Assembly: GCF_041583195.1 (NCBI RefSeq)
Contig: NZ_JBFHGL010000002.1
Location: 62,001-126,000 of the forward strand
Length of the DNA stretch: 64,000 nucleotides
Reading direction: 5' to 3'
DNA from: Sulfurimonas sp.
Lineage (GTDB): Bacteria; Campylobacterota; Campylobacteria; Campylobacterales; Sulfurimonadaceae
Shown here: piece after piece, positions 1 to 64,000 of the stretch
Numbering within the stretch: position 1 is the stretch's first letter
How the letters are laid out: the number at the start of each line of letters is the position of its first letter
Position numbers and translations under genes: made by a program
Notes under the pieces: generated by a model
Databases searched by the model: none
What the model was told of the DNA's origin: nothing
The model's input: only the letters and a program-made list of their open reading frames with translations

Positions 1-2021
1 ATCTTCAACAAATTCTACAGTCAATTCCTGGTATAACTACTGAATCATCTACTGGTGATACTTTAAAAATACACTTAAGAGGTGTAGAAAACCAAATGTA
101 TATGGGTGAAAAACCGGGTGTTGCAGTTGTAATTGACGGTGTACCTGTTTTTGAGAGAACTGGTAAAGTAAATATAGACCTTGACAATATTGAAAGCGTA
201 AAAGTTATAAAAGGTGGAGCATCTTATCTATTTGGTGATGACGCATTATCTGGTGCCGTGATTATTACAACAAAAAGAGGTGCAAAATATAACCACAACT
301 ATGGTGCAGTTGAAGTCGGAAGTGATGGATATAAAAAAGCTGTTGCAAGAACAGGATATGCAAATGATGATTTAAGTTTTCACGTTCAAGCGAGTACAAG
401 ATCTGCTGATGGATATCATGAAGATTCAGACTATGATACAAAATATCTAAATGGTAAATTACAATACTATATAGATGATAGTTCTGATATCAACCTTGGT
501 GTAGAGTATTCTGAGAGAGAAAAAGACTCACACGGTACTGTTGGCGGTGGTCTTGAAGCTTTAACAAACCCTGAATCTATTTACCTTGGTGATCAGCAAA
601 GTCGTGACTATACAAGAGGATATGATGTTGAACTATTAAAAGCATTCTTAACATATTCAAAAGACTTTGACCATGGTGCGAATCTTTTGGTAAATACTTA
701 CATCTATACAGACACTACAGAGTTTATGTCTGCTCCTCAGACTAAAGACTCTAGTGGTAATACAGATCTTACATTAACAGATGACAATTACGTATATGAC
801 AACCACTATGAACAAACTCAAAAAGGTGTAAAAGGTGAGTATAGAGATTCATTTAACAGTTCAGCTGCACTAGTTGGTGTTGATTTACGTGCAAATGAGT
901 ATGAAAATAAAACTACATTTAGAGCTGCTCAAGCATTAGTAGTTTACGGCGGACCTATGGCTGGTGTATATCCTGACTATTATCAACCTGGTGACTTTAA
1001 AAGCAACAATAAAACTGATGAAAACGTATATGCAGTGTATGGAGAATATAAATATGCATTTACTAACTCTTTTAGTGCTACTGCAAACTTAAGATATGAC
1101 AAGATAAAACTTGACTATACTGATTCAGAAGCAAATGATTTAAATAAAGATTTTTCAGTGTATTCATACAGACTTGGTCTTAACTACCAAATGAGTGATA
1201 ACTCTACACTATTTGCAAACTATTCTACAGGTTTTCGCGCACCTACAATCTCTCAACTTTTTGCAGGTGATGTAAGTACATGGGGTTCAACTATAAATAA
1301 TCCGAATCTAAAACCGGAAGAATCACTCAACTATGAAATCGGTGTAAGAGCATTAGCAAACAATATCAAATACGAAGCTTCAATCTTCCAGCTAGATAGA
1401 AAAGACTTTATTATGAGAACTTCTGGAAACTATGGTGATACTGATACTACAGATATGTGGGATAATGTAGGTGGAGCTAGACATAGAGGTTTAGAGCTAT
1501 CAACTATGGGAGAGATTACCGATTCTTTATCTTTTAATATGGCATATACTTATTTAAGAGCTAAATATACTAACTATAGAAACTTTGGTATCACATTGGG
1601 TTCAGATGTATACTTCCCTGTTTTTACACCTGCACCTGTAATGACTTATGATGTAACTGGAAATACAATCCCTAGAACATCTAAACATACTGTAAACCTA
1701 ATTATGGACTACAAAGCTACAAAAGAGCTTTCTTTTATGACTGAAGTAAATGCAAAAAGCAAATATTATGCAGATGATCTAAACCAAATTGAGATTGGTG
1801 GTCATGCTACACTAAACCTTATGGCTACGTATAATAGTAAACTTGGTATGTTTGATACTAGCTTCTTTGTAAGAGCTGACAATGTTTTAGATAAACAATA
1901 TTACACTTCAGCAAGAAGTAGTTCTGATAGAAATGAAGACGGTTTATTTAATTCTGAAGATTTATCTATTACGGTTAATCCTGGAAGAGTATTAACTGCC
2001 GGACTTTCTGCAAAATTTTAG
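1..2021 (+). CDS. TonB-dependent outer-membrane receptor (5' truncated)
   Basis: The frame is open to the left edge (first complete codon at base 3), so the signal peptide, TonB box and start of the plug lie outside the window; the ATG at 96 is internal. The visible N-terminus is a plug domain: QSIPGIT, LRGVENQ, then VVIDGVPVF, VIKGGASYLFGDDALSGAVI and ITTKRG. The rest is a 22-strand-type barrel with FRAPTISQLFAG and NPNLKPEES, ending in the terminal Phe typical of outer-membrane proteins. Such receptors import ferric siderophores, haem, vitamin B12 or chelated metals; the substrate cannot be read here. exbB follows after 9 bases and a tonB closes the run, so its energising proteins are probably co-transcribed. 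Confidence 0.93.
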   Translation, partial: LQQILQSIPGITTESSTGDTLKIHLRGVENQMYMGEKPGVAVVIDGVPVFERTGKVNIDLDNIESVKVIKGGASYLFGDDALSGAVIITTKRGAKYNHNYGAVEVGSDGYKKAVARTGYANDDLSFHVQASTRSADGYHEDSDYDTKYLNGKLQYYIDDSSDINLGVEYSEREKDSHGTVGGGLEALTNPESIYLGDQQSRDYTRGYDVELLKAFLTYSKDFDHGANLLVNTYIYTDTTEFMSAPQTKDSSGNTDLTLTDDNYVYDNHYEQTQKGVKGEYRDSFNSSAALVGVDLRANEYENKTTFRAAQALVVYGGPMAGVYPDYYQPGDFKSNNKTDENVYAVYGEYKYAFTNSFSATANLRYDKIKLDYTDSEANDLNKDFSVYSYRLGLNYQMSDNSTLFANYSTGFRAPTISQLFAGDVSTWGSTINNPNLKPEESLNYEIGVRALANNIKYEASIFQLDRKDFIMRTSGNYGDTDTTDMWDNVGGARHRGLELSTMGEITDSLSFNMAYTYLRAKYTNYRNFGITLGSDVYFPVFTPAPVMTYDVTGNTIPRTSKHTVNLIMDYKATKELSFMTEVNAKSKYYADDLNQIEIGGHATLNLMATYNSKLGMFDTSFFVRADNVLDKQYYTSARSSSDRNEDGLFNSEDLSITVNPGRVLTAGLSAKF

Positions 2022-2030
2022 AAGAGTTTT

Positions 2031-2480
2031 ATGATGGATATCGAACTTTTAAAAACAATTGTTGACTACGGAATCATCGGTCTTTTAGGTCTTATGAGTT
2101 TTATAGCTTTATGGTTTTGGATCGAGCGTATAATGTTTTATAAAAAAGTAGATGTTTCAAAATATAATACCAAAGAAGCTCTGGAGATTGATGTTACAAA
2201 CAATATTAACATCATCTCTACCTTTGGATCAAATGCTCCATACATAGGTTTACTTGGAACCGTATTTGGGATTATCATAACGTTTTATGCCATGGGACAA
2301 AGCGGTGACTTGGATGCTAAAATGATAATGACATCACTTGCACTTGCTCTTAAAGCAACTGCTATGGGACTTTTGGTTGCCATACCTTCAATTATATTTT
2401 ACAACCACCTAAGCAGAAAAATAGAAGTTATACTTGCAAAATATGATATCCATCAAAAGGAAAACGATCTTGCAAATTAA
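2031..2480 (+). CDS. exbB: ExbB-type proton channel subunit (MotA/TolQ/ExbB family)
   Basis: A 149-residue inner-membrane protein with a TM near residues 10-32 and two further TMs in the C-terminal half. The stretch [17 protein letters not shown] (about 67-83) and [18 protein letters not shown] (about 103-120) are the conserved pore-lining segments of the family. With ExbD it forms the proton-driven motor that energises TonB. It is short compared with E. coli ExbB, as is usual for Campylobacterota. Two adjacent ATGs occur at 2031 and 2034; either may be used. It overlaps the start of exbD, pointing to translational coupling. Confidence 0.93.
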
Positions 2481-2853
2481 AAAGTTTGATTCTATCAATG
2501 TAGTGCCGTTTATTGATATTATGCTCGTACTGCTTGTGATAGTTCTCACAACAGCTTCTTTTGTTGCAAAAGGAATTATACCTGTTGATCTGCCTGATTC
2601 TAAAAGTGCTTCAAAACAGGAAGATATAAAAAATCTAACTATAACTATTAAAGAGAGTGGAGAAGTTTTATTCGACAAAGAAAAAGTCCTTAAAAAAGAT
2701 ATTTCATCTAGATTAGAATCACTTAAAAAAACTACTCCAATCCACATAAACTGCGATAAAAAAGCAGAATTTGAACTCTTTGTAGAGGTTTTAGACATTC
2801 TAAAACTCAAAGAGTTTAAAAATCTAGGAATAATTACTCAAAAGGAAAAATAG
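2470..2853 (+). CDS. exbD: ExbD-type TonB energiser
   Basis: Biopolymer transport protein with one N-terminal [21 protein letters not shown] is the ExbD signature, including the Asp in the membrane segment that carries protons; the remainder is a periplasmic domain. Start choice: TTG at 2470 has an AAAAGG ribosome-binding site 9 bases upstream (2455-2460) and gives the usual ExbD N-terminus of about 7 residues before FDSIN. Upstream alternatives are ATG 2443 and TTG 2434, both deep inside exbB. With the chosen start it overlaps exbB by 11 bases and encodes about 127 residues. The next gene begins directly after its stop, so it sits in the same operon. Confidence 0.88.
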
Positions 2854-4686
2854 ATGATCGAAATAAATAATAATCGCGATAAAAATGATATATTCGGCAT
2901 GCCCGTTCTTGGGTTTATCTTTAAAAACCAAAACTTTCTTATGTTTGTAAGAATTCTAGTTCTTGGACTTTTTTTATACGGAATATACCTTGGCTTTGAG
3001 GTACAAACAAAAGAGAATACTTTTACACGTTACCTTTTTTGGGGACTGTTTTGGTCACTTTTTATGGTAGTAACTCTAGCTACATTTGGTCGTATCTTTT
3101 GCGGTATCTGTCCTCATGGATTTATAGGAAAGTATCTAACTAGATATGGACTTAAAAAAGAGATGCCTAAATGGCTAAAAAATCCTTGGTGGGGTTTAAT
3201 GCTTATTATAATTGGCTGGTGGGGAGTTTACTATATGTACCCTGGCTTTTTTAAAGCTCCTTTTGCAACAGCGATGCTGTTTACCGTACTAACTTTAATA
3301 GCATTTTTAATGTTTTATCTTTATAAAGATATGGAATATTGTAAAAATATCTGTCCAATAGGTTCTTTAACAAAAGCATTTCACCGTATATCTTTTACAT
3401 GGCTTGGTTCATATAAAAGCGATTGTGGTGATTGTAAAACTTTTGATTGTGCAAAAGCTTGTACATATAATCTAAAACCTTTTACTTTTGATAAAAAGAA
3501 CTCTATGGAAGACTGTTCTTTATGTATGGATTGTAGTGCAGCTTGTGAAGGTATTAGTTTTAAAATGGTAAAACCTGGAAAGTCTTTATATCAAAAATTT
3601 AAAATTGATAAGATAGAAGTTTGGACATATATACTTATAGCTGCAGCAATTTCAATTACAATGAGCTTTCATCATGGTTTAGGTAGAAGTAAAGCAGCTG
3701 AATTTATGCCTTGGACTAAAGCGGCAAACTGGTTTGAAAACACTTTTGGTGCAGTTAGTTTTGATCTTGTCGGCTTATTTGCATTTATGTTCTCAAATTT
3801 ACTTGTTTTATTTTTTGTGCTCTCTGGAATGTTTATAGCTTCAAAAGCTCTAAAAGCCGATTATTCTAAAACTTTTTATACTCTTGGGTATGCATTTGCA
3901 CCAATCTTTGTAATTGGCGGATTATCACACCTGTTACATAGTTTCTTTACACATACATATGCAAATATTGCAAACGGTTTTTTATACGGCTTTGGAATTG
4001 AAGGTCATGTTGAAAACTTGGCGACACGTAAAGATGCTTGGCTTTCAATCTTTAGTTACTTTCCTTACATAGCTGCTATATGGGCATTTTATATTTTATA
4101 TACACGTGTGAATCTGTTTGAAGCAAGTAAAAAGGCAAAAACTGTAGCCTATATATTTGCTTCACTTTTAATCGTATTCTTTTTATCTCTTAACTTATTT
4201 AGAATCTATGCAATGCACACATACGGAAAAGCAACATCAGGGCACTCTCACCATGGTGAACATCCTAACAGCACAGCTAAAATGTTCCAAAGTGTAAGTC
4301 CAAATAAAGCGATCATCTTACAAAAAGGTGAGAATGCCAAATCTTGTTCACAATGTGGTATGAAGCTACCTATGTTTTACAAAACTAATCATGCAGCAAC
4401 TGATTCAAAAGGAGAAGTAAAACAATACTGCTCTATTCATTGTATGCTGGATCATAAGCACAGTGAAGCAACAACAAGTGAGAAAGTTGTAGATACTATC
4501 AGCTTAACATTCATAGATGCGAGATCTGCATTTTATGTAGTAGATAGCAGTAAGAAAGGTACTATGAGTAAAATTAGCAAATATGCATTTAGTACAAAAG
4601 AAAAAGCTGAAGCATTTGCCAAAGAAAATGGTGGTAAAATTATGTGCTATAAAGATGCTCTCAAGGTAGCTGAGCAAGATTTTTAA
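2854..4686 (+). CDS. Polyferredoxin-like membrane protein fused to a NosL-type domain
   Basis: A 610-residue membrane protein. The N-terminal part resembles NapH/NosR/CcoG-type ferredoxin proteins: TMs near 29-48, 60-80, 112-128 and 140-157, the membrane motifs CGICPHG (83-89) and CKNICPIG (163-170), then cysteine clusters at 191-203 and 221-231 that could hold two 4Fe-4S clusters. More TMs follow (about 254-272, 303-330, 343-362, 397-416, 430-452). A His-rich linker (HSHHGEH, 464-470) leads to a periplasmic NosL-like domain (about 495-605) with CSQCGM and CSIHCM. NosL proteins bind Cu(I). No nos genes are nearby; its place between exbD and an RND pump suggests electron-driven metal reduction or handling (inference). 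It starts immediately after the exbD stop. Confidence 0.82.
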   Translation: MIEINNNRDKNDIFGMPVLGFIFKNQNFLMFVRILVLGLFLYGIYLGFEVQTKENTFTRYLFWGLFWSLFMVVTLATFGRIFCGICPHGFIGKYLTRYGLKKEMPKWLKNPWWGLMLIIIGWWGVYYMYPGFFKAPFATAMLFTVLTLIAFLMFYLYKDMEYCKNICPIGSLTKAFHRISFTWLGSYKSDCGDCKTFDCAKACTYNLKPFTFDKKNSMEDCSLCMDCSAACEGISFKMVKPGKSLYQKFKIDKIEVWTYILIAAAISITMSFHHGLGRSKAAEFMPWTKAANWFENTFGAVSFDLVGLFAFMFSNLLVLFFVLSGMFIASKALKADYSKTFYTLGYAFAPIFVIGGLSHLLHSFFTHTYANIANGFLYGFGIEGHVENLATRKDAWLSIFSYFPYIAAIWAFYILYTRVNLFEASKKAKTVAYIFASLLIVFFLSLNLFRIYAMHTYGKATSGHSHHGEHPNSTAKMFQSVSPNKAIILQKGENAKSCSQCGMKLPMFYKTNHAATDSKGEVKQYCSIHCMLDHKHSEATTSEKVVDTISLTFIDARSAFYVVDSSKKGTMSKISKYAFSTKEKAEAFAKENGGKIMCYKDALKVAEQDF

Positions 4687-4700
4687 AATAAAGAGGATAA

Positions 4701-7700
4701 ATGATAGACAGGGTATTAAAATTTTTTATTGAAAATTATAAAGTAAACTATACCCTCTTTATCCTGCTTTTTGCAGCAGGTATCTACTCCTATACACAAA
4801 TTCCAAAAGAGATATCACCTACAATTGAGCCAAATTCGGTAACGATCAGCGGATCATACACTGGAGCTTCCGTAGATCTATTAAATAGAATTGCTGTAAG
4901 TGAGATAGAAGCAGAGACTAAAAACCTCAGCGGTGTAGCAGAGATATCATCAGGTATATCTCCAGGTCGTTTTGCCATAACTTTAGAGCTTGAAGACGGA
5001 GCCGACAAACAAGAGGTTACAGATTCCGTAAAAGACGTTATATCGCTTGTAAGACAGAACCTTCCATCAGACATGGATGAACCTATTGTTAGGGGTGTTG
5101 CACACTCTAGAAGTATTATGCATGTCTCTATCCGCTCATCAAAAATATCAAGAGGCGAGTTAAAAACACTTGCAAAAGATTTTAAAAACAAACTTTTTAA
5201 CATTAAAAATGTATCTGAGGTCAGAATCTTTGGTGATTCTGATCTTATTTATGAACTTATCATAGATGAGAACAAAGTACACGCATATGGTCTTGTACTA
5301 AGTGATGTAACCAAAGTATTATCTGAACTATCACATATATTTCCACTTGGCAAAATAGACAATATAAAAGAGCAATACTACATATCTACATATAATGGTA
5401 AAAAACTATCAAGTGATCTGGAAAACACCATACTAAATATAAACGATCAGCAGATCATGCTAAAAGATATAGCTGCGGTAAATAAAAAATATGAAGATGC
5501 ATCGACTTTAGCTAGTATGAACGGTAAAAATTCTATTACTTTAGCTATATCTCAAAACCCTCTAGGCGATGCCATAGAGATAGCTGATGATATAAAAGAG
5601 TTGATATCAAAAATGAAAGTAGATGATGCTATATTTGACATAAGACGTGATCAGTCAATCATAATAAAAGACAGATTAAATATTATTATCTCAAACATCA
5701 TACTCGGTATTTTACTAATTACAATTTTAACGGCAGTTTTAATAAATATCCGTATAGCTTTTATCATAGCTTTGGGGATACCTACATCTTTCATTATAGG
5801 CTCCATATATTTTTACTTTACAGGTTACAGTATAAATGTGAACTCACTTATAGGTGTGCTTATAGCAATAGGTATAATTGTTGATGATGCCATAGTTGTT
5901 AGTGAAAATATTCAACAGTATATTGAAAAAGGCTACAAAGCAAGTGAAGCTGCATTTCTTGGTGCAAAAGAGATGGCCAAACCTGTAACAATTGCATCTT
6001 TGACTACACTTTTTTCATTTATACCTCTACTTATGATCAGCGGAAGACTTGGAGATATTATTGAACTGATTCCAATCGCTTTTTCTGCCCTTGTAATTGC
6101 CTCTTTAATCGAGTCATTTATATTTTTACCGATCCATGCTACACATACACTAAATTCTAATGCCAAGACACTTTCTTGGGAGAAAGTAAACAACTTATAT
6201 GCCGATGCACTAAGAGCTTGTGTAAAGTATCAGAAAAGTTTTTTAACTGTGTTTATAATTATTGTCCCTGTTTTAATATTCATAGCTATTAAAACTTCTA
6301 AATTTCAAATGTTTCCTGCATTTGATGCAACAAGTGTAGACATAACTTTCAAAGCAAAGCCTACTACTACTTTGGAGGACTCTATAAAAATAGTTCAGAC
6401 TATTGAAATGGATCTTTTAAAAAACAAAGATAAATTTTTTATAGAGCATGTAAGTTCAACTGCAGGTTATAGAAGAAGTGCTACGGGTGATGCAGAGATG
6501 TACCCTTATGTTGGATACATAACCGTTGAACTACAAAAACAAAAGCCTCAAAATTTTCTAGATAAATATATAACTCCATATCTGAGTTTATACTATAACG
6601 CTGAGGGTAGAACCAGAGAAAAATCATCGCAGCAGATCTCAAAAGAGATCAGAGAGTTTTTAAAAGAGCAAAACTATAAAAAAACTTTTACACTTTCAAA
6701 CTTGATGGTAGTAGAGAAAAAGATGGGTCATGCAAAAGCAGATGTACGCATAGGTGTAGTCAGTGAAGATTATCAAAAAGCTATTAAAGCCATTAAAGAG
6801 TTAGAAGACGGTTTTGCCAAAATAGACGGTATCAAATACTTTGGAGATAATGTAAAACTCGGAATTGATGAGATCAAACTAAAGATCAACTCTTATGGAG
6901 AAGCATTAGGTATTACTGAGAAATACGTAGGTAATTATATATCTGAGCTTTTCCTCTCAAAAAAAATCGGGACAATCTTTGATGAAAATGAGCTTGTAGA
7001 TATAAAGATAAAATCGACAAACTACGACAAAGATCTGGAGAGTTTTAAAGCGCTGCAAATTCCGCTTAGAGACGGAACACTTGTAAGACTAAAAGATATA
7101 TGTGATTTTAAAACGATTCAGTCCTTAGAACAACTTGTAAAAGATGATGGCGAAACAAGCTTTTATGTGTTTGCAAATGTCAATGCGAAAGTGATTACTG
7201 CAAACGAAGTCATAGAAAAAATAACACCGATCATAAACAAGTTAAAAAAAGAAGGAATTGATCTGAAGTTTAAAGGTGAGAGAGAAAAAACTCAAACACT
7301 AAAAACAGAGATGGTACTTGCATCAGTTTTAGCAATAGCACTTATTTTCATATCTATTCTTTATCTGTTTAATTCACTAAGAGAGACATTGATAGTAATG
7401 TCGGTTATACCGTTTTCACTGCTTGGTATTTTTATAGGTCACTATATAATGGGTTTAAATATATCTCTGCCGTCTTTAATTGGTGCTCTTGGACTTGCCG
7501 GAGTTATAGTAAATGATGGTATTATAATGATGGCTACACTAAATTCCGCAAGTTCTAAAGATAATATCTACACTCTTGCAGCAAAACGTTTTCGTCCAAT
7601 TATTCTAACATCTATCACTACTATTATAGGTTTATCATCACTGATCTTTTTCGCAACTGCTCAAGCCGTTTCTTTTCAACCACTTGCCGTAACTTTGGGT

Positions 7701-7784
7701 TACGGTCTGTTATGGGGGACTATCTTAAACTTATTTTATCTACCGACAATGTATAATTTCACTAAAAGTTTTAAACATGAATAG
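4701..7784 (+). CDS. RND-family efflux transporter, AcrB/MdtC-like inner-membrane pump
   Basis: 1027 residues with the duplicated RND architecture: TM1 near 15-32, a large periplasmic loop, TMs 2-6 around 325-480, a second periplasmic loop and TMs 8-12 at about 870-1020. VDDAIVVSEN (from 394) carries the Asp pair (D395, D396) of the proton relay in TM4. The ATG at 4701 follows AAGAGG at 4691. Length and layout fit the AcrB/MexB group. No adaptor or outer-membrane channel gene is adjacent; a HlyD-like adaptor and a TolC-like protein lie on the other strand at 15.1-15.9 and 11-12.2 kb. Substrate unknown. It overlaps tonB by 8 bases. Confidence 0.92.
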   Translation: MIDRVLKFFIENYKVNYTLFILLFAAGIYSYTQIPKEISPTIEPNSVTISGSYTGASVDLLNRIAVSEIEAETKNLSGVAEISSGISPGRFAITLELEDGADKQEVTDSVKDVISLVRQNLPSDMDEPIVRGVAHSRSIMHVSIRSSKISRGELKTLAKDFKNKLFNIKNVSEVRIFGDSDLIYELIIDENKVHAYGLVLSDVTKVLSELSHIFPLGKIDNIKEQYYISTYNGKKLSSDLENTILNINDQQIMLKDIAAVNKKYEDASTLASMNGKNSITLAISQNPLGDAIEIADDIKELISKMKVDDAIFDIRRDQSIIIKDRLNIIISNIILGILLITILTAVLINIRIAFIIALGIPTSFIIGSIYFYFTGYSINVNSLIGVLIAIGIIVDDAIVVSENIQQYIEKGYKASEAAFLGAKEMAKPVTIASLTTLFSFIPLLMISGRLGDIIELIPIAFSALVIASLIESFIFLPIHATHTLNSNAKTLSWEKVNNLYADALRACVKYQKSFLTVFIIIVPVLIFIAIKTSKFQMFPAFDATSVDITFKAKPTTTLEDSIKIVQTIEMDLLKNKDKFFIEHVSSTAGYRRSATGDAEMYPYVGYITVELQKQKPQNFLDKYITPYLSLYYNAEGRTREKSSQQISKEIREFLKEQNYKKTFTLSNLMVVEKKMGHAKADVRIGVVSEDYQKAIKAIKELEDGFAKIDGIKYFGDNVKLGIDEIKLKINSYGEALGITEKYVGNYISELFLSKKIGTIFDENELVDIKIKSTNYDKDLESFKALQIPLRDGTLVRLKDICDFKTIQSLEQLVKDDGETSFYVFANVNAKVITANEVIEKITPIINKLKKEGIDLKFKGEREKTQTLKTEMVLASVLAIALIFISILYLFNSLRETLIVMSVIPFSLLGIFIGHYIMGLNISLPSLIGALGLAGVIVNDGIIMMATLNSASSKDNIYTLAAKRFRPIILTSITTIIGLSSLIFFATAQAVSFQPLAVTLGYGLLWGTILNLFYLPTMYNFTKSFKHE

Positions 7785-8487
7785 ATACCTCTCGTCATTT
7801 ATCATTACAAGTTTTATTTATGTTAGCCTAATAGCAGGTGCTGTTGTATTCTTTTCAAACGACAATACATTCTCTGATAAAAAAATGGATAAACCAAATG
7901 TTATCAGTGTAAATATGATCTCTCAGCCGAAAACTCCAAAAAAACCGATCAAGAAAAAAATAGTTAAAGAAAAGAAAAAAGTTGTAAAGAAAAAACCTAT
8001 TAAAAAGAAGGTTGTAAAAAAAGTTATAAAAAAAGAAACACTACCAAAAAAGATAGAACAAAAACCTGTAGAAGAGATTATAGAAAAAGAGATAAAAGAA
8101 GAAATAGTTGAAGAGGAACCTATAGTTCAAGAGACTACTAATACAGAAGTTAAACAGCAGGTTATTGCAACAAAAAAAACAGAAGTAAATCTTGATGAGA
8201 TAAGAGCGAAACAAAATATTTTTTTTACAAAAGTAAGAAATAAAATTGATCAAAACAAAACATATCCAAGATCTGCAAGACGTAGAGGCATTGAGGGTGA
8301 TGTAGAAGTAAGTTTTAGTTTATGCAATGATGGAAATGTAAAAGATATTGAGTTTTTATCAGGTAAAAAAGTATTTAAAGAATCAATTATAAAAGCGATA
8401 GAGAACAGTTTTCCTATGGAAGTAGATCAGTCACTTTTCACTTTTCCAAAACAGTTCAAAATATCTGTAAAATATATACTAAGCTAG
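7777..8487 (+). CDS. tonB: TonB-like energy transducer
   Basis: 236 residues: one N-terminal TM (about 8-27), a long Lys/Glu-rich spacer with repeated KKK, KKP and EEI segments (about 50-125) expected to span the periplasm, and a C-terminal TonB domain (about 150-236) with YPRSARRRGIEGDVEVSF, the family's conserved region. It carries energy from ExbB-ExbD to the TonB box of outer-membrane receptors. It is the last gene of the operon and overlaps the RND gene by 8 bases (ATG inside that gene's last codons). The spacer is lysine-rich rather than proline-rich. Confidence 0.88.
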   Translation: MNRYLSSFIITSFIYVSLIAGAVVFFSNDNTFSDKKMDKPNVISVNMISQPKTPKKPIKKKIVKEKKKVVKKKPIKKKVVKKVIKKETLPKKIEQKPVEEIIEKEIKEEIVEEEPIVQETTNTEVKQQVIATKKTEVNLDEIRAKQNIFFTKVRNKIDQNKTYPRSARRRGIEGDVEVSFSLCNDGNVKDIEFLSGKKVFKESIIKAIENSFPMEVDQSLFTFPKQFKISVKYILS

Positions 8488-8488
8488 A

Positions 8489-9331
8489 TTACAAAATCAC
8501 CTTAAAAAAGATTAGGCTAAAAGCCATAACACCCATACCAAGCACTATTCCTAATATTGTTGTATGAGCATTGCCGTATATTCTTGCTGCAGGAAGCAAC
8601 TCATCAAAACTAATATAGATCATAATCCCTGCAACCATTCCAAAAGTTATTCCAAGTGTCATATCACCCATGAGGGGTAGTAAAATAAAAAAACCTATCA
8701 ATGCCCCTATAGGTTCTGCTATTCCACTTCCAAAAGCATAGTAAAATGCCTTTTTTTTATCTCCCGTTGCATGATAGATTGGAAGACTTACCGCCATCCC
8801 CTCAGGGATGTTATGAATTGCTATTGCAAGGGCTATAGGTATACCAAGTGCTAACCCGTCTAAAGCTGAAACAAATGTTGCAAACCCTTCTGGAAAATTA
8901 TGAATACCTATTGCAATAGCGGTAAATATACCAGTTCTTTTAAGTGCCTTTGTACTTACATCTTCTGAACTGCTAGGCTTTAGTTCACTAAGCTCATTTT
9001 GTGATTTTAACTCATGCGGATTTACATCTTCTGGGATCACTCTATCTATAAAAGCAGCTAATCCTATTCCTGCGAAAAATGTAGCAAGAGCTAAACTCTC
9101 ACCAATTATTTCACCGTAAATTGGTTTAAATGCATCTTGTGATTTTATTAATATCTCCATGAATGAGATATATATCATTACACCGGCTGAAAAACCCATT
9201 CCAATCGATAAAAAGTTATAATTACTTGTTCTGGAAAAAAAAGCAAGCATAGCACCTATACCTGTTGAAAGACCTGCTAGTATAGTGAGTAATAAAGCAG
9301 GGAAAAAAACTTCAGGTGCTAAATTTTCCAT
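8489..9331 (-). CDS. zupT: ZIP-family metal transporter, ZupT-like
   Basis: 280 residues with about eight TMs and a variable cytoplasmic loop (about 100-130) after TM3. The two metal-binding helices are clear: HNFPEG at 144-149 and HNIPEG at 173-178. Family members import Zn2+, Fe2+ and related divalent cations across the inner membrane. The start lies 1 base after the stop of the ferritin-like gene, so the two are very probably one transcript. Ferritin partnership and the Fur-box-like site upstream make iron a reasonable substrate alongside zinc (inference). Its stop almost abuts the convergent tonB stop. Confidence 0.9.
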   Translation of the reverse strand: MENLAPEVFFPALLLTILAGLSTGIGAMLAFFSRTSNYNFLSIGMGFSAGVMIYISFMEILIKSQDAFKPIYGEIIGESLALATFFAGIGLAAFIDRVIPEDVNPHELKSQNELSELKPSSSEDVSTKALKRTGIFTAIAIGIHNFPEGFATFVSALDGLALGIPIALAIAIHNIPEGMAVSLPIYHATGDKKKAFYYAFGSGIAEPIGALIGFFILLPLMGDMTLGITFGMVAGIMIYISFDELLPAARIYGNAHTTILGIVLGMGVMAFSLIFFKVIL

Positions 9332-9332
9332 T

Positions 9333-9848
9333 TTAATGAATGTTTTTCTTTATCTCGGCAATAAACTCATGGATATCATCATAAAGGTCTTGTAGATCCT
9401 CTTCATGTTCTACCTCATCAGCTAATATTTGAGATGCCATATCATAAGTTACAATATCTTTGTCACGCGTAATATCAACAATTTCCGAATACACGCTAAT
9501 AGCACACTGCTCACCTTTTATAGCCTGTTCTAGTACAGAAAGTACATCCGGATCTTCTGGAGCTTCATACCCGCAGTTTGAGTATTTTGTCCAATCATTT
9601 GGATGAAGTACCGGAGTTCCTCCAAGTTGCATCATACGATCAGCCACCATATTCGCATGTCTTAACTCATCAGCTGCATGTTGATCAAGCTCAGCTATTG
9701 CCGCATCTTTCATCAAACCTTTTACAACTTTTGATTCTATAAAATACTGATAATAAGCTAGCCACTCATCACAATACGCTCTATTTAAAAGCTCTGTTAC
9801 TTTCTCTGCTTCTATACCTTTTAATATAGATATACCACGCTTTGCCAT
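9333..9848 (-). CDS. Ferritin-like protein, DPSL/thioferritin-type
   Basis: 171 residues forming a four-helix ferritin-like domain. Likely di-iron ligands are E28 (CDEWLAYYQY), E61 and H64 (DELRHA), E113 (GEQCAISVY), and E145 and H148 (DEVEHEEDL). Cysteines C92 and C115 near the active site fit the pair reported for Dps-like proteins of archaea and anaerobes (DPSL, thioferritin), which store iron while consuming peroxide. That assignment rests on motif recall; plain bacterioferritin-like is the alternative. AAAGGAGA lies 7 bases upstream of the ATG. First gene of the unit with zupT. Confidence 0.83.
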   Translation of the reverse strand: MAKRGISILKGIEAEKVTELLNRAYCDEWLAYYQYFIESKVVKGLMKDAAIAELDQHAADELRHANMVADRMMQLGGTPVLHPNDWTKYSNCGYEAPEDPDVLSVLEQAIKGEQCAISVYSEIVDITRDKDIVTYDMASQILADEVEHEEDLQDLYDDIHEFIAEIKKNIH

Positions 9849-9902
9849 AACTGTCTCCTTTAAACATAAACTATCTAATATTGTAGAAGATATAACTTAA
9901 AG

Positions 9903-9921
9903 GAAAATGATTATTATTTAC
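9903..9921 (-). promoter_or_regulatory. Fur-box-like operator upstream of the ferritin-zupT unit
   Basis: Read on the minus strand the 19-mer is GTAAATAATAATCATTTTC, which matches the classical Fur box (three GATAAT-type hexamers) at 15 of 19 positions by my count. It lies just past the midA stop and 54-73 bases upstream of the ferritin-like ATG, in the range of a promoter element. The window also encodes a Fur protein at 32.6 kb. Campylobacterota Fur boxes differ somewhat from the classical consensus, so binding is an inference. Confidence 0.5.
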
Positions 9922-9925
9922 TAGT

Positions 9926-10948
9926 TTATTTTTTTTCTTTTCTAAATCTGATCATTTTAAAACGCTCACCCAAGAAGTTAGGCATAATCAGTATCTTTGC
10001 TTTTTCGAGTTCCTGTTTATATATCTTTTCATCTACATTTTCTTTTAACATCTCTAAAAGTTCTAATATTCCCATATCTACTAAAGCTACCATTTGAGCT
10101 TTAAACTCAACAAATTCTACACCTACATCTGCATATGCATCTTTAACATGCTCAAACGTTACATCGTAAGTTATGTCAGTGGAGCCAAAAAGTTCATCTC
10201 TTTTTATCTCATTTCCCTCTTCATCTTTATCTTGAAAGAAAGGTATAACATCGTGTTTTTTATATACACGAAGAGAAAAGTCCGGACGCGCTTGCATTTC
10301 ACCATAATCAAAGCTCATAAACTCAAATTTATCTGCAGCCTGTTCCATCTCACGTGCAAACTCTTCATAACCTACAGCTATCTCACCTCTATCTTTATGA
10401 TACTTCTGTGCTTTTTGGCTTACCCACTCATTATCTACGTCAAACTCAACATTATGATCCTCTTCTACGCGTGCTGTTTTACCTTTGTAATATAACTCAC
10501 ATGGAAATGCATCAAAGATCTCATTAGCTATAAAAAAAGCATTTTCACACTTTAGCTCACTTAAAGATTTGTAATGTGTAAGACTGACTGCATCTCCAAA
10601 ACTCTCTTTAAAGTAGTTTTTCTGAAACTCTTGCAAATCTTCAAAGCGCTCTATAATTACAAATTTTAAACTCTCCAATAATTCAGGACGAAGTGTATAT
10701 ATAAACTGTACTACATCAGCTAAGAAATAACCGTGATGTGCTCCGATCTCACATATAGTGCTGTCTTTTTTTAAAAAACCTTCATCAACCAACGACACTA
10801 TATGTTTAGCTATACATCCGCCAAAAAATCTGCTTGTACTTACAGCCGTGTAAAAGTCACCTTTTTTACCGATCTCTTTATAACTAGCATAATATCCGTC
10901 TTTTCCATATAACCAATCGGTCATATATTCACTAAATTTTCTATCCAT
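9926..10948 (-). CDS. MidA/NDUFAF7-like SAM-dependent methyltransferase (COG1565)
   Basis: About 340 residues with the family hallmarks: EYMTDWLYGKDGYY and GDFYTA at the N-terminus, SAM-binding EIGAHHGYFLADV, then ANEIFDAFP and FDYGE. Mitochondrial NDUFAF7 and MidA dimethylate an arginine of a complex I subunit and are needed for complex I assembly; a matching role here is by family. An earlier in-frame ATG at 10972 lies inside tolC; I prefer the ATG at 10948, two bases after the tolC stop, because it gives the normal family N-terminus. It is the last gene of a five-gene minus-strand run. Confidence 0.85.
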   Translation of the reverse strand: MDRKFSEYMTDWLYGKDGYYASYKEIGKKGDFYTAVSTSRFFGGCIAKHIVSLVDEGFLKKDSTICEIGAHHGYFLADVVQFIYTLRPELLESLKFVIIERFEDLQEFQKNYFKESFGDAVSLTHYKSLSELKCENAFFIANEIFDAFPCELYYKGKTARVEEDHNVEFDVDNEWVSQKAQKYHKDRGEIAVGYEEFAREMEQAADKFEFMSFDYGEMQARPDFSLRVYKKHDVIPFFQDKDEEGNEIKRDELFGSTDITYDVTFEHVKDAYADVGVEFVEFKAQMVALVDMGILELLEMLKENVDEKIYKQELEKAKILIMPNFLGERFKMIRFRKEKK

Positions 10949-10949
10949 T

Positions 10950-12191
10950 TTAATCTTTTTTATACATCTCATATAGAGTTAATAACTCTAGTTGTTTATC
11001 TATATCATAAATCTTAGAATCTAACTCCGCCATCTCAAAAGAGTTTTTAAGAAGCTCTACATCATACTCTGTTTTATACCCTGCTTTATACAACTCTGTA
11101 GTATCATCAAGAAGTTTTTTATAGATATCTTTATTTTCAACACTTAGTTGTTTTTTCTTATCCAGATTATCTATGTTTTGCATAACCTGATCATATATAG
11201 CACTAAGTTCACGTTTTTTATCTTCAACTACTACTTTGGCTTTTAAATAATCAACTCTTGAAGATGATACATCCACAAAAGTATTTATATTTAAAGGTAT
11301 ACTTGCTTTTACACCGTAACTATATGATGTATTTTCAGGTCTGTCAAAAGTACCGAACATTTTTGTTTCGTCAGTCCAAGTATAATCTGCAATAAAATCA
11401 ACTTTTGGAAGATACTTTGCAATTGTTACATCTTTAAAATATCTGTTTTTTTCTACTTCGCTGTCACTCATTTGAAGTACTATATTGTAAGTTAAAAAAT
11501 CATCTTTAGATAACACACCCAAACTTGGAATACGAGCCTCTTTATAGTTCATATCACTTAGAGCTTCAAAACTTGATATTAAACGCTCTTTATTGGTCTC
11601 TATATCATATAAAGCTTGAATAACAACGTTTCTGTCTATAATTGCATTATCTAAAAAACTTGAATCAAGCTGTCCGCTTAAATATTGCTCTTTGACCTGT
11701 TCAAGTGCTATCTCGGTATTTCTTATTTGCAGGTTTTGACGTTTTACCCTTAGATCTATCTGCTTGATCTGCATAAGGATAGATATAGCGTCTTTAACTA
11801 GTTTTCTTTTCTGTACATCTACTGAATAATTTGCATATTTTCCGCTAGCTGTAGCATATTTGATCCCGTAGTAAATACCGCCGCTTTGAAAAATAGGTTG
11901 AGTCCATGTTACAGATGCACTTTCTTGATCCCACTCACTCTCACTAGCTGCTGCAGTTGATGTAGCTTCATCTTCTTGTTTATTTTTTGTAAAACTGTAG
12001 TTAAGCATAAAAGGTGCTATCCAAGAATCACGAAGCTTAGAACTTTCAGCTTCATTTTTCTCATAGCTATACTCGAACTGTTGCTTTTTTGAATCGCTAA
12101 TATATTTTTCTAGCGATTCATTTAACTGTTCCTCAGCATTAGCAATATTACAAAGAACTAAGAGCGCTATCCAAAGATTTAAAACCTTCAT
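10950..12191 (-). CDS. TolC-family outer-membrane efflux protein
   Basis: 413 residues. A clear signal peptide (MKVLNLWIALLVLCNIANA, cut before EEQL) fixes the start at 12191 even though this lies 44 bases inside argD. The mature protein has two repeats with long amphipathic coiled-coil helices (about 125-185 and 325-400) and barrel-strand segments such as VTWTQPIFQSGGIYYGIKYA. It forms the outer-membrane duct of tripartite exporters or type I secretion. A periplasmic adaptor is encoded two genes upstream in the same run; no pump gene is in this unit, the nearest being the RND gene at 4.7-7.8 kb on the other strand. Confidence 0.87.
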   Translation of the reverse strand: MKVLNLWIALLVLCNIANAEEQLNESLEKYISDSKKQQFEYSYEKNEAESSKLRDSWIAPFMLNYSFTKNKQEDEATSTAAASESEWDQESASVTWTQPIFQSGGIYYGIKYATASGKYANYSVDVQKRKLVKDAISILMQIKQIDLRVKRQNLQIRNTEIALEQVKEQYLSGQLDSSFLDNAIIDRNVVIQALYDIETNKERLISSFEALSDMNYKEARIPSLGVLSKDDFLTYNIVLQMSDSEVEKNRYFKDVTIAKYLPKVDFIADYTWTDETKMFGTFDRPENTSYSYGVKASIPLNINTFVDVSSSRVDYLKAKVVVEDKKRELSAIYDQVMQNIDNLDKKKQLSVENKDIYKKLLDDTTELYKAGYKTEYDVELLKNSFEMAELDSKIYDIDKQLELLTLYEMYKKD

Positions 12192-13332
12192 CCATTTCCT
12201 CTTTTGTAATTGTAAGCGGTGGTAAAAGTCTTAATGTATTTCTACCAGCCTTTAGAACCATAACTCCTTGCTCTCTTGCAGAGTTTATAATTGCAGCCAA
12301 TGTCTCTGCATCTTTAACACGCAGTCCGCACATCATACCTATACCAACTTTTTCAGTAAAAAGATTTGTATACTTTTTATATAACTTCTCAACAGCTTGA
12401 TTAAACAGCAAAGTATTGATCTCTAAATCACCGCTTTTTTTGTAATCTTTTAATATATCTATAACTGTACACGCTGCAGTTGAGCTTAGATAGTTTCCAC
12501 CAAAAGTTGAACCGTGATCACCTGCGCCCAAAACTCCTTTAAGAGAAGTCATTACAACACCTATAGGTACACCTCCACCTAAACCTTTTGCAAGAGTTAT
12601 AATGTCAGGCTCAATTTCATAAACCTGAGATGCTGTGAACTCACCTGTTCTGTATACTCCTGTTTGAACCTCATCTACAATTAAAAGTACACCTCTTTCT
12701 TTTAAAAGTTTTGCAAGTGCTTTAACCTCTGCTTTATCCTGAGGTTGAACACCACCCTCACCTTGAACAAGTTCAATCATAACTGCACATGTATGATCAT
12801 CTATAAGAGATTCAATATGATTCATGTCATCTGCATATACAAAACCATCAGGAAACGGTCCGAAGTAGTTATGCATAGATTCTTGTCCGGTTGCTTTTAC
12901 AGTAGTAATTGTACGTCCGTGGAAAGACTGCTGAAGTGTTATAACTTTATATCTTTTAACTTTTCCATCATCACTCTCACCCCATTTTCTAGCTATTTTT
13001 ATAGCACCCTCATTTGCTTCAGCACCGCTGTTTCCGAAAAAACACTGCATATCATAACCGCTAGCTTCAACTATTTTTTGAGCAGCTTTAGCTTGTGGAG
13101 CTATATTGTAAAGATTTGATATGTGTGTAATGTTTGATATTTGTTTAGTTATAGCAGTATTCAAAGTCTCATTTGCATGACCGACACTACATACACCTAT
13201 ACCAGAAGTAAAATCTATATATTTTTTTCCATCTGCATCTTTAAGAGTTGCATTTTTCCCGCTTACAAACTCAACATCTGCACGTGCATACGTAGGCAGT
13301 ACATATTTTTTATCTAATTCTTGAGTATTCAT
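12148..13332 (-). CDS. argD: Acetylornithine aminotransferase
   Basis: 394-residue class III PLP aminotransferase of arginine biosynthesis, interconverting N-acetylornithine and N-acetylglutamate 5-semialdehyde. Visible motifs: TSGIGVCSVGHAN, the cofactor loop FGNSGAEANEGAIK (99-112), SFHGRT, D220 in IVDEVQTG (PLP ring nitrogen) and K249 in ITLAKGLGGG (Schiff base), then GSTFGGN. Length matches the family. argB is elsewhere in the window (53.3-54.2 kb), so arginine genes are scattered. It starts 49 bases after the molybdopterin oxidoreductase stop and its end overlaps the tolC signal-peptide region. Confidence 0.93.
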   Translation of the reverse strand: MNTQELDKKYVLPTYARADVEFVSGKNATLKDADGKKYIDFTSGIGVCSVGHANETLNTAITKQISNITHISNLYNIAPQAKAAQKIVEASGYDMQCFFGNSGAEANEGAIKIARKWGESDDGKVKRYKVITLQQSFHGRTITTVKATGQESMHNYFGPFPDGFVYADDMNHIESLIDDHTCAVMIELVQGEGGVQPQDKAEVKALAKLLKERGVLLIVDEVQTGVYRTGEFTASQVYEIEPDIITLAKGLGGGVPIGVVMTSLKGVLGAGDHGSTFGGNYLSSTAACTVIDILKDYKKSGDLEINTLLFNQAVEKLYKKYTNLFTEKVGIGMMCGLRVKDAETLAAIINSAREQGVMVLKAGRNTLRLLPPLTITKEEMDEGFKSLDSALSSL

Positions 13333-13381
13333 AATTAAACCTGATATTATTTATTTTTAAACTGAATTATATCTAAAATAA

Positions 13382-15115
13382 TCAAATAGTATTTATCCAA
13401 ACCATCTCTTCTTGGTAGATGGCACATTTGCCCTCATAACTATGTAGTGATGAAGTTAAATTATTAACACCTTTGACACCACTGTAAATAACTACACAAT
13501 CATCTCTAAGATCGTCATCTATTTTCACTATTAAATCAACTGAGCCAATTGATGACTTTATCTTTACTAAATCTCCATCGTTAAATCCGTGTGAAGCATT
13601 AATATATACGCCATCTTCTCTGTTAAACTGAGAATTTAAACTTTTTGAACTCTTCGGTGTTATTAAAAACAACTTCTCTTCATCCGCTACAAAAGCATCA
13701 TACTCATCTAAAAATACAAATTCGTCATCGTCTGTATCGAATCCATTTTTGTATGGAATCTCTTCTACACCTTTAACATGCAAGTTTCCTTCTGAATCTT
13801 CTTCACAAAAACTTTTAAAATGTTCTATATATTCATCTTCACTTTTTATCTCAATTCCAAACTCATCACATAGATATCTACTCAGCTCGTACTCGCTTAT
13901 ACCGCTGTCAATATCTTTTTGTTTATGCATCTCTGACATTGTGTTATGTGAAAATGATGTACGGATATCATTTTTATACAAAAAGTTTTTAGCAGGGATT
14001 ACAAGTGAAGCTGCTTCACTTGTTTCATTCTCATATAAACCAAAATAGATTAGATTTTTCACTTTTGAGAGTTCCTCTTTAACTCTGGTACTATTTGGCA
14101 TTTGTGATAATGGATTTGCACCTTGAACAAATACGCTCTCAAAGTCGGAAAATTTTGTATCAACTTTTGAAACTCTTTTTGCTTTAGTATTAAAGGGTGA
14201 GCTTATCCCTTCACTGGAATTGCCAAGATATGCAACACCACACCCCTCTTTCCCAAAAAGACCTAAATTAACTGCAAAAGCATCAATTGAGCGCATAACA
14301 TCAGCACCGTCTCTATACTTTTGAATTCCTACGCCACAAACTATGGCTACTTTTTTATCTTTAACCATAGCCAAAATATCACCTATCTCACCAAGTGTTA
14401 CGTCTATTTTGTCAAGTGTAGCTTTAATCCTGATCGTTTGTGTAAGTTCATAAAAATCTTCATACTCACTTGCATATTTTTTTAAATACTCTTCATCATG
14501 TCCATGTTCAATATGTAAAAAGCGACTAAGCAGTATTGCAAGTTCAAGATCTCCGCGTGGCTTGATCTGAACATGAAGATCTGCAGTTTTAGCGGCTTGT
14601 GTTTTTACAGGATCTATTACAATTATTTTTTTATCTTTTAATAATGGTAATAGATGAGATGAAGTGGTATGTGGGTTTCTTCCCCAAAGTATTACAACAT
14701 CAGATTTTGCTATTTGTGAGAGCGGCATATTTTTATTTGATCCGCGACCTTCAACTATTCCAGCCTCCCCTGCACCATCACACAGACTTCCATCTGTAAG
14801 TATAGCCCCGTGTGAAGCAAAAAAGTGCCCGACAACTCCTTGTAAAAGAGCAAAATTTCCGGCACTTTTATAATGAAGAATTTTACTTTTTTCACTATTT
14901 TGAATGATCTCTTTTAATTTTAAAAGAGCCTCATCCATACTGATCTCACAACCGTTAAATCTAGGTTTTTGAATCTCTTCAAAACCTTCATAGTGATTAA
15001 GATGCGGACATAAAAAGCCTTGAGTATGACCTTCTTTTTTGGCAGTTATTTTATCATCTTCATATATTATTTCACATGCATCATAACAGTCAAGAGGACA
15101 TGCCGTTTTATTCAT
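13382..15115 (-). CDS. Molybdopterin oxidoreductase family protein (cytoplasmic, small)
   Basis: 577 residues. The N-terminus holds a 4Fe-4S motif with C6, C10, C14 and C36 (CPLDCYDAC and GFLCPH). Molybdopterin/bis-MGD binding regions follow (DGSLCDGAGEAG, VILWGRNPHTTSSH, IVIDPVKTQAAKTADL) and a C-terminal dinucleotide-binding barrel (HGFNDGDLVKIKSSIGS). There is no twin-arginine signal, so a cytoplasmic location is expected. It is shorter than most formate dehydrogenases or nitrate reductases. No small iron-sulfur or membrane partner is adjacent, so substrate and electron partner are unknown. It overlaps the adaptor gene upstream by 8 bases. Confidence 0.8.
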   Translation of the reverse strand: MNKTACPLDCYDACEIIYEDDKITAKKEGHTQGFLCPHLNHYEGFEEIQKPRFNGCEISMDEALLKLKEIIQNSEKSKILHYKSAGNFALLQGVVGHFFASHGAILTDGSLCDGAGEAGIVEGRGSNKNMPLSQIAKSDVVILWGRNPHTTSSHLLPLLKDKKIIVIDPVKTQAAKTADLHVQIKPRGDLELAILLSRFLHIEHGHDEEYLKKYASEYEDFYELTQTIRIKATLDKIDVTLGEIGDILAMVKDKKVAIVCGVGIQKYRDGADVMRSIDAFAVNLGLFGKEGCGVAYLGNSSEGISSPFNTKAKRVSKVDTKFSDFESVFVQGANPLSQMPNSTRVKEELSKVKNLIYFGLYENETSEAASLVIPAKNFLYKNDIRTSFSHNTMSEMHKQKDIDSGISEYELSRYLCDEFGIEIKSEDEYIEHFKSFCEEDSEGNLHVKGVEEIPYKNGFDTDDDEFVFLDEYDAFVADEEKLFLITPKSSKSLNSQFNREDGVYINASHGFNDGDLVKIKSSIGSVDLIVKIDDDLRDDCVVIYSGVKGVNNLTSSLHSYEGKCAIYQEEMVWINTI

Positions 15116-15905
15116 CTTTTAACTCAATCTTTACAAGGTTTGAAAATACATTTGGCGAATCTATAATTATTTGAGCCATATATTTTGATATATTTTTAGA
15201 ATCAGCAATATTCACGACTCTGCTAATTTTATACTCTGTCTTTTTCTCATTTATATACACAACTTTATTTTGCGCACCAGAGAGATCATCTCTATTTAAA
15301 TATATTGTCAATTTTGCTTTTGATATATCAGCAACCTTAGCCAGAGGAGTTGAAAGATTAACAACTTGCCCCGGTTTTACATTTAACTCATAAAGAACAA
15401 AACCATTGGCTTTTAAATTTTTATCGCTTACACTACGTTTTAAAACTGCCTCTCTTAGCTTAAGATCAGTTATTTGTACCTTTAGGCTTTGGATCTCTTT
15501 TTGTGTACTTAATAGTTGGTTCTCACTATTAATTAAGTCATAATATTCTTTATCTTTTTCAACTTGAGACTTAATTTTCAAACCTTCTACTCTTTTGTAG
15601 TTTGTTCGTTTTCTAACAAGTGAGCTCTCTAAATTTTTGACAATTTCCTCATTTGCTACAACTGTGTTTTGTAAATACTCTAGTTTACTTTTTATGTACT
15701 TTAACTCTTTTTCATCCAACTCTGAATCGATTTTTATATATGACTCAGATGAAAGTGTTTTTCCTAGATTTTTCTCATCTGCAGATATAACCAATCCAGA
15801 AACATTTGAGCTTATATCCCGGATCTCAACCGGCTCTACTTTCGCATAATATTCACTTGCGAACAAAAAAGTCATTGGTAATAGTAAAATAACTAAAAAT
15901 TTCAT
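15108..15905 (-). CDS. HlyD/RND-type periplasmic adaptor protein
   Basis: 265 residues with a signal peptide (MKFLVILLLPMTFLFAS). A split biotinyl-lipoyl domain (VEIRDISSNVSGLVISADE and LYELNVKPGQVVNLSTPLAKVADI) flanks a coiled-coil hairpin (about 65-155); a beta-barrel segment with LTIYLNRDDL follows. Adaptors bridge an inner-membrane pump to a TolC channel. This one is short and lacks a clear membrane-proximal domain. It heads the minus-strand run that ends with tolC and midA. The pump partner is not in the run; the RND transporter at 4.7 kb is a candidate (inference). Confidence 0.8.
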   Translation of the reverse strand: MKFLVILLLPMTFLFASEYYAKVEPVEIRDISSNVSGLVISADEKNLGKTLSSESYIKIDSELDEKELKYIKSKLEYLQNTVVANEEIVKNLESSLVRKRTNYKRVEGLKIKSQVEKDKEYYDLINSENQLLSTQKEIQSLKVQITDLKLREAVLKRSVSDKNLKANGFVLYELNVKPGQVVNLSTPLAKVADISKAKLTIYLNRDDLSGAQNKVVYINEKKTEYKISRVVNIADSKNISKYMAQIIIDSPNVFSNLVKIELKDE

Positions 15906-15998
15906 TTTATAACCTTGTAGTATCTAATTATGATGGTTATTTTACCACTTCAATATTAATACAGTTACATATTCATCTTTATTTCATTTTTTTTTCGC

Positions 15999-16004
15999 TA
16001 TTAT
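15999..16004 (+). promoter_or_regulatory. -10 box of cheV promoter
   Basis: TATTAT preceded by a run of ten or so T residues (15985-15995), the T-tract arrangement that replaces a -35 box in Campylobacterota sigma-70 promoters. It lies 28 bases before the cheV ATG. Confidence 0.4.
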
Positions 16005-16032
16005 TTAAAGATAATTAGATAAAGGGATTTTT

Positions 16033-16980
16033 ATGTCTGTATTAGATAATGTAGATGCGGCAACAAACCTTGCAAAAAATAATGAATTGCAACTTTTGGT
16101 TTTTAGAATAAGTGAGAGCGAAGAGTCTGCTTACTATGCTATAAATGTATTCAAAACTCGTGAAGTAGTTGAGTCTAAAAACCATTTTTTAACACAAATC
16201 CCTAGTTGTCATCCATTACTGGAAGGCACTATAACCCTTCGTGGCTTGCAGATCCCTATTTTAAACCTACCTGCATGGTTAGGTGTAACTCTGAGCAAAG
16301 AGTCCATCAGCAAATCAAATATACTAATCTGTGACTTTAATGGCATAATAATAGGCCTTAGAATAATGTCTGCTTACAGAGTTATAAAGAAAAACTGGAA
16401 TGAGATGCATGCACCTGATAGTTATCGCCAAGAAGACGGTGTAGTTATGAACCATACTAGACTTGAAGACGGTTCACTATGTTTAATTCTAGACTATGAA
16501 AAACTATTAGCAGACGTAATTCCTCAAGCTATGGTTGATACAGAAGAACAAGCCGGTAATTTAAAAGATATTGAAATACCTTCAAAACTAAAAGTTGGAA
16601 CTGTACTAGTTGCAGAGGATTCTAAAACAGCTCAAAGACATCTCATTCAAATATTCAATAATTCAAATATAAGCATGAAGCTGTTTGAAAATGGAAAACT
16701 ACTTATTGATTATATAAAGGCAATGCCTGATCCATCTGTTGTACCTGCAATAATTACAGACATTGAGATGCCGGAAATGAGTGGATTTACAGTTATCCAA
16801 GAGATTAGAAAAAATCCAATGACTAAAAATATACCTATAATAGTAAACTCATCAATGACTGGTGAGAACAATAAAAGAGAAGCTGAAGCTTTAGGTGCAA
16901 ATGGCTTTATAGACAAAACAAAAAGCCATAATGTAATTCCTCTTGTTGTTGAAGCTATGAACAAAGTAGCAGCAAAATAA
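16033..16980 (+). CDS. cheV: Chemotaxis coupling/response-regulator protein CheV
   Basis: 315 residues: a CheW-like domain (about 18-165) that couples chemoreceptors to CheA, joined to a receiver domain (about 188-312). In the receiver the acidic pocket is ED at 195-196, the phospho-acceptor is D243 in ITDIEMPEMSG, the conserved Ser/Thr is near 273-275 and the Lys is K295 in FIDK. This is the full CheV architecture. A GGGA-type ribosome-binding site (AAAGGG) lies 6 bases upstream. It appears to be a single-gene unit between divergently and convergently placed neighbours; a chemoreceptor gene is at the right end of the window. Confidence 0.94.
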   Translation: MSVLDNVDAATNLAKNNELQLLVFRISESEESAYYAINVFKTREVVESKNHFLTQIPSCHPLLEGTITLRGLQIPILNLPAWLGVTLSKESISKSNILICDFNGIIIGLRIMSAYRVIKKNWNEMHAPDSYRQEDGVVMNHTRLEDGSLCLILDYEKLLADVIPQAMVDTEEQAGNLKDIEIPSKLKVGTVLVAEDSKTAQRHLIQIFNNSNISMKLFENGKLLIDYIKAMPDPSVVPAIITDIEMPEMSGFTVIQEIRKNPMTKNIPIIVNSSMTGENNKREAEALGANGFIDKTKSHNVIPLVVEAMNKVAAK

Positions 16981-16989
16981 AACCTCTTA

Positions 16990-17009
16990 TGTAATGCTTT
17001 TGCATTACA
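16990..17009 (+). terminator. Hairpin after cheV, weak terminator candidate
   Basis: Perfect 8-base arms TGTAATGC and GCATTACA around a TTTT loop, 10 bases after the cheV stop. It lacks a clear U-run on the cheV side, so termination strength is doubtful. Confidence 0.35.
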
Positions 17010-17063
17010 ACCATCATTTTAACTTTCCAATTAAAAAGTATTCCATACGTATTTGAGAATGAC

Positions 17064-17164
17064 AAATTTAAAGAGTAGTGTAGTTACAAGGCGTACGCCG
17101 AGGAAGAATACTAAAAGTATTTGACGAGGTGAGCAACGCAGTAAATGCGCTGCTATTTGAATTT
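17064..17164. repeat. Imperfect palindromic intergenic element
   Basis: Arms 17064-17087 and 17141-17164 form an imperfect inverted repeat; several mismatches are T against C, so one RNA strand could still pair through G-U. The centre contains a perfect GCGTACGC (17091-17098) and an inner hairpin AATACT-AAA-AGTATT (17108-17122). It is more GC-rich than the surrounding intergenic DNA and fills the space between cheV and the oadB stop. I see one copy in this window. It resembles a small dispersed palindromic repeat, or a structured 3' end for oadB. Confidence 0.45.
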
Positions 17165-17180
17165 AATAAATTAAATCCAA

Positions 17181-18509
17181 CTATTGGAATAGTGAAATAA
17201 GAACACCCGCAGCCACGGCTGAACCAATAACACCCGCAACGTTTGGACCCATAGCATGCATTAAAAGCATGTTTTGTTTATCATACTCCATACCAACTTT
17301 GTTTGATACACGAGCTGCCATTGGAACTGCTGATACACCAGCTGAACCAATTAATGGATTAATCTTCTCACCAGGGAATAAGTTCATTATCTTAGCCATA
17401 ATTACACCTGCTGCAGTACCTACAGAGAATGCAACAATACCAAGTACCATAATAAACATAGTATCTGCTACTAAGAACTGATCAGCTGCTAGTTTAGAAC
17501 CAACACCAAGACCTAAGAAGATAGTAACAATATTAATAAGTGCATTTTGAAGAGTATCGTTTAGACGCTCAACAACACCTGATTCTTTTAAGAAGTTACC
17601 AAACATAAATGCACCGATTAGTGGTGTTGATTCCGGTAAAACTAAAATAGCAAGTATTAAAACCATGATTGGGAATATTAACTTCTCTAAGCGAGAAACA
17701 TGACGACGAGTAGTCATCTTAATTTTACGCTCTTTATCAGTAGTTAATGCTTTCATAATCGGAGGCTGGATAATAGGTACCATAGCCATGTAAGAGTATG
17801 ATGCAACTGCGATAGCCCCTAATAATTCAGGTGCAAGTTTAGTAGCAATAAAGATAGATGTCGGACCATCAGCTCCACCGATAATAGAGATAGCTGAAGC
17901 TTGTTGAAGAGTAAAGTCAACAAGTCCTGCTTGACTTAAAGCAACTGCACCAACAAGTGTTCCAAAGATACCAAACTGAGCAGCACCACCAAGTAATGCT
18001 GTTTTAGGGTTTGATAAAAGCGGACCAAAGTCTGTCATAGCACCAACACCCATGAAAATAATGATCGGGAACATCTCGTTTGCAAGACCCATGTTATAAA
18101 TAACGCCTAAGAAACCATGCTCACCAGCAATACCTGCAACAGGAATATTAGCTAATAGTCCACCAAAAGCGATTGGAAGTAATAAAAGCGGCTCAAAACC
18201 TTTTTTAATTGCTAAATAGAATAGTAAAAATACGACTAGGATCATTATTACACGACCTAATCCTTTATGAAAATCACTCATCTTTTCACCATGAGAGTTT
18301 AATTCATTTGGATCCGGATTAACTAAAGCAACTATACCAGTTGACTTTAGGAAACCTGTAATCATCTCTCCAAAAGGCTTAGACTGATATGTCTCTTCTT
18401 TGTGTGTCGATTCTGCTGCACCATCAGTATGGGCGGCAGAACTTGCATATGCACTACTCATGCCAAAAAGCATAAATACTGCAAGAAATTTAAGTATAAA
18501 TAATTTCAT
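17181..18509 (-). CDS. oadB: Na+-translocating decarboxylase beta subunit (OadB-like)
   Basis: 442 residues. An N-terminal signal-like segment ([20 protein letters not shown]) and a polar stretch precede a multi-TM core of the OadB/MmdB/GcdB family: GHEGMIM-type region seen as [27 protein letters not shown] and [11 protein letters not shown], with [14 protein letters not shown] near the C-terminus. The GADGP segment holds the Asp used for Na+ transport and carboxybiotin decarboxylation. Subunit beta couples decarboxylation to sodium export. It starts 4 bases after oadA stops and ends the operon oadG-oadA-oadB. Confidence 0.9.
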
Positions 18510-18513
18510 TAAT

Positions 18514-20310
18514 TTATCCTATTACTGCTACTACTTGACCTTCAACTACTTTATCATTAGTAGCAACATTAATAGACTTAAGAACACCACCGCGAGTAGC
18601 AACAACGTCAATTTCCATTTTCATAGATTCTAAGATCATAATAACGTCACCCTCATTTACACTTTGACCAGGGTTCATAATTATTTTCCAAACATTACCT
18701 GGAACTAGTGCTTTAATATCATCACCAGTACCACCAGCTGCAGGAGCAGGAGCTGCTGCAGGAGCTGCACTCTCACCGTTTACTGCAGTTACTTGAATAT
18801 CTGCATCACCTTCAGCAACCTGAACGCTAAATTTTTGACCATCTACTACTACTGTATAATTTCCACTCATCTCTTCACTTCCTTTACAATCATCTTTCAT
18901 TTGAGAAATTTTTCTTACGTTTAATTCGCTTTCACCTTTTAAGAATGCGATACCTTTGTCTTGACATGCTGCTGCAATAAAAATATTTTCTTCTGTTATT
19001 TCAATATCTTCTTCTTTAAGCTTATTTATCCAAGTCTCTAAAGATTTAGACTCATCAGCATTTGCTAAATCAAGTGCTTTTTCAGTTGTAGGCTCTAGAT
19101 TTAATTTTTCTGAAGCAATTTTTACAACTTCTGGATCCGGTGCAACAGGAGTTTTACCAAAATATCCAAGTACCATTTTTCCATAACCTGGTGCAATTGC
19201 TTTCCAAGGTCCTTGCATTACATTGTTAAGTGCTTGTTGGAAATAAAATTGTGAAACTGGAGTTACACTAGTACCGTAACCACCTTTTTCAACTACCTCT
19301 TGCATAGCAGCGATAACTTCAGGGAACTTATCCATAATACCGTTGTCACGCATCATCTGAGTATTTGCAGTAAGTGCTCCACCAGGCATTGGTGAGAATG
19401 GGATTACAGGAGATACCATTGTAGCCTCAGGTGGCATAAAATAATCACTTAGACAAGACTGAAGCTCTTTTTCATAAGTTAGAATTTTTTCAATTTCTAA
19501 TCCGCCTAAATCAAAGTCCATCCCTTTAGTAGCATGAAGCATTGTAAGAATATCTGGTTGAGAAGTTCCACCACTTACAGGTGAAGCAGCTAAATCGATA
19601 CCATCAGCACCAGCTTCTAACGCAGCCATATAAGCAGAAACAGATACACCTGCAGTTTCATGTGTATGCATACGGATATGAGTATCTTCTCCAACTAGAT
19701 TTCTAGCCATTTTAATAGTCTCATAAACTTTTTGAGGTGACGATGTTCCAGAAGCATCTTTAAATGCAATACTTGTATATGGAATACCGCTGTCTAAAAT
19801 ATCACGAAGAGTTTTTTCATAAAAAGCAACATCATGAGCACCATAACATCCCGGTGGTAAATCCATCATTGTCACCACAACTTCGTGTTTAAGTCCATGA
19901 TGAGTAATTCTCTCAGCTGAGTATTTTAAGTTTTCTATATCATTTAATGCATCAAAGTTACGTATAGTAGTTGTACCGTGTTTTTTAAATAACTTAGCAT
20001 GTAAATCAATTAACTCTTTTGAACCCGTATCTAGCATAACTGTGTTTACACCACGAGCTAATGTTTGAAGATTTGCATCAGGTCCAACGATTTCGCGGAA
20101 CTTATCCATCATCTCAAACGCATCTTCTTTTAAATAAAAGTAAAGAGATTGAAATCTAGCACCACCACCGAATTCAAAGTGGTTAATACCTGCTGTTTTA
20201 GCAGCTTCAACAGCCGGAAAAAAGTCGTTCATAAGTACACGACCGCCGTATACTGACTGAAAACCATCTCTGAATGTTGTATCCATTATATCTATAAATT
20301 TTTTAGCCAT
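18514..20310 (-). CDS. oadA: Biotin-dependent carboxyltransferase alpha subunit (OadA-like)
   Basis: 598 residues: an N-terminal HMGL-like carboxyltransferase barrel with metal ligands inferred as D15 (TTFRDGFQS), K184 ([10 protein letters not shown]) and H215/H217 (HTHETAG), a conserved PYC/OADA domain, an Ala/Pro-rich linker (about 515-530) and a C-terminal biotinyl domain with the biotin Lys K564 in ESMKMEID. It transfers the carboxyl group of oxaloacetate (or a related acid) to biotin. The motifs RDGFQ and FGGGARFQ differ from the usual RDAHQ and WGGATFD, so substrate specificity may differ from classical oxaloacetate decarboxylase. Confidence 0.88.
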
Positions 20311-20318
20311 TTCTATCC

Positions 20319-20549
20319 TTAACCTTGTCTATGGTACTTAACAGCAGCAGTAATCGCCGCGATTATTTTTTTATTGTCACTTGCATTACCTGCATTTGAC
20401 GAATCATTAGCCTGTGGCTCCGGGAAAAATTTGTGGATTATTACAGACATTGCATTCATTGCGATTATCAGAATAATAAGGAAAACAAACACAGTTGCCA
20501 TTCCTAGACCCATAAATTTAAATCCCTCAACTACGAGGTTAGTTTCCAT
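20319..20549 (-). CDS. oadG: Decarboxylase gamma subunit (OadG-like)
   Basis: 76-residue small membrane protein with one TM (about 13-34; GMATVFVFLIILIIAMNAM), then a short acidic/polar linker and KKIIAAITAAVKYHR, the usual OadG tail. It anchors the complex and assists assembly. I place the start at the ATG at 20549 with AAAGG about 7 bases upstream; an in-frame ATG at 20582 would add 11 residues unlike the family. It is the first gene of the operon, 8 bases before oadA. Confidence 0.82.
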   Translation of the reverse strand: METNLVVEGFKFMGLGMATVFVFLIILIIAMNAMSVIIHKFFPEPQANDSSNAGNASDNKKIIAAITAAVKYHRQG

Positions 20550-20580
20550 AAATCTACCTTTATTTTTATAATTTGGATGC

Positions 20581-20586
20581 ATTATA
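20581..20586 (-). promoter_or_regulatory. -10 box of the oadGAB promoter
   Basis: TATAAT on the minus strand with TTTG just upstream, about 31 bases before the chosen oadG ATG. If transcription starts about 7 bases downstream, the upstream in-frame ATG at 20582 is not in the mRNA, which supports the ATG at 20549. Confidence 0.55.
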
Positions 20587-20744
20587 ATACAAAGATGTTT
20601 AAATTTACTTGTTAGGAACTTTTTAATGTAAAAACAATACAGATTTGTTACTTTTTTTTCCTACATAAATTTTCTAATAAAACAAAAAGATTTTATTGGA
20701 TAATATACTGTATTATTTAATATTTTTTATGGAGAAAATTTACC

Positions 20745-21041
20745 ATGATTGCTGGAATGCTAGAACAAGATTTTATCGCATATTTAATTTTTGGGTTAAC
20801 CCTTAATTTTGTATTTTCTATTCTTTTTGGAATGTATTTAACAAAAAATATCGGTATGGAAGAGATGCTAAAATCTAAGGGTGATAAACAACAATCTTTA
20901 TTAGTAAGTATAAGTCTTTTTATCCCTTTTGCAAAGATGCTTGTTACACTATACAGGGTTACAATACTTCAAATATATTTTTTAAACAGAGGTTATACTC
21001 ACAAAGAATTTTGGGTATATATGACTCATAATAAAGACTAA
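20745..21041 (+). CDS. Small membrane protein, unknown function
   Basis: 98 residues, not recognised. It has a hydrophobic N-terminal segment (about 9-31, AYLIFGLTLNFVFSILFGMYL) and a second one (about 50-77, LLVSISLFIPFAKMLVTLYRVTIL), so probably two TMs with a polar middle loop (NIGMEEMLKSKGDKQQ). GGAG lies about 11 bases before the ATG. It stands alone, divergent from oadG and convergent with the next gene, whose stop touches its own. Confidence 0.7.
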   Translation: MIAGMLEQDFIAYLIFGLTLNFVFSILFGMYLTKNIGMEEMLKSKGDKQQSLLVSISLFIPFAKMLVTLYRVTILQIYFLNRGYTHKEFWVYMTHNKD

Positions 21042-21557
21042 CTAGAACTTAGATAATTCAGATACGCACTTTTTTTCAATTTTCTCTTTAAAAAGTCCTA
21101 TTTCTAAACGCTGTGCATACTCTTGTGATTGCGTAAAAGAGTGTTCAAACTCCTTATCCTTAAAATTTGGCTTTTTAAAGGCCAAACCGTTTTGTATAAG
21201 CAGTTCAGACATACTTAATCTTCCTTTTGCATACAATATACAACGGTTCTCTTTAAACTCTATATGATAAGTTTGTCTGTTTTTTAATAGATTTTGTGCA
21301 AAGTATCTCTGCATATGGTTTTTTAAATAAAACTCATTTATACTTGTCTGGCAAAGCGAGTTAGCTTCAGCTCTTTGAAACAACTCTTCTAAAGTAACTA
21401 CGCCATAAGGTCTGCATATAAATTCATACATCCCTATACTAAATTTTTGATACTCATTTGTATCAACTGATCTTAAAATAGCGAGTGTTGGTTCTTTTGA
21501 AAGAATAGCAATATTAAAAAGTAAAAAAATAAAAATATATCTAAAGATTTTATGCAT
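21042..21557 (-). CDS. Exported protein with possible staphylococcal-nuclease-like fold
   Basis: About 171 residues. An N-terminal signal/anchor (KIFRYIFIFLLFNIAIL) is followed by a soluble domain. CILYAKGRLSMSELLIQNGLAFKKP resembles the region of SNase-fold proteins where AxGxxxxxxL is followed by an LI..GLA helix, but I cannot see the full catalytic set, so nuclease activity is not claimed. Four Cys residues occur in the mature part. An ATG at 21572 is also in frame; I chose 21557 because the likely -10 box lies directly before 21572, leaving only the second ATG in the transcript. Confidence 0.6.
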   Translation of the reverse strand: MHKIFRYIFIFLLFNIAILSKEPTLAILRSVDTNEYQKFSIGMYEFICRPYGVVTLEELFQRAEANSLCQTSINEFYLKNHMQRYFAQNLLKNRQTYHIEFKENRCILYAKGRLSMSELLIQNGLAFKKPNFKDKEFEHSFTQSQEYAQRLEIGLFKEKIEKKCVSELSKF

Positions 21558-21574
21558 GTGACATAGTAACATGA

Positions 21575-21580
21575 TATAAT
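21575..21580 (+). promoter_or_regulatory. -10 box giving a predicted leaderless transcript
   Basis: TATAAT ends 6 bases before the ATG at 21587 and no ribosome-binding site is present, so transcription should begin at or next to the start codon. Confidence 0.5.
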
Positions 21581-21586
21581 AAATTC

Positions 21587-21754
21587 ATGAAAGATTTTAA
21601 ATTAAAAATGATTCTTAGTATACTATCTGGGGTTATTTTCTCATTTGTATTTATTATATTAGCTTTATCGCTGCCTGTAAAAGACAAAAATGTTGTTTAT
21701 AAGCAGTCAAATGAGAATGTATTACAAAAAATTTCAGGAGCTGTTAGAAAGTAA
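21587..21754 (+). CDS. Short single-TM protein, unknown function
   Basis: 55 residues: basic N-terminus (MKDFKLKM), a hydrophobic segment (about 8-30, ILSILSGVIFSFVFIILALSL) and a polar tail ending in GAVRK. I do not recognise a family. Support for its being real: a consensus TATAAT exactly 6 bases upstream, a membrane-protein profile, and a stop that sits 1 base from the stop of the convergent neighbour with no wasted space. Expected in the inner membrane. Confidence 0.55.
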   Translation: MKDFKLKMILSILSGVIFSFVFIILALSLPVKDKNVVYKQSNENVLQKISGAVRK

Positions 21755-21755
21755 G

Positions 21756-22265
21756 TTAGAAATTGTCTTTAATTTTTTTAAGCTTCAACACATCATATGC
21801 ATAACCAGGGTTTAGTTTAAACGAACAACCCATTAAAGCTTCTACGCATTTTTTTAAATACTCAATATCTGTATGATTGTTCATAAGCTCAGTTAATAGT
21901 ATCTGAGAATCTTCAATTCTTAAGTTTCTTGCCACACCTAAATTCTTGTGTGCTAAGTTTTTAAGTTCTATAAGATGTTCATCCAAATCCTGTTCATCCG
22001 ATGTTGAAACGTTATCTAAAATTTTATGAAAATTCTCGTAAGAGTTAAAAACCTGATAAATATAATCTTCTATAAGCTGTGCGATTAATTCTTCTTCAAG
22101 ACCTAGTTCATGTGCTGGTTTAGAATAGTCAAAGACATATGTAGGAGAAAAGTCTTCTTGTTTATGTTCGATCACTTGATCACAAACAGACTGGGCTAAT
22201 TTAAGTATTGACGCTATATTGTCATCTTTTGAAAGAGTATCATCAATAACTACTTTATTTAGCAT
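21756..22265 (-). CDS. Putative HPt-like (histidine phosphotransfer) protein
   Basis: 169 residues, soluble, mainly helical. The C-terminal part (about 52-169) has LGLEEELIAQLIEDYIYQVF followed by LAHKNLGVARNL, which resembles the HPt pattern with the phospho-accepting His (H106 here) before K-x-L-G-x-A-x-N-L. Such domains relay phosphate in multistep phosphorelays. No kinase or regulator is adjacent, and the match is by motif only, so function stays tentative. It has its own promoter with a palindrome just downstream of the expected start of transcription. Confidence 0.55.
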   Translation of the reverse strand: MLNKVVIDDTLSKDDNIASILKLAQSVCDQVIEHKQEDFSPTYVFDYSKPAHELGLEEELIAQLIEDYIYQVFNSYENFHKILDNVSTSDEQDLDEHLIELKNLAHKNLGVARNLRIEDSQILLTELMNNHTDIEYLKKCVEALMGCSFKLNPGYAYDVLKLKKIKDNF

Positions 22266-22287
22266 GCATTTCCATATATTGATTTAA

Positions 22288-22306
22288 TTATTACAAAGTG
22301 TAATAA
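22288..22306 (-). promoter_or_regulatory. Operator-like inverted repeat in the 5' leader of the HPt-like gene
   Basis: Perfect 8-base arms TTATTACA and TGTAATAA separated by AAG, placed just downstream of the predicted transcription start and 23 bases before the ATG. A repressor site or a short 5' hairpin are both possible. Confidence 0.4.
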
Positions 22307-22317
22307 GTTGATTAGAG

Positions 22318-22323
22318 ATTATA
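22318..22323 (-). promoter_or_regulatory. -10 box of the HPt-like gene
   Basis: TATAAT on the minus strand in the context TGATATAAT, about 52 bases before the ATG at 22265. Confidence 0.5.
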
Positions 22324-22376
22324 TCATAAAAGAATTGAAAAAAATCACAAAATAGTTACATTTAGTTGCCTAAATA

Positions 22377-22403
22377 TTACTCCCATAAAATAAATGGGAG
22401 TAA
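22377..22403 (-). terminator. htpG terminator candidate
   Basis: Perfect 10-base arms (TTACTCCCAT and its complement) around a 7-base loop, 14 bases beyond the htpG stop on the minus strand. The following bases are only moderately T-rich (TATTTAG). Confidence 0.5.
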
Positions 22404-22416
22404 AATAGCATGTATA

Positions 22417-24303
22417 TTATATAGCTTTTGTAATGATTCTGTTTAGACGAGCTATAAAATCTGCAGTATCATCAAGCTCTTGACCATCAAACAGTTTAGC
22501 CTGATCTAGAAGTACGTGTGCAGCATCTTGAACAAGGTTTAGATCAGATGAGTCTTTTAGTTTAACCAAAAGTTCATGTTTAGGATTAATCTGCAAGATC
22601 GGTTTTGGAGCTTCAGGAGCTTCTTGACCCATTTGTTTCATCATCTGTGCCATCATGTAAGCAGGATCTTCTTTATCCTCTTTTAATTTAACAGGTGAAT
22701 CAACAAGATCTGTTGTAGTTTCAACCTCTTTTACAGCTTCACCAAGAGCCTCTTTAAACTGTCCAACAAGTCCTTCATAAGTCTTAGCAGTCTCTTCTTC
22801 AGCTTTTTTCTCTTCTTCGTCCAGTTCAAATTTAGCATCTGAAATATGCATTAACTTATACTCTTTGTACTCGTTAACCATTGGGAAGATGATGCTATCT
22901 ACCTCTTCGTTTAGAATAAGTACATCGATCCCTTTAGCTTTGAAACGCTCTAAGCTAGGTGAAGCTTTTAACATCTCTACTGAAGTCTTACCAGTAATGT
23001 AGTAGATTTCCTTCTTATCTTCGTCTACGTTTTTAGCGAAATCTTCAATGTACACTTTCTCATCTGAGTTTAAAGTATTGAATTGTAAAAGCTCTAAAAT
23101 CTTCTCACGGTTTGCAAAGTCGTTGTAAAGACCCTCTTTTAAAACATTACCGAATTCTGCATAGAACTTATCATATTTTTCTTTGTCTTTTTTCAGCTTT
23201 GAAAGTTCAGATAATACTTTTTTAACCGAAGCGTTTTTGATCTTAGTCATAACAGCGTTTGATTGTAGAATCTCACGAGATACATTTAGTGGAAGATCTT
23301 TTGAATCGATCACACCGCGTAAGAAACGCAGGTATGTAGGCATAAGCTCTTTTTCATCATCTGTGATAAATACACGGTTGATGTAAAGCTTGATACCAGT
23401 TTCATAATCAACACGGTAAAGATCCATAGGAGCTTTGCTTGGGATATAGAAAAGTGTAGTGTACTCTATTGCACCCTCAGCTTTATTGTGCATCCAAGTA
23501 AGCGGTTCTTCACTAGAGTGTGCAAATGAGCTGTAGAAATCTTTGTACTCATCATCAGTGATATCTTTTTTAGCAATTGTCCAAAGAGCGTTTGCTTTGT
23601 TGATCTGCTGATTTTCGATCTCAGTTTTAGAAGGTTCTGTCTCATTCCCTTCATCATCTGTAACGGCAGGAATGTATTTCTCTTTATCCATAAAAATTGG
23701 GAATGGGATATGGTTAGAGTATTTTTTGATAATGCTCTCAATTCTGTGTTCTTCTAAGAATTCACCTTCATCGTCTTTTAAGTGCATAACAATTGTAGTA
23801 CCGTGACCATCTTGTGTTGCGTTTTCGATCTCAAATTCACCAGCCCCTGTACTTGTCCAGATAAAAGCTTGATCATCGCCTGCTTTTTTAGTAGTAACTT
23901 CAACCTTGTCAGCTACCATGAAACAAGCGTAAAAACCAACACCGAACTGTCCTATAAGTTGTGAATCTTTTTTCTGATCTCCCGTCATACTCTCGATGAA
24001 TGCTTTAGTACCACTTTTTGCGATAGTACCAAGGTTGTTCATAAGATCCTCTTCGTTCATACCGATACCAGTATCTTTGATAGTAAGAGTCTTTGCATCT
24101 TTATTTGCAACTATGTCAACACGAGGTGAGAACGTCACGTCTTTATACTTCTCATCTGTTAAAACAAGCATGTTTAGTTTATCTAATGCATCTGATGCAT
24201 TTGACACTAACTCACGTATGAAAATTTCTTTATTTGAGTAAAGTGAGTGTGTCATTAAATGTAATATTTGGTCTGCTTCTGTTTGAAACTGATGTTTTGC
24301 CAT
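22417..24303 (-). CDS. htpG: Hsp90-family chaperone HtpG
   Basis: 628 residues, full length. N-terminal GHKL ATPase domain: FIRELVSNASDALDKL (ATP/Mg Asn), IKDTGIGMNEEDL, GTIAKSGTKAF and GQFGVGFYACFMV. Middle domain includes YINRVFITDD and GVIDSKDLPLNVSREILQ with the catalytic Arg; the C-terminal dimerisation domain follows. AAAAAAGGA lies before the ATG. It appears to be a single-gene unit, with a hairpin after its stop. I saw no CIRCE or HspR inverted repeat upstream, although the 155-base spacer to the divergent phosphatase gene holds repeated AGTTAATTTAGT motifs. Confidence 0.96.
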   Translation of the reverse strand: MAKHQFQTEADQILHLMTHSLYSNKEIFIRELVSNASDALDKLNMLVLTDEKYKDVTFSPRVDIVANKDAKTLTIKDTGIGMNEEDLMNNLGTIAKSGTKAFIESMTGDQKKDSQLIGQFGVGFYACFMVADKVEVTTKKAGDDQAFIWTSTGAGEFEIENATQDGHGTTIVMHLKDDEGEFLEEHRIESIIKKYSNHIPFPIFMDKEKYIPAVTDDEGNETEPSKTEIENQQINKANALWTIAKKDITDDEYKDFYSSFAHSSEEPLTWMHNKAEGAIEYTTLFYIPSKAPMDLYRVDYETGIKLYINRVFITDDEKELMPTYLRFLRGVIDSKDLPLNVSREILQSNAVMTKIKNASVKKVLSELSKLKKDKEKYDKFYAEFGNVLKEGLYNDFANREKILELLQFNTLNSDEKVYIEDFAKNVDEDKKEIYYITGKTSVEMLKASPSLERFKAKGIDVLILNEEVDSIIFPMVNEYKEYKLMHISDAKFELDEEEKKAEEETAKTYEGLVGQFKEALGEAVKEVETTTDLVDSPVKLKEDKEDPAYMMAQMMKQMGQEAPEAPKPILQINPKHELLVKLKDSSDLNLVQDAAHVLLDQAKLFDGQELDDTADFIARLNRIITKAI

Positions 24304-24384
24304 TAAGTATCCTTTTTTAAATATTTTTTTATTTTAATCGATAGAATGTTAGCAAAAAAAAGTTAATAATTACAAATAGCATCA

Positions 24385-24425
24385 AGTTAATTTAGTCAAA
24401 TACACTAAAGTTAATTTAGTTAACT
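24385..24425. repeat. Direct and inverted repeats between htpG and gph
   Basis: AGTTAATTTAGT occurs at 24385-24396 and 24409-24420, 24 bases apart. The second copy is part of two overlapping palindromes, ACTAAA-GTTAA-TTTAGT (24404-24420) and AGTTAA-TTTAG-TTAACT (24409-24425). The cluster ends 10 bases before the gph -10 box, a plausible regulator-binding position for either divergent gene. Confidence 0.5.
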
Positions 24426-24434
24426 AGCTTTTGC

Positions 24435-24440
24435 TATAAT
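24435..24440 (+). promoter_or_regulatory. -10 box of the gph operon
   Basis: TATAAT in an extended context (TTTTGCTATAAT), about 18 bases before the TTG start at 24459. Confidence 0.6.
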
Positions 24441-24458
24441 TTTGAAAAAAGAGCTCAT

Positions 24459-25151
24459 TTGAAAAACAATAATATTTTAAAAAATAAAAAACTTATCATT
24501 TTTGACTTTGACGGAACACTTATAGACAGTGGTCCTGATTTGGCACATGCACTTAACTACACATTATCACAACTCGAACTAAAAACATACTCTGAAGAAA
24601 TAATCCACGGCTGGGTAGGAAACGGTGCCAAAACTTTGGTACAACGCGGGCTACTTGGAAAAACGGATATAGACGATCAAGATATTGATGCTGAAGTTCT
24701 TGAAAATGCGTTAAATATATTTCTAACTTATTACAGTGAACATGTTTGTATAAAAACCATTACCTATCCAAATGTATCTGAAACTCTAAAAACTTTAAAA
24801 AATGACGGTTATATGATGGCTATTGTTACAAATAAACCGCATGCTTTTATAAAACCTATATTAGAAAAATTAGAACTTGATGATCTATTTGAATACTATA
24901 TTGGCGGTGATTCGTTAAAAGAGAAAAAACCAAGTCCTGCTCCACTGCTTCATGTTTGTGAAACGCTAAACATAGATATAAACGATTCAGTTATGGTCGG
25001 TGATTCTAAAAATGATATTTTATCGGCTAATGCTTGTTCGATGCAAAGTATAGGAGTTAGTTACGGGTATAATTACGGTGAAGATATAAATATATACAAT
25101 CCAACTGTCGTACTTAATGATTTTAAAGATATTTTGAGAGTAATAAAATGA
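24459..25151 (+). CDS. gph: HAD-family phosphoglycolate phosphatase-like hydrolase
   Basis: 230 residues. HAD motif I FDFDGTLIDSG (nucleophile D16, acid D18), motif II IVTNKP, the Lys of EKKPSPAP and motif IV MVGDSKNDI, with a small helical cap (C1) between I and II, as in Gph. It would hydrolyse 2-phosphoglycolate; a related phosphate ester is possible. The start is TTG with GAG 6 bases upstream; no in-frame ATG precedes motif I. It overlaps the next gene by 4 bases (ATGA), so the two are translationally coupled. Confidence 0.85.
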   Translation: MKNNNILKNKKLIIFDFDGTLIDSGPDLAHALNYTLSQLELKTYSEEIIHGWVGNGAKTLVQRGLLGKTDIDDQDIDAEVLENALNIFLTYYSEHVCIKTITYPNVSETLKTLKNDGYMMAIVTNKPHAFIKPILEKLELDDLFEYYIGGDSLKEKKPSPAPLLHVCETLNIDINDSVMVGDSKNDILSANACSMQSIGVSYGYNYGEDINIYNPTVVLNDFKDILRVIK

Positions 25152-26584
25152 AAGATACAAAAATAGCAATAATAGGTGGTGGTGTAGCAGGCTCAACTAC
25201 AGCTTTATACCTTGGAAATTTAGGTCTTGATGTAACTCTTTTTGAGAAGCAAAACGATCTAATCAGCGGACCACCTTTTTGTCATCTTCATGCAGGTGGG
25301 AACTTATATCGTGAGATTTCAGATGAGCAGTGTGTAACACTATTAAAACAGTCTATAGATTTTTTACGCTACTACCCTTATGTCGTAGATTATCGTCCAA
25401 CCGTTATAGTACTTCCTAAAGAAGACAAAGGTACTCCGCAAAAACTGATTCCAAGACTTGAACTTTTAACAAAAGAGTATCAAAAACTGATAGATCTAGA
25501 TGAGAAAAACATGGTACTTGGAAAAAGTGAGGAGTACTTTAAAGTTTATACAGAAGAAGATATGCAACTTCTAAAGAATAAAGAAAGTTCCTCTATTCCA
25601 AAAAGTATGGATGAGTGGATGATCCCGGTTGCTAAAAACATAGACTTTACAAAAGTTCAGTTTCCGATAATTATGGTTCAGGAGTATGGTCTTAATCTTT
25701 TTAGATTAGCATCTGGTGTGAAAACTTCACTCTCAAAAATAGCTAATATTACACTAAGAACAAATACAAAAGTAAAAAATATCATAAGAGAAAAAGATTC
25801 TGATAGTTTTGTATTCACATATGAAAAAGACAATCAAGAACATAGTGAAAACTTTGACTATATAATAAATGCGGCTGGATTTCGCAGTGGAAAAATAGAT
25901 GATATGCTTGGTGTTCCTTGTAAACGCATGGTTGAATTTAAAGCTGCATACGTTACAAAATGGGAAAACAATGATACTTTATTCCCTGAGATCATATTTC
26001 ATGGAGAGCGTGGAACTCCTCAAGGTATGGGACAATTCACGCCATATCCAAACGGCCACTTTCAACTTCATGGCATGACAGAGGAGATAACTCTTTACAA
26101 AGGCGGACTTGTAGCTAATACAAAGCAAAGCTGCCAACCGCAACTACAAGAAGATTTTATAAAAAAGATAGAAAGTTCGTGGGATCAAGAAGAGATTGAT
26201 AGTCGTACAAAAAAAGCAATAGAGCATATTTCAAAATATATTCCATCATTTTCAAATGCGACTGTAGCTTCAAAACCATTATTCGGAGCTCAACAGATTC
26301 CAGGAGATGATCCTACACTGCGTGTAGCAGAAGTTTCATTTGTAGATAAGAACTATGCGAGATGTGAAGTTGTAAAAGTATCTTCGGTGCTTAGCATGAT
26401 CGATGCTATAGTCAAAGAGTTTATAAAACTAGGTTTTTTGGATGACTCTGTAATAAACTCAAGAGACACAAAACACCTTGAAGAACTTCAAGAAGAAGAG
26501 ATCGTACAAAATGCTAAAATAATAGCTCAAGATAAAGGCTACCCTGCTGCAATGTCAAATACAAATATAAAGAACAAAGTATAA
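25148..26584 (+). CDS. FAD-dependent oxidoreductase, substrate unknown
   Basis: 478 residues with an N-terminal FAD-binding Rossmann motif (IAIIGGGVAGSTTALYLG, then TLFEK), a second dinucleotide segment around FDYIINAAGFRSGKID and a DAO-like substrate domain between. FHGERGTPQGMGQFTPYPNG is a distinctive stretch near 290-310. Overall shape resembles the DAO/malate:quinone oxidoreductase superfamily, but I do not see enough to name the substrate. No signal peptide or TM, so cytoplasmic or membrane-peripheral. Coupled to gph upstream; a small membrane protein follows after 3 bases. Confidence 0.75.
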   Translation: MKDTKIAIIGGGVAGSTTALYLGNLGLDVTLFEKQNDLISGPPFCHLHAGGNLYREISDEQCVTLLKQSIDFLRYYPYVVDYRPTVIVLPKEDKGTPQKLIPRLELLTKEYQKLIDLDEKNMVLGKSEEYFKVYTEEDMQLLKNKESSSIPKSMDEWMIPVAKNIDFTKVQFPIIMVQEYGLNLFRLASGVKTSLSKIANITLRTNTKVKNIIREKDSDSFVFTYEKDNQEHSENFDYIINAAGFRSGKIDDMLGVPCKRMVEFKAAYVTKWENNDTLFPEIIFHGERGTPQGMGQFTPYPNGHFQLHGMTEEITLYKGGLVANTKQSCQPQLQEDFIKKIESSWDQEEIDSRTKKAIEHISKYIPSFSNATVASKPLFGAQQIPGDDPTLRVAEVSFVDKNYARCEVVKVSSVLSMIDAIVKEFIKLGFLDDSVINSRDTKHLEELQEEEIVQNAKIIAQDKGYPAAMSNTNIKNKV

Positions 26585-26587
26585 AAG

Positions 26588-26917
26588 ATGCAAAACGATA
26601 TAATAGATATGATCGAACCAACACCGAAATTACACTCTAAAAAATGTAAGCTGATCTCATATGTGATCTGGTTGTTTTTAAAATTCACTACATATATTGT
26701 CACTATTTTATCTTGGTATTTGTACGATTATTTCATCGCTTTTTTGACTTTAATCTTATCTTTTATTGTTATGGGTATAATTCGATCAAAACTTAGAAAT
26801 ATTGCAATCCCTCAAAAACAACAAGAATATCAGTATAACGATAAAGGGATAGCAGACTGGTATACAGCTCGTGAACTATGTTACGATGAAGCAAATAAAA
26901 AAATAGAAAGAATATAA
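26588..26917 (+). CDS. Small two-TM membrane protein, unknown function
   Basis: 109 residues, no family recognised. Two adjacent TMs (about 23-44 and 46-66) form a hairpin between a short cytoplasmic N-terminus and a polar C-terminus with WYTARELCYDEANKK. Its stop shares one base with the ATG of uup, so it belongs to the same operon. It may be a membrane partner of a neighbour, but nothing in the sequence says which. Confidence 0.7.
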   Translation: MQNDIIDMIEPTPKLHSKKCKLISYVIWLFLKFTTYIVTILSWYLYDYFIAFLTLILSFIVMGIIRSKLRNIAIPQKQQEYQYNDKGIADWYTARELCYDEANKKIERI

Positions 26918-28866
26918 TGGCACTAATAGATCTTTTAAACATTTCAAAACACTATGAAGCTCAAAAGATTTTAACAGATATCAACTTTCATGTTGACGAG
27001 GGTGAGCGCATAGTTGTTATCGGTAAAAACGGTAGCGGAAAATCTACACTTATGAAGATCGTAAACGGAACACTTGAACAAGATGAAGGTGAGCGTATAA
27101 TCCGCCAGGGCTTAGAAGTAAAAATGCTAGATCAACGCCCTGTTTTTGAACCTGATCATAACGTACGTCAAGCAGTTGAAGCTGGACTTGCAGAGATTAA
27201 CAAAGCAAAACAAAGATATGAAGAACTATCTCATCAAATAGCTGAAGATTTTGAGAACAAAAAGCTTATAGATGAACATGAAAAACTATCAAAATATATA
27301 GAGCATCACTCAGCTTGGAACTTAGATGACAAAATAGAACGCATTATCCAACACTTTGATCTAAAGCGTTATGAGAACAAAAATATAAACCTTTTAAGTG
27401 GTGGTGAACAACGTCGTGTTGCCCTTGCATCACTGCTTCTTCAAAAGCCTGACATCTTACTTTTAGATGAGCCTACCAACCACCTTGACGTATATATGGT
27501 GGAGTTTTTGGAACAACTTTTATTAAAAGAGCGTTTCACACTTGTGTTTATCTCTCACGATAGATATTTCATAGACAAGGTTGCAACAAAAACCATAGAG
27601 GTAGAAGATGAAAAACTTCGCCAATACTCAGGCGGTTATTCAGACTATCTGACTCAAAAAGAGGAATATCTTCGTACACTTCAAAAGCAGCATGAAAACC
27701 TGCTTGGACTATTAAAACGTGAGAACGAATGGTACAGCCGTGGTGTACGTGCACGTCTTAAAAGAAACGAGGGTCGTAAAGAGCGTTTAATGGAACTTCG
27801 CGAAGCTGCAAAAACAAATCCTGCACAGATAAGAAAAATGTCAATTGAGCTTCAACGTGAGGCTAAACACTTTAACCGCGAAAAAAGTGTGAACAAACAA
27901 AAGATGCTTTTTGAGGTTGAGGACTTGGGACTTACTTTGGGTGATAAAGAGCTATTACATGATTTTAACACTCGTATTCTTCAAAAAGACGTTATAGCGA
28001 TCGTTGGACCAAACGGAAGTGGAAAATCAACGCTTCTAAAAGCACTTCTTGGGCGTATAAAACCAACACATGGAAAAATAAAACAGGGTGAGTTTAAAAT
28101 AGGTTACTTCGATCAGCACCGCGAGATGCTAGATGATGATAAAAACCTGATCGAGACCTTTTGTCCTTTTGGTGGAGATCGTGTTGAAGTACGTGGGAAG
28201 AACATGCACGTTTATGGATACCTAAAAAACTTTTTATTCCCGCGTGAGTATTTAGATAAAAAAATAGGTGTTCTTAGTGGTGGGGAGAAAAACCGTATAG
28301 CCTTGGCTCTCTTGTTTACTAAAAACGTAGATATTCTTATCCTTGATGAACCTACTAATGATCTGGACATTCCAACGATCAACATCCTTGAAGAGCAACT
28401 CACTCACTTTCCAGGTGCGGTTATCATAGTTAGTCACGATAGATATTTCGTAGATAAGATCGCAAAAAAACTTTTTATTTTCAAACCTGACAAAACTATA
28501 GAAGAGTCGTACCAAAATTACTCGGAATATCTTGAGATAGAAAAAGAGCTAAAAGAGCTTGATGAGATGGAAAAAGAGGCGTTATCAGCTCCTAAAGTTG
28601 TTGAAACTAAAGAGCAAAAACCTAAACAAATAAAACTCACGTACAAAGAAAAAATTGCTCTTGAAAAACTTCCGGCTGAGATTGAAGAGCTTGAAGCTAA
28701 GATCGAAGAGCTAAACAACTGTATAGCTGATCCTAATTGTTATCAGGAGATAGGACTTACAAAACTTGCAAATGAGTTAGAAGAAGTTGAGGCTACTTAT
28801 GAGCAAAAGGTGGAAGAGCTACTTAGTATTGAGGAGAAACAAGAAGAGATAGAAAACCAAAACTAA
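26917..28866 (+). CDS. uup: ABC-F family ATPase, Uup-like
   Basis: 649 residues with two ABC ATPase domains and no membrane domain. Domain 1: Walker A GKNGSGKST (36-44), signature LSGGEQRR, Walker B LLLDEPTNHLD. Linker with the R/K-rich YSRGVRARLKRNEGRKER helix typical of ABC-F proteins. Domain 2: GPNGSGKST, LSGGEKNR, LILDEPTNDLD. A C-terminal coiled coil (about 570-649) matches Uup. ABC-F proteins act on the ribosome, relieving stalls; Uup is also linked to DNA transposon excision and branch migration. Its stop codon overlaps the convergent glucosaminidase stop. Confidence 0.9.
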   Translation: MALIDLLNISKHYEAQKILTDINFHVDEGERIVVIGKNGSGKSTLMKIVNGTLEQDEGERIIRQGLEVKMLDQRPVFEPDHNVRQAVEAGLAEINKAKQRYEELSHQIAEDFENKKLIDEHEKLSKYIEHHSAWNLDDKIERIIQHFDLKRYENKNINLLSGGEQRRVALASLLLQKPDILLLDEPTNHLDVYMVEFLEQLLLKERFTLVFISHDRYFIDKVATKTIEVEDEKLRQYSGGYSDYLTQKEEYLRTLQKQHENLLGLLKRENEWYSRGVRARLKRNEGRKERLMELREAAKTNPAQIRKMSIELQREAKHFNREKSVNKQKMLFEVEDLGLTLGDKELLHDFNTRILQKDVIAIVGPNGSGKSTLLKALLGRIKPTHGKIKQGEFKIGYFDQHREMLDDDKNLIETFCPFGGDRVEVRGKNMHVYGYLKNFLFPREYLDKKIGVLSGGEKNRIALALLFTKNVDILILDEPTNDLDIPTINILEEQLTHFPGAVIIVSHDRYFVDKIAKKLFIFKPDKTIEESYQNYSEYLEIEKELKELDEMEKEALSAPKVVETKEQKPKQIKLTYKEKIALEKLPAEIEELEAKIEELNNCIADPNCYQEIGLTKLANELEEVEATYEQKVEELLSIEEKQEEIENQN

Positions 28867-29489
28867 TAGTTATAAAGTTTGTTAAACTTTATAACACGTA
28901 TGAGTTCTTTTCCATATTCTGCACGTTTCTCTGAGTACATATCCAATTTTTTTACAAGCTCATACGGATCGTTTGTTTTCATTTTTAGTTTTCTAAATTC
29001 ACCAAAAGATCTGCTTGTGGCCAACACAAAATAGTAATCCCTTATGGAGTCTTCCAAAGTAGCATACTTTTTTACAAAGATCTTTTTTTCACCCCTAGTT
29101 TGGAGTGCCCTTACTCTTGGTTCATTTTTATTAAAAGACCAGACTCCAAAAAGATTGTTTGCAACTTTTGTGAAACGCGAAGTACCCCATCCGCTTTCAA
29201 CAGCAGCTTGAGCGATCGCTATGCTTTTAGGGTGTGGTTTAACTTTTCTCAAAAGTTCTTTATAATCTTTGGCAGAGTATTTTTTCATGTATTTTTTTAC
29301 AAATGAGCTTTTTGTGTTGTTGTTGTCTATATTTGTTTTAAGAGTTTTGTATCTGTAGTCAAGTTCTGCATATACTTTATTTACTGCGGGAACTACACGT
29401 TTGTAAAAGTTTTGTTTTTTGAGTTTTGCAGGGGTTTGAGATGCAAAAAGGGGAAAAACCAGTCCTAAAAGAAGAACCAGTTTTAGCAT
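28863..29489 (-). CDS. Bax-like glucosaminidase-domain protein
   Basis: 208 residues with a signal peptide (MLKLVLLLGLVFPLFAS). The glucosaminidase-fold domain carries AQAAVESGWGTSRF with the catalytic Glu E98, followed by NNLFGVWSF and DSIRDYYFVLATSRSF. Members cleave peptidoglycan glycan strands in the periplasm; Bax-like proteins are common in Campylobacterota. It starts 4 bases after the DAHP synthase stop and ends by sharing CTAA with the convergent uup stop. Confidence 0.85.
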   Translation of the reverse strand: MLKLVLLLGLVFPLFASQTPAKLKKQNFYKRVVPAVNKVYAELDYRYKTLKTNIDNNNTKSSFVKKYMKKYSAKDYKELLRKVKPHPKSIAIAQAAVESGWGTSRFTKVANNLFGVWSFNKNEPRVRALQTRGEKKIFVKKYATLEDSIRDYYFVLATSRSFGEFRKLKMKTNDPYELVKKLDMYSEKRAEYGKELIRVIKFNKLYNY

Positions 29490-29492
29490 AGA

Positions 29493-30842
29493 TTACTTTC
29501 TAGCTTCTTTTAGAGTATCTGCGATTAAAAACGCAAGCTCTAAAGACTGATCAGCATTTAAACGCGGATCACAATGTGTGTGGTAACGTGAACTTAGGTC
29601 TTCTTCTGTAATTGTAAAAGAACCACCTATACACTCAGTAACATGTTTACCTGTCATCTCTAAGTGAACACCACCTGCAACAGTACCTTCAGCTTTATGA
29701 ACTTGGAAGAACTGTTTCATCTCAGTAAGAATTGAGTCTACAGGACGAGTTTTATAGTTATTAGAAGATTTGATAGTGTTACCATGCATTGGGTCACATG
29801 ACCAAACTACATTTAAACCTTCACGCTCAACTGCACGAATAAGTTGAGGCATATGATCACCTACTTTATCAGCACCCATACGGACAATGATGTTTAGTCT
29901 TCCAGCTTCATTAGTAGGGTTAACGGCAGTAGCAAGTTTTACTAAATCTTCAGGATCCATAGTTGGACCTGCTTTAATACCGATTGGGTTATTAATACCT
30001 TTCATATACTCAACATGAGCACCGTCAAGCTGACGAGTTCTATCACCAATCCAAACCATATGAGCTGCAGTGTTGTACCATTCGCCAGTCATCGAGTCTC
30101 TGCGAGTAAAAGCTTCTTCATATGGAAGTAATAAAGCTTCATGTGATGTATAAAAATCTGTTTCACGTAAGTTTCTATAAGTTTTAGACGTAATACCACA
30201 AGCTTGCATAAAGTTTAGAGATGTCTCAATCTCTTCAGCAAGTTTTTCATAAAGTTCACTTACTTCACTTTTATGAGCGAAATCAAGGTTCCATTGGTGA
30301 ACTTGATGAAGATCTGCCATACCACCTGTTGCAAAAGCACGAAGTAAGTTTTGAGTAGCCGTAGCCTGGTTGTAAGCTTTAATCATACGCTCAGGATCCG
30401 GAACACGAGCTTCTTTTGTAAACTCTACACCGTTGATGATATCTCCACGATATGAATCAAGTGTAACGCCGTCAATAGTTTCAGTATCAGACGAGCGTGG
30501 TTTTGCAAACTGACCGCCCAGACGACCAACTTTTACAACAGGTACACCACCGGCATATGTCATAACAACTGCCATCTGTAAAAGCACTTTAAACGTGTCA
30601 CGGATATTTACTGCATGAAATTCGCTAAAGCTCTCTGCACAATCTCCACCTTGTAATAAAAATGCTTCACCTTTAGCTACATCTGCTAATTGTTCTTTTA
30701 GTCTTCTAGCTTCCCCAGCAAAAACTAATGGCGGATAATTTTTTAATTCACCTAAAACTCTGTTTAAGTGTTCTTGATCTTTATAAGTCGGTTGTTGTAA
30801 TATTGGTTTACTTCTCCAGCTCTCTGGTGTCCAGATACTCAT
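29493..30842 (-). CDS. Class II 3-deoxy-7-phosphoheptulonate (DAHP) synthase
   Basis: 449 residues, the plant/Mycobacterium/Helicobacter-type (class II) enzyme that condenses phosphoenolpyruvate and erythrose 4-phosphate, the first step of the shikimate pathway. Motifs seen: [11 protein letters not shown] (metal Cys), [70 protein letters not shown] and [10 protein letters not shown]. Length is standard for the class. AAGG precedes the ATG at 9-10 bases. Later shikimate and tryptophan genes (aroE, trpE) lie at 37-39 kb. Confidence 0.94.
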
Positions 30843-30949
30843 CGTTATTACCTTAATTTATAATTTTTGTAATTCTAGCCAAATATACCTAAGTTATACT
30901 TTAGGGCAATCAACACTTCCCTCTTTAGTATCTATAAAGTTTAAGATTG

Positions 30950-30955
30950 TATAAT
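30950..30955 (+). promoter_or_regulatory. -10 box of the GGDEF-cvpA-fur-lysS run
   Basis: TATAAT after ATTG, 37 bases before the ATG at 30993, in the divergent spacer to the DAHP synthase gene. Genes downstream are closely packed to lysS, so this may drive fur. Confidence 0.5.
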
Positions 30956-30992
30956 TCTGAAGATAAAATTCAATTTTAAAAGAAATACAAAT

Positions 30993-31907
30993 ATGGCAAA
31001 TAATGAGTTAGAACCTCTTCTTAATGAATTATGTTTAAATATCAAGAGTTTCCTTGATGAAAACAGTGATGTGACAAAAGAGCACCTAGCCGAATTCTTA
31101 AGAAACTCTGCACAATTAATTTCAGATATGTCAACAGATACACTGAATTCTTATAATACCGATAAATATATTCTTTCAGATGAATATAAAAATATTGCAA
31201 AAGAGTGTCTGACTCACTATGCAAATACTAGTTCAAAAATATCAAAACTCTCAGTAGAGCATCAAGAAACTTTAGCGAAGTGTGATGCTACGCATATTGA
31301 TTTGCCAAAAATCACATCTAAATTTAACGAAATTCAAGAGCATATGGTTGATGAAGTATCCAAAGCAAACTCAATAATATCTCAATTATCTTCTCAAATA
31401 AAAGAATTAGAAGAGAAATCAAACCTTGATCCACTTACAAAAATTTATAACAGAGGCGCTTTAAATACGTACCTTAGCGAAATGTGTGAAAATGCTAACG
31501 ACAGATATGAGACACATCTTCTAGCTATAGATATTGATGATTTTAAAGCAATTAACGACAAATACGGTCACATTGCCGGCGATAAAATACTAATATATAT
31601 TGCAAGAATATTAAAAAAGACACTAAGGGATGGCGATAAAGTATTCAGATTTGGCGGAGAAGAGTTTATTGTAGTTCTAAATAGAATTAAAGAAAACCAA
31701 TGTATGGACATAGCGCATAGACTCTTAAAGCTTGTTAGCGATAACAAGCTTATCTACAAAGGTGACAATATCGGTGTAACAGTAAGCATTGGTTCTACAA
31801 AACTAAAAGTCGGCGATACACCTGATGCTTTTATAACAAGAGCAGACAAAGCACTTTACAGATCTAAACAGTCTGGAAAAAACAAACTATCTACGGAGCC
31901 TATTTAA
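30993..31907 (+). CDS. Cytoplasmic diguanylate cyclase (GGDEF protein)
   Basis: 304 residues. The N-terminal 130 residues are helical and of no recognised family, with a coiled coil at about 108-142. The GGDEF domain starts at LDPLTKIYNRGAL (145-157); LLAIDIDDFKAINDKYGH binds metal and substrate, the active loop is GGEEF (221-225), and an RxxD inhibitory site (R212, D215) lies five residues before it. It should make cyclic di-GMP with product inhibition. No TMs. It is the first gene of the run leading to cvpA, fur and lysS. Confidence 0.9.
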   Translation: MANNELEPLLNELCLNIKSFLDENSDVTKEHLAEFLRNSAQLISDMSTDTLNSYNTDKYILSDEYKNIAKECLTHYANTSSKISKLSVEHQETLAKCDATHIDLPKITSKFNEIQEHMVDEVSKANSIISQLSSQIKELEEKSNLDPLTKIYNRGALNTYLSEMCENANDRYETHLLAIDIDDFKAINDKYGHIAGDKILIYIARILKKTLRDGDKVFRFGGEEFIVVLNRIKENQCMDIAHRLLKLVSDNKLIYKGDNIGVTVSIGSTKLKVGDTPDAFITRADKALYRSKQSGKNKLSTEPI

Positions 31908-31910
31908 CAC

Positions 31911-32594
31911 ATGGATATAAACTATTTCGACATTGTTGCTTCAGCAATAATTTTACTTTTAGGTTTAAAAGGGATATTAAACGGTTTTTTTAAAGAGGTT
32001 TTCGGTCTTATCGGAATCATAGGTGGTATATTTATAGCATCTAGATTTGGTCCTGATGTTGGAGAGTACTTAAACACTCTAATCTTCAATTTCGATAATG
32101 AAGGTGCTATTGGTTTTACAGGTTTTCTAGCAACTTTAGCTATTTTTTGGCTACTTATGATAGCTGCAGGGGCAATCTTTAAAAAGTTAAGCTCTATGAG
32201 TGGGCTTGGTATATATGACAGAATTTTAGGTTTTGTTTTTGGTGCAAGTAAATTCTTTCTAATAGCGGCAGTAATTGCACATGCTATATACAATGTACAA
32301 TCATTAAGAGGTGTAATTGATTCGGCTATGGGAAATTCCGTTTTATTTCCAGTACTTACAAAAACAGGTTCTGTAATTATGAAGATAGACCCTGTATCTA
32401 TTAGCAATGACCTAAACCAAACTATTGAAAACACTACAAAAGTTATAGAAGATAAGACTAAAGATGTAGTTCAAGACGTAGTAGATGAGAAAGCAAAAGA
32501 GATTACACAAAACGTAGAACAGCAGATCAAAGAACAAGTAGAAGCAAATAAAAAAGATATTGAGAGTAGAATAACAGGAGAAAATAGTGAGTGA
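31911..32594 (+). CDS. CvpA-family membrane protein
   Basis: 227 residues: four TMs in the first 130 residues (ASAIILLLGLKGILNGFFKE and GIIGGIFIASRFGPDVGEYL mark the CvpA fold), then a charged helical cytoplasmic tail (about 165-227, rich in VVDEKAKEI-type repeats). CvpA is linked to colicin V export in E. coli and to envelope stress; its biochemical role is unclear. The position directly before fur matches Campylobacter jejuni (cj0399-fur). It overlaps the fur GTG start by 8 bases. Confidence 0.87.
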   Translation: MDINYFDIVASAIILLLGLKGILNGFFKEVFGLIGIIGGIFIASRFGPDVGEYLNTLIFNFDNEGAIGFTGFLATLAIFWLLMIAAGAIFKKLSSMSGLGIYDRILGFVFGASKFFLIAAVIAHAIYNVQSLRGVIDSAMGNSVLFPVLTKTGSVIMKIDPVSISNDLNQTIENTTKVIEDKTKDVVQDVVDEKAKEITQNVEQQIKEQVEANKKDIESRITGENSE

Positions 32595-33072
32595 TATATC
32601 AACTAACTTTTCAGAACCTACTGTTGAATACAATCAACTTTTAGAAGACTTCAAAAATCTTTTAAAACAAAACAATCTTAAGTTTACTATTCAAAGAGAA
32701 GTTATTTTAGAGACACTATATAACTCTAGCGAGCATTTAACTCCTGAATCTTTACACCAAGTTTTACAAAAAAAATATTCTGAGTTAAAGATTGGTATAG
32801 CTACGGTTTATAGAACACTGTCACTCTTGGAAGATTCAAAGATGGTTACTTCACTCTCTTTTGGTGCTCAAGGTAAAAAGTATGAGCTTGGTGCAAAAGA
32901 GCACCATGATCATCTAATCTGTACCAGATGTGGAACAATCACAGAATTTGTAGATGAACAAATAGAAGAGAGACAACACAAGATAGCGGATGAGTTAGGT
33001 TTTAAAATGCAAGACCATTCTATGCAAATATACGGCATATGTGAAAAGTGTCAACAAGAAGAAAACAAATAA
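32587..33072 (+). CDS. fur: Ferric uptake regulator Fur
   Basis: 161 residues. Winged-helix DNA-binding domain (about 15-95) with TPESLHQVL and [15 protein letters not shown], then the dimerisation domain with the metal site HHDH (106-109) and two CxxC pairs (112-115, CTRC; 152-155, CEKC) expected to hold structural zinc. The GTG start at 32587 has AGGAG 5-6 bases upstream. Fur represses iron uptake genes with Fe2+. PerR is the main alternative in this family; the cvpA-fur-lysS context supports Fur. A Fur-box-like site occurs at 9.9 kb. Confidence 0.93.
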
Positions 33073-33082
33073 GGAAGATATA

Positions 33083-34603
33083 TTGGCTTTTGAAAATAAA
33101 TTTATACAACAAAGAATCCAAAAAGCACAGGTGCTAAAAGAGGCTGGATTTAATCCATATGCAAATGATTCTAAAAGAAACACTACTATTTCAAAATATT
33201 TAAACGTTAACGATGATATTCACAACTTAGAAGAAAAACGTGATGAGAAACGTCACTATACTGTTAGCGGACGTATTAAGCTTCAACGTATTATGGGTAA
33301 GGCCAGTTTTATAAAGATAGAAGATGAAAGCGGTATGCTTCAGGTATATGTGGCACGTGACAATCTTCCTGAAGGTTTCTATAACGATATTTTTAAAAAG
33401 AACATTGAAGTCGGTGATATTGTAGAGGTTGAGGGTTATCCATTTGTAACTGGTCATGGTGAACTTTCACTACATGCACACTCTCTAAAACTTTTAACTA
33501 AAGCCATTGCACCATTACCTGAGAAATTCCACGGTGTAACTGACAAAGAGATCAGATACAGAAAAAGATATCTTGATCTTATTATGAATGCAGAAGTTAG
33601 AAAAACATTCCAAATCCGCTCTAAAGTTATCTCTTTAACTCGTCACTTCTTTGAGGAAAAAGGTTTCTTAGAAGTTGAAACTCCTATGATGCACCCAATT
33701 GCCGGTGGAGCAAATGCGAAACCGTTTGTAACTCACCATAATGCACTTGGAATCGACAGATACTTAAGAATCGCACCTGAGCTTTACCTAAAACGTCTAA
33801 TCGTTGGTGGATTTGAAGCTGTATTTGAGATCAACCGTAACTTTAGAAATGAAGGTATGGATGCTACTCACAACCCTGAATTTACATCGATTGAATTCTA
33901 CTGGGCATATAAAACATATAGAGATCTAATTGAGATCACAAAAGATTATTTCAAGTACCTTTTTGAACATCTGGATCTTCCGACAATTCTGCCTTACGGT
34001 GATATGGAAGTTGATTTTGATAAGTTTACAGAGATCCCGTTAATTCAGTCACTTACTGATATCGGTGGCGTACCTGCTGATGTTGTAAACGACAAAGAAA
34101 AGATCTTAGACTACCTAAGAAGTAAAAACCTTGAAGCTGATGCAAAAATGACTCTTGGTTATCTTCAAGGTGAGTTATTTGATGAGTTTGTTGAAGAGAA
34201 ACTGATCAATCCTACTTTCATCACTGAATACCCTGTTGATCTTTCACCTCTTGCAAGAAGAAACGATGAAAATCCTGATATTACTGAAAGATTTGAGCTG
34301 TTTATTGCAGGTCGTGAAATTGCAAATGCGTTTAGCGAGTTAAACGATCCAGTTGATCAGTATGAGCGTTTTGTTGCTCAAGGTGAAGCAAAAGAAGGCG
34401 GTGACGATGAAGCTCACGAGATGGATAAAGACTTCGTAGATGCACTAAGCTACGGTATGGCTCCAACTGCGGGACAAGGTATTGGTATCGACAGATTAGT
34501 AATGCTTTTAACAAATGAGCACTCTATTCGTGACGTACTTCTTTTCCCTGCTATGAAACCTCTAGCAGAAGGTTCTAAAGAGGATGAAATCCCGGAAGAA
34601 TAA
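33083..34603 (+). CDS. lysS: Lysyl-tRNA synthetase, class II
   Basis: 506 residues: N-terminal OB-fold anticodon-binding domain (about 55-170) and class II catalytic core with motif 2 [20 protein letters not shown] and motif 3 [10 protein letters not shown]. It charges tRNA-Lys. The TTG at 33083 follows AAGGAAG and gives the usual [12 protein letters not shown]-terminus; an ATG at 33041 in the same frame lies inside fur and would add 14 unnatural residues. Co-transcribed with fur, 10 bases apart, as in Campylobacter. Confidence 0.95.
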
Positions 34604-34632
34604 TTTTCAGTCAGTTATTATCATTTTTTTTG

Positions 34633-34638
34633 TATAAT
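34633..34638 (+). promoter_or_regulatory. -10 box of the glyA promoter
   Basis: TATAAT directly preceded by eight T and TG (TTTTTTTTGTATAAT), a model Campylobacterota promoter, 33 bases before the glyA ATG. It splits the long plus-strand gene run into two transcription units. Confidence 0.65.
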
Positions 34639-34670
34639 CGCGATATTTAAATTACAAGGAATTTTGTAAC

Positions 34671-35918
34671 ATGAGTTTTTTACAAGAATTTGATAAAGAA
34701 ATTTTCGATTTATGCGAAAAAGAGCTGGAAAGACAAACTGATCACCTAGAGATGATCGCATCAGAGAACTTTACACTACCTGCTGTAATGGAAACTATGG
34801 GTTCTGTATTTACAAACAAGTATGCTGAAGGTTACCCTGGTAAGCGTTACTACGGTGGTTGTGAATATGCTGATGGTGTTGAGCAATTAGCAATTGACCG
34901 TGCATGTAAACTTTTTGGATGTAACTATGCAAACGTTCAGCCACACTCTGGAAGCCAGGCAAACGGTGCAGTATATGCAGCACTACTACAAGCTGGTGAT
35001 AAACTTTTAGGTATGGACTTAAGCCACGGTGGTCACTTAACTCACGGTTCTAAACCTTCATTCTCTGGTAAAAACTACCACTCATTCACTTACGGTGTTG
35101 AGTTAGACGGTCGTATCAACTACGACAGAGTTTTAGACATTGCTAAAATTACTCAACCAAAAATAATCGTATGTGGTGCTTCAGCTTATGCACGTGAGAT
35201 CGACTTTAAACGTTTCCGTGAGATTGCTGATGAAGTTGGAGCAATTTTATTTGCTGATATCGCACACATTGCTGGTTTAGTAGCTGCTGGTGAGCACCCT
35301 AGCCCGTTCCCACATGCACACGTTGTAACTACAACTACTCACAAAACTCTAGCTGGTCCTCGTGGTGGTATGATCATGACTAACGATGAAGATATAGCTA
35401 AAAAAATCAACTCTGCTATCTTCCCTGCACTTCAAGGTGGTCCATTAGTTCACGTTATTGCAGCTAAAGCGGTTGGTTTCAAACACAACTTATCTCCAGC
35501 GTGGAAAGAATATGCTAAACAAGTAAAAGCTAACGCTAAAGTTTTAGCTGAAGTACTTATCAAACGCGGATACGATGTAGTTAGTGACGGTACTGACAAC
35601 CACTTAGTACTTGTAAGTTTTGTTGGTCGCGAAATATCTGGTAAAGATGCTGATGCGGCACTAGGTAATGCAGGTATCACTGTAAATAAAAACACTGTTC
35701 CAGGTGAGACAAGAAGCCCATTTGTAACTTCTGGTATCCGTGTAGGTTCTCCTGCTCTTACAAGCCGTGGTATGAAAGAGAAAGAGTTTGAACTAATCGC
35801 AAACAAAATGGCTGACGTATTAGATGATATCAACAACACTGAATTACAAGCTAAAGTAAAAGAAGAGTTAAAAGAGTTAGCTCAAAACTTTGTAATTTAT
35901 AATCAGTCAACATACTAA
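34671..35918 (+). CDS. glyA: Serine hydroxymethyltransferase
   Basis: 415 residues, full length. PLP enzyme interconverting serine and glycine with tetrahydrofolate. Seen: [55 protein letters not shown] and the Schiff-base Lys K225 in [19 protein letters not shown] lies 11 bases upstream of the ATG. Codon choice is noticeably regular, fitting high expression. The following DUF1882 gene starts 34 bases on, as in Campylobacter jejuni (glyA-cj0403). Confidence 0.97.
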
Positions 35919-35952
35919 TAAAATTTTTTACTATAAAAAGGGGCAGCTTTAA

Positions 35953-36495
35953 ATGACGGCAATGGATATGAAACTTATCAAGATGATTACTGATCACTAT
36001 TGGGAAAAAAGTGATACAGTGGTCAATAAGATATCTTTTAAAGGCCGTACATTTTATAACAAGTTTAAAAAAATAAACTCACCGTTAAACTCACAAGTGA
36101 TAAATAAACACTTAAAAGGTGAAATAACTGCTGCACATTCTTTAGTAAATTCTCGTGGAAAAGTTGAAAATATCGTAATTGATTATAACGGTCGTGATCC
36201 TGAGCGTTTTTATCATAAGGCACAACTTTTGCTACGTGAAGAGGGATATATAAACTTTACAGCTTATAAAACAAAAACAGAGGGTCACCTTCATGTTTAT
36301 ATACATAAAGGTCATACCACTTTACAAGAAGCTATACAACTTGGTAAAATGATCAGCATGAAACTAGCTGCGAAGCAACCAAAACAATGGCGTATGTTTC
36401 CAAACAACGATATGCCCGACGAGTACAACATATTGACACTGCCGTATGAAGTATATGCAAAAGAGCGTGGTGCTTCTTGGTCGAAGCATCTATAG
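35953..36495 (+). CDS. DUF1882-family protein
   Basis: 180 residues, soluble, of a family confined to Campylobacterota and of unknown function. Recognisable conserved stretches are [39 protein letters not shown] and [12 protein letters not shown]; the His/Asp pattern in the second loosely recalls nucleic-acid polymerase/primase folds (AEP-like), which is only an impression. Found between glyA and a SPOR gene, the same order as in Campylobacter. A GGGG ribosome-binding site lies 9 bases before ATG 35953; ATG 35962 is an alternative. Confidence 0.8.
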
Positions 36496-36529
36496 AGTGT
36501 GTTTATAGTTTAAATTAAGGAGTTTAAAG

Positions 36530-37171
36530 ATGGAAGAGAATAACGAGTTAAATGATATTATTTTGAACAAGGGAAACAGCTCTAGTTCAAATAAGAAGGT
36601 AGTTCTAGCCGTAGCTACACTAGGTGTAGTTTTAATAATTGTAGTAATGTTAATGAACACTATTAATTCTAATGACGGGGAAAACCTACCTAAACCGGTT
36701 CCACTTCCAACTCCACAAAGCGTAGCTGAAACTACTGTAGAAGATATGCCTAAAGAGGAAGCTTTATTTGAAGAGGTAGAAGTTGTTCAAGAGAAAAATA
36801 TTGATGAGAATAACCTTGACCAAATAGCTCAGAAACTAAAAGAAGAGAGTATGGCTGAAACAGTAGTTGAACCAACACCTAAGCCTGTTGCAAAACCCGT
36901 AGTTAAACAAACTCCTAAGCCAAAACCTGTAACAACACCTAAAGCTACTGGTAAACAATACTTTGTTCAAGTTGGTTCATTTTCAAAATATAAACCAAAT
37001 AAAAAGTTTTTAAACTCTATAACAAGCAAAGGTTATACATACGAGTTCTATAAAGTTGGAACTTTAAATAAAGTTCTTGTTGGTCCGTTTGCTAATGAAA
37101 AAGAAGCAAGAGGCGCACTTAGAACTATTAGAAGCTCTATTGAAGCCGGTGCTTTCTTAACTAGAAAATAG
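36530..37171 (+). CDS. SPOR-domain membrane protein
   Basis: 213 residues: short cytoplasmic N-terminus, one TM (about 23-43, VVLAVATLGVVLIIVVMLM), a Pro/Glu/Lys-rich periplasmic linker with repeated PTPKPVAKPV-type segments, and a C-terminal SPOR domain (about 143-213, YFVQVGSFSKY...KVLVGPFANEKEA). SPOR domains bind denuded peptidoglycan at division sites. Corresponds by position to C. jejuni cj0404 downstream of the DUF1882 gene. AAGGAG lies 9 bases before the ATG. Confidence 0.88.
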   Translation: MEENNELNDIILNKGNSSSSNKKVVLAVATLGVVLIIVVMLMNTINSNDGENLPKPVPLPTPQSVAETTVEDMPKEEALFEEVEVVQEKNIDENNLDQIAQKLKEESMAETVVEPTPKPVAKPVVKQTPKPKPVTTPKATGKQYFVQVGSFSKYKPNKKFLNSITSKGYTYEFYKVGTLNKVLVGPFANEKEARGALRTIRSSIEAGAFLTRK

Positions 37172-37177
37172 GCAAAT

Positions 37178-38581
37178 ATGATATATTCTAAAAAGTTTAC
37201 ACAAGATATGCTTGCACCCATAGCGGTGTATGAAAAATTAAAATTGCTTTATCCAGATGAGATAAGCTACCTTTTTGAGAGTGCCGGTCAAAGTGAAGGG
37301 AACTTCAGTTTTGTTGCAATCGGTGCACGTGAGAGACTACAATTTATCGATGATAAAACTGTCTACACTGACAAAGACGGCATAAAACACACTAAAGATG
37401 AAAACCCTTTTGACTTTTTAAAGTCGTACTATAAAAATATAGATACTCATGAGTACAAAAAAGCTACTAGCGAATTAAAGATTGGTTATGTGGATGGTTT
37501 CATAGGTTATATCGGTTACGATATGGTTAAAGTTTTTGAGCCAAAACTACACGGAACTATGGATGACTTGGTAGATGAGTTAAACACACCTGATCTTGAT
37601 CTAATACTTCCAAAGTTAGTACTCGTATATTCGCATAAAAACCATGAGATCACATTAGTATCTACTCTTAAAGATTATGCAGATCAGTTTGAAAAAATAG
37701 AATCTGAGCTGAAATCACCTACTGAATACATTGAGTTAGTTAAAAACATCGGTAACGATGAAGGAACTTTCGCACATTCAAAAGAAAAATTCTTTAAAAT
37801 GATCGATGATTCTAAAGAGATGATCAAAAGCGGTGATGTATTTCAGATCCTTATGACAAACCGCTTTACAAGAAATATAAAAGTTGATCCATTTAGTTTT
37901 TACAGAATTCTTCGTACTAAAAACCCTTCTCCATATATGTTTTTAATGGAATATGAAGACTTTAGCATAGTTGGAAGCTCACCTGAGGTTATGGTTAGAC
38001 TAAATGAGGGTGAACTTCTTCTACGTCCAATTGCAGGTACAAGAAAACGCGGAGCTACAAAGCAGCGTGATCGTGAGCTTGAAGAAGAACTTCTAAACGA
38101 TCCTAAAGAGCTTGCAGAACATCTAATGCTAATAGATCTTGGACGTAATGATGTAGGTCGTGTTGCAAAAACCGGGACTGTAAAAGTTGAAGATATGATG
38201 CATATTGAAAGGTTTTCTCACGTTATGCATATAGTATCTGATGTAGTTGCAGAGATAGCTGATGACAAAGATATGTTTGATCTGTTTATGGCTACATTTA
38301 CAGCAGGAACTATGACTGGTGCTCCAAAAATTCGTGCGATGGAGCTCATTGCACAGTATGAGGGAATCAAACGTGGATTTTACAGTGGAAGTATTGGTTA
38401 CTTCGGGTTTGATGGAAATATGGACACTGCGATCACAATCCGTACTGCAATGGTAAAAGAGGATAAGGTTATTCTTCAAGCCGGTGCAGGTGTTGTAGCT
38501 GATAGTCAAAATGAGCTAGAGTATTTAGAAGTTACAAATAAACTAGGTGCACTTGTTCACTCTTTAAAGGACTTGGATTAA
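37178..38581 (+). CDS. trpE: Anthranilate synthase component I
   Basis: 467 residues of the chorismate-binding family. Conserved core: DVFQILMTNRFTR, SPSPYMFL-like NPSPYMFLMEYED, GSSPEVMVR, RPIAGTRKRG, DLGRNDVGRVAKTG and GTMTGAPKIRAMELI. With a TrpG amidotransferase it makes anthranilate from chorismate; no trpG is next to it. PabB or isochorismate synthase are less likely given the N-terminal TrpE-type region. It lies between the SPOR gene and aroE, an insertion relative to Campylobacter, and its stop shares a base with the aroE ATG. Confidence 0.9.
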   Translation: MIYSKKFTQDMLAPIAVYEKLKLLYPDEISYLFESAGQSEGNFSFVAIGARERLQFIDDKTVYTDKDGIKHTKDENPFDFLKSYYKNIDTHEYKKATSELKIGYVDGFIGYIGYDMVKVFEPKLHGTMDDLVDELNTPDLDLILPKLVLVYSHKNHEITLVSTLKDYADQFEKIESELKSPTEYIELVKNIGNDEGTFAHSKEKFFKMIDDSKEMIKSGDVFQILMTNRFTRNIKVDPFSFYRILRTKNPSPYMFLMEYEDFSIVGSSPEVMVRLNEGELLLRPIAGTRKRGATKQRDRELEEELLNDPKELAEHLMLIDLGRNDVGRVAKTGTVKVEDMMHIERFSHVMHIVSDVVAEIADDKDMFDLFMATFTAGTMTGAPKIRAMELIAQYEGIKRGFYSGSIGYFGFDGNMDTAITIRTAMVKEDKVILQAGAGVVADSQNELEYLEVTNKLGALVHSLKDLD

Positions 38582-39372
38582 TGAAACTGTTCGCTATTTT
38601 TGGCGATCCTGTTTCACACTCAAGATCTCCTCTTATGCACAACTGTGTATTTAAAAATCTAAACTATCCCGCATGTTATACTCGTGTACATCTAAAAGAC
38701 GGCTCTAAACTTCGTGATACTTTCTTTGCACTCGGTTTAAGCGGTGCAAATATAACTGTCCCACATAAAGAAGCAGCTTACAACGCATGTGATGAGATCA
38801 GAGGCTTTGCTAAAACTGTAGGTGTTGTAAATACGATCATCAACGAAAATGGCAAACTGATAGGCTATAACACAGATGCTGATGGCTTTATGTACTCTAT
38901 AGAAGAGTTTGGAGATATAAAAAACATATTAGTCATCGGTGCAGGTGGAACTTCTAAAGCGCTCTCTTCAAGATTTAAACAAGACGGTATAGTCGTAGAT
39001 GTACTAAATAGAAGTGAAGGCAGACTTGAGGAGTTTAAATCGATAGTTGATAACACTTACACTTGGGATAGTCTCGTAATTAAAAAATACGACCTTGTAG
39101 TAAACACGACAAGTGCAGGCCTAAGTGATGAGAACTACCCTTGCCCGCTTAACATGCTTGAAAATATACTAGATAACACCTCATACGTTGCAGACGCTAT
39201 ATACGGAAAACTAACTCCGTTTTTAAAACTTGCCAGTGAAAAAGGTCTGACATATAAAGATGGTTCCGACATGCTTCTTGGTCAAGGTGTTTTGGCTAAT
39301 GAGTTGTTTGTAAATGGTGAGTTAAAAAAAGAAGATATTCGTATGTATATGAAAAAAAGCTTTGAGCTTTAA
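38581..39372 (+). CDS. aroE: Shikimate dehydrogenase
   Basis: 263 residues. Substrate-binding GDPVSHSRSPLMHN at the N-terminus, the catalytic Lys in NITVPHKEAAY, NTDADGF, the NADP-binding GAGGTSKALSS and NTTSAGL, DGSDMLLGQG at the C-terminus. It reduces 3-dehydroshikimate to shikimate with NADPH. Last gene of the glyA run, translationally coupled to trpE. Its 3' end carries a hairpin that may terminate the convergent transcript. Confidence 0.94.
   Translation: MKLFAIFGDPVSHSRSPLMHNCVFKNLNYPACYTRVHLKDGSKLRDTFFALGLSGANITVPHKEAAYNACDEIRGFAKTVGVVNTIINENGKLIGYNTDADGFMYSIEEFGDIKNILVIGAGGTSKALSSRFKQDGIVVDVLNRSEGRLEEFKSIVDNTYTWDSLVIKKYDLVVNTTSAGLSDENYPCPLNMLENILDNTSYVADAIYGKLTPFLKLASEKGLTYKDGSDMLLGQGVLANELFVNGELKKEDIRMYMKKSFEL
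39351..39370 (-). terminator. Terminator candidate for the DUF2018 transcript
   Basis: On the minus strand, AAAGCT-CAA-AGCTTT followed by more T (seven T in total). Only 6 base pairs, two of them GC, so it is weak; it lies within the last codons of aroE. Confidence 0.35.
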
Positions 39373-39380
39373 TTCATATA

Positions 39381-39677
39381 TTAGTCGTTAAGACGCTCTA
39401 ATAGAGAACCTGCTAACTCCATATATACACTTTTTTTCATATCTTCAACTTCAGACATGTTTTGTACTGCATAACTTTTTATCATTTTGTCTAAAGAATT
39501 TATATCGTAGTGTTCAGCAAGCATAACTTCCATTACAGCTATCTTCTCAACTATCTTGTCAAACTCATCTTCAGCTAGATCTTTACTTACCTGAGAGTTA
39601 AAGTCCCAGTATTTTGATTTTGGCGTACCACCAAAGATATTATCTTCATCTTCTAATAGTGCTTCAAATTTTGCCAT
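39381..39677 (-). CDS. DUF2018-family protein (HP0242-like)
   Basis: 98 residues, all helical, of the DUF2018 family found in Campylobacterota. The Helicobacter pylori member HP0242 is a homodimer known for an intertwined, pseudo-knotted helical fold; its cellular role is unknown. FGGTPKSKYWDFNSQVSKDL is the most recognisable part. AAGGAAAT lies upstream of the ATG. It has its own small unit downstream of recR on the same strand, with 52 bases between. Confidence 0.85.
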   Translation of the reverse strand: MAKFEALLEDEDNIFGGTPKSKYWDFNSQVSKDLAEDEFDKIVEKIAVMEVMLAEHYDINSLDKMIKSYAVQNMSEVEDMKKSVYMELAGSLLERLND

Positions 39678-39729
39678 TAGATATTTCCTTGTTTTTTTAA
39701 TTAGAGAATTTTATCTCTTAATACTTGTT

Positions 39730-40299
39730 TTAAACTTTAACTCTTGTCTCTAATGCTCTGGTTAAAGAAAGGATGTCAATGTTTTCTAAACTAACACCTG
39801 TAGGCACACCCTGAGCGATTTTAGAGAAGTTAATATTGTACTTTTGAAGCTTATCTTCTATGTACAGTATTACTGCATCGTTTGAGATCGATGGAGTTAT
39901 TGCGAACACTATCTCTTTAACTCCATTTTTTACTATTTTTTCAAGATGTTCTATGCTTAAATTCTCAAGCGATTCTAACACAAAGTACTTACCGTCAAAC
40001 AAGCCGTTTTCTTCTAAAAGAAGTATATCTTTAGCATTTTCAACTATACAAAGGAGTGATTCATCCCTGCTCTCATCACAACATATAAAACAAAGCTCAT
40101 CCTCACTCATACCGCCACAACTGGTACACTTTTTTAAACTACCAAGTGCATCTTCTATAGCATGTGCGATTTTTATGCCCGTATATGAGTCATTCATAAC
40201 CATATGGTAAGCTAGTCTTGTAGCTGATTTTTTACCTACGGTCGGTAAAGATTCTAAAGCTTCGACAAGACGATTAAACTTCTCTAATGATCTAATCAC
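39730..40299 (-). CDS. recR: Recombination mediator RecR
   Basis: 189 residues: helix-hairpin-helix (LPTVGKKSATRLAYHM), a four-Cys zinc finger (CTSCGGMSEDELCFIC, slightly expanded from the standard) and a Toprim domain (LLCIVENAKDILLLEENG through TPSISNDAVILYIEDKL), with VPTGVSLENIDILSLTRAL at the end. RecR works with RecO in loading RecA on gapped DNA. It overlaps mltA by 4 bases and is coupled to it. Confidence 0.93.
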   Translation of the reverse strand: MIRSLEKFNRLVEALESLPTVGKKSATRLAYHMVMNDSYTGIKIAHAIEDALGSLKKCTSCGGMSEDELCFICCDESRDESLLCIVENAKDILLLEENGLFDGKYFVLESLENLSIEHLEKIVKNGVKEIVFAITPSISNDAVILYIEDKLQKYNINFSKIAQGVPTGVSLENIDILSLTRALETRVKV

Positions 40300-41387
40300 A
40301 TATCATCCTTTGGCAAAAATATCCAAAGTTTAAGAGGTGCTTTTAAGCCTCCTGCAACGTCTCTAGCTTCATCTCCAAAACCTAAAAACATATCAGCCCT
40401 GATCGCACCTTTTATAGCACCGCCTGTGTCTTGAGCCTGAACTATTTGGCTAAATTTAGTGCCTTCTTGCTCAGCACTGCAGTATAGCATACTACCAAGC
40501 GGAATGAATCTTCTATCGACTGCTATTGATCTTTTAGGTGTTAATTCTAATCCTAAAGAACCAGTAGCTGCTTGAGTTTTTTGTCTGAAGTAAACTAAAG
40601 AATCATTATAGTTTAGTACTTCATCTACTCTGTCCGGATTTTGTTTAAACCACTCTCTTATAGACTGAAGAGAGATCTTTTCTAATGGTATCTCTCCTTG
40701 ATTTACTAAATATTTTCCAATAGATTTATACTTGTGTCCGTTTTGGTTATCGTAACCTATAAAAATTGTTTCGTTATTATCAAGAACTACCCTGCCCGAG
40801 CCTTGAACTTCTAAAAAGAAAAGATCAACTTTATTGTCTACATAGCAGATCACATCCGCATCCACTTCAACTTCTGAGATCTCTTTGCGAGTATGGTACG
40901 GTACCAGTTTATTTCCATCTATACGACCTCTGAGTCTATAGTGTTTAAGATCAGGGTATATAGAGCTAAGATCAACTGTAATCAGATCTTTTGGTGTTTT
41001 ATAAACAGGATATACATACTGATCGTGCTTTGTTAAAGAGCCTCTTAAATAAGGTTCATAGTATCCTGTCAGTAAACCCTCCTTATCTCCATCTTCAGCA
41101 TGTATCTCAAAAGGTTCAAAATTTAACAAAAAGAAGTTTTTAGCATTATCTACATTTTCTGCTTCAAGACACAAATCTTCATATATTTTTTTTGTTCTTC
41201 CGCTTCTACAACTGTTTTTAAAATTCTCTAATGCATCATCGTAGTTTTCATCATCCCAATTTGGCAGATCATCAAAGTCACTGCTTAACAGTTTTGTTTT
41301 AGGTAAGGAGTTATGTTTGACATATTCTTTAACGCTACATCCCGCAAATAAAATTAATATTATAAAAAAATTAGCTATATACTTCAT
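40296..41387 (-). CDS. mltA: Membrane-bound lytic transglycosylase MltA-like lipoprotein
   Basis: 363 residues. Signal peptide with lipobox ILFAGC (lipidated C17). MltA core: LLTGYYEPYLRGS, FFLEVQGSGRV, SLVYFRQKTQAATGSLGLELTPKRSIAVDRRFIPLGS, and the 3D domain QAQDTGGAIKGAIRADMFLGFG with the catalytic Asp. It cleaves peptidoglycan glycan strands, forming 1,6-anhydro ends, at the outer membrane. The -10 box lies just 7 bases before the ATG and no ribosome-binding site is seen, so the mRNA may be leaderless. Confidence 0.92.
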   Translation of the reverse strand: MKYIANFFIILILFAGCSVKEYVKHNSLPKTKLLSSDFDDLPNWDDENYDDALENFKNSCRSGRTKKIYEDLCLEAENVDNAKNFFLLNFEPFEIHAEDGDKEGLLTGYYEPYLRGSLTKHDQYVYPVYKTPKDLITVDLSSIYPDLKHYRLRGRIDGNKLVPYHTRKEISEVEVDADVICYVDNKVDLFFLEVQGSGRVVLDNNETIFIGYDNQNGHKYKSIGKYLVNQGEIPLEKISLQSIREWFKQNPDRVDEVLNYNDSLVYFRQKTQAATGSLGLELTPKRSIAVDRRFIPLGSMLYCSAEQEGTKFSQIVQAQDTGGAIKGAIRADMFLGFGDEARDVAGGLKAPLKLWIFLPKDDM

Positions 41388-41394
41388 AAGTGCG

Positions 41395-41400
41395 ATTATA
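41395..41400 (-). promoter_or_regulatory. -10 box of mltA-recR (predicted leaderless)
   Basis: TATAAT in the context TTTGTATAAT on the minus strand, 7 bases before the mltA ATG at 41387. Confidence 0.55.
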
Positions 41401-41421
41401 CAAAGATTAAATTAAAAACGA

Positions 41422-41427
41422 TATAAT
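41422..41427 (+). promoter_or_regulatory. -10 box of dnaJ
   Basis: TATAAT on the plus strand, 32 bases before the dnaJ ATG and 22 bases from the divergent mltA -10 box. Confidence 0.5.
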
Positions 41428-41459
41428 TGCGAAAAAATTAGATAGGATATTGTGTATTT

Positions 41460-42590
41460 ATGGAAGAGATGAGTTATTATGAAATACTTGAAGTAAGCCA
41501 AAACGCAGATAAAAGTACGATTAAAAAAGCATACAGAAAGCTGGCAAAACAGTACCACCCTGATAAAAATCCAGGTGATAGTGAAGCTGAACATAAATTC
41601 AAACTTTGTAATGAAGCTTACCAATGTTTAAGCGATGATAAACAAAGAAGTATCTATGACCGTTATGGAAAAGAGGGTCTACAAGGTATGGGCGGCAGTG
41701 GCCGTTCATCTGGTATGGGTGGATTTGAGGATCTTGGTGCAATTTTTGAAGAGATGATGGGTGGATTCGGCGGTGGTCGTTCACGCAGACGCCAAAATCC
41801 TGCAGATATGGACAAGTATCAGTTAGATATGAATATAAACATGTCCCTATCATTTCATGAAGCAATATTCGGTTGCGAAAAAGAAGTTACTTACAACTAT
41901 AAAGATTCTTGTAAATCTTGTAACGGAACCGGTGCAAAAGATGGTAAACTATCTACTTGTAAACAGTGTGGCGGTCAAGGTCAAGTTCACATGCAGCAAG
42001 GATTTATGACTTTTTCACAAACATGTCCGGCATGTAATGGTAGTGGAAGTGCACCTGCTGATAAATGTCCTGACTGTAATGGTAGCGGATATGAAGAAAA
42101 AAGAGAGACTGTAACGTTAAAGGTTCCAAAAGGGATCGATGATGGAAACCGTTTAAGAGTATCTGGTAAAGGTAATGTAAGTAAACGCGGTAATCGTGGT
42201 GATCTATATGTAACTTTTGAAGTAAAATCTGATAAACACTTTATCAGAAATGGAAATGACATTCATATAGAAATTCCTGTGTTTTTCACTCAGGCTATAA
42301 CAGGTGATACTATCACTATCCCTTCACTTACAGGTGAACTTGAGTTGAGACTTGAAGTTGGTACAAGAGATAAACAACAATTTACTTTCAGAGGTGAAGG
42401 TATTGATGATGTACATGGACATGGTAAAGGTGATCTGATTGCACATATTAGTATTACATATCCGAAGTCTCTTGATGCTAAACAAAAAGAGCTTATAGCA
42501 GAGCTTCAAGAGTCTTTTGGAATAGAATCAAAACCGCATGAGAGTGTACTTGATTCTGCAATAGACAAGATGAAAAGCTGGTTTAAATAA
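41460..42590 (+). CDS. dnaJ: Chaperone DnaJ
   Basis: 376 residues: J domain with HPD at 33-35 (YHPDKNPGD), Gly/Phe-rich linker (about 75-105, [16 protein letters not shown]), a zinc-binding domain with all four repeats ([32 protein letters not shown]) and two substrate-binding beta domains. It stimulates DnaK. ATG 41460 gives [12 protein letters not shown]; the ATG at 41469 is an alternative. No dnaK or grpE is in the window. An aldolase-II-fold gene follows after 18 bases. Confidence 0.96.
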
Positions 42591-42608
42591 AATAACAAAA
42601 GGCTAAAC

Positions 42609-43199
42609 ATGAATAAAACTAATCTTACAAAGAAGCTGTCAACTTTAGCCCTATCCATGTTTAGAAAAGACTTCTTTGGAATCTATCACGGTTCCATCTC
42701 TGCAAAAACAGAGTCAAACCGTTTTCTTATAAATACAAAAGAAGCGGTTTTTGATGCGTTGGATGAGTCTTCCCTTATAGAACTTTATTATAAAAAAGAT
42801 TATCGCTGGAATCAGGCGAGTATGGATGCTACTATTCATCAAAGTATCTATTCTCAAATCTCTGACGCAAAATTCATATCTTTCTCTATGCCGCAGTTTA
42901 CTACTGCGTATTCACTTGAACATAATGTTATAAACCCTAAAGATTATTTTGGACATAAAGAAATAGGTTCTATTGAAATTGTGGATCCTGGTAACTTTGA
43001 AGATTGGTACGATAGAGCACAAAGTACGATTACACACTATTTTCAAAAAAATACGACAAATATTATGGTTATTCGCGGATATGGAGTATACTCTTACAAC
43101 AGAGATATTCATGAAATGGCCAAAAAACTGGCTATTTTAGAGAAAAGCTGCAGACTCTTAATGTTAGAGGGTGATAAAAAAGACTACAACTTCGACTAA
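42609..43199 (+). CDS. Class II aldolase/adducin-fold protein, probably inactive
   Basis: 196 residues with the outline of a short aldolase-II domain: HGSISAKTESNRFLINTKEA (near 27-46), SMDATIHQSIYSQISDAKFISFS (about 71-93) and IMVIRGYGVYSYNRDIHEMAKKLAILEKSCRL (about 152-183). In active family members the metal is held by His residues in HtHp and HG motifs; here those places read SFSMPQF and RGYGVY, so the zinc site is missing. A structural or regulatory role is likely. It follows dnaJ closely, in the same operon. Confidence 0.65.
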   Translation: MNKTNLTKKLSTLALSMFRKDFFGIYHGSISAKTESNRFLINTKEAVFDALDESSLIELYYKKDYRWNQASMDATIHQSIYSQISDAKFISFSMPQFTTAYSLEHNVINPKDYFGHKEIGSIEIVDPGNFEDWYDRAQSTITHYFQKNTTNIMVIRGYGVYSYNRDIHEMAKKLAILEKSCRLLMLEGDKKDYNFD

Positions 43200-43205
43200 T
43201 CGATG

Positions 43206-44501
43206 CTATAAACTTTTTATAGCCTCTAGTGTTGTATCCATCATTTTATCTATCTCTTCATAGCTTATCACATATGGTGGCATAAAATATACTACATGTC
43301 CAAGCGGACGAATTAATACACCTCTTTCTAAGCAGTACTGATGAACCTTCAGACCTATTCTCTCTTCTGAGCTGTAACCTTTTAATTCAACCACACTTAC
43401 CATTCCTGTTTGTCTGATCTCTAATACATTATCAAGATTTTCAAACTCTTTTAATTTCTCTAACATATAGGCTGATTTTTTTTCATTTTCTTCTATAATA
43501 TTTTCATTCTCAAAGATATCCAAAGTTGCATTTGCAGCAGCGCATGCAAGAGCATTACCTGTATAAGAATGAGAGTGTAAAAATGCTTTATATTCCAAAT
43601 AATCACAATAAAACTTGGCATAAATATCGTTTGATGTAATTACAACAGACAGCGGAAGATAACCACCCGTGATCCCTTTTGATAGCACTAAAAAATCAGG
43701 TGTAACATCTGCATGTTCACAAGCAAATAACTTCCCGCTTCTTCCAAAACCAACCATAACTTCATCTGCAATAAAATGTATATCATATCTGTTACATATA
43801 TCACTGACAAGTTTTAAAAATTCAGGATGATACATATGCATATATCCGGCACCTTGAATAAGAGGTTCAAGAATGATCGCACTAATCTCATCTGCTCTTT
43901 GTTTACACAACTCTTCAAACTTCTCTGCCGCTTCACGTGCAGCTTCTATACTCATATCTTTTGGTACTGGAGTCTGTATACTTTGAATAAGTAGTGGTTC
44001 ATAAGTTTCTTTGTAAAGTTCTACATCACCTACACTTAAGGCACCAATAGTTTCACCATGATATGAATTTGTTAAAGATACAAAAATAGGTTTATTTTTA
44101 CCATCATTTTTATGTGCATGAAAACTCATTTTAAGAGCTACTTCAACGGCAGATGAGCCGTTGTCTGCATAGAAACATTTATCTAAACCATTTGGAGCTA
44201 ATTTTACCAAGCGCTCAGATAGTCTTATAATCGGTTCATGTGTAAAGCCTGCTATGATCACATGTTCAAGCGTATCAAGTTGCTCTTTTATTTTCTCATT
44301 TATATAAGGGTTAGCATGACCGAATATATTTACCCACCAGCTGCTTATACCGTCTATAAATTTGTTACCTTCAAAGTCTTCAAGCCATACACCACTTCCT
44401 TTTTTTACAGGTGTTAATGGGAGCTGTTCATAGTCTTTCATCTGAGAGCACGGATGCCATAGTACTTCTAAATCTCTGTTTTTTAATTCATTATTCATCA
44501 T
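43206..44501 (-). CDS. bioA: Adenosylmethionine-8-amino-7-oxononanoate aminotransferase
   Basis: 431-residue class III PLP aminotransferase for biotin synthesis, making 7,8-diaminopelargonate with SAM as amino donor. Seen: LWHPCSQMKDYE and GISSWWVNIFGHANP (BioA-specific N-terminus), YADNGSSAVEVALKMS, SYHGETIGALSVG, D246 in IADEVMVGFGRSG and the PLP Lys K275 in VLSKGITGGYLPL. No other bio genes are in the window. TATAAT ends 6 bases before the first ATG with no ribosome-binding site between, so a leaderless mRNA is predicted. The biotin made would serve OadA. Confidence 0.93.
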   Translation of the reverse strand: MMNNELKNRDLEVLWHPCSQMKDYEQLPLTPVKKGSGVWLEDFEGNKFIDGISSWWVNIFGHANPYINEKIKEQLDTLEHVIIAGFTHEPIIRLSERLVKLAPNGLDKCFYADNGSSAVEVALKMSFHAHKNDGKNKPIFVSLTNSYHGETIGALSVGDVELYKETYEPLLIQSIQTPVPKDMSIEAAREAAEKFEELCKQRADEISAIILEPLIQGAGYMHMYHPEFLKLVSDICNRYDIHFIADEVMVGFGRSGKLFACEHADVTPDFLVLSKGITGGYLPLSVVITSNDIYAKFYCDYLEYKAFLHSHSYTGNALACAAANATLDIFENENIIEENEKKSAYMLEKLKEFENLDNVLEIRQTGMVSVVELKGYSSEERIGLKVHQYCLERGVLIRPLGHVVYFMPPYVISYEEIDKMMDTTLEAIKSL

Positions 44502-44507
44502 GGTCGA

Positions 44508-44513
44508 ATTATA
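44508..44513 (-). promoter_or_regulatory. -10 box of bioA (predicted leaderless)
   Basis: TATAAT on the minus strand (context TATGGTTATAAT), separated from the bioA ATG by the six bases TCGACC. Confidence 0.6.
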
Positions 44514-44537
44514 ACCATAAGTTTTTAAACAAAAATA

Positions 44538-44888
44538 TTATGAAAATTTCTGCATTTCACAATACTCATCACTATATGGAATTCTTACACACTGTAATAA
44601 TCCGTAAAGCTCAAAATCTCTACCGCTTAAATCGCAAAGTTCATTACCGTTTTCACCAAGAAAAATAAACTTTTCATATTTATGATCACTCTTTTTTACA
44701 TAATTAGAATAAACAACATAAACAGCTTCTTTTAATATGGGAAATTCTTCACTGATTTTTTTGAATTTTTCACAATCTTTTTTAACACATTTCAGCTCCA
44801 AAATCTCTGATTGAATCGTGTTTAACAGTACTTCCGGCAACTGAGGAAGTTTCTCTTTTAATCTATCATATTTTTCTACTCGGCTCAT
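44538..44888 (-). CDS. Small soluble protein, unknown function
   Basis: About 116 residues, family not recognised. The N-terminal half is helical and charged (SRVEKYDRLKEKLPQLPEVLL), the C-terminal half looks like a mixed alpha/beta segment (KYEKFIFLGENGNELCDLSG). Five Cys residues. I take the ATG at 44888 because AAGGAGA lies 5 bases before it; an in-frame ATG at 44909 would precede this ribosome-binding site. It is upstream of bioA on the same strand but bioA has its own promoter. The 167 bases between it and the next gene hold no ORF or RNA I can name. Confidence 0.68.
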   Translation of the reverse strand: MSRVEKYDRLKEKLPQLPEVLLNTIQSEILELKCVKKDCEKFKKISEEFPILKEAVYVVYSNYVKKSDHKYEKFIFLGENGNELCDLSGRDFELYGLLQCVRIPYSDEYCEMQKFS

Positions 44889-45055
44889 GACATCTCCTTG
44901 TAGTGACATTAATAAAAAATAGTAATAAAAATCGAATTACACCGCACTTAATAATATAACCTACTACACATAGTTAAAGTTAGTTCATTCTTTATGAAGC
45001 TTAAAGCCTAATTTACATAAAATACACGAAAATTACATACAAGGTTTATATATAG

Positions 45056-46384
45056 ATGATTACATGGATGCAAAGACATAAAAAATACTTGATTATTACT
45101 ATTTGGATATCAACTATAGCTTTCGTTGGTGCAGGATTCGTAGGTTGGGGACAATATTCTTACGGTGATAAAGCAGGTGCCGTGGCAAAAGTTGGAGATA
45201 TTGAGATCAGTATGGGTGATCTACAAAAGTCTTATTCAAGATTATATAATCAATACAACCAGGTTTTCCAAGGAAACTTTGATGAAGAGAAAGCTAAAAG
45301 CTTCGGACTTCAAAAGCAGGCTCTGCAACAACTTTTAGATCAGGCTTTAGTTTTAAACTTATCAGAAGAGTATGATTTAAGTGTAAGTGATACTGAACTT
45401 TTGGATGAGATCAAGAAACAAGACTTTTTCTTTAAAGACGGCGTATTTTCAAAAGAAGTTTACAAAACGATGCTTTCACGTAACAACCTTTCTATGAAAG
45501 AGTATGAGGCTGATGTTAAGAAACAACTTCTAATTCAAAAAGTACTAACTCTTTTTAAAGTTCAAACAAATGAGAATGAAGACAAAATACTATCTACTAT
45601 ACTTAACATAGGCGATAAAATAAACTATAAAGTTTTAAGTGATGAACAAATAAAAGTAGATGCGTCAGATGAAATGCTAAAACCTTACTGGGAAGGTATG
45701 AAGCAAAACTTTATGACTGAAGTAAGTTACGATGTAAACTATATCAAGCACGATGCAAACACAAGTAAAAAAGATGCACTTCGTACATATATAGATTTTA
45801 AAAAGTCTCAATTATCTTCTGATGTAAAAACAACTAAGGCTACTATAAAAGCTAGCAGTAATCCATTTAATGCAGAAACTTTAGACAAAATCTCAAACCT
45901 TACTTTAGCTGCTCCATTTATGAAACCTGTCGAGATAGACGGTATTTACTACACCATAGAACTGCAAAAAGTAAATCAGTCTGTTCCAAAAACTTTTGAA
46001 GATGCAAAAGAAGAAGTAAAAGCACTTTATACTCAAGAGCAAAAAAGGTTAAAGCTTCAAGAGCTTGCTAATAACTCAGTAGCGACTTTTAAAGGGACTA
46101 CAACAGATTTTATAACTCAAACAGATGCAGACAAACTAAAACTTTTAACACCTAATGAAGCAAGAAACTTTTTAAATGAACTTTTTACTAAACAGGAGAA
46201 AAGAGGTTTAATTGAATTAAGCAATGGAAAGATTGTTCTTTACAATATTTTGGAACAAAAGATGCTTGATAAAACACAACAAAGTGATACACTTGCTAAA
46301 TTAAAAGGTTCCATCTTCAACGACAGTTTGTTGAGCACTTTACAAAGCAAGTACAAAACAGAAATTTTTATAGAAGGACTGTAA
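45056..46384 (+). CDS. SurA/PpiD-like periplasmic chaperone, parvulin domain not evident
   Basis: 442 residues. One N-terminal TM (about 11-31) anchors a periplasmic body. SurA_N-type chaperone segment at about 40-170 (AVAKVGDIEISMGDLQKSY, LLDQALVLNLSEEYDLSVSDTELLDEI). Where PpiD carries a parvulin domain, I see only a shorter stretch (about 200-285) without the parvulin signature; the post-parvulin helix KTFEDAKEEVKALY is present. It would help fold exported proteins without isomerase activity. The order ppiD-ftsA-ftsZ is the same in Campylobacter jejuni (cj0694-0696). Confidence 0.82.
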   Translation: MITWMQRHKKYLIITIWISTIAFVGAGFVGWGQYSYGDKAGAVAKVGDIEISMGDLQKSYSRLYNQYNQVFQGNFDEEKAKSFGLQKQALQQLLDQALVLNLSEEYDLSVSDTELLDEIKKQDFFFKDGVFSKEVYKTMLSRNNLSMKEYEADVKKQLLIQKVLTLFKVQTNENEDKILSTILNIGDKINYKVLSDEQIKVDASDEMLKPYWEGMKQNFMTEVSYDVNYIKHDANTSKKDALRTYIDFKKSQLSSDVKTTKATIKASSNPFNAETLDKISNLTLAAPFMKPVEIDGIYYTIELQKVNQSVPKTFEDAKEEVKALYTQEQKRLKLQELANNSVATFKGTTTDFITQTDADKLKLLTPNEARNFLNELFTKQEKRGLIELSNGKIVLYNILEQKMLDKTQQSDTLAKLKGSIFNDSLLSTLQSKYKTEIFIEGL

Positions 46385-46385
46385 G

Positions 46386-47753
46386 TTGGCAAGAACTGTA
46401 CTAGCCATAGATATTGGCTCTACAAAAATATGCGCAATAATAGCAAGAATTGACGATGACAGCTCTTGTGCAGTTATAGGTGCCGGTATTAATAAAGCCC
46501 AAGGTCTTAAACGCGGGACTATTACAAATATTGAACTTGCATCAAAATCTATAAAACAAGCAGTAGATGATGCTAAACGTGTAGCAGCTACGGAAGTTAA
46601 GAGTGCTATCGTTTCAATATCTGGCTCATACACAAAAAGTTTAAATTCTAGCGGTATAGTAAATATTCAAAACAAAGAGATAAGCTTTGCTGAGATTGAA
46701 CGTGTTATGCAGACTTCTTTGTATAATGCAAACATCCCTAATGAATATGAAGTACTGCATGCACTTCCTTATAACTTTAAAGTTGATGATCAAGACTATA
46801 TAGAAGATCCTCTAGGTATGAATGCGGCACGTCTTGAAGTTGAAACACACATCATTACTACTCAAAAAGCAAATCTTAACAATCTTCGCAAAGCTGTAAG
46901 CGGTGCAGGAATTGAAGTTGAAAACATAATACTTAGCGGTTATGCTTCTTCAATATCTACTATAAATGACGATGAGAAAGAACTTGGTGTAGCTGTTATA
47001 GATATCGGTGGTAACACTTCAAATATCATTATTCACTCAGGTAGTTCTATAAGACATAATGAATTCTTGGGTGTAGGTTCAAACCATGTAACAAATGACT
47101 TATCTATGGCACTTCATACACCTCTAAGTGTAGCTGAAAATGTAAAAATAGATTACGGTTCACTTTTAACTCCTTCAAATGATTTGATAGAATTGCCGAT
47201 GATAGGTGATGAGAACTCAACTCATGAGGTATCTTTAGAAGTTGTTCACAATGTTATCTATGCCAGAGTTGAAGAGACGTTAATGATACTTGCTCAGTTT
47301 ATTGAAAACAGCGGTCTTAAAGATCAGCTAGGAGCTGGTATTGTTTTAACAGGTGGTCTTTCAAAGATGGAAGGTATTCGTGAACTTGCAGTAGCTACAT
47401 TTGACAGCGGTCCTGTTAGATTAGCTAAACCAAAAGAGATGGAAGGTCTTTTTGATGATATCAGAGGTCCTGAATTTTCAAGTGCTGTGGGACTTGTAAT
47501 GTTCGCAGCTAAAAACTATACTCCTTATGAGATAGATGTAAATAAACACGTACGTCACTCAAATGAGACACCTCTTGAGAGTGTAAATGTTAATTTTAAA
47601 AATGATTCTGAGATTCCTGTAGCTCCGGTAACACCGATAGCTGATGAAGATGTAAAAGAATCATTGGTTACTCTTCCTAATAAGAAAGAGAAAAAGAGCG
47701 ATGAAGCCTCGGCATTTAATAAATTTTGGAACTGGGCTACCCAGTTATTTTAA
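46386..47753 (+). CDS. ftsA: Cell division protein FtsA
   Basis: 455 residues of the actin-like ATPase family. VLAIDIGSTKICAII is phosphate-1, GVAVIDIGGNTSNIIIHSG phosphate-2 and GIVLTGGLSKMEGI the adenosine motif; the SHS2 1C domain lies between. A C-terminal amphipathic helix (SAFNKFWNWATQLF) is the membrane-targeting sequence. FtsA tethers FtsZ to the membrane. The TTG start at 46386 follows GAAGGA by 7 bases; no suitable ATG exists before the first motif. 1 base separates it from the chaperone gene. Confidence 0.95.
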   Translation: MARTVLAIDIGSTKICAIIARIDDDSSCAVIGAGINKAQGLKRGTITNIELASKSIKQAVDDAKRVAATEVKSAIVSISGSYTKSLNSSGIVNIQNKEISFAEIERVMQTSLYNANIPNEYEVLHALPYNFKVDDQDYIEDPLGMNAARLEVETHIITTQKANLNNLRKAVSGAGIEVENIILSGYASSISTINDDEKELGVAVIDIGGNTSNIIIHSGSSIRHNEFLGVGSNHVTNDLSMALHTPLSVAENVKIDYGSLLTPSNDLIELPMIGDENSTHEVSLEVVHNVIYARVEETLMILAQFIENSGLKDQLGAGIVLTGGLSKMEGIRELAVATFDSGPVRLAKPKEMEGLFDDIRGPEFSSAVGLVMFAAKNYTPYEIDVNKHVRHSNETPLESVNVNFKNDSEIPVAPVTPIADEDVKESLVTLPNKKEKKSDEASAFNKFWNWATQLF

Positions 47754-47765
47754 AGGAGTGGAAGT

Positions 47766-48884
47766 ATGGATGAAGCATTTGTAGTTGAAGAAGTTCAAGG
47801 GTTAAATGGTGCAAGAATCATAGCTGTCGGCGTTGGCGGCGGCGGTGGAAACATGATCGGGCACATGTTAAACGAAGGTATCGAAGGTATTGAGATGATC
47901 AGTGTTAATACTGATGCCCAAGTTTTAAAAGACAGCGGTTCGACAAAAATTCAAATCGGTGCAAAACTTACTAAAGGTCTTGGTGCTGGTATGAAACCTG
48001 AGATCGGTAAAGAGAGTGCTTTAGAGAGTTATGATGAGATCCGTGCAGCTTTAGATGGTGCAGACATTGTATTTATCTCTGCTGGACTTGGTGGTGGTAC
48101 TGGTACTGGTGCAGCTCCTGTTGTAGCTCAGATCGCTAAAGATGTTGGTGCTCTTACAATCTCTGTTGTTACAAAACCTTTTATGTTTGAAGGTAAAAAA
48201 AGACAAAAACTTGCAGAAGCTGGTTTAGAAGAGTTAAAACGTGAGAGTGATTCGATAGTTGTAATTCCAAATGACAAGCTTTTATCTATAATCGATAGAA
48301 AACTAGGTCTAAAAGACAGTTTTAAAATAGTTGACAGTGTACTTGCTCAAGCAGTAAGCGGAACTTCTGGTGTAATCCTTTCTAGCGGTTCAAACGACAT
48401 CAACCTTGACTTTGCCGATTTAAAAACTGTAATGAACCACAAAGGTATGGCTCTTATGGGTGTTGGTGAACATGAAGGTGATAACGCAGCTTATGAAGCT
48501 ATAAAATCAGCTATTGAGTCTCCACTTCTTGATAATATGAGCATTAACGGTGCTATGGGTGTACTTGTACACTTCTCAATGCACCCAGATTTTCCTACTA
48601 TGGAGATCTACTCGGCTATGGAAGTTGTAAATGAATCTGCACATGAAGATGCTGATATAATTTTCGGTACATCTACAGATGAGAGTATTCCTGAAGATTA
48701 TGTAAAAATCACAATCGTAGCAACTGGATTTGAACAACAAGAGGAAAAACTTACAAATAATGAAGACTTTGTAAGTGAGAACCCAGCTCCAATAGCTAAA
48801 TCTCGCCCACGTTTAGTAGTTGGCGGTGATATGGATGAGAGTCATTTAGACGTTCCATCATATATGAGAAGACAGCAAGATTAA
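47766..48884 (+). CDS. ftsZ: Cell division protein FtsZ
   Basis: 372 residues, tubulin-like GTPase. Nucleotide-binding GVGGGGGNMI and the tubulin signature GGGTGTG (109-115), T7 loop region NLDFADLKTVM with the catalytic Asp pair nearby, short linker and a conserved C-terminal peptide (LDVPSYMRR) that binds FtsA. It polymerises into the Z ring at mid-cell. AAAGGAG precedes the ATG. Last gene of the chaperone-ftsA-ftsZ unit. Confidence 0.97.
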   Translation: MDEAFVVEEVQGLNGARIIAVGVGGGGGNMIGHMLNEGIEGIEMISVNTDAQVLKDSGSTKIQIGAKLTKGLGAGMKPEIGKESALESYDEIRAALDGADIVFISAGLGGGTGTGAAPVVAQIAKDVGALTISVVTKPFMFEGKKRQKLAEAGLEELKRESDSIVVIPNDKLLSIIDRKLGLKDSFKIVDSVLAQAVSGTSGVILSSGSNDINLDFADLKTVMNHKGMALMGVGEHEGDNAAYEAIKSAIESPLLDNMSINGAMGVLVHFSMHPDFPTMEIYSAMEVVNESAHEDADIIFGTSTDESIPEDYVKITIVATGFEQQEEKLTNNEDFVSENPAPIAKSRPRLVVGGDMDESHLDVPSYMRRQQD

Positions 48885-48891
48885 TCTTGCT
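48874..48891. terminator. Palindrome at the ftsZ stop, possible two-way terminator
   Basis: AGCAAGATTAATCTTGCT is a perfect 18-base palindrome covering the ftsZ stop codon and lying 15 bases beyond the convergent gene's stop. There is no long U-run on either side, so termination is uncertain. Confidence 0.35.
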
Positions 48892-48906
48892 ACTTCCACT
48901 CCCACT

Positions 48907-49845
48907 TTATAAAAACACTCCATTTTTTAAATAGTAAACTACAACATACAGACTTACCAAAATTACAAACAAAACGTTAGATATAAAAGATAGTTTTATA
49001 TACTTCTCATTAAAAAGCACTATAAGCCCATTAAAAGTGCCTAAAAACAATAAAGCATATACAATGTACCCTATATAATAATAATCGCTTTGAAGATAGC
49101 AAAACGGACAATGGTGACTTGGGAGTTCATATATATATGTTCCAAAGAACATTATCAAAGCTATGATCGATACTATTATAAATACCAAGTTTGATAGTAC
49201 ATATATATATTTTGATTTTAAAAAGTAAGAGATAACTATAAAAACAAAGTTTAGATAAAAAACACTTACTACTATTTTATTATCGATTGCAAATAGGTTT
49301 GAGACTGCTGATGTTGAAGAAGATGAGTAAAGTGTACCACAGCATGAAACCAACTTATCAACTTCGAAATTATAAAATGTATAAAATTCTAAAATTATCT
49401 CTGCCAAAAACAGTGCAAAAAGAGCTATAAAAAGTCCAAACTTTATTTTCATATACGGTTGATTCTCTTTATTGACATCATCTGTATTTAAAACAAGCCA
49501 AAAAGCAAACAGGTAGATGTTCAATACTTTTATACCAATTAAAAAAGTACCATATTCCATAGCATCTAGTACACCTGCACCGCACATAGCTCCACTTAGA
49601 ACGTTTGAGAGTTTATCTAATGTAAATATGAAAAATAGAAACAGAGGTACTTTAAGAGCAAATATATATTTGATTATAGTAGATGCCAAATAACTTTGTC
49701 GCTCTAGTTTGTATTGAAGCGGATCAGATGAGTTTTTGTCATATTTTAAATATATTTTGAAACTCAAGTAAAGAGCAATTGAACCAAATACAAAAAATAA
49801 AACATCAAGTATGTATATTGTCAGTATCTCAGGTGAGAGGATCAT
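48907..49845 (-). CDS. Polytopic membrane protein with periplasmic-loop cysteine motifs
   Basis: 312 residues, about eight TMs, no family recognised. Cysteines fall in three loops predicted on the same (probably periplasmic) face: C88 in GAMCGAG, the pair C168-C169 in VSCCGTLYSS, and C246/C249 in HHCPFCY. The HHCPFC segment could bind a metal or act as a dithiol. It overlaps the ABC ATPase gene by 4 bases and is the last gene of a tight operon (anchor protein, permease, ATPase, this protein), so it probably works with that transporter. Role unknown; copper/haem handling or thiol chemistry are options only by inference. Confidence 0.72.
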   Translation of the reverse strand: MILSPEILTIYILDVLFFVFGSIALYLSFKIYLKYDKNSSDPLQYKLERQSYLASTIIKYIFALKVPLFLFFIFTLDKLSNVLSGAMCGAGVLDAMEYGTFLIGIKVLNIYLFAFWLVLNTDDVNKENQPYMKIKFGLFIALFALFLAEIILEFYTFYNFEVDKLVSCCGTLYSSSSTSAVSNLFAIDNKIVVSVFYLNFVFIVISYFLKSKYIYVLSNLVFIIVSIIALIMFFGTYIYELPSHHCPFCYLQSDYYYIGYIVYALLFLGTFNGLIVLFNEKYIKLSFISNVLFVILVSLYVVVYYLKNGVFL

Positions 49846-50510
49846 ACTACTTGTCCGTCTTTCATCTCTACATATTGATCTACAAAATCCAAATCAAAAA
49901 ATAGAGGATCATGTGTAGCTATGATCACAGTTTTGTTGTTTGACTTTAACTCTTTTATAATATCTATAAAATCAAGGGAGAGTTTTTCATCAAGGTTTGC
50001 AGTCGGTTCATCGGCTATGATTATCTTAGGCTCGTTAATATACGCTCTTGCGATTGCCACACGTTGCTGTTCACCACCTGATAGATTTTTAACTGTTGTG
50101 TTTTTGTACTGAGAAATTCCAAACATATCAAGTACAGAATCAACTTTTTTCTCTAATATATCTGCATCTATATTTTTAGGAATCAAAGGCAAGATCACAT
50201 TTTGAAGGGCTGATAGATCTTCAATAAGATTATACTTTTGAAATACAATACCAATGTTGTTTAGTCTATACTCTGAAGCAAACTTGTCTGAGAGTTTAGA
50301 GATTTGCTTCTCATCTACTATAACCTCTCCGCTTGTCGGTTTGGATATAGCAGATACAAGTGATAGTATTGAGCTTTTCCCGCTACCGCTTGCACCCTTT
50401 AAAACAACTACACTGCCTTCTTTAAACTTCACATTAATATCTTTTAATGCAAAGACAGTATTATTTTTACCTAGTGTATATGTTTTGTTTATGTTTTTAA
50501 ACTCTATCAT
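49842..50510 (-). CDS. ABC transporter ATPase, LolD/MacB type
   Basis: 223 residues, one ABC domain: Walker A GASGSGKSS, Q-loop FQKYNLIEDLSALQN, signature LSGGEQQRVAIARA, Walker B IIIADEPTANLD and H-loop ATHD. The sequence belongs to the group that drives FtsX-like permeases (LolCDE, MacB) rather than importers. An in-frame ATG at 50549 lies within the permease gene; the ATG at 50510 overlaps the permease stop (ATGA) and gives the family N-terminus MIEFKNINKTY. Confidence 0.9.
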   Translation of the reverse strand: MIEFKNINKTYTLGKNNTVFALKDINVKFKEGSVVVLKGASGSGKSSILSLVSAISKPTSGEVIVDEKQISKLSDKFASEYRLNNIGIVFQKYNLIEDLSALQNVILPLIPKNIDADILEKKVDSVLDMFGISQYKNTTVKNLSGGEQQRVAIARAYINEPKIIIADEPTANLDEKLSLDFIDIIKELKSNNKTVIIATHDPLFFDLDFVDQYVEMKDGQVV

Positions 50511-51685
50511 CTCATAACCTCGTCTGCATCCATAGTAGCCGCGCGCCATGATGGGATAATTATAGAAGCTATATAGATAGGTACGCTTAGAAAAAATACA
50601 AGTACCATTGTTTGTATATCAAACACAAAAGGAAGATCAAACGCAGTTTTTAATTCACTGTAACCGCTGAATACATCTCTTAAAATAGGTGCTTGAAACA
50701 TGTACACAAATGCAAGTGCTAAAAAGACACCTAAGATATATGAAAATACAGAGATTATACTTGCTTCATAAAACTTCTCTTTTAATACATCATCTAAGCT
50801 CCAGCCTATTGCTTTTAAAACACCTATCTCTTTTCTTTCTGATGAACTCAGACCGCTTGCTTTGTCATAAACGATGATAAAAAATGTAAATATAGAGACG
50901 ATGAATAGTGCTAAAAACAAACCACTTTTATAATCAAAAATATTTTGATATGAAACTTTAAAATCGTTCTTTGTAATTACCCTTGTATCTGGATATAAAA
51001 CTTTGATCTTTGCGGCTATGGTTTCAATCTCGTCTACATTTTTTACTTTTACGACTATATCTGTAGCATACTCGTCACTCATACCATATATGCTTCGCAT
51101 ATTTTCTTTTGAGAGCACAATTACATCGTTTGATTCAAGATTTGTATCTGCTTTAAATGTTCCACCTATTTTTATCTCTTTTATTGAGCCATCAGGTAGT
51201 ATAAAATTAAAATAATCTTTGTAATAGTTTTTGCTTAGTATCTTTTTTACACCTTGACCTATATATGCATTGTTATCATTAAAACCTTTAGTTGTATCTA
51301 CTAGGTTTTGCAGTGAATTTTTATATTGTTTTTCAAACTGATCAATACCCACAAGTGTAAAATTTACACCTGCATTTGCAAAATAGTAATATCCCCAAAC
51401 TCTAGCATAGGCATCGTTAACACCTGTAATAGATAAAATCTCATCTAATCTGTTTACTTCTATATCGTAGTGCTTTGCTGATATAAGTTTTTGAACCGTA
51501 ATCTCAGGGAGTGACTCAACGCTAAGTTGGAGTTCATTTTTTATAGAGGATGTTATAAAAAATACACTTGAAAGTAAAAAGATTAAAAAGGAGAGTATAA
51601 AAGATATAAATATGTTTTTATACTTTTGGCGAAGTAGTGCATTAAAAGCGTACTCAATTAGATAAAGATTTAAATATCTACTCAT
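50507..51685 (-). CDS. FtsX-like ABC permease (MacB/LolC type)
   Basis: 392 residues: TM1 near 22-45, a large periplasmic MacB-like core domain (about 46-250) and three C-terminal TMs (about 262-285, 310-335, 358-378). SGLSSSERKEIGVLKAIGWSLDDVLKEKF is the typical cytoplasmic coupling segment. Such mechanotransmission permeases move lipoproteins, peptides, or work in the periplasm without carrying a substrate across. Overlaps the anchor protein gene by 4 bases and the ATPase by 4 bases. Confidence 0.88.
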   Translation of the reverse strand: MSRYLNLYLIEYAFNALLRQKYKNIFISFILSFLIFLLSSVFFITSSIKNELQLSVESLPEITVQKLISAKHYDIEVNRLDEILSITGVNDAYARVWGYYYFANAGVNFTLVGIDQFEKQYKNSLQNLVDTTKGFNDNNAYIGQGVKKILSKNYYKDYFNFILPDGSIKEIKIGGTFKADTNLESNDVIVLSKENMRSIYGMSDEYATDIVVKVKNVDEIETIAAKIKVLYPDTRVITKNDFKVSYQNIFDYKSGLFLALFIVSIFTFFIIVYDKASGLSSSERKEIGVLKAIGWSLDDVLKEKFYEASIISVFSYILGVFLALAFVYMFQAPILRDVFSGYSELKTAFDLPFVFDIQTMVLVFFLSVPIYIASIIIPSWRAATMDADEVMR

Positions 51686-51978
51686 TTGCTACCTATCTTT
51701 GAGTTCATGATAACAAAACTAGATGGAAAGTATTCGCGTAGAACACCGTCGTCCTTGTAGATATCAAATGTTGTTGATAAACTTCTGTGTCTTATAAATG
51801 TAGCTTCTGTTGAAATTGCAAGGTCAGGTAATTGTATAAGTGATACGAACTCTTTTTTAAGCTTTATCTGATCATTTGAAATATTTTGTGTAGTATTTAA
51901 GTATAGTAGCTCTAAAACAAGAGCTATAGTCAAAAATGAAAATGAGTATATAACTATTTTTGCTTTTTTGTATAACAA
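51682..51978 (-). CDS. Small membrane-anchored periplasmic protein, unknown
   Basis: 98 residues: an N-terminal TM (about 9-27) and a periplasmic part of about 70 residues; not recognised. The start is TTG at 51978 with AAGGGG 5 bases upstream; that ribosome-binding site is the 3' arm of a perfect hairpin. First gene of the ABC operon and coupled to the permease by a 4-base overlap, so it may be an accessory subunit. Confidence 0.65.
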   Translation of the reverse strand: MLYKKAKIVIYSFSFLTIALVLELLYLNTTQNISNDQIKLKKEFVSLIQLPDLAISTEATFIRHRSLSTTFDIYKDDGVLREYFPSSFVIMNSKIGSK

Positions 51979-51982
51979 ATCT

Positions 51983-52001
51983 ACCCCTTGAAATAAGGGG
52001 T
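51983..52001 (-). promoter_or_regulatory. Hairpin enclosing the ribosome-binding site of the ABC operon
   Basis: ACCCCTT-ATTTC-AAGGGGT on the minus strand, 7 perfect pairs. The 3' arm is the Shine-Dalgarno sequence of the TTG start at 51978. It lies 36 bases after the DUF4149 stop. The bases after it are not U-rich in this direction, so a translational control role fits better than termination. Confidence 0.5.
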
Positions 52002-52037
52002 TTATTTTATCCTAGTTGTGTTAAATGTTTGTTAAAA

Positions 52038-52517
52038 CTATTTAATTCTCATAAGCATTAGACGTCTTACAAATAAAACTAAAAGCGCCACTGCCAATAT
52101 CTTAAAATCGAACTCGCTTGCTTTGTGTATAGCTAAAAATGTATCACTCTGTGTAGCTTCACGACCTAACTCTTGCATAACAAGTATTTTTGGAGAATAT
52201 ACGGCTGAAAACATTAAAGATGTAAAAGCTACAACTGTAGAGCTTACGAATATATATGTATCTCTTTGACCTATTTTATACATATACAGCTCATAAATAA
52301 TTACATAAAACGCTACAACATAAAGCCAGTATGAAAAACGATGAAAAACTTCTGCCATCATCATTCCGGCATTATATCTGTCAACAACTACTTCCATACC
52401 TAAAGAGGAGTTATGAAAAACTACTGGAGCTACAAGAGCACCAAGTGTTATAACAGCACCAAATGTTGCTGCTAAAATTAAAAGGTAAGTAAAATCAGCA
52501 TAAATGTTTCTTTTCAT
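52038..52517 (-). CDS. DUF4149-type membrane protein
   Basis: 159 residues with four TMs (about 8-30, 60-78, 85-108, 130-150). The conserved opening of the family is visible as LILAATFGAVITLGALVAPVVF, with FHRFSYWLYVVAFYV after it. Function is unknown; relatives are small integral membrane proteins often with paired His/Phe in TM2. It starts 10 bases after the prmC stop, so it is probably the tail of the nadE-to-prmC gene run, and the ABC operon follows. Confidence 0.75.
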   Translation of the reverse strand: MKRNIYADFTYLLILAATFGAVITLGALVAPVVFHNSSLGMEVVVDRYNAGMMMAEVFHRFSYWLYVVAFYVIIYELYMYKIGQRDTYIFVSSTVVAFTSLMFSAVYSPKILVMQELGREATQSDTFLAIHKASEFDFKILAVALLVLFVRRLMLMRIK

Positions 52518-52526
52518 ATGTATAGC

Positions 52527-53348
52527 CTATAAAATAAGAGTAAAACCACGGTCAAAATCCGCATAATCTTTATAAAAGTCTAGGGTTTTAAACTCTGTTT
52601 GTTTTAAATATTCTGAAATTTTACCCTTTTGGTCATAACCCATCTCACAAGAAAAAAACTTAATATCTCTTTTTAAGACTTCATCAAGTAATTTTTTTAT
52701 GATCTCATCACCGACTTTACCACCAAAAAGTGCATTTTGAGGTTCATAATCCAAGTTAGATTCCAACTCTATTCCATCTTGTATATATGGTGGGTTTGAT
52801 ACTAAATAATCTATATGCTCATATACAGGTTCTAAAAGTGAACCCAGCCTTAACTCTATTCTATCTGAAAGGTTAAATCTCTCTATATTTTTCTTTGCAA
52901 CGCGAAGTGCATCTTCAGATATATCTACAGCAATAAACTTTGCATTCTTATAATGAAGTGCCAACATAATTGAGATAATTCCGCTACCGACTCCAACTTC
53001 AACAAAACGTATATCTGCATCTAAATCAGGATAATGTTTTATAACTTCATCTATTAACAGTTCTGTCTCAGGTCTTGGGATTAATGCACCCTCTTCTATG
53101 TGAAACTCTTCAGAATAAAAACTTACCTTATTTGTTATGTACTCATATGGCTCATTTTTTGATCGGCGCTCAACCATTTTATAAAGCTCATCTGTATTTT
53201 CAACTATAGTATCTTGATTTGTAAGAAGCCACAACTCATCTACACCAAGATGATGCATTAAAAAAAGTTGAGCTTCACGAGAGGCTCTTGGAATATATTG
53301 ATCTAATTTAGCAGTAATATCTTTTAGAAGTTCTTTGACAGTACTCAA
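52527..53348 (-). CDS. prmC: Peptide chain release factor N5-glutamine methyltransferase
   Basis: 273 residues: N-terminal helical domain binding the release factor, then PRPETE (91-96), SAM-binding VEVGVGSGIISIML and catalytic NPPY (185-188). It methylates the GGQ glutamine of RF1/RF2. The TTG start is 1 base after the argB stop and no good ribosome-binding site is seen, which suggests translation by reinitiation after argB. Confidence 0.92.
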   Translation of the reverse strand: MSTVKELLKDITAKLDQYIPRASREAQLFLMHHLGVDELWLLTNQDTIVENTDELYKMVERRSKNEPYEYITNKVSFYSEEFHIEEGALIPRPETELLIDEVIKHYPDLDADIRFVEVGVGSGIISIMLALHYKNAKFIAVDISEDALRVAKKNIERFNLSDRIELRLGSLLEPVYEHIDYLVSNPPYIQDGIELESNLDYEPQNALFGGKVGDEIIKKLLDEVLKRDIKFFSCEMGYDQKGKISEYLKQTEFKTLDFYKDYADFDRGFTLIL

Positions 53349-53349
53349 T

Positions 53350-54201
53350 TTATTTTACTATCTCTGTTCCCACACCGGCTGATGTAAAAAGCTCTAAAAG
53401 CATTGAGTGTTCAAGTCTACCATCAATAATATGTGCTTTTGCAACACCACCGTCAATAGCTTCTAAACATGCATCTACTTTTGGAACCATCCCACCGTGG
53501 ATAGTACCGTTATTTTTAAGTGCAATAACTTCATCTTCAGTAAGTGAGCTTAGAAGTTCTTTGTCATTGTTAAGTACACCCGGAGTGTCTGTTAAAAAGA
53601 TTATTTTATTAGCACCAATTGCTTTTGCAACTTGTGAAGCTGCAAAATCTGCATTTATGTTATAACCTGGATGACCAAGTTCTTCTCCTGCTGCAATTGG
53701 TGCAATAACAGGTATAAACTTGTCATCAATCAGTTTATGGATAACTGAAGCTTTTACATCTGTTATATTTCCAGTAAGTCCCCATTTTTCAAAGTCTTTT
53801 GGCTTACCTGATATAAAGTGTGCATCTTTCCCGCTTATACCAATAGCTTTTGCACCGTGAGAGTTTAAAAGTGAAACGATTTCTTTGTTTATCTCACCAC
53901 TTAGTATCATCTCTACTATACGCATTACATCTGGTGAAGTTACACGCTGACCTTCGATAAACGTAGTGTCAATTTTTAGAGCATCTAACATATCAGTTAT
54001 CTTTTTACCGCCGCCATGAACAATAACAGGCTTTATACCAACAAGATACATAAGTAGTATATCTTCTGCAAACTTCTCTTTTAATTGTGGTGATGTTTGA
54101 GCACTTCCACCGTACTTTATAACTACAATCTCTTTGTTAAACTCTTTTATAAACGGTAAGGCATCAAGTAGTGTTTTTACTGTTTCAATCTTTTTTTGCA
54201 C
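53350..54201 (-). CDS. argB: Acetylglutamate kinase
   Basis: 283 residues of the amino-acid kinase family, phosphorylating N-acetylglutamate in arginine synthesis. Seen: VIKYGGSAQ, VIVHGGGKKI, GQRVTSPDVM, INADFAASQVAKAIGA and LTDTPGVLN. Starts with GTG at 54201, inside the last codons of lpxK (17-base overlap). argD is at 12-13 kb. The pairing lpxK-argB-prmC is a compact mixed-function unit. Confidence 0.94.
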   Translation of the reverse strand: MQKKIETVKTLLDALPFIKEFNKEIVVIKYGGSAQTSPQLKEKFAEDILLMYLVGIKPVIVHGGGKKITDMLDALKIDTTFIEGQRVTSPDVMRIVEMILSGEINKEIVSLLNSHGAKAIGISGKDAHFISGKPKDFEKWGLTGNITDVKASVIHKLIDDKFIPVIAPIAAGEELGHPGYNINADFAASQVAKAIGANKIIFLTDTPGVLNNDKELLSSLTEDEVIALKNNGTIHGGMVPKVDACLEAIDGGVAKAHIIDGRLEHSMLLELFTSAGVGTEIVK

Positions 54202-55096
54202 GATAATCCTCTATAATTTTAAATATTTTTTCATCCAGCTCTATCTCTAAATCTAAAAGAGAAAGCTCTAAGTTAAATTTTTCTAGCTTCACATAATCTT
54301 TGTATGTTACTAACGCACTATCGCTATTATCTTTTTTTAGAATACTTTCTACTTCGTTCTTTGTAAAGTTATGATGATCGGCAAAATAGTTTTTACTGAC
54401 TACATCAGGTAGAAACTTATTCAAGCGTTCAGGACGTGCTATAGCTGTTATTAGCGACATTTTATCACATCTATCTTTAAGAGTTGTTTTACGATTAAAA
54501 TCAACATCTTCTCTGAGTAATACAACCTCTTTTGAATTCCATAATCTTTCACGATACGGACCTGACGGCAAACAAAAATTATTTTCAAACTCTGTGTAGA
54601 TCAGCAAGTCAAGTTTTTTGATATCGTGCTTTGAATATGCATCATCTAAAAATATGATCTTAGCACCCATCTCTTTAGCTTTTTTAATTGCCTCTTTTCT
54701 ATCTTCGCTTACGATTACTATTGCATTTTTAAGTTTTGTAGCATAGGTCATCGCTTCATCACCGCTCACATCAACATCTTCTAAAATATTTTTGCCGTCA
54801 CTAATAACATGTAAACCATAAGAATCTCTACCAAAACCGCGAAGTACAATCGCTGCATTTTCATACTTTGAAGCAAGGGCTGTAACAAGCGGTGTTTTAC
54901 CGCTTCCACCAACATTTAGATTACCAACGCTTACTATATCTATACCCAAATCTTCAGGGGTACTTAATTTGTATTTCAAATACATAATAAAACAGTATAA
55001 ATAACTAAATGGGAGTAATAAATATGATAATATCTTTTGGAAATAATCTGGATTATACAGGTATCTCTCTACCCAAAATACTAAAGTGTTTTTCAT
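54185..55096 (-). CDS. lpxK: Tetraacyldisaccharide 4'-kinase
   Basis: 303 residues. N-terminal membrane-associated helix (about 20-42), Walker A VGGSGKTP (62-69), VVLRGFGR-like AIVLRGFGRDSYG and FLDDAYSKHDIKKLDLLI, matching the LpxK pattern in which DD and H follow. It phosphorylates the lipid A precursor at the inner membrane. TATAAT ends 6 bases before the ATG and no ribosome-binding site is present: predicted leaderless mRNA. Confidence 0.92.
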   Translation of the reverse strand: MKNTLVFWVERYLYNPDYFQKILSYLLLPFSYLYCFIMYLKYKLSTPEDLGIDIVSVGNLNVGGSGKTPLVTALASKYENAAIVLRGFGRDSYGLHVISDGKNILEDVDVSGDEAMTYATKLKNAIVIVSEDRKEAIKKAKEMGAKIIFLDDAYSKHDIKKLDLLIYTEFENNFCLPSGPYRERLWNSKEVVLLREDVDFNRKTTLKDRCDKMSLITAIARPERLNKFLPDVVSKNYFADHHNFTKNEVESILKKDNSDSALVTYKDYVKLEKFNLELSLLDLEIELDEKIFKIIEDYRAKKD

Positions 55097-55102
55097 TTTG
55101 AA

Positions 55103-55108
55103 ATTATA
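55103..55108 (-). promoter_or_regulatory. -10 box of lpxK-argB-prmC (predicted leaderless)
   Basis: TATAAT on the minus strand separated from the lpxK ATG by the six bases TTCAAA. It lies 19 bases past the stop of the NosL-type gene. Confidence 0.6.
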
Positions 55109-55126
55109 GCTAAATGATCAGTTTTT

Positions 55127-55834
55127 TTAGTAGTCTAATTTATAAACTTCGTCTTCTGTAATATCATTAAAGTTAACTAATTTTTTACCTTTATGATCCA
55201 TTTTAAAAGTTTGTGCTTCTTCTTTGTTTTTAAAAGGTATTAACTCATCACCCATAGGTCCATATACATCACTGCCGATTACATAATAAGCTTTTGTTGC
55301 ATCTATAGCTTTTTGTGAATAGTAATCAGTTACTAATATCTTTTCAATGTTTTCTTTTTTAGAATTTTTATAATCGCCCCACTTCATAGGAGAAAAATAA
55401 AACTTCATCATATCTTTTACACCGTCAAACGAATGGTGATGTTCATGTGAATTGTGCTTATAAAAAACTTGTGTAGCCCATTTTGGATACTTATATGTGA
55501 ACATCCCGCACACAGGACACTTTTCACCTTGTTTTAGTATTATATTATGTGTTTTAATTTCTGAATATTCTAAACGTTTAATATCCCAAACATATAAAGA
55601 CAAAGCTTCAATATGCTTGCTTTTTAAAACCTTACATATGTTCTTATTTTTTATATCTGCTTTTAGATCATCTATAGTTTTATATTTTGACAGATCTATA
55701 TTTTGGGCACATCTTTTTTGAAAAATTTTCTTTCCCATAGGATATATCTTTTTCTCTAAAACATCTTTGTTATAGTTCTCTTGTGCACTTGATATAGAAA
55801 TAGTAAGAAGTATTAAAAGGAAGTATTTGTTCAT
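55127..55834 (-). CDS. NosL-domain exported protein
   Basis: About 235 residues with a signal peptide (MNKYFLLILLTISISSA). The N-terminal 80 residues (KKIFQKRCAQNIDLSKYKT to IKNKNICKVL) have two Cys and no haem motif; the C-terminal part is NosL-like, with GEKCPVCGMF, a His-rich HNSHEHHHSFDG and YVIGSDVYGPMGDEL. NosL proteins deliver Cu(I) in the periplasm to nitrous oxide reductase; here no nosZ is visible, so a more general copper role is possible. ATG 55834 is chosen for the signal peptide; ATG 55861 lies inside the upstream gene. This is the second NosL domain in the window. Confidence 0.78.
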   Translation of the reverse strand: MNKYFLLILLTISISSAQENYNKDVLEKKIYPMGKKIFQKRCAQNIDLSKYKTIDDLKADIKNKNICKVLKSKHIEALSLYVWDIKRLEYSEIKTHNIILKQGEKCPVCGMFTYKYPKWATQVFYKHNSHEHHHSFDGVKDMMKFYFSPMKWGDYKNSKKENIEKILVTDYYSQKAIDATKAYYVIGSDVYGPMGDELIPFKNKEEAQTFKMDHKGKKLVNFNDITEDEVYKLDY

Positions 55835-55841
55835 AAAAAGA

Positions 55842-56963
55842 CTACACCCTTGTAGATGCAACCTCTTTAATAGTATCTATAACATACTTGATCTCTTCAT
55901 CGCTCATAGATGCATAGATCGGAAGTGATAATACTTGCTGATATGAACGAAGCGCTACAGGAAACGCATTTACTTTTAGAGAATACTTCGTTTTATAGTA
56001 AGAAATTAGATGTAGAGGTATAAAATGCAGACCTGTATGTACACCTTTGTCCTTTAACTCTCTTGCAAATGAATCACGGTTTTTATCTATTTTGATAATG
56101 TATAAAGAATAAGGTGTTTCAACACTTTCTAGATCAGGAAGTGTAATATGATCAACTCCTACTAATTCTTTTGAATAGATCTGTGCAATCTCTTTTTGTC
56201 TTTGCATAACTTTATCTTGCTTTTTAACCATAGCACGGATAAATGCAGCATCTAATTGACTCATCGAGTAATCATTTCCAATATCAACAACATCATAAAT
56301 ATACTCTAGTGCATCTTCATCTCTAACAATAGCATGATTGTTTAGAAGTCTTGCACGCTCTATAATTTCATCATCATCAGTTACAAGCATACCACCGTTA
56401 CAAATATTCTCTCTTAGATGTGATGAGAAGTTAAAACAAGTGATATCTGCACCTGTTGAACCAATCTTCTGCCCATTATATGTAGCTCCTAGAGCATCAC
56501 AGGCATCTTCAACAATTTTAACATTGTAAAGTTTACCCATATTGTAAAGTCTTTCTAAATCCACAGTGATTCCTGCAACATGAGTTACTATAACCGCTTT
56601 TAGTTTTTTAGACTTATTTTCCTGCAGATATTCTTCTAGTTTATTTAGATCTATATTGTAGTAATTTTCTTCTATATCTATAAATATAGGTTCAGCATCA
56701 AAATGGCGTACAACTTCAGGTACGTTTGGATGTGAGTTTACAGAACATACAACTTTATCCCCACGTTTTAGATCAAGTGCTAACATTGCAAGATGCAGTG
56801 CAGATGTTCCGTGAGATGTAGCTACAGCGTATGAAGCACCTACATATGAGCAAAACTCATCTTCAAGTTCTTCTCTTTGACAAAGATCATCACCGTCAAG
56901 AGCATCACTTACGTTTGAGTGTTCCTCTACATCATTTTCGTATTTACTAAACAATACTTCCAT
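55842..56963 (-). CDS. DegT/DnrJ/EryC1-fold protein lacking the PLP lysine
   Basis: 373 residues with the fold of sugar aminotransferases: SHGTSALHLAMLAL (50-63) for the cofactor phosphate, EDACDALGA with D153 for the PLP nitrogen, and the C-terminal YIIKIDKNRDSFARELKDKGVHTGLHFIPLH. Where active members read FSFHP-x-K, this protein reads FNFSSHLRENICNGG (177-191): Leu183 stands at the Lys position, with H182 beside it. Dehydratases such as ColD use His there, but at the aligned place. So it is either a non-aminotransferase or a PLP-independent protein. It lies between nadE and the NosL-type gene. Confidence 0.8.
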   Translation of the reverse strand: MEVLFSKYENDVEEHSNVSDALDGDDLCQREELEDEFCSYVGASYAVATSHGTSALHLAMLALDLKRGDKVVCSVNSHPNVPEVVRHFDAEPIFIDIEENYYNIDLNKLEEYLQENKSKKLKAVIVTHVAGITVDLERLYNMGKLYNVKIVEDACDALGATYNGQKIGSTGADITCFNFSSHLRENICNGGMLVTDDDEIIERARLLNNHAIVRDEDALEYIYDVVDIGNDYSMSQLDAAFIRAMVKKQDKVMQRQKEIAQIYSKELVGVDHITLPDLESVETPYSLYIIKIDKNRDSFARELKDKGVHTGLHFIPLHLISYYKTKYSLKVNAFPVALRSYQQVLSLPIYASMSDEEIKYVIDTIKEVASTRV

Positions 56964-56975
56964 TAGTTCTTCCTT

Positions 56976-57782
56976 TTAAAGTGTAATATCTCTAGGATAA
57001 TTAAAGTCGTGATTCATCGTACGAGATGTTAATTTCGCAATTACAGGCATCTTTCTTTTGAAATGATTTCTAAAAATTCTAGTTATTATCATCTCTAACA
57101 TCTCTTCATTAACACCTGATTTTACTATCTCTTCTTTAGAAATTCTATCTTCAACATATAATTTCATTGCATGATCAAGCTCAGCATACGAATACCCTAA
57201 GTCCTCTTCATCATTTTGTCCAGCCCAAAGATCAGCTGAAGGCGGTTTTTTAATAATAGACTTACTAACACCTAAATAATCTGCCAGTTCATATACTTCA
57301 CTTTTATACAGATCGCCAATTGGATTAATAGCTGAAGCTAAATCTCCATAAAGAGTTCCATATCCAAGTAAAATCTCACTTTTGTTACTCGTACCTAAAA
57401 CTAGTGCCGAGTTTTTCGCAGATATATCAAACAGTGTTACCATTCTTAACCTTGCCGACAGATTACCACGACGAAGATTATCCATATCAGGATTTAATTC
57501 CTCATAAGGTTTTAGCATTGGGTCTATTGAGCATTCAATAGCATTTATACCAAAATCTTTACATAACTCATCTGCATCATCGAGTGAGCTTTGAGATGAA
57601 TAATGTGAAGGCATCTTAACACACAACAGTTTATCTTTAAAAACTCTCTGAGCAAGTACGGCTACTACGGCAGAATCTATCCCGCCGCTTAAACCTACCA
57701 CTACATTTTTTAAACCTGTTTTGTTTACTTCATTGTCTAAAAAATGTTCTAAAAACTCTGTGATTTGACTATACTTACTCAA
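56976..57782 (-). CDS. nadE: NAD synthetase
   Basis: 268 residues of the ATP pyrophosphatase family. P-loop GLSGGIDSAVVAVLAQ (30-45), LGTSNKSEILLGYGTLYGD and INPIGDLYKSEVY, then KPPSADLW. It amidates nicotinate adenine dinucleotide; no glutaminase domain is present, so ammonia is the nitrogen donor. TTG start at 57782 with AAAGG 8 bases upstream. First gene of the run nadE, DegT-fold, NosL-type. Confidence 0.93.
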   Translation of the reverse strand: MSKYSQITEFLEHFLDNEVNKTGLKNVVVGLSGGIDSAVVAVLAQRVFKDKLLCVKMPSHYSSQSSLDDADELCKDFGINAIECSIDPMLKPYEELNPDMDNLRRGNLSARLRMVTLFDISAKNSALVLGTSNKSEILLGYGTLYGDLASAINPIGDLYKSEVYELADYLGVSKSIIKKPPSADLWAGQNDEEDLGYSYAELDHAMKLYVEDRISKEEIVKSGVNEEMLEMIITRIFRNHFKRKMPVIAKLTSRTMNHDFNYPRDITL

Positions 57783-57813
57783 CTCTAACCTTTAATTTTC
57801 TTTAACGATCTAA

Positions 57814-57819
57814 ATTATA
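57814..57819 (-). promoter_or_regulatory. -10 box of nadE
   Basis: TATAAT on the minus strand (context TAGATATAAT), 31 bases before the TTG start. Confidence 0.55.
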
Positions 57820-57852
57820 TCTAATTTTGGTTACTAAGCAGCACATAATCTT

Positions 57853-58668
57853 TTAACAGACATTTTTATGTGCAATATTTTTCAGTTCGCTACACGAAAA
57901 ACCTGCTTCTAGCCTTGCATCTTTATTAATATGACGTGCCCTGTCAAATCCTTGCGGATAATACTTGTCTATTATCTCAAAATATACACTTTTATCTTCT
58001 TTATTTTGTTTGCATGCATATTCAAACCATCTATCCCCTTTTTGAACATGAGAAACTTCCTCTTCTAAAATGACATTTAATGACTTCACAAGTTCATCTA
58101 AAATTTCATCTTTTTGTAAATTATCAATTTTTTTAAGTATTAAAGGTGTAGCATCAAGCCCGTTAGCTTCTAAATAACGTGGGACTACTGCCATTCTTTC
58201 TATTAAGGTCTGTGTTTTTTGAGAAGCCTCAAAAAGTGAATTATGTACCTCTATATCTCCATACTTTGCACCAAGTCTCTCCAAAAGTGATTCCAACATC
58301 TTAAAATGTCTAATCTCATCCTCTGCAACTTCCAGCCAGTCATCATAATACTCTTTTGGCAAGTTTATAAATCTATATGCAGCATCTAAAGCTAAATCTA
58401 TTGCCGAATACTCAATATGCGCTATTGCATGCAATAGGTTGATCTGCCCATCTTTTGTAGTAAGATTTGTTCTTTTTGGTACTACTTGAGGTGGGACTAT
58501 TTTACATACACCTTCATATGAAGGCTCTTCAAAAAATTCAGGCTCAAAATTTTGCTCAAAAATACATTCGTTATTTTGATATTTATCATAAAAACTGTAA
58601 AATCTCACAAATTTATCGTGTGGATTTTGTGTTTTAATTATTTTTTCTAATTCACTGTAAAAATTCAT
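57853..58668 (-). CDS. DUF455-family ferritin-like protein
   Basis: About 271 residues. A central four-helix ferritin-like core: AHIEYSAIDLALDAAYRF, DEIRHFKMLESLLERLG, and LEEEVSHVQKGDRWF offer Glu/His pairs (E, ExxH) for a di-metal site. DUF455 proteins have no assigned function; they are related to MiaE-type hydroxylases. The upstream ATG at 58713 would overlap the divergent gene; ATG 58668 is favoured because TATAAT ends 6 bases before it (leaderless mRNA predicted). Second ferritin-fold protein in the window. Confidence 0.8.
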   Translation of the reverse strand: MNFYSELEKIIKTQNPHDKFVRFYSFYDKYQNNECIFEQNFEPEFFEEPSYEGVCKIVPPQVVPKRTNLTTKDGQINLLHAIAHIEYSAIDLALDAAYRFINLPKEYYDDWLEVAEDEIRHFKMLESLLERLGAKYGDIEVHNSLFEASQKTQTLIERMAVVPRYLEANGLDATPLILKKIDNLQKDEILDELVKSLNVILEEEVSHVQKGDRWFEYACKQNKEDKSVYFEIIDKYYPQGFDRARHINKDARLEAGFSCSELKNIAHKNVC

Positions 58669-58674
58669 ATCGGA

Positions 58675-58680
58675 ATTATA
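58675..58680 (-). promoter_or_regulatory. -10 box of the DUF455 gene (predicted leaderless)
   Basis: TATAAT on the minus strand separated from the ATG at 58668 by TCCGAT. It also lies 11 bases upstream of the divergent MBL gene's ATG. Confidence 0.6.
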
Positions 58681-58690
58681 GAGGTATTTT

Positions 58691-59284
58691 ATGAATATAA
58701 AAAGCAAACCCATGGGAGCATATCAAACGAACTGCTATATAGTGACTATTGATGGCAAAGATTTCATAATAGATCCAGGTGTTGATGCTACTGAATGGGT
58801 AATGCAAAATGTTACAAACCCTGTAGCTATTTTAAATACCCATGGACATTTTGATCATGTATGGAGCAATGCTGAGCTTCAAGAAAAACTAAAAATTCCT
58901 CTATACACTCCAAAAGGTGATGTAGAGATGCTAAGTTCTAGCAGCTGGGTAGAAGGTTTGCCTCCATCTAAACCTGATTTTGAAGTTGACGGTGATGCAG
59001 AACTTTTCTTTGATGACGTTAAAGTTAAGTTTCGCCATTTTCCAGGACACTGCCCGGGATGTTCAACTATAGAGATTGGTGATGCTATGTTTAGTGGTGA
59101 CTTTATATTTGAACGTTCAATCGGGCGATGTGACTTTCCAAACTCCAATCCATCAGATATGGTAGACTCTCTAAAAAGATTTAAAGAGTTAGACTTTGAC
59201 AAAAAAGTCTACCCGGGTCATGGTAACCCAACCACTATAAAGCAAGAACAACAATATGTTGATTACTGGATACAAAACTTATAG
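58691..59284 (+). CDS. Metallo-beta-lactamase-fold hydrolase, glyoxalase II-like
   Basis: 197 residues. Metal site THGHFDHVW (H51, H53, D55, H56), FPGHCPGCS with the third His, GDFIF Asp, and the last His in VYPGHGNPT. It fits the small hydroxyacylglutathione hydrolase-like group that includes persulfide dioxygenases and YcbL; without a tested substrate the exact role is open. GAGG lies 7-10 bases before the ATG. A methyltransferase gene follows 8 bases on. Confidence 0.88.
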   Translation: MNIKSKPMGAYQTNCYIVTIDGKDFIIDPGVDATEWVMQNVTNPVAILNTHGHFDHVWSNAELQEKLKIPLYTPKGDVEMLSSSSWVEGLPPSKPDFEVDGDAELFFDDVKVKFRHFPGHCPGCSTIEIGDAMFSGDFIFERSIGRCDFPNSNPSDMVDSLKRFKELDFDKKVYPGHGNPTTIKQEQQYVDYWIQNL

Positions 59285-59292
59285 GATTTCAA

Positions 59293-59889
59293 ATGGCTGA
59301 TAACTTTGAGAATAAAGCTAAAGAGTGGGATAACAAAAGTGTAAGAGTTCAAAATGCACATTCTATAGCTCATGCTATTAAAGAGAAGATTGAACTAAAT
59401 AAAAATATGCATATAATGGATTTTGGTGTAGGTACTGGACTTTTGGGTTTTGAAGTTCTAAAAGATGTTAAAAGTATGGATGGCGTAGATACTTCAGAAG
59501 CTATGCTTGAAAAACTTGAAGAAAAAAACACTGAGACAAGCTTCATAAAACCTATATGCCAAGATATTGTAAAAAAACCATTAGATACAAAGTATGACGG
59601 AATCATCAGTTCAATGACACTTCACCATGTAGAACATCTGGATGATTTTTTTAAAACAATAAAAACAAATCTAAATGAAAACGGATTTATAGCTATAGCA
59701 GATTTAGCAAGTGAAGACGGGACTTTTCATTCTGATAATACAGGCGTACATCATTTTGGATTTGATGAGAAAGAACTAGAGACGATCATCAGAAATTGTG
59801 GATTTACGGATATAGCATTTAAACATATCCATACTATTAACAAACCTCACAGAGATTTTGATATATTTTTAGTAACTGCTAAAGCCTAA
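59293..59889 (+). CDS. Class I SAM-dependent methyltransferase, substrate unknown
   Basis: 198 residues, a compact methyltransferase: SAM motif I IMDFGVGTGLLGFEVL (about 37-52), acidic loop MDGVDTSEAML, motif IV YDGIISSMTLHHVEHLDDF and post motif NGFIAIADLASEDG. The UbiE/type-11 group is closest, and the substrate cannot be read. Co-directional with the metallo-hydrolase gene. Its stop shares CTAA with the convergent thioesterase stop. Confidence 0.85.
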   Translation: MADNFENKAKEWDNKSVRVQNAHSIAHAIKEKIELNKNMHIMDFGVGTGLLGFEVLKDVKSMDGVDTSEAMLEKLEEKNTETSFIKPICQDIVKKPLDTKYDGIISSMTLHHVEHLDDFFKTIKTNLNENGFIAIADLASEDGTFHSDNTGVHHFGFDEKELETIIRNCGFTDIAFKHIHTINKPHRDFDIFLVTAKA

Positions 59890-60395
59890 AGTTCAGGCTT
59901 TACAGATTCTTCCTCTAAAAGTTTCAATTTTAATACATGACGTTCAGTAACTACAGTTTTAAAAATTCCATCAAAAACTTTTATATCATGTACATATGCT
60001 TCAACGTTAACGTTTCTTTTTCTGCCCTCTTTATGTCTTACAGTAGCAGTAACAAAAACCTTATCTCCAAGCTTTACTGGTGATAAGAACTGACAATCAC
60101 TCGCAACTAAAACAACATTTCTTTCATTTACTGCAGCCATAGCAGCATAATCAGCAGCTGAGAATATAAATCCTCCGTGAATAAGGCCCATATCATCTGC
60201 AAGCATATCTTTTGTAGTATCTAATATAACCTCAACATGACCGCTTTGCATTTTTTCAATTCTACCGCTGAATTCATTATGAATTCTTTGATGAGTTTTT
60301 AGTACTACCTCTTCTGATTTGCTAATATATTCATCAAGTTCTAGATCTGCATCTTCTAAACTAGCTTCTTCTTGTTTTTCATTTTCTTCAGCCAT
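59886..60395 (-). CDS. Hotdog-fold thioesterase, PaaI-like
   Basis: 169 residues. The N-terminal 30 residues are acidic and low-complexity (EENEKQEEASLEDADLELDEY), followed by a single hotdog domain with MGLIHGGFIFSAADYAAMAAVNE, the usual HGG and central helix, and KLGDKVFVTATVRHKEGRKRNV. Such proteins hydrolyse acyl-CoA or act as regulators of small-molecule thioesters; substrate unknown. It shares one base with the cmoB stop, so the pair is coupled. Confidence 0.83.
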   Translation of the reverse strand: MAEENEKQEEASLEDADLELDEYISKSEEVVLKTHQRIHNEFSGRIEKMQSGHVEVILDTTKDMLADDMGLIHGGFIFSAADYAAMAAVNERNVVLVASDCQFLSPVKLGDKVFVTATVRHKEGRKRNVNVEAYVHDIKVFDGIFKTVVTERHVLKLKLLEEESVKPEL

Positions 60396-61282
60396 TACTT
60401 ATCCTTAATTAATCTTACATATACTCTTTGAGGAGCCGGGTAACCCTCAAATGTTTTAGTTTTATCCTCTGGATCTAAAAAGTCCTCTAAAGACTGTCCC
60501 TCAATCCATTCAGTTTTTCTCTGCTCCTCGGCATCTGTTTTTGAAGTCTCTAAAACCTCAAAAGAGTCAAATCCAGCTCGTAAACACCAATGTTTAAGTG
60601 CCTTTATCGTAGGTACAAAATATATATTTGGTATTTTAGAATAAGAACTCTCAGGACACAAAGCATACTCTTCATCTCCATCTATATAGAAAGTATCAAG
60701 TATAACTTCCCCTTTTTTATCCAAAGAGCGAAACAGTTGCTTAAGCATAGCTACAGGATCACTCCTGTGATATAAAACGCCTAAACAAAATATTGTATCA
60801 AACTTCTCTTCATAAAACTCGGCATGCTCAACTCCAAGCATCTCATACACTATATCACTTTTTACAAAATGATTTATAAAATCAAACTGCGTTCTATATA
60901 GCGGAGAAGGATCAAAACCCACTAATAATGCAGGTTTATCCTCTAACATACGAAACATATAGTAACCATTGTTACAACCTATATCGGCAACTCTTTTATC
61001 TTTTAAATTAAAATGTTTACGTAAAAGGTTATATTTTATATTGCTTTGCCACTCTGTATCAATAAAAGTATCAAAAAGTTCAAATGGTCCTTTTCTCCAA
61101 GGCATCATCATTTTTGCTACTTCTTTTATATCCCCTTCATACTCCCCTTCTATCTTTACAACATCCCCTAGTTCTATATTGTATGTCCCACTTTCTAAAT
61201 TATCAAGTGCATCTCTTAATGGTTTTATATTTTTCCAAGTCAACCATTTTTCTCTCTCTTGTCTGAGTTTTTCTAAGTCCAT
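60395..61282 (-). CDS. cmoB: tRNA U34 carboxymethyltransferase
   Basis: 295 residues. Rossmann-fold methyltransferase with [16 protein letters not shown] (SAM site), [29 protein letters not shown] and the C-terminal family block [28 protein letters not shown]. CmoB uses carboxy-SAM to make 5-carboxymethoxyuridine at tRNA wobble position 34. The N-terminus is somewhat shorter than in E. coli (323). GAAGAAGA lies just before the ATG. No cmoA is adjacent. Confidence 0.92.
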
Positions 61283-61305
61283 AATCTTCTTCGTAGGTTA
61301 TTTTT

Positions 61306-61313
61306 ATTATAAT
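61306..61313. promoter_or_regulatory. Shared -10 box for divergent cmoB and CDF gene
   Basis: ATTATAAT reads TATAAT on both strands (plus 61308-61313, minus 61306-61311), 28 bases before the CDF ATG and 24 before the cmoB ATG. Polymerase can bind facing only one way at a time. Confidence 0.5.
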
Positions 61314-61340
61314 TGTACCTAAAAATAAATAAGGAAATTT

Positions 61341-62234
61341 ATGAGATTGGAGAAAAAAGCGACCATAGTATCAACATCGGTTGCAGGCTTATTAGTAGTT
61401 ATGAAGATGACTGTAGGAATTTTAAGTGGTTCAGTGGCAGTTTTGGCTTCAGCTATAGATAGTTTTTTAGACCTTATAGTTTCATTATTCAACTTCTTTG
61501 CACTAAATACTGCCGAAGATGCACCTGATGAAGATTTTAACTTCGGTAAAGGCAAAATGGAACCTCTTGCCGCTGTTATAGAGGGTACTGTAATCTCTCT
61601 ATCAGCTCTATTTATTTTATATGAAGCACTCCAAAAAGTTATCAATCCACAAGATATGCTTTATATGAACGAATCAATTATGGTTATGGTTGCTTCTATC
61701 GTTATTACCACTGTTTTGGTTATGTTTTTAAATCATGTTGCAAAGAAAACAAAAAACCTTGTTATAAAAGCAGATGCCCTTCACTATAAAACAGATATAT
61801 TTTCAAACGCCGCAGTTCTTGTTGCACTTGGTCTTGTAGCCCTAACAGATATACAGCTTATTGATGCAGTTATAGGTCTTGGTATTGCAGTTTATATGAT
61901 CTACTCATCGATCCCTATTATCAAAGAGGGACTTTTAATGCTTTTAGATGCATCACTTCCAGAAGAAGACGTTAAGAAAATTCAAAAAGCCATTATAAAA
62001 CATGAGGATATAAATGACTATCATTTTTTACAAACTAGAGAATCAGGTTCACATGTTTTTATCTCTGTTCATGCAGTATTTGATATGAATATCTCTTTAT
62101 ATGATGCACACACCGTTGCAGATAAAATTGAAGCTGAATGGAAACAGCTTTTTCCAGATAAAAAAGTACATGCCTTAGTTCATATGGATCCATATGATGA
62201 TTCAGATGTTAATATTGATGAAGACCAATACTAA
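61341..62234 (+). CDS. Cation diffusion facilitator, FieF-like exporter
   Basis: 297 residues: six TMs and a C-terminal cytoplasmic domain. Transport-site residues of the FieF/YiiP type are D40 and D44 in ASAIDSFLDL (TM2) and H148 and D152 in ADALHYKTD (TM5). The DxxxD/HxxxD set exports Zn2+, Fe2+ or Cd2+ against protons. The C-terminal part (about 205-297) with HVFISVHAVFDMNISLYDAH is the metal-sensing dimer domain. Its stop shares CTAA with the convergent ArsC-like stop. Confidence 0.92.
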   Translation: MRLEKKATIVSTSVAGLLVVMKMTVGILSGSVAVLASAIDSFLDLIVSLFNFFALNTAEDAPDEDFNFGKGKMEPLAAVIEGTVISLSALFILYEALQKVINPQDMLYMNESIMVMVASIVITTVLVMFLNHVAKKTKNLVIKADALHYKTDIFSNAAVLVALGLVALTDIQLIDAVIGLGIAVYMIYSSIPIIKEGLLMLLDASLPEEDVKKIQKAIIKHEDINDYHFLQTRESGSHVFISVHAVFDMNISLYDAHTVADKIEAEWKQLFPDKKVHALVHMDPYDDSDVNIDEDQY

Positions 62235-62578
62235 GAACTTAATAGTTCTATCGTATTTTCAATAGGTCTTCCAATTACAGCTTTATTACCTTTTATGATT
62301 ATCGGTCGTTCAATTAATTTTGGATTACAAGACATAATCTCTATTAGCTGTTCTTCTTCTGATATGTTTTGAACATCTAATTCTTTATAAAGGTCTTCCT
62401 TTGTACGCATCAGTTCACGGGCAGAGATATTTAGTTTATTAAGTATGTCTTTAATCTCATCACAACTTACATCTTCATCTAAATATTTTTTTACACTAAA
62501 CTCTTTTTGTGAGCTTTCTAATATCTCCATTGATGCACGTGATTTCGAACATCTTGGATTATGCCATATCTGTATCAT
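62231..62578 (-). CDS. ArsC-family (arsenate reductase/YfgD/Spx-fold) protein
   Basis: 115 residues, thioredoxin-like fold. Active-site loop HNPRCSKSR with C10, and ERPIIIKGNKAVIGRP with the conserved Arg and Pro. The family includes glutaredoxin-coupled arsenate reductases and the related YfgD proteins; no arsenic exporter is nearby, so true arsenate reduction is not established. It is 10 bases downstream of a small Cys/His protein gene and probably in one unit with it. Confidence 0.85.
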   Translation of the reverse strand: MIQIWHNPRCSKSRASMEILESSQKEFSVKKYLDEDVSCDEIKDILNKLNISARELMRTKEDLYKELDVQNISEEEQLIEIMSCNPKLIERPIIIKGNKAVIGRPIENTIELLSS

Positions 62579-62588
62579 TACCTAACCC

Positions 62589-62837
62589 TTAATGATGGTG
62601 TGAACCACATCCGCCACCACAACAACCATTTGATGTTGACTCTTCGAAAGCAATAACAAAATCATCTCCAACCTCTTGTAATTTAAAACTGTGTTTTCTA
62701 CAAAATTCAGAGTTCATTGTATTAACCATATTCATACCGCTTAATAGCGCATCATCTTTTGATTCTATAGTTTGATTATTTACTAAATCACTTTTTTTAA
62801 AACATCCACATTCTTTTTCTACAATAATTTTATGCAT
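62589..62837 (-). CDS. Small protein with a Cys/His-rich metal-binding tail
   Basis: 82 residues, no named family. The N-terminus has ECGCF, the middle CRKHSFKL, and the last residues read GCCGGGCGSHHH, which looks like a metal ligand cluster (three Cys and three His in eleven residues). A storage, chaperone or assembly role for zinc, copper or nickel is possible (inference). It sits next to the ArsC-like gene and, convergently, a divalent-cation exporter. Confidence 0.68.
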   Translation of the reverse strand: MHKIIVEKECGCFKKSDLVNNQTIESKDDALLSGMNMVNTMNSEFCRKHSFKLQEVGDDFVIAFEESTSNGCCGGGCGSHHH

Positions 62838-62913
62838 AAAAATCCTTTAATTTTTGCAAATTATATCTTGTGATTTTTTTTAAATTCTTAGTAGAAAAAT
62901 TAATTTTAAAGCT

Positions 62914-62936
62914 TAAACTTCCGAAATGGAAGTTTA
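62914..62936 (-). terminator. Terminator candidate of the chemoreceptor gene
   Basis: Nine-base perfect arms (TAAACTTCC and its complement) around GAAAT, 23 bases after the receptor's stop on the minus strand. A-T-rich sequence with short T-runs follows. Confidence 0.5.
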
Positions 62937-62958
62937 TTTAGAATAGAAGTTAAAGAGG

Positions 62959-64000
62959 CTATAAATCACCAATACGATATTCCTCTTCAATACAAGTTTT
63001 TTTCTCTTTAACCATACTGTCAAGAACTTTAAATAAATCTGTACTATTTTTTTCCATATCAATAAAATTATTTAAAATATCTTGCTTGTTTTTAGGCTTC
63101 ATAGCTGTACCTTCTCTAACATATTCCATATTTTTCATAGCGTATTTATGGACCTCAGCATGTGGTGCATCTATACTTAGGAATGATTTAGTGTCACCAA
63201 AAAGCTCTTTACCTTCATTTGCATACCATTTCCCTAGACGACAATTTTTATGATTACCTAACTCGTGTTCTTCAACCTCTGTTACAACAGCTGAATAAGC
63301 GTAAGATTTATACATAATATGATCAATCTTAACTAATGTCGTAAATAATATATTTACAATATATTTTGCGATACATGCAGATTTTTTTGTAGTCTTATTA
63401 AAATCTTCAAGTGAACTGACAAATTTTTTCACTTTTTCAATAGAGTTCTCAGCTATATCTGACATAATATCACTGCTGTTTTTTATCTCAACACTCTCTT
63501 GATTAAGAGAATTAATTGTTATTGAGATCTCTTCTGTAGCCTTTTGAGTTCGCTCTGCCAGTTTTCTAACTTCATCAGCAACTACTGCAAATCCACGTCC
63601 GTGTTCACCTGCACGAGCAGCTTCAATAGCAGCATTTAACGCTAAAAGATTTGTTTGATCGGCTATATCTTTAATTAGGTTTGATACATCAGATATCTCT
63701 TGAGTTCTTTGATGTAATGAATCTATAAGTTCAGCGTTACTAGATATATTTTGAGCAAGAGACTCAAAACTGGCACTAACTTCTTTTACATCCTCGACAG
63801 TACTTTCAACATCTTTACTCACTTCAATCGATGTATCTGAAATATTTCCTGCTTCATTACTACATGATACTATCTCAGCCTGAACCAGTTCAAGCCCTTT
63901 TCCAATACCGCCTCCCAAATCGTGTAGATCATTACTAAGCTCTCCGCGGTATTTCATCCTATTACCGATATGTATATTTTCAACAGCTTCATTTATGGTA
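62959..64000 (-). CDS. Methyl-accepting chemotaxis protein with CZB domain (5' truncated)
   Basis: The frame stays open to the right edge, so the start and any sensor or membrane part lie outside; ATG 63957 is internal. Visible are the cytoplasmic signalling helices with the hairpin tip [41 protein letters not shown], and after it a C-terminal chemoreceptor zinc-binding (CZB) domain with [16 protein letters not shown] and [10 protein letters not shown], carrying the expected Cys and three His ligands. CZB receptors sense zinc or hypochlorous acid in other bacteria. The receptor would couple through CheW/CheV (cheV is at 16 kb). No TM occurs in the visible part. Confidence 0.92.

Follow-up and report, generated by a model that had tools for sequence, protein, structure and literature searches.

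A six-gene operon in a Sulfurimonas genome probably encodes a copper-acquisition system, a reading drawn from its sequence, in which TonB-driven import would be followed by reduction at the inner membrane and capture of Cu(I) by a NosL domain. The operon straddles the left edge of the window (the whole 64,000-nucleotide stretch that was analysed) and its genes, defined from the list of open reading frames and Pfam/NCBIfam models, are open and collinear on the forward strand: a TonB receptor, exbB, exbD, a polyferredoxin–NosL fusion, an RND permease and tonB. The same-strand arrangement of the original prediction was confirmed, with a Pfam/NCBIfam assignment for each gene. A hairpin 3′ of pilT, together with a conserved promoter box, marks the upstream boundary; on the downstream side the operon stops at 8487, where a ZIP transporter gene, ending at 8489, converges on it.

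The window edge cuts the receptor gene (1–2021, 5′ end outside). Its ATG, at G000:C2:61820, precedes the window by 180 bases, and the complete gene (L004:9821–12022) encodes 733 amino acids with barrel and plug domains (PF00593, E 3e-51; PF07715). The energizing proteins are encoded by exbB at 2031–2480 (TIGR02805, 184 bits, cut-off 135; PF01618), exbD at 2434–2853 (PF02472, E 9e-27; TIGR02804, 115 bits, slightly below the cut-off of 123) and the final gene, tonB, at 7777–8487 (PF03544, E 1e-10; TIGR01352 over cut-off). By these domain models, one operon holds a TonB-dependent receptor together with its own ExbB–ExbD–TonB. The exbD reading frame opens with TTG, and an in-frame ATG at 2443 is likelier to be the true start. 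Overlaps or gaps of at most 14 bases had been anticipated throughout, which holds for four junctions (+9, 0, +14 and −8 bases) but not for exbB/exbD, which overlap by ~38–47 bases.

Within the plug, His85 and Met95 are each conserved in 35 of 37 non-redundant relatives. The receptor's best NCBIfam model is TonB-siderophore, yet below cut-off. The copper ligands of OprC (CxxxM-HxM; PMC8610252) are absent and its scores fall under siderophore/heme models, placing it by sequence outside the OprC/NosA copper receptor family. The nearest solved structures are PqqU/YncD, which transport PQQ, and similarity to the CrtA structure (9rvq, 5e-7) is distant only. The genome does encode an OprC-type receptor at a separate locus (G000:C1:195347; phmmer 1e-25 to OprC). 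Such genes were gathered by protein search (TIGR01778 at E 1e-60 being too strict), and the CxxxM-HxM ligands are invariant in all 32 sequences compared.

The fusion protein (610 aa, Fer4_5 and NosL, PF12801 and PF05573) is differentiated into two parts. The membrane polyferredoxin (residues 1–470, 2854–4263, forward strand; PF12801 twice) has nine predicted helices, two CxxxC(P)-type motifs and two 4Fe-4S cysteine sets, the cysteines being invariant in 20 homologues; His274 and His359 are also conserved. Its AF2 model has a mean pLDDT of 80.6, and Foldseek found no confident structural relative for the membrane part. By curated model score it does not belong to the CcoG/NapH cupric or quinol-linked ferredoxins, the NapH model giving 20 bits, far below its cut-off of 234. 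The predicted topology places the iron–sulfur clusters in the cytoplasm and the C terminus, with the NosL domain, in the periplasm. This second part (4264–4686, forward strand; PF05573, E 7e-15) is preceded by a His-rich linker (HSHHGEH) and bears the motifs CSQCGM and CSIHC. It matches solved NosL 7og7 by sequence (phmmer, E 4e-5), and 7og7 and NosDFYL 7znq by fold (Foldseek); a score over the PF05573 cut-off, the CxxCGM motif and agreement of sequence and predicted fold with 7og7 identify the domain as NosL, a copper chaperone family.

Between the fusion gene and tonB lies the RND permease (4701–7784, forward strand; 1,027 aa; PF00873, E 1e-134), whose NCBIfam score is better for a multidrug-type permease than for CusA/CzcA. 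The operon itself contains neither an adaptor gene nor one for an outer-membrane partner, so that the gene content is not that of a tripartite efflux pump. A TolC-type gene (10950–12191) and an HlyD-type gene (15108–15905) on the opposite strand to the operon are possible partners, yet these neighbours are kept in relatives that have no RND gene. RND orthologues occur in the equivalent operon of relatives, in 18 of 87 non-redundant loci; most relatives are without one, many contigs being cut.

Import, export and electron-transfer genes in one unit had been thought unusual, and a lack of co-occurrence across relatives was to count as a refutation. The refuting outcome did not arise. The combination of receptor and polyferredoxin recurs phylum-wide: in 71 of 87 non-redundant Campylobacterota loci both lie in a single run of genes, which, with the hairpin and box at the upstream boundary, argues for an operon beyond chance. 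NosL is fused to the polyferredoxin in just 25 of the 87 and is thus not essential to the system. The operon comes in two versions. The one in this genome is the short form; the long form also encodes a DsbD-type protein, a NapH-type ferredoxin and a double-cubane reductase together with an ATPase activator (NF040772 and TIGR00241 for reductase and activator; the reductase reaches 348.8 bits, cut-off 350). This double-cubane pair is absent from the present genome and missing from roughly two-thirds of the 87 loci, some of them cut short. A literature search found no paper describing the receptor–polyferredoxin operon, and a full-text search none joining double-cubane and TonB; we know of no report of a double-cubane reductase in a TonB operon.

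The most telling evidence comes from regulation. The promoter box is a direct repeat, TTAACAC-N4-(T/G)TAACACT, followed downstream by a −10 element. The copy belonging to this operon, TTAACACTAATGTAACACT, lies outside the window at G000:C2:61757-61775 and is the sole perfect copy found by pattern search of the genome. Of 59 non-redundant receptors, 48 have the box ahead of them, where shuffling predicts 0.06, and among named loci of the phylum it occurs in 54 of 63. A one-mismatch copy, again with a −10, precedes the OprC-type receptor of this genome, and 23 of the 32 OprC-type sequences have the box (shuffle rate 0.2 percent); none precedes the six other TonB receptors of this genome. Across 12 genomes there are 34 perfect matches, against 4 for a reversed control, and the genes behind them include the receptor operon, OprC-type receptors and, in two relatives, standalone NosL genes. 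A conserved small-RNA-like element was also counted within the box-defined regulon; Rfam at gathering thresholds returned no match in the promoter and small-RNA regions.

A regulator can be named as a candidate only. In Arcobacteraceae, a response regulator and a small histidine kinase lie immediately upstream of receptor-polyferredoxin-exbBD-tonB; the closest match in the present genome sits within a pyrC–regulator–kinase–exbB run, and homology leads to many paralogues. The candidate response regulator gene of this genome lies at G000:C11:24484-25128. Another regulator–kinase pair, located 6 kb away from the OprC-type gene, was set aside, its neighbours being lipid-modification-like genes. 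The TTAACA repeats resemble the Bacillus PhoP box; control of a PhoB/PhoP-like phosphate type was rejected, with no recognised phosphate gene behind the 34 matches (three not fully resolved).

We propose that the receptor, powered by its dedicated ExbB–ExbD–TonB, would import chelated copper as far as the periplasm. Electrons from the cytoplasm would pass along the iron–sulfur clusters of the polyferredoxin to the periplasmic face of the inner membrane and there reduce Cu(II), loosening the chelate; Cu(I) would then be captured by the His-rich linker and fused NosL domain and passed to cuproenzyme assembly. The RND permease may return spent chelator or expel excess metal. An OmpR-type response regulator would switch the operon through the direct-repeat box, presumably at copper limitation. 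As to the client, the genome has one COX1-family/cbb3-type oxidase and, at 99.9 percent completeness, no match to NosZ; the operon is not a NosZ maturation system here, and with NosZ absent the cbb3 oxidase is the likely client. In long-form relatives, the double-cubane reductase and activator, NapH-type ferredoxin and DsbD-type protein probably supply electrons. Weighing against the copper reading are the receptor's missing OprC ligands and its kinship to PqqU/YncD, the low share of loci with fused NosL, a possible copper-excess signal for the box and the absence of a confident structural relative for the membrane part of the polyferredoxin. The wider claim, of a phylum-wide system that uses iron–sulfur electron transfer through the inner membrane, with the ATP-driven double-cubane reductase as a booster in many species, to strip copper from periplasmic chelates and load fused NosL, is tentative and on balance doubtful.

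The original prediction left the metal of reductive chelate uptake as copper or iron. The release that it also suggested gains no support, the RND permease having no adaptor gene beside it and being absent from most relatives. Iron would make the operon a route for ferric siderophores, with the polyferredoxin in place of PepSY/FhuF-type siderophore reductases. The sub-threshold siderophore score of the receptor agrees with this, as does the common adjacency of inner-membrane reductases to siderophore receptors, shown for FoxB in work that PMC13038864 cites. But the best Fur-like match in 55 upstream regions was no better than shuffles (a borrowed consensus, run without a positive control), and the sharing of the box with the OprC-type copper receptor to the exclusion of the six others, its presence at standalone NosL genes and the NosL match to solved copper chaperones all point to copper; we consider the siderophore reading unlikely. 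Copper delivery solely to nitrous oxide reductase has in its favour that NosZ is the normal client of NosL, and that polyferredoxin and NosZ weakly co-occur (odds ratio 2.2, p 0.016, uncorrected for kinship and completeness). NosZ is, however, lacking here and in 28 of 58 polyferredoxin-bearing genomes, which refutes it as a general client and makes a dedicated supply very improbable.

The RND gene raises the prospect of a defence against copper or metal stress, in which the permease exports metal, its recycling or reduction falls to the remaining genes and the box answers excess copper. In one relative (G091) the box fronts a TolC–adaptor–RND efflux operon adjoining a regulator–kinase pair, and a copper-excess signal is possible on that account. 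Such a defence nonetheless seems improbable: the permease is confined to a minority of loci, is without an operon adaptor and scores higher as multidrug-type, a TonB receptor that has dedicated energizing proteins serves import, and the box is shared by an importer of OprC type. Known double-cubane reductases act on small molecules that are hard to reduce, and the long form could suggest that an organic cofactor or substrate is taken up and reduced at the expense of ATP, with that reductase as the true catalyst and the PQQ-transporting closest solved receptors in support. We regard this, too, as improbable, given that the double-cubane pair is lacking here and in about two-thirds of loci (some cut short), that the receptor–polyferredoxin pair and box persist in both forms and that His/Met-rich tails and NosL indicate metal.

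The copper-acquisition reading finds its closest parallel in CrtA–CrpH of Bordetella pertussis, where a TonB receptor for chelated copper lies beside an inner-membrane putative copper reductase, some operons carry ExbBD/TonB genes, no Fur site is present, a heme–copper oxidase is the client and binding-site His358 is invariant in the CrtA family (PMC12914433, PMC13038864). We read the Sulfurimonas operon as a Campylobacterota counterpart: it shares the receptor beside a putative reductase with periplasmic function, the energizing genes and, presumably, the heme–copper oxidase link. It is not a CrtA–CrpH system by its neighbour, a Fer4_5/NosL protein rather than a PepSY_TM one; CrpH is a heme protein, the reductase here an iron–sulfur polyferredoxin that may resemble CrpH in function though it is no CrpH. 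In sequence the receptor falls into a different group from CrtA, and the fused NosL, the RND gene and control through a direct-repeat box are further differences. With OprC/NosA (PMC8610252) the operon has in common TonB dependence and the shared box, but not the copper site or the locus. The NosL domain resembles that of NosDFYL–NosZ in fold, CxxCGM motif and predicted location; known NosL is a lipoprotein, whereas here it is fused to a membrane protein, and the operon has no NosDFY genes. CxxxCP-type motifs and two 4Fe-4S sets recall CcoG, reported as a cupric reductase (Marckmann 2019, cited in PMC13038864), and the NapH/NosR-type membrane ferredoxins; the nine helices, a second membrane half without known relative and reduction predicted to be periplasmic set the polyferredoxin apart. 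Relatives with the long form share both partners of double-cubane reductase systems with ATPase activators, unlike this genome.

To our knowledge, copper uptake in Gram-negative bacteria is poorly known and well described only for OprC and CrtA. Campylobacterota rely on cbb3 oxidase and often on NosZ, and they frequently inhabit sulfidic, copper-poor water. If the copper reading is right, the box shared by the operon and the OprC-type receptor offers a convenient way to delimit a copper regulon, and Campylobacterota would have their own solution to copper uptake, with iron–sulfur clusters in place of heme. The long form poses the question of why a metal-uptake operon should hold an ATP-driven double-cubane reductase; were the phylum-wide proposal true, it would for the first time tie a TonB import route to a low-potential electron source driven by ATP.

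The operon comprises six unidirectional, tightly packed genes (window 1–8487), whose profile assignments agree with the original prediction: TonB receptor, exbB, exbD, a polyferredoxin–NosL fusion, an RND transporter and tonB, with successive junctions of +9, −38 to −47, 0, +14 and −8 bases. The receptor gene starts 180 bases upstream of the window; including this stretch gives a complete protein of 733 residues with a signal peptide. A hairpin after pilT forms the upstream boundary, and the 3′ end is convergent with a ZIP gene. The RND transporter has no partner gene in the operon. Elsewhere on the minus strand, a TolC-type gene (10950–12191) and a gene for a 265-residue HlyD-type protein (15108–15905) lie without a pump of their own, parted by argD and a molybdopterin-oxidoreductase-like gene, an arrangement conserved in relatives.

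The 610-residue fusion joins a membrane polyferredoxin to NosL. Twelve cysteines, which make up two motifs of the CxxC/CxxxC-P type as well as two 4Fe-4S sets, are invariant among 20 homologues (identity down to 37 percent). The AF2 model has a mean pLDDT of 80.6, with low confidence at the cluster loop itself (residues 188–224). Model helices and loop charge predict nine membrane passes, with the clusters cytoplasmic and the His-rich linker and NosL domain periplasmic. Foldseek matches cover the NosL part only (7og7 and NosDFYL entries); in relatives where NosL is absent, a His-rich tail often ends the polyferredoxin. The genome (G000) holds a second, standalone NosL (244 aa; window 55127–55861, minus strand, flanked by lpxK and the gene of a DegT aminotransferase) and a third at G000:C1:147600.

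We surveyed conservation by searching 200 family genomes, by examining the neighbourhoods of 60 loci, and with a set of 80 named loci. The gene combination had been singled out correctly, but not its supposed rarity: the receptor–polyferredoxin pair is spread over Sulfurimonas, Sulfurovum, Sulfuricurvum, Arcobacteraceae, Sulfurospirillaceae, Hydrogenimonas and Nitratifractor. Among 87 non-redundant loci, the polyferredoxin gene run includes a receptor in at least 71, tonB in at least 38, exbB in at least 34, a double-cubane reductase in at least 31, a fused NosL domain in at least 25 and RND in at least 18, all lower bounds because contig ends cut loci. Pfam and NCBIfam identify the components of a long form, ordered receptor–(exbB–exbD)–DsbD–polyferredoxin(–NosL)–C-terminal domain–NapH-type ferredoxin–double-cubane reductase–activator–(RND)–tonB. 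The operon described here is the short form, and a double-cubane protein was not found in G000. Long-form polyferredoxins (relative locus L042:8941-11703 and similar) carry an extra periplasmic domain of ~300 residues (at about 610–920), weakly like DUF4198 (E 0.001) and ending in a membrane helix.

Side-by-side comparison of upstream regions reveals a direct-repeat promoter box, TTAACAC-N4-(T/G)TAACACT, trailed by a hexamer that is −10-like (TATACT or TTAAAGT class), mostly 55–75 bases 5′ of the start codon. It precedes 48 of 59 non-redundant receptors (dinucleotide shuffles, 200 sets: mean 0.06, maximum 1) and is present at 54 of 63 named loci. The box criteria were not fixed beforehand, and some of the loci counted had also served to derive the pattern; independent tests came from the OprC-type genes, a second set of loci and genome-wide counts. 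The only perfect match in G000 lies upstream of the operon; 12 genomes hold 34, versus 4 for a reversed control, and the genes 3′ of these are mostly operons of this type and OprC-type receptors. Perfect matches also stand before two NosL genes of the standalone kind, before one receptor whose neighbour is PepSY-like, and before an element resembling a small RNA.

A second G000 receptor, matching OprC (phmmer, 1e-25), has a one-mismatch box. The copper ligands of OprC are C91xxxM95 and H289xM291 (PMC8610252); all four are kept in 32/32 examined relatives of this receptor, 23 of which have the box (shuffle rate 0.2 percent). The six other TonB receptors of G000 score 9–11 of 15, which is background.

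A near-copy of the box at G000:C4:170010, minus strand (L194:4011 -; also L163, L164, L165, L183 and L195), has no annotated gene downstream and leads a conserved stretch, GATTCTCC(A/T)TGTAT...TGA(C/T)TCA..., beside a chorismate-mutase-like gene in six genomes. The stretch resembles a small RNA whose 5′ part is anti-Shine–Dalgarno; Rfam gave no match. In some relatives (L080, L081, L085, L197, L271), a repeated and possibly RNA element, TTTGGCGACT...GGCAAGGAATGGCGACT(A/G)GCACCG, lies between box and receptor start, with no Rfam match where scanned. Four genomes (L175, L177, L180, L189) have an oppositely oriented box-like sequence ~100–160 bases 5′ of the cbb3 oxidase gene ccoN. In one relative only, a box lies 5′ of a small gene–TolC–adaptor–RND operon with a divergent RR/HK pair (L190, G091:C1:1356840).

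Direct repeats of 11 bases, such as the box, are typical for OmpR-family response regulators. At four Arcobacteraceae loci (L233, L238, L242, L257), receptor–polyferredoxin–exbB–exbD–tonB is directly preceded by the genes of an OmpR-type regulator and of a small histidine kinase. The best G000 match (43 percent) sits in a pyrC–RR–HK–exbB run, also present in three relatives; because paralogues are many, it is a candidate box regulator only.

Copper or iron had been proposed as the metal, and copper is favoured. On the simplest reading, the operon would import copper with reductive release. The analysis itself establishes the gene content, its conservation, the sharing of the box, the identity of NosL and a predicted topology; from these we infer copper as the substrate, Cu(II) reduction and the direction of control. 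The cbb3 oxidase would be the client, given one COX1-family gene in G000 and no NosZ found there. The published Bordetella copper pair CrtA–CrpH follows the same plan, but its inner-membrane protein is a heme PepSY_TM. The system is real, conserved and uncharacterised; it is best classed with TonB-dependent copper acquisition, as a new form of it.
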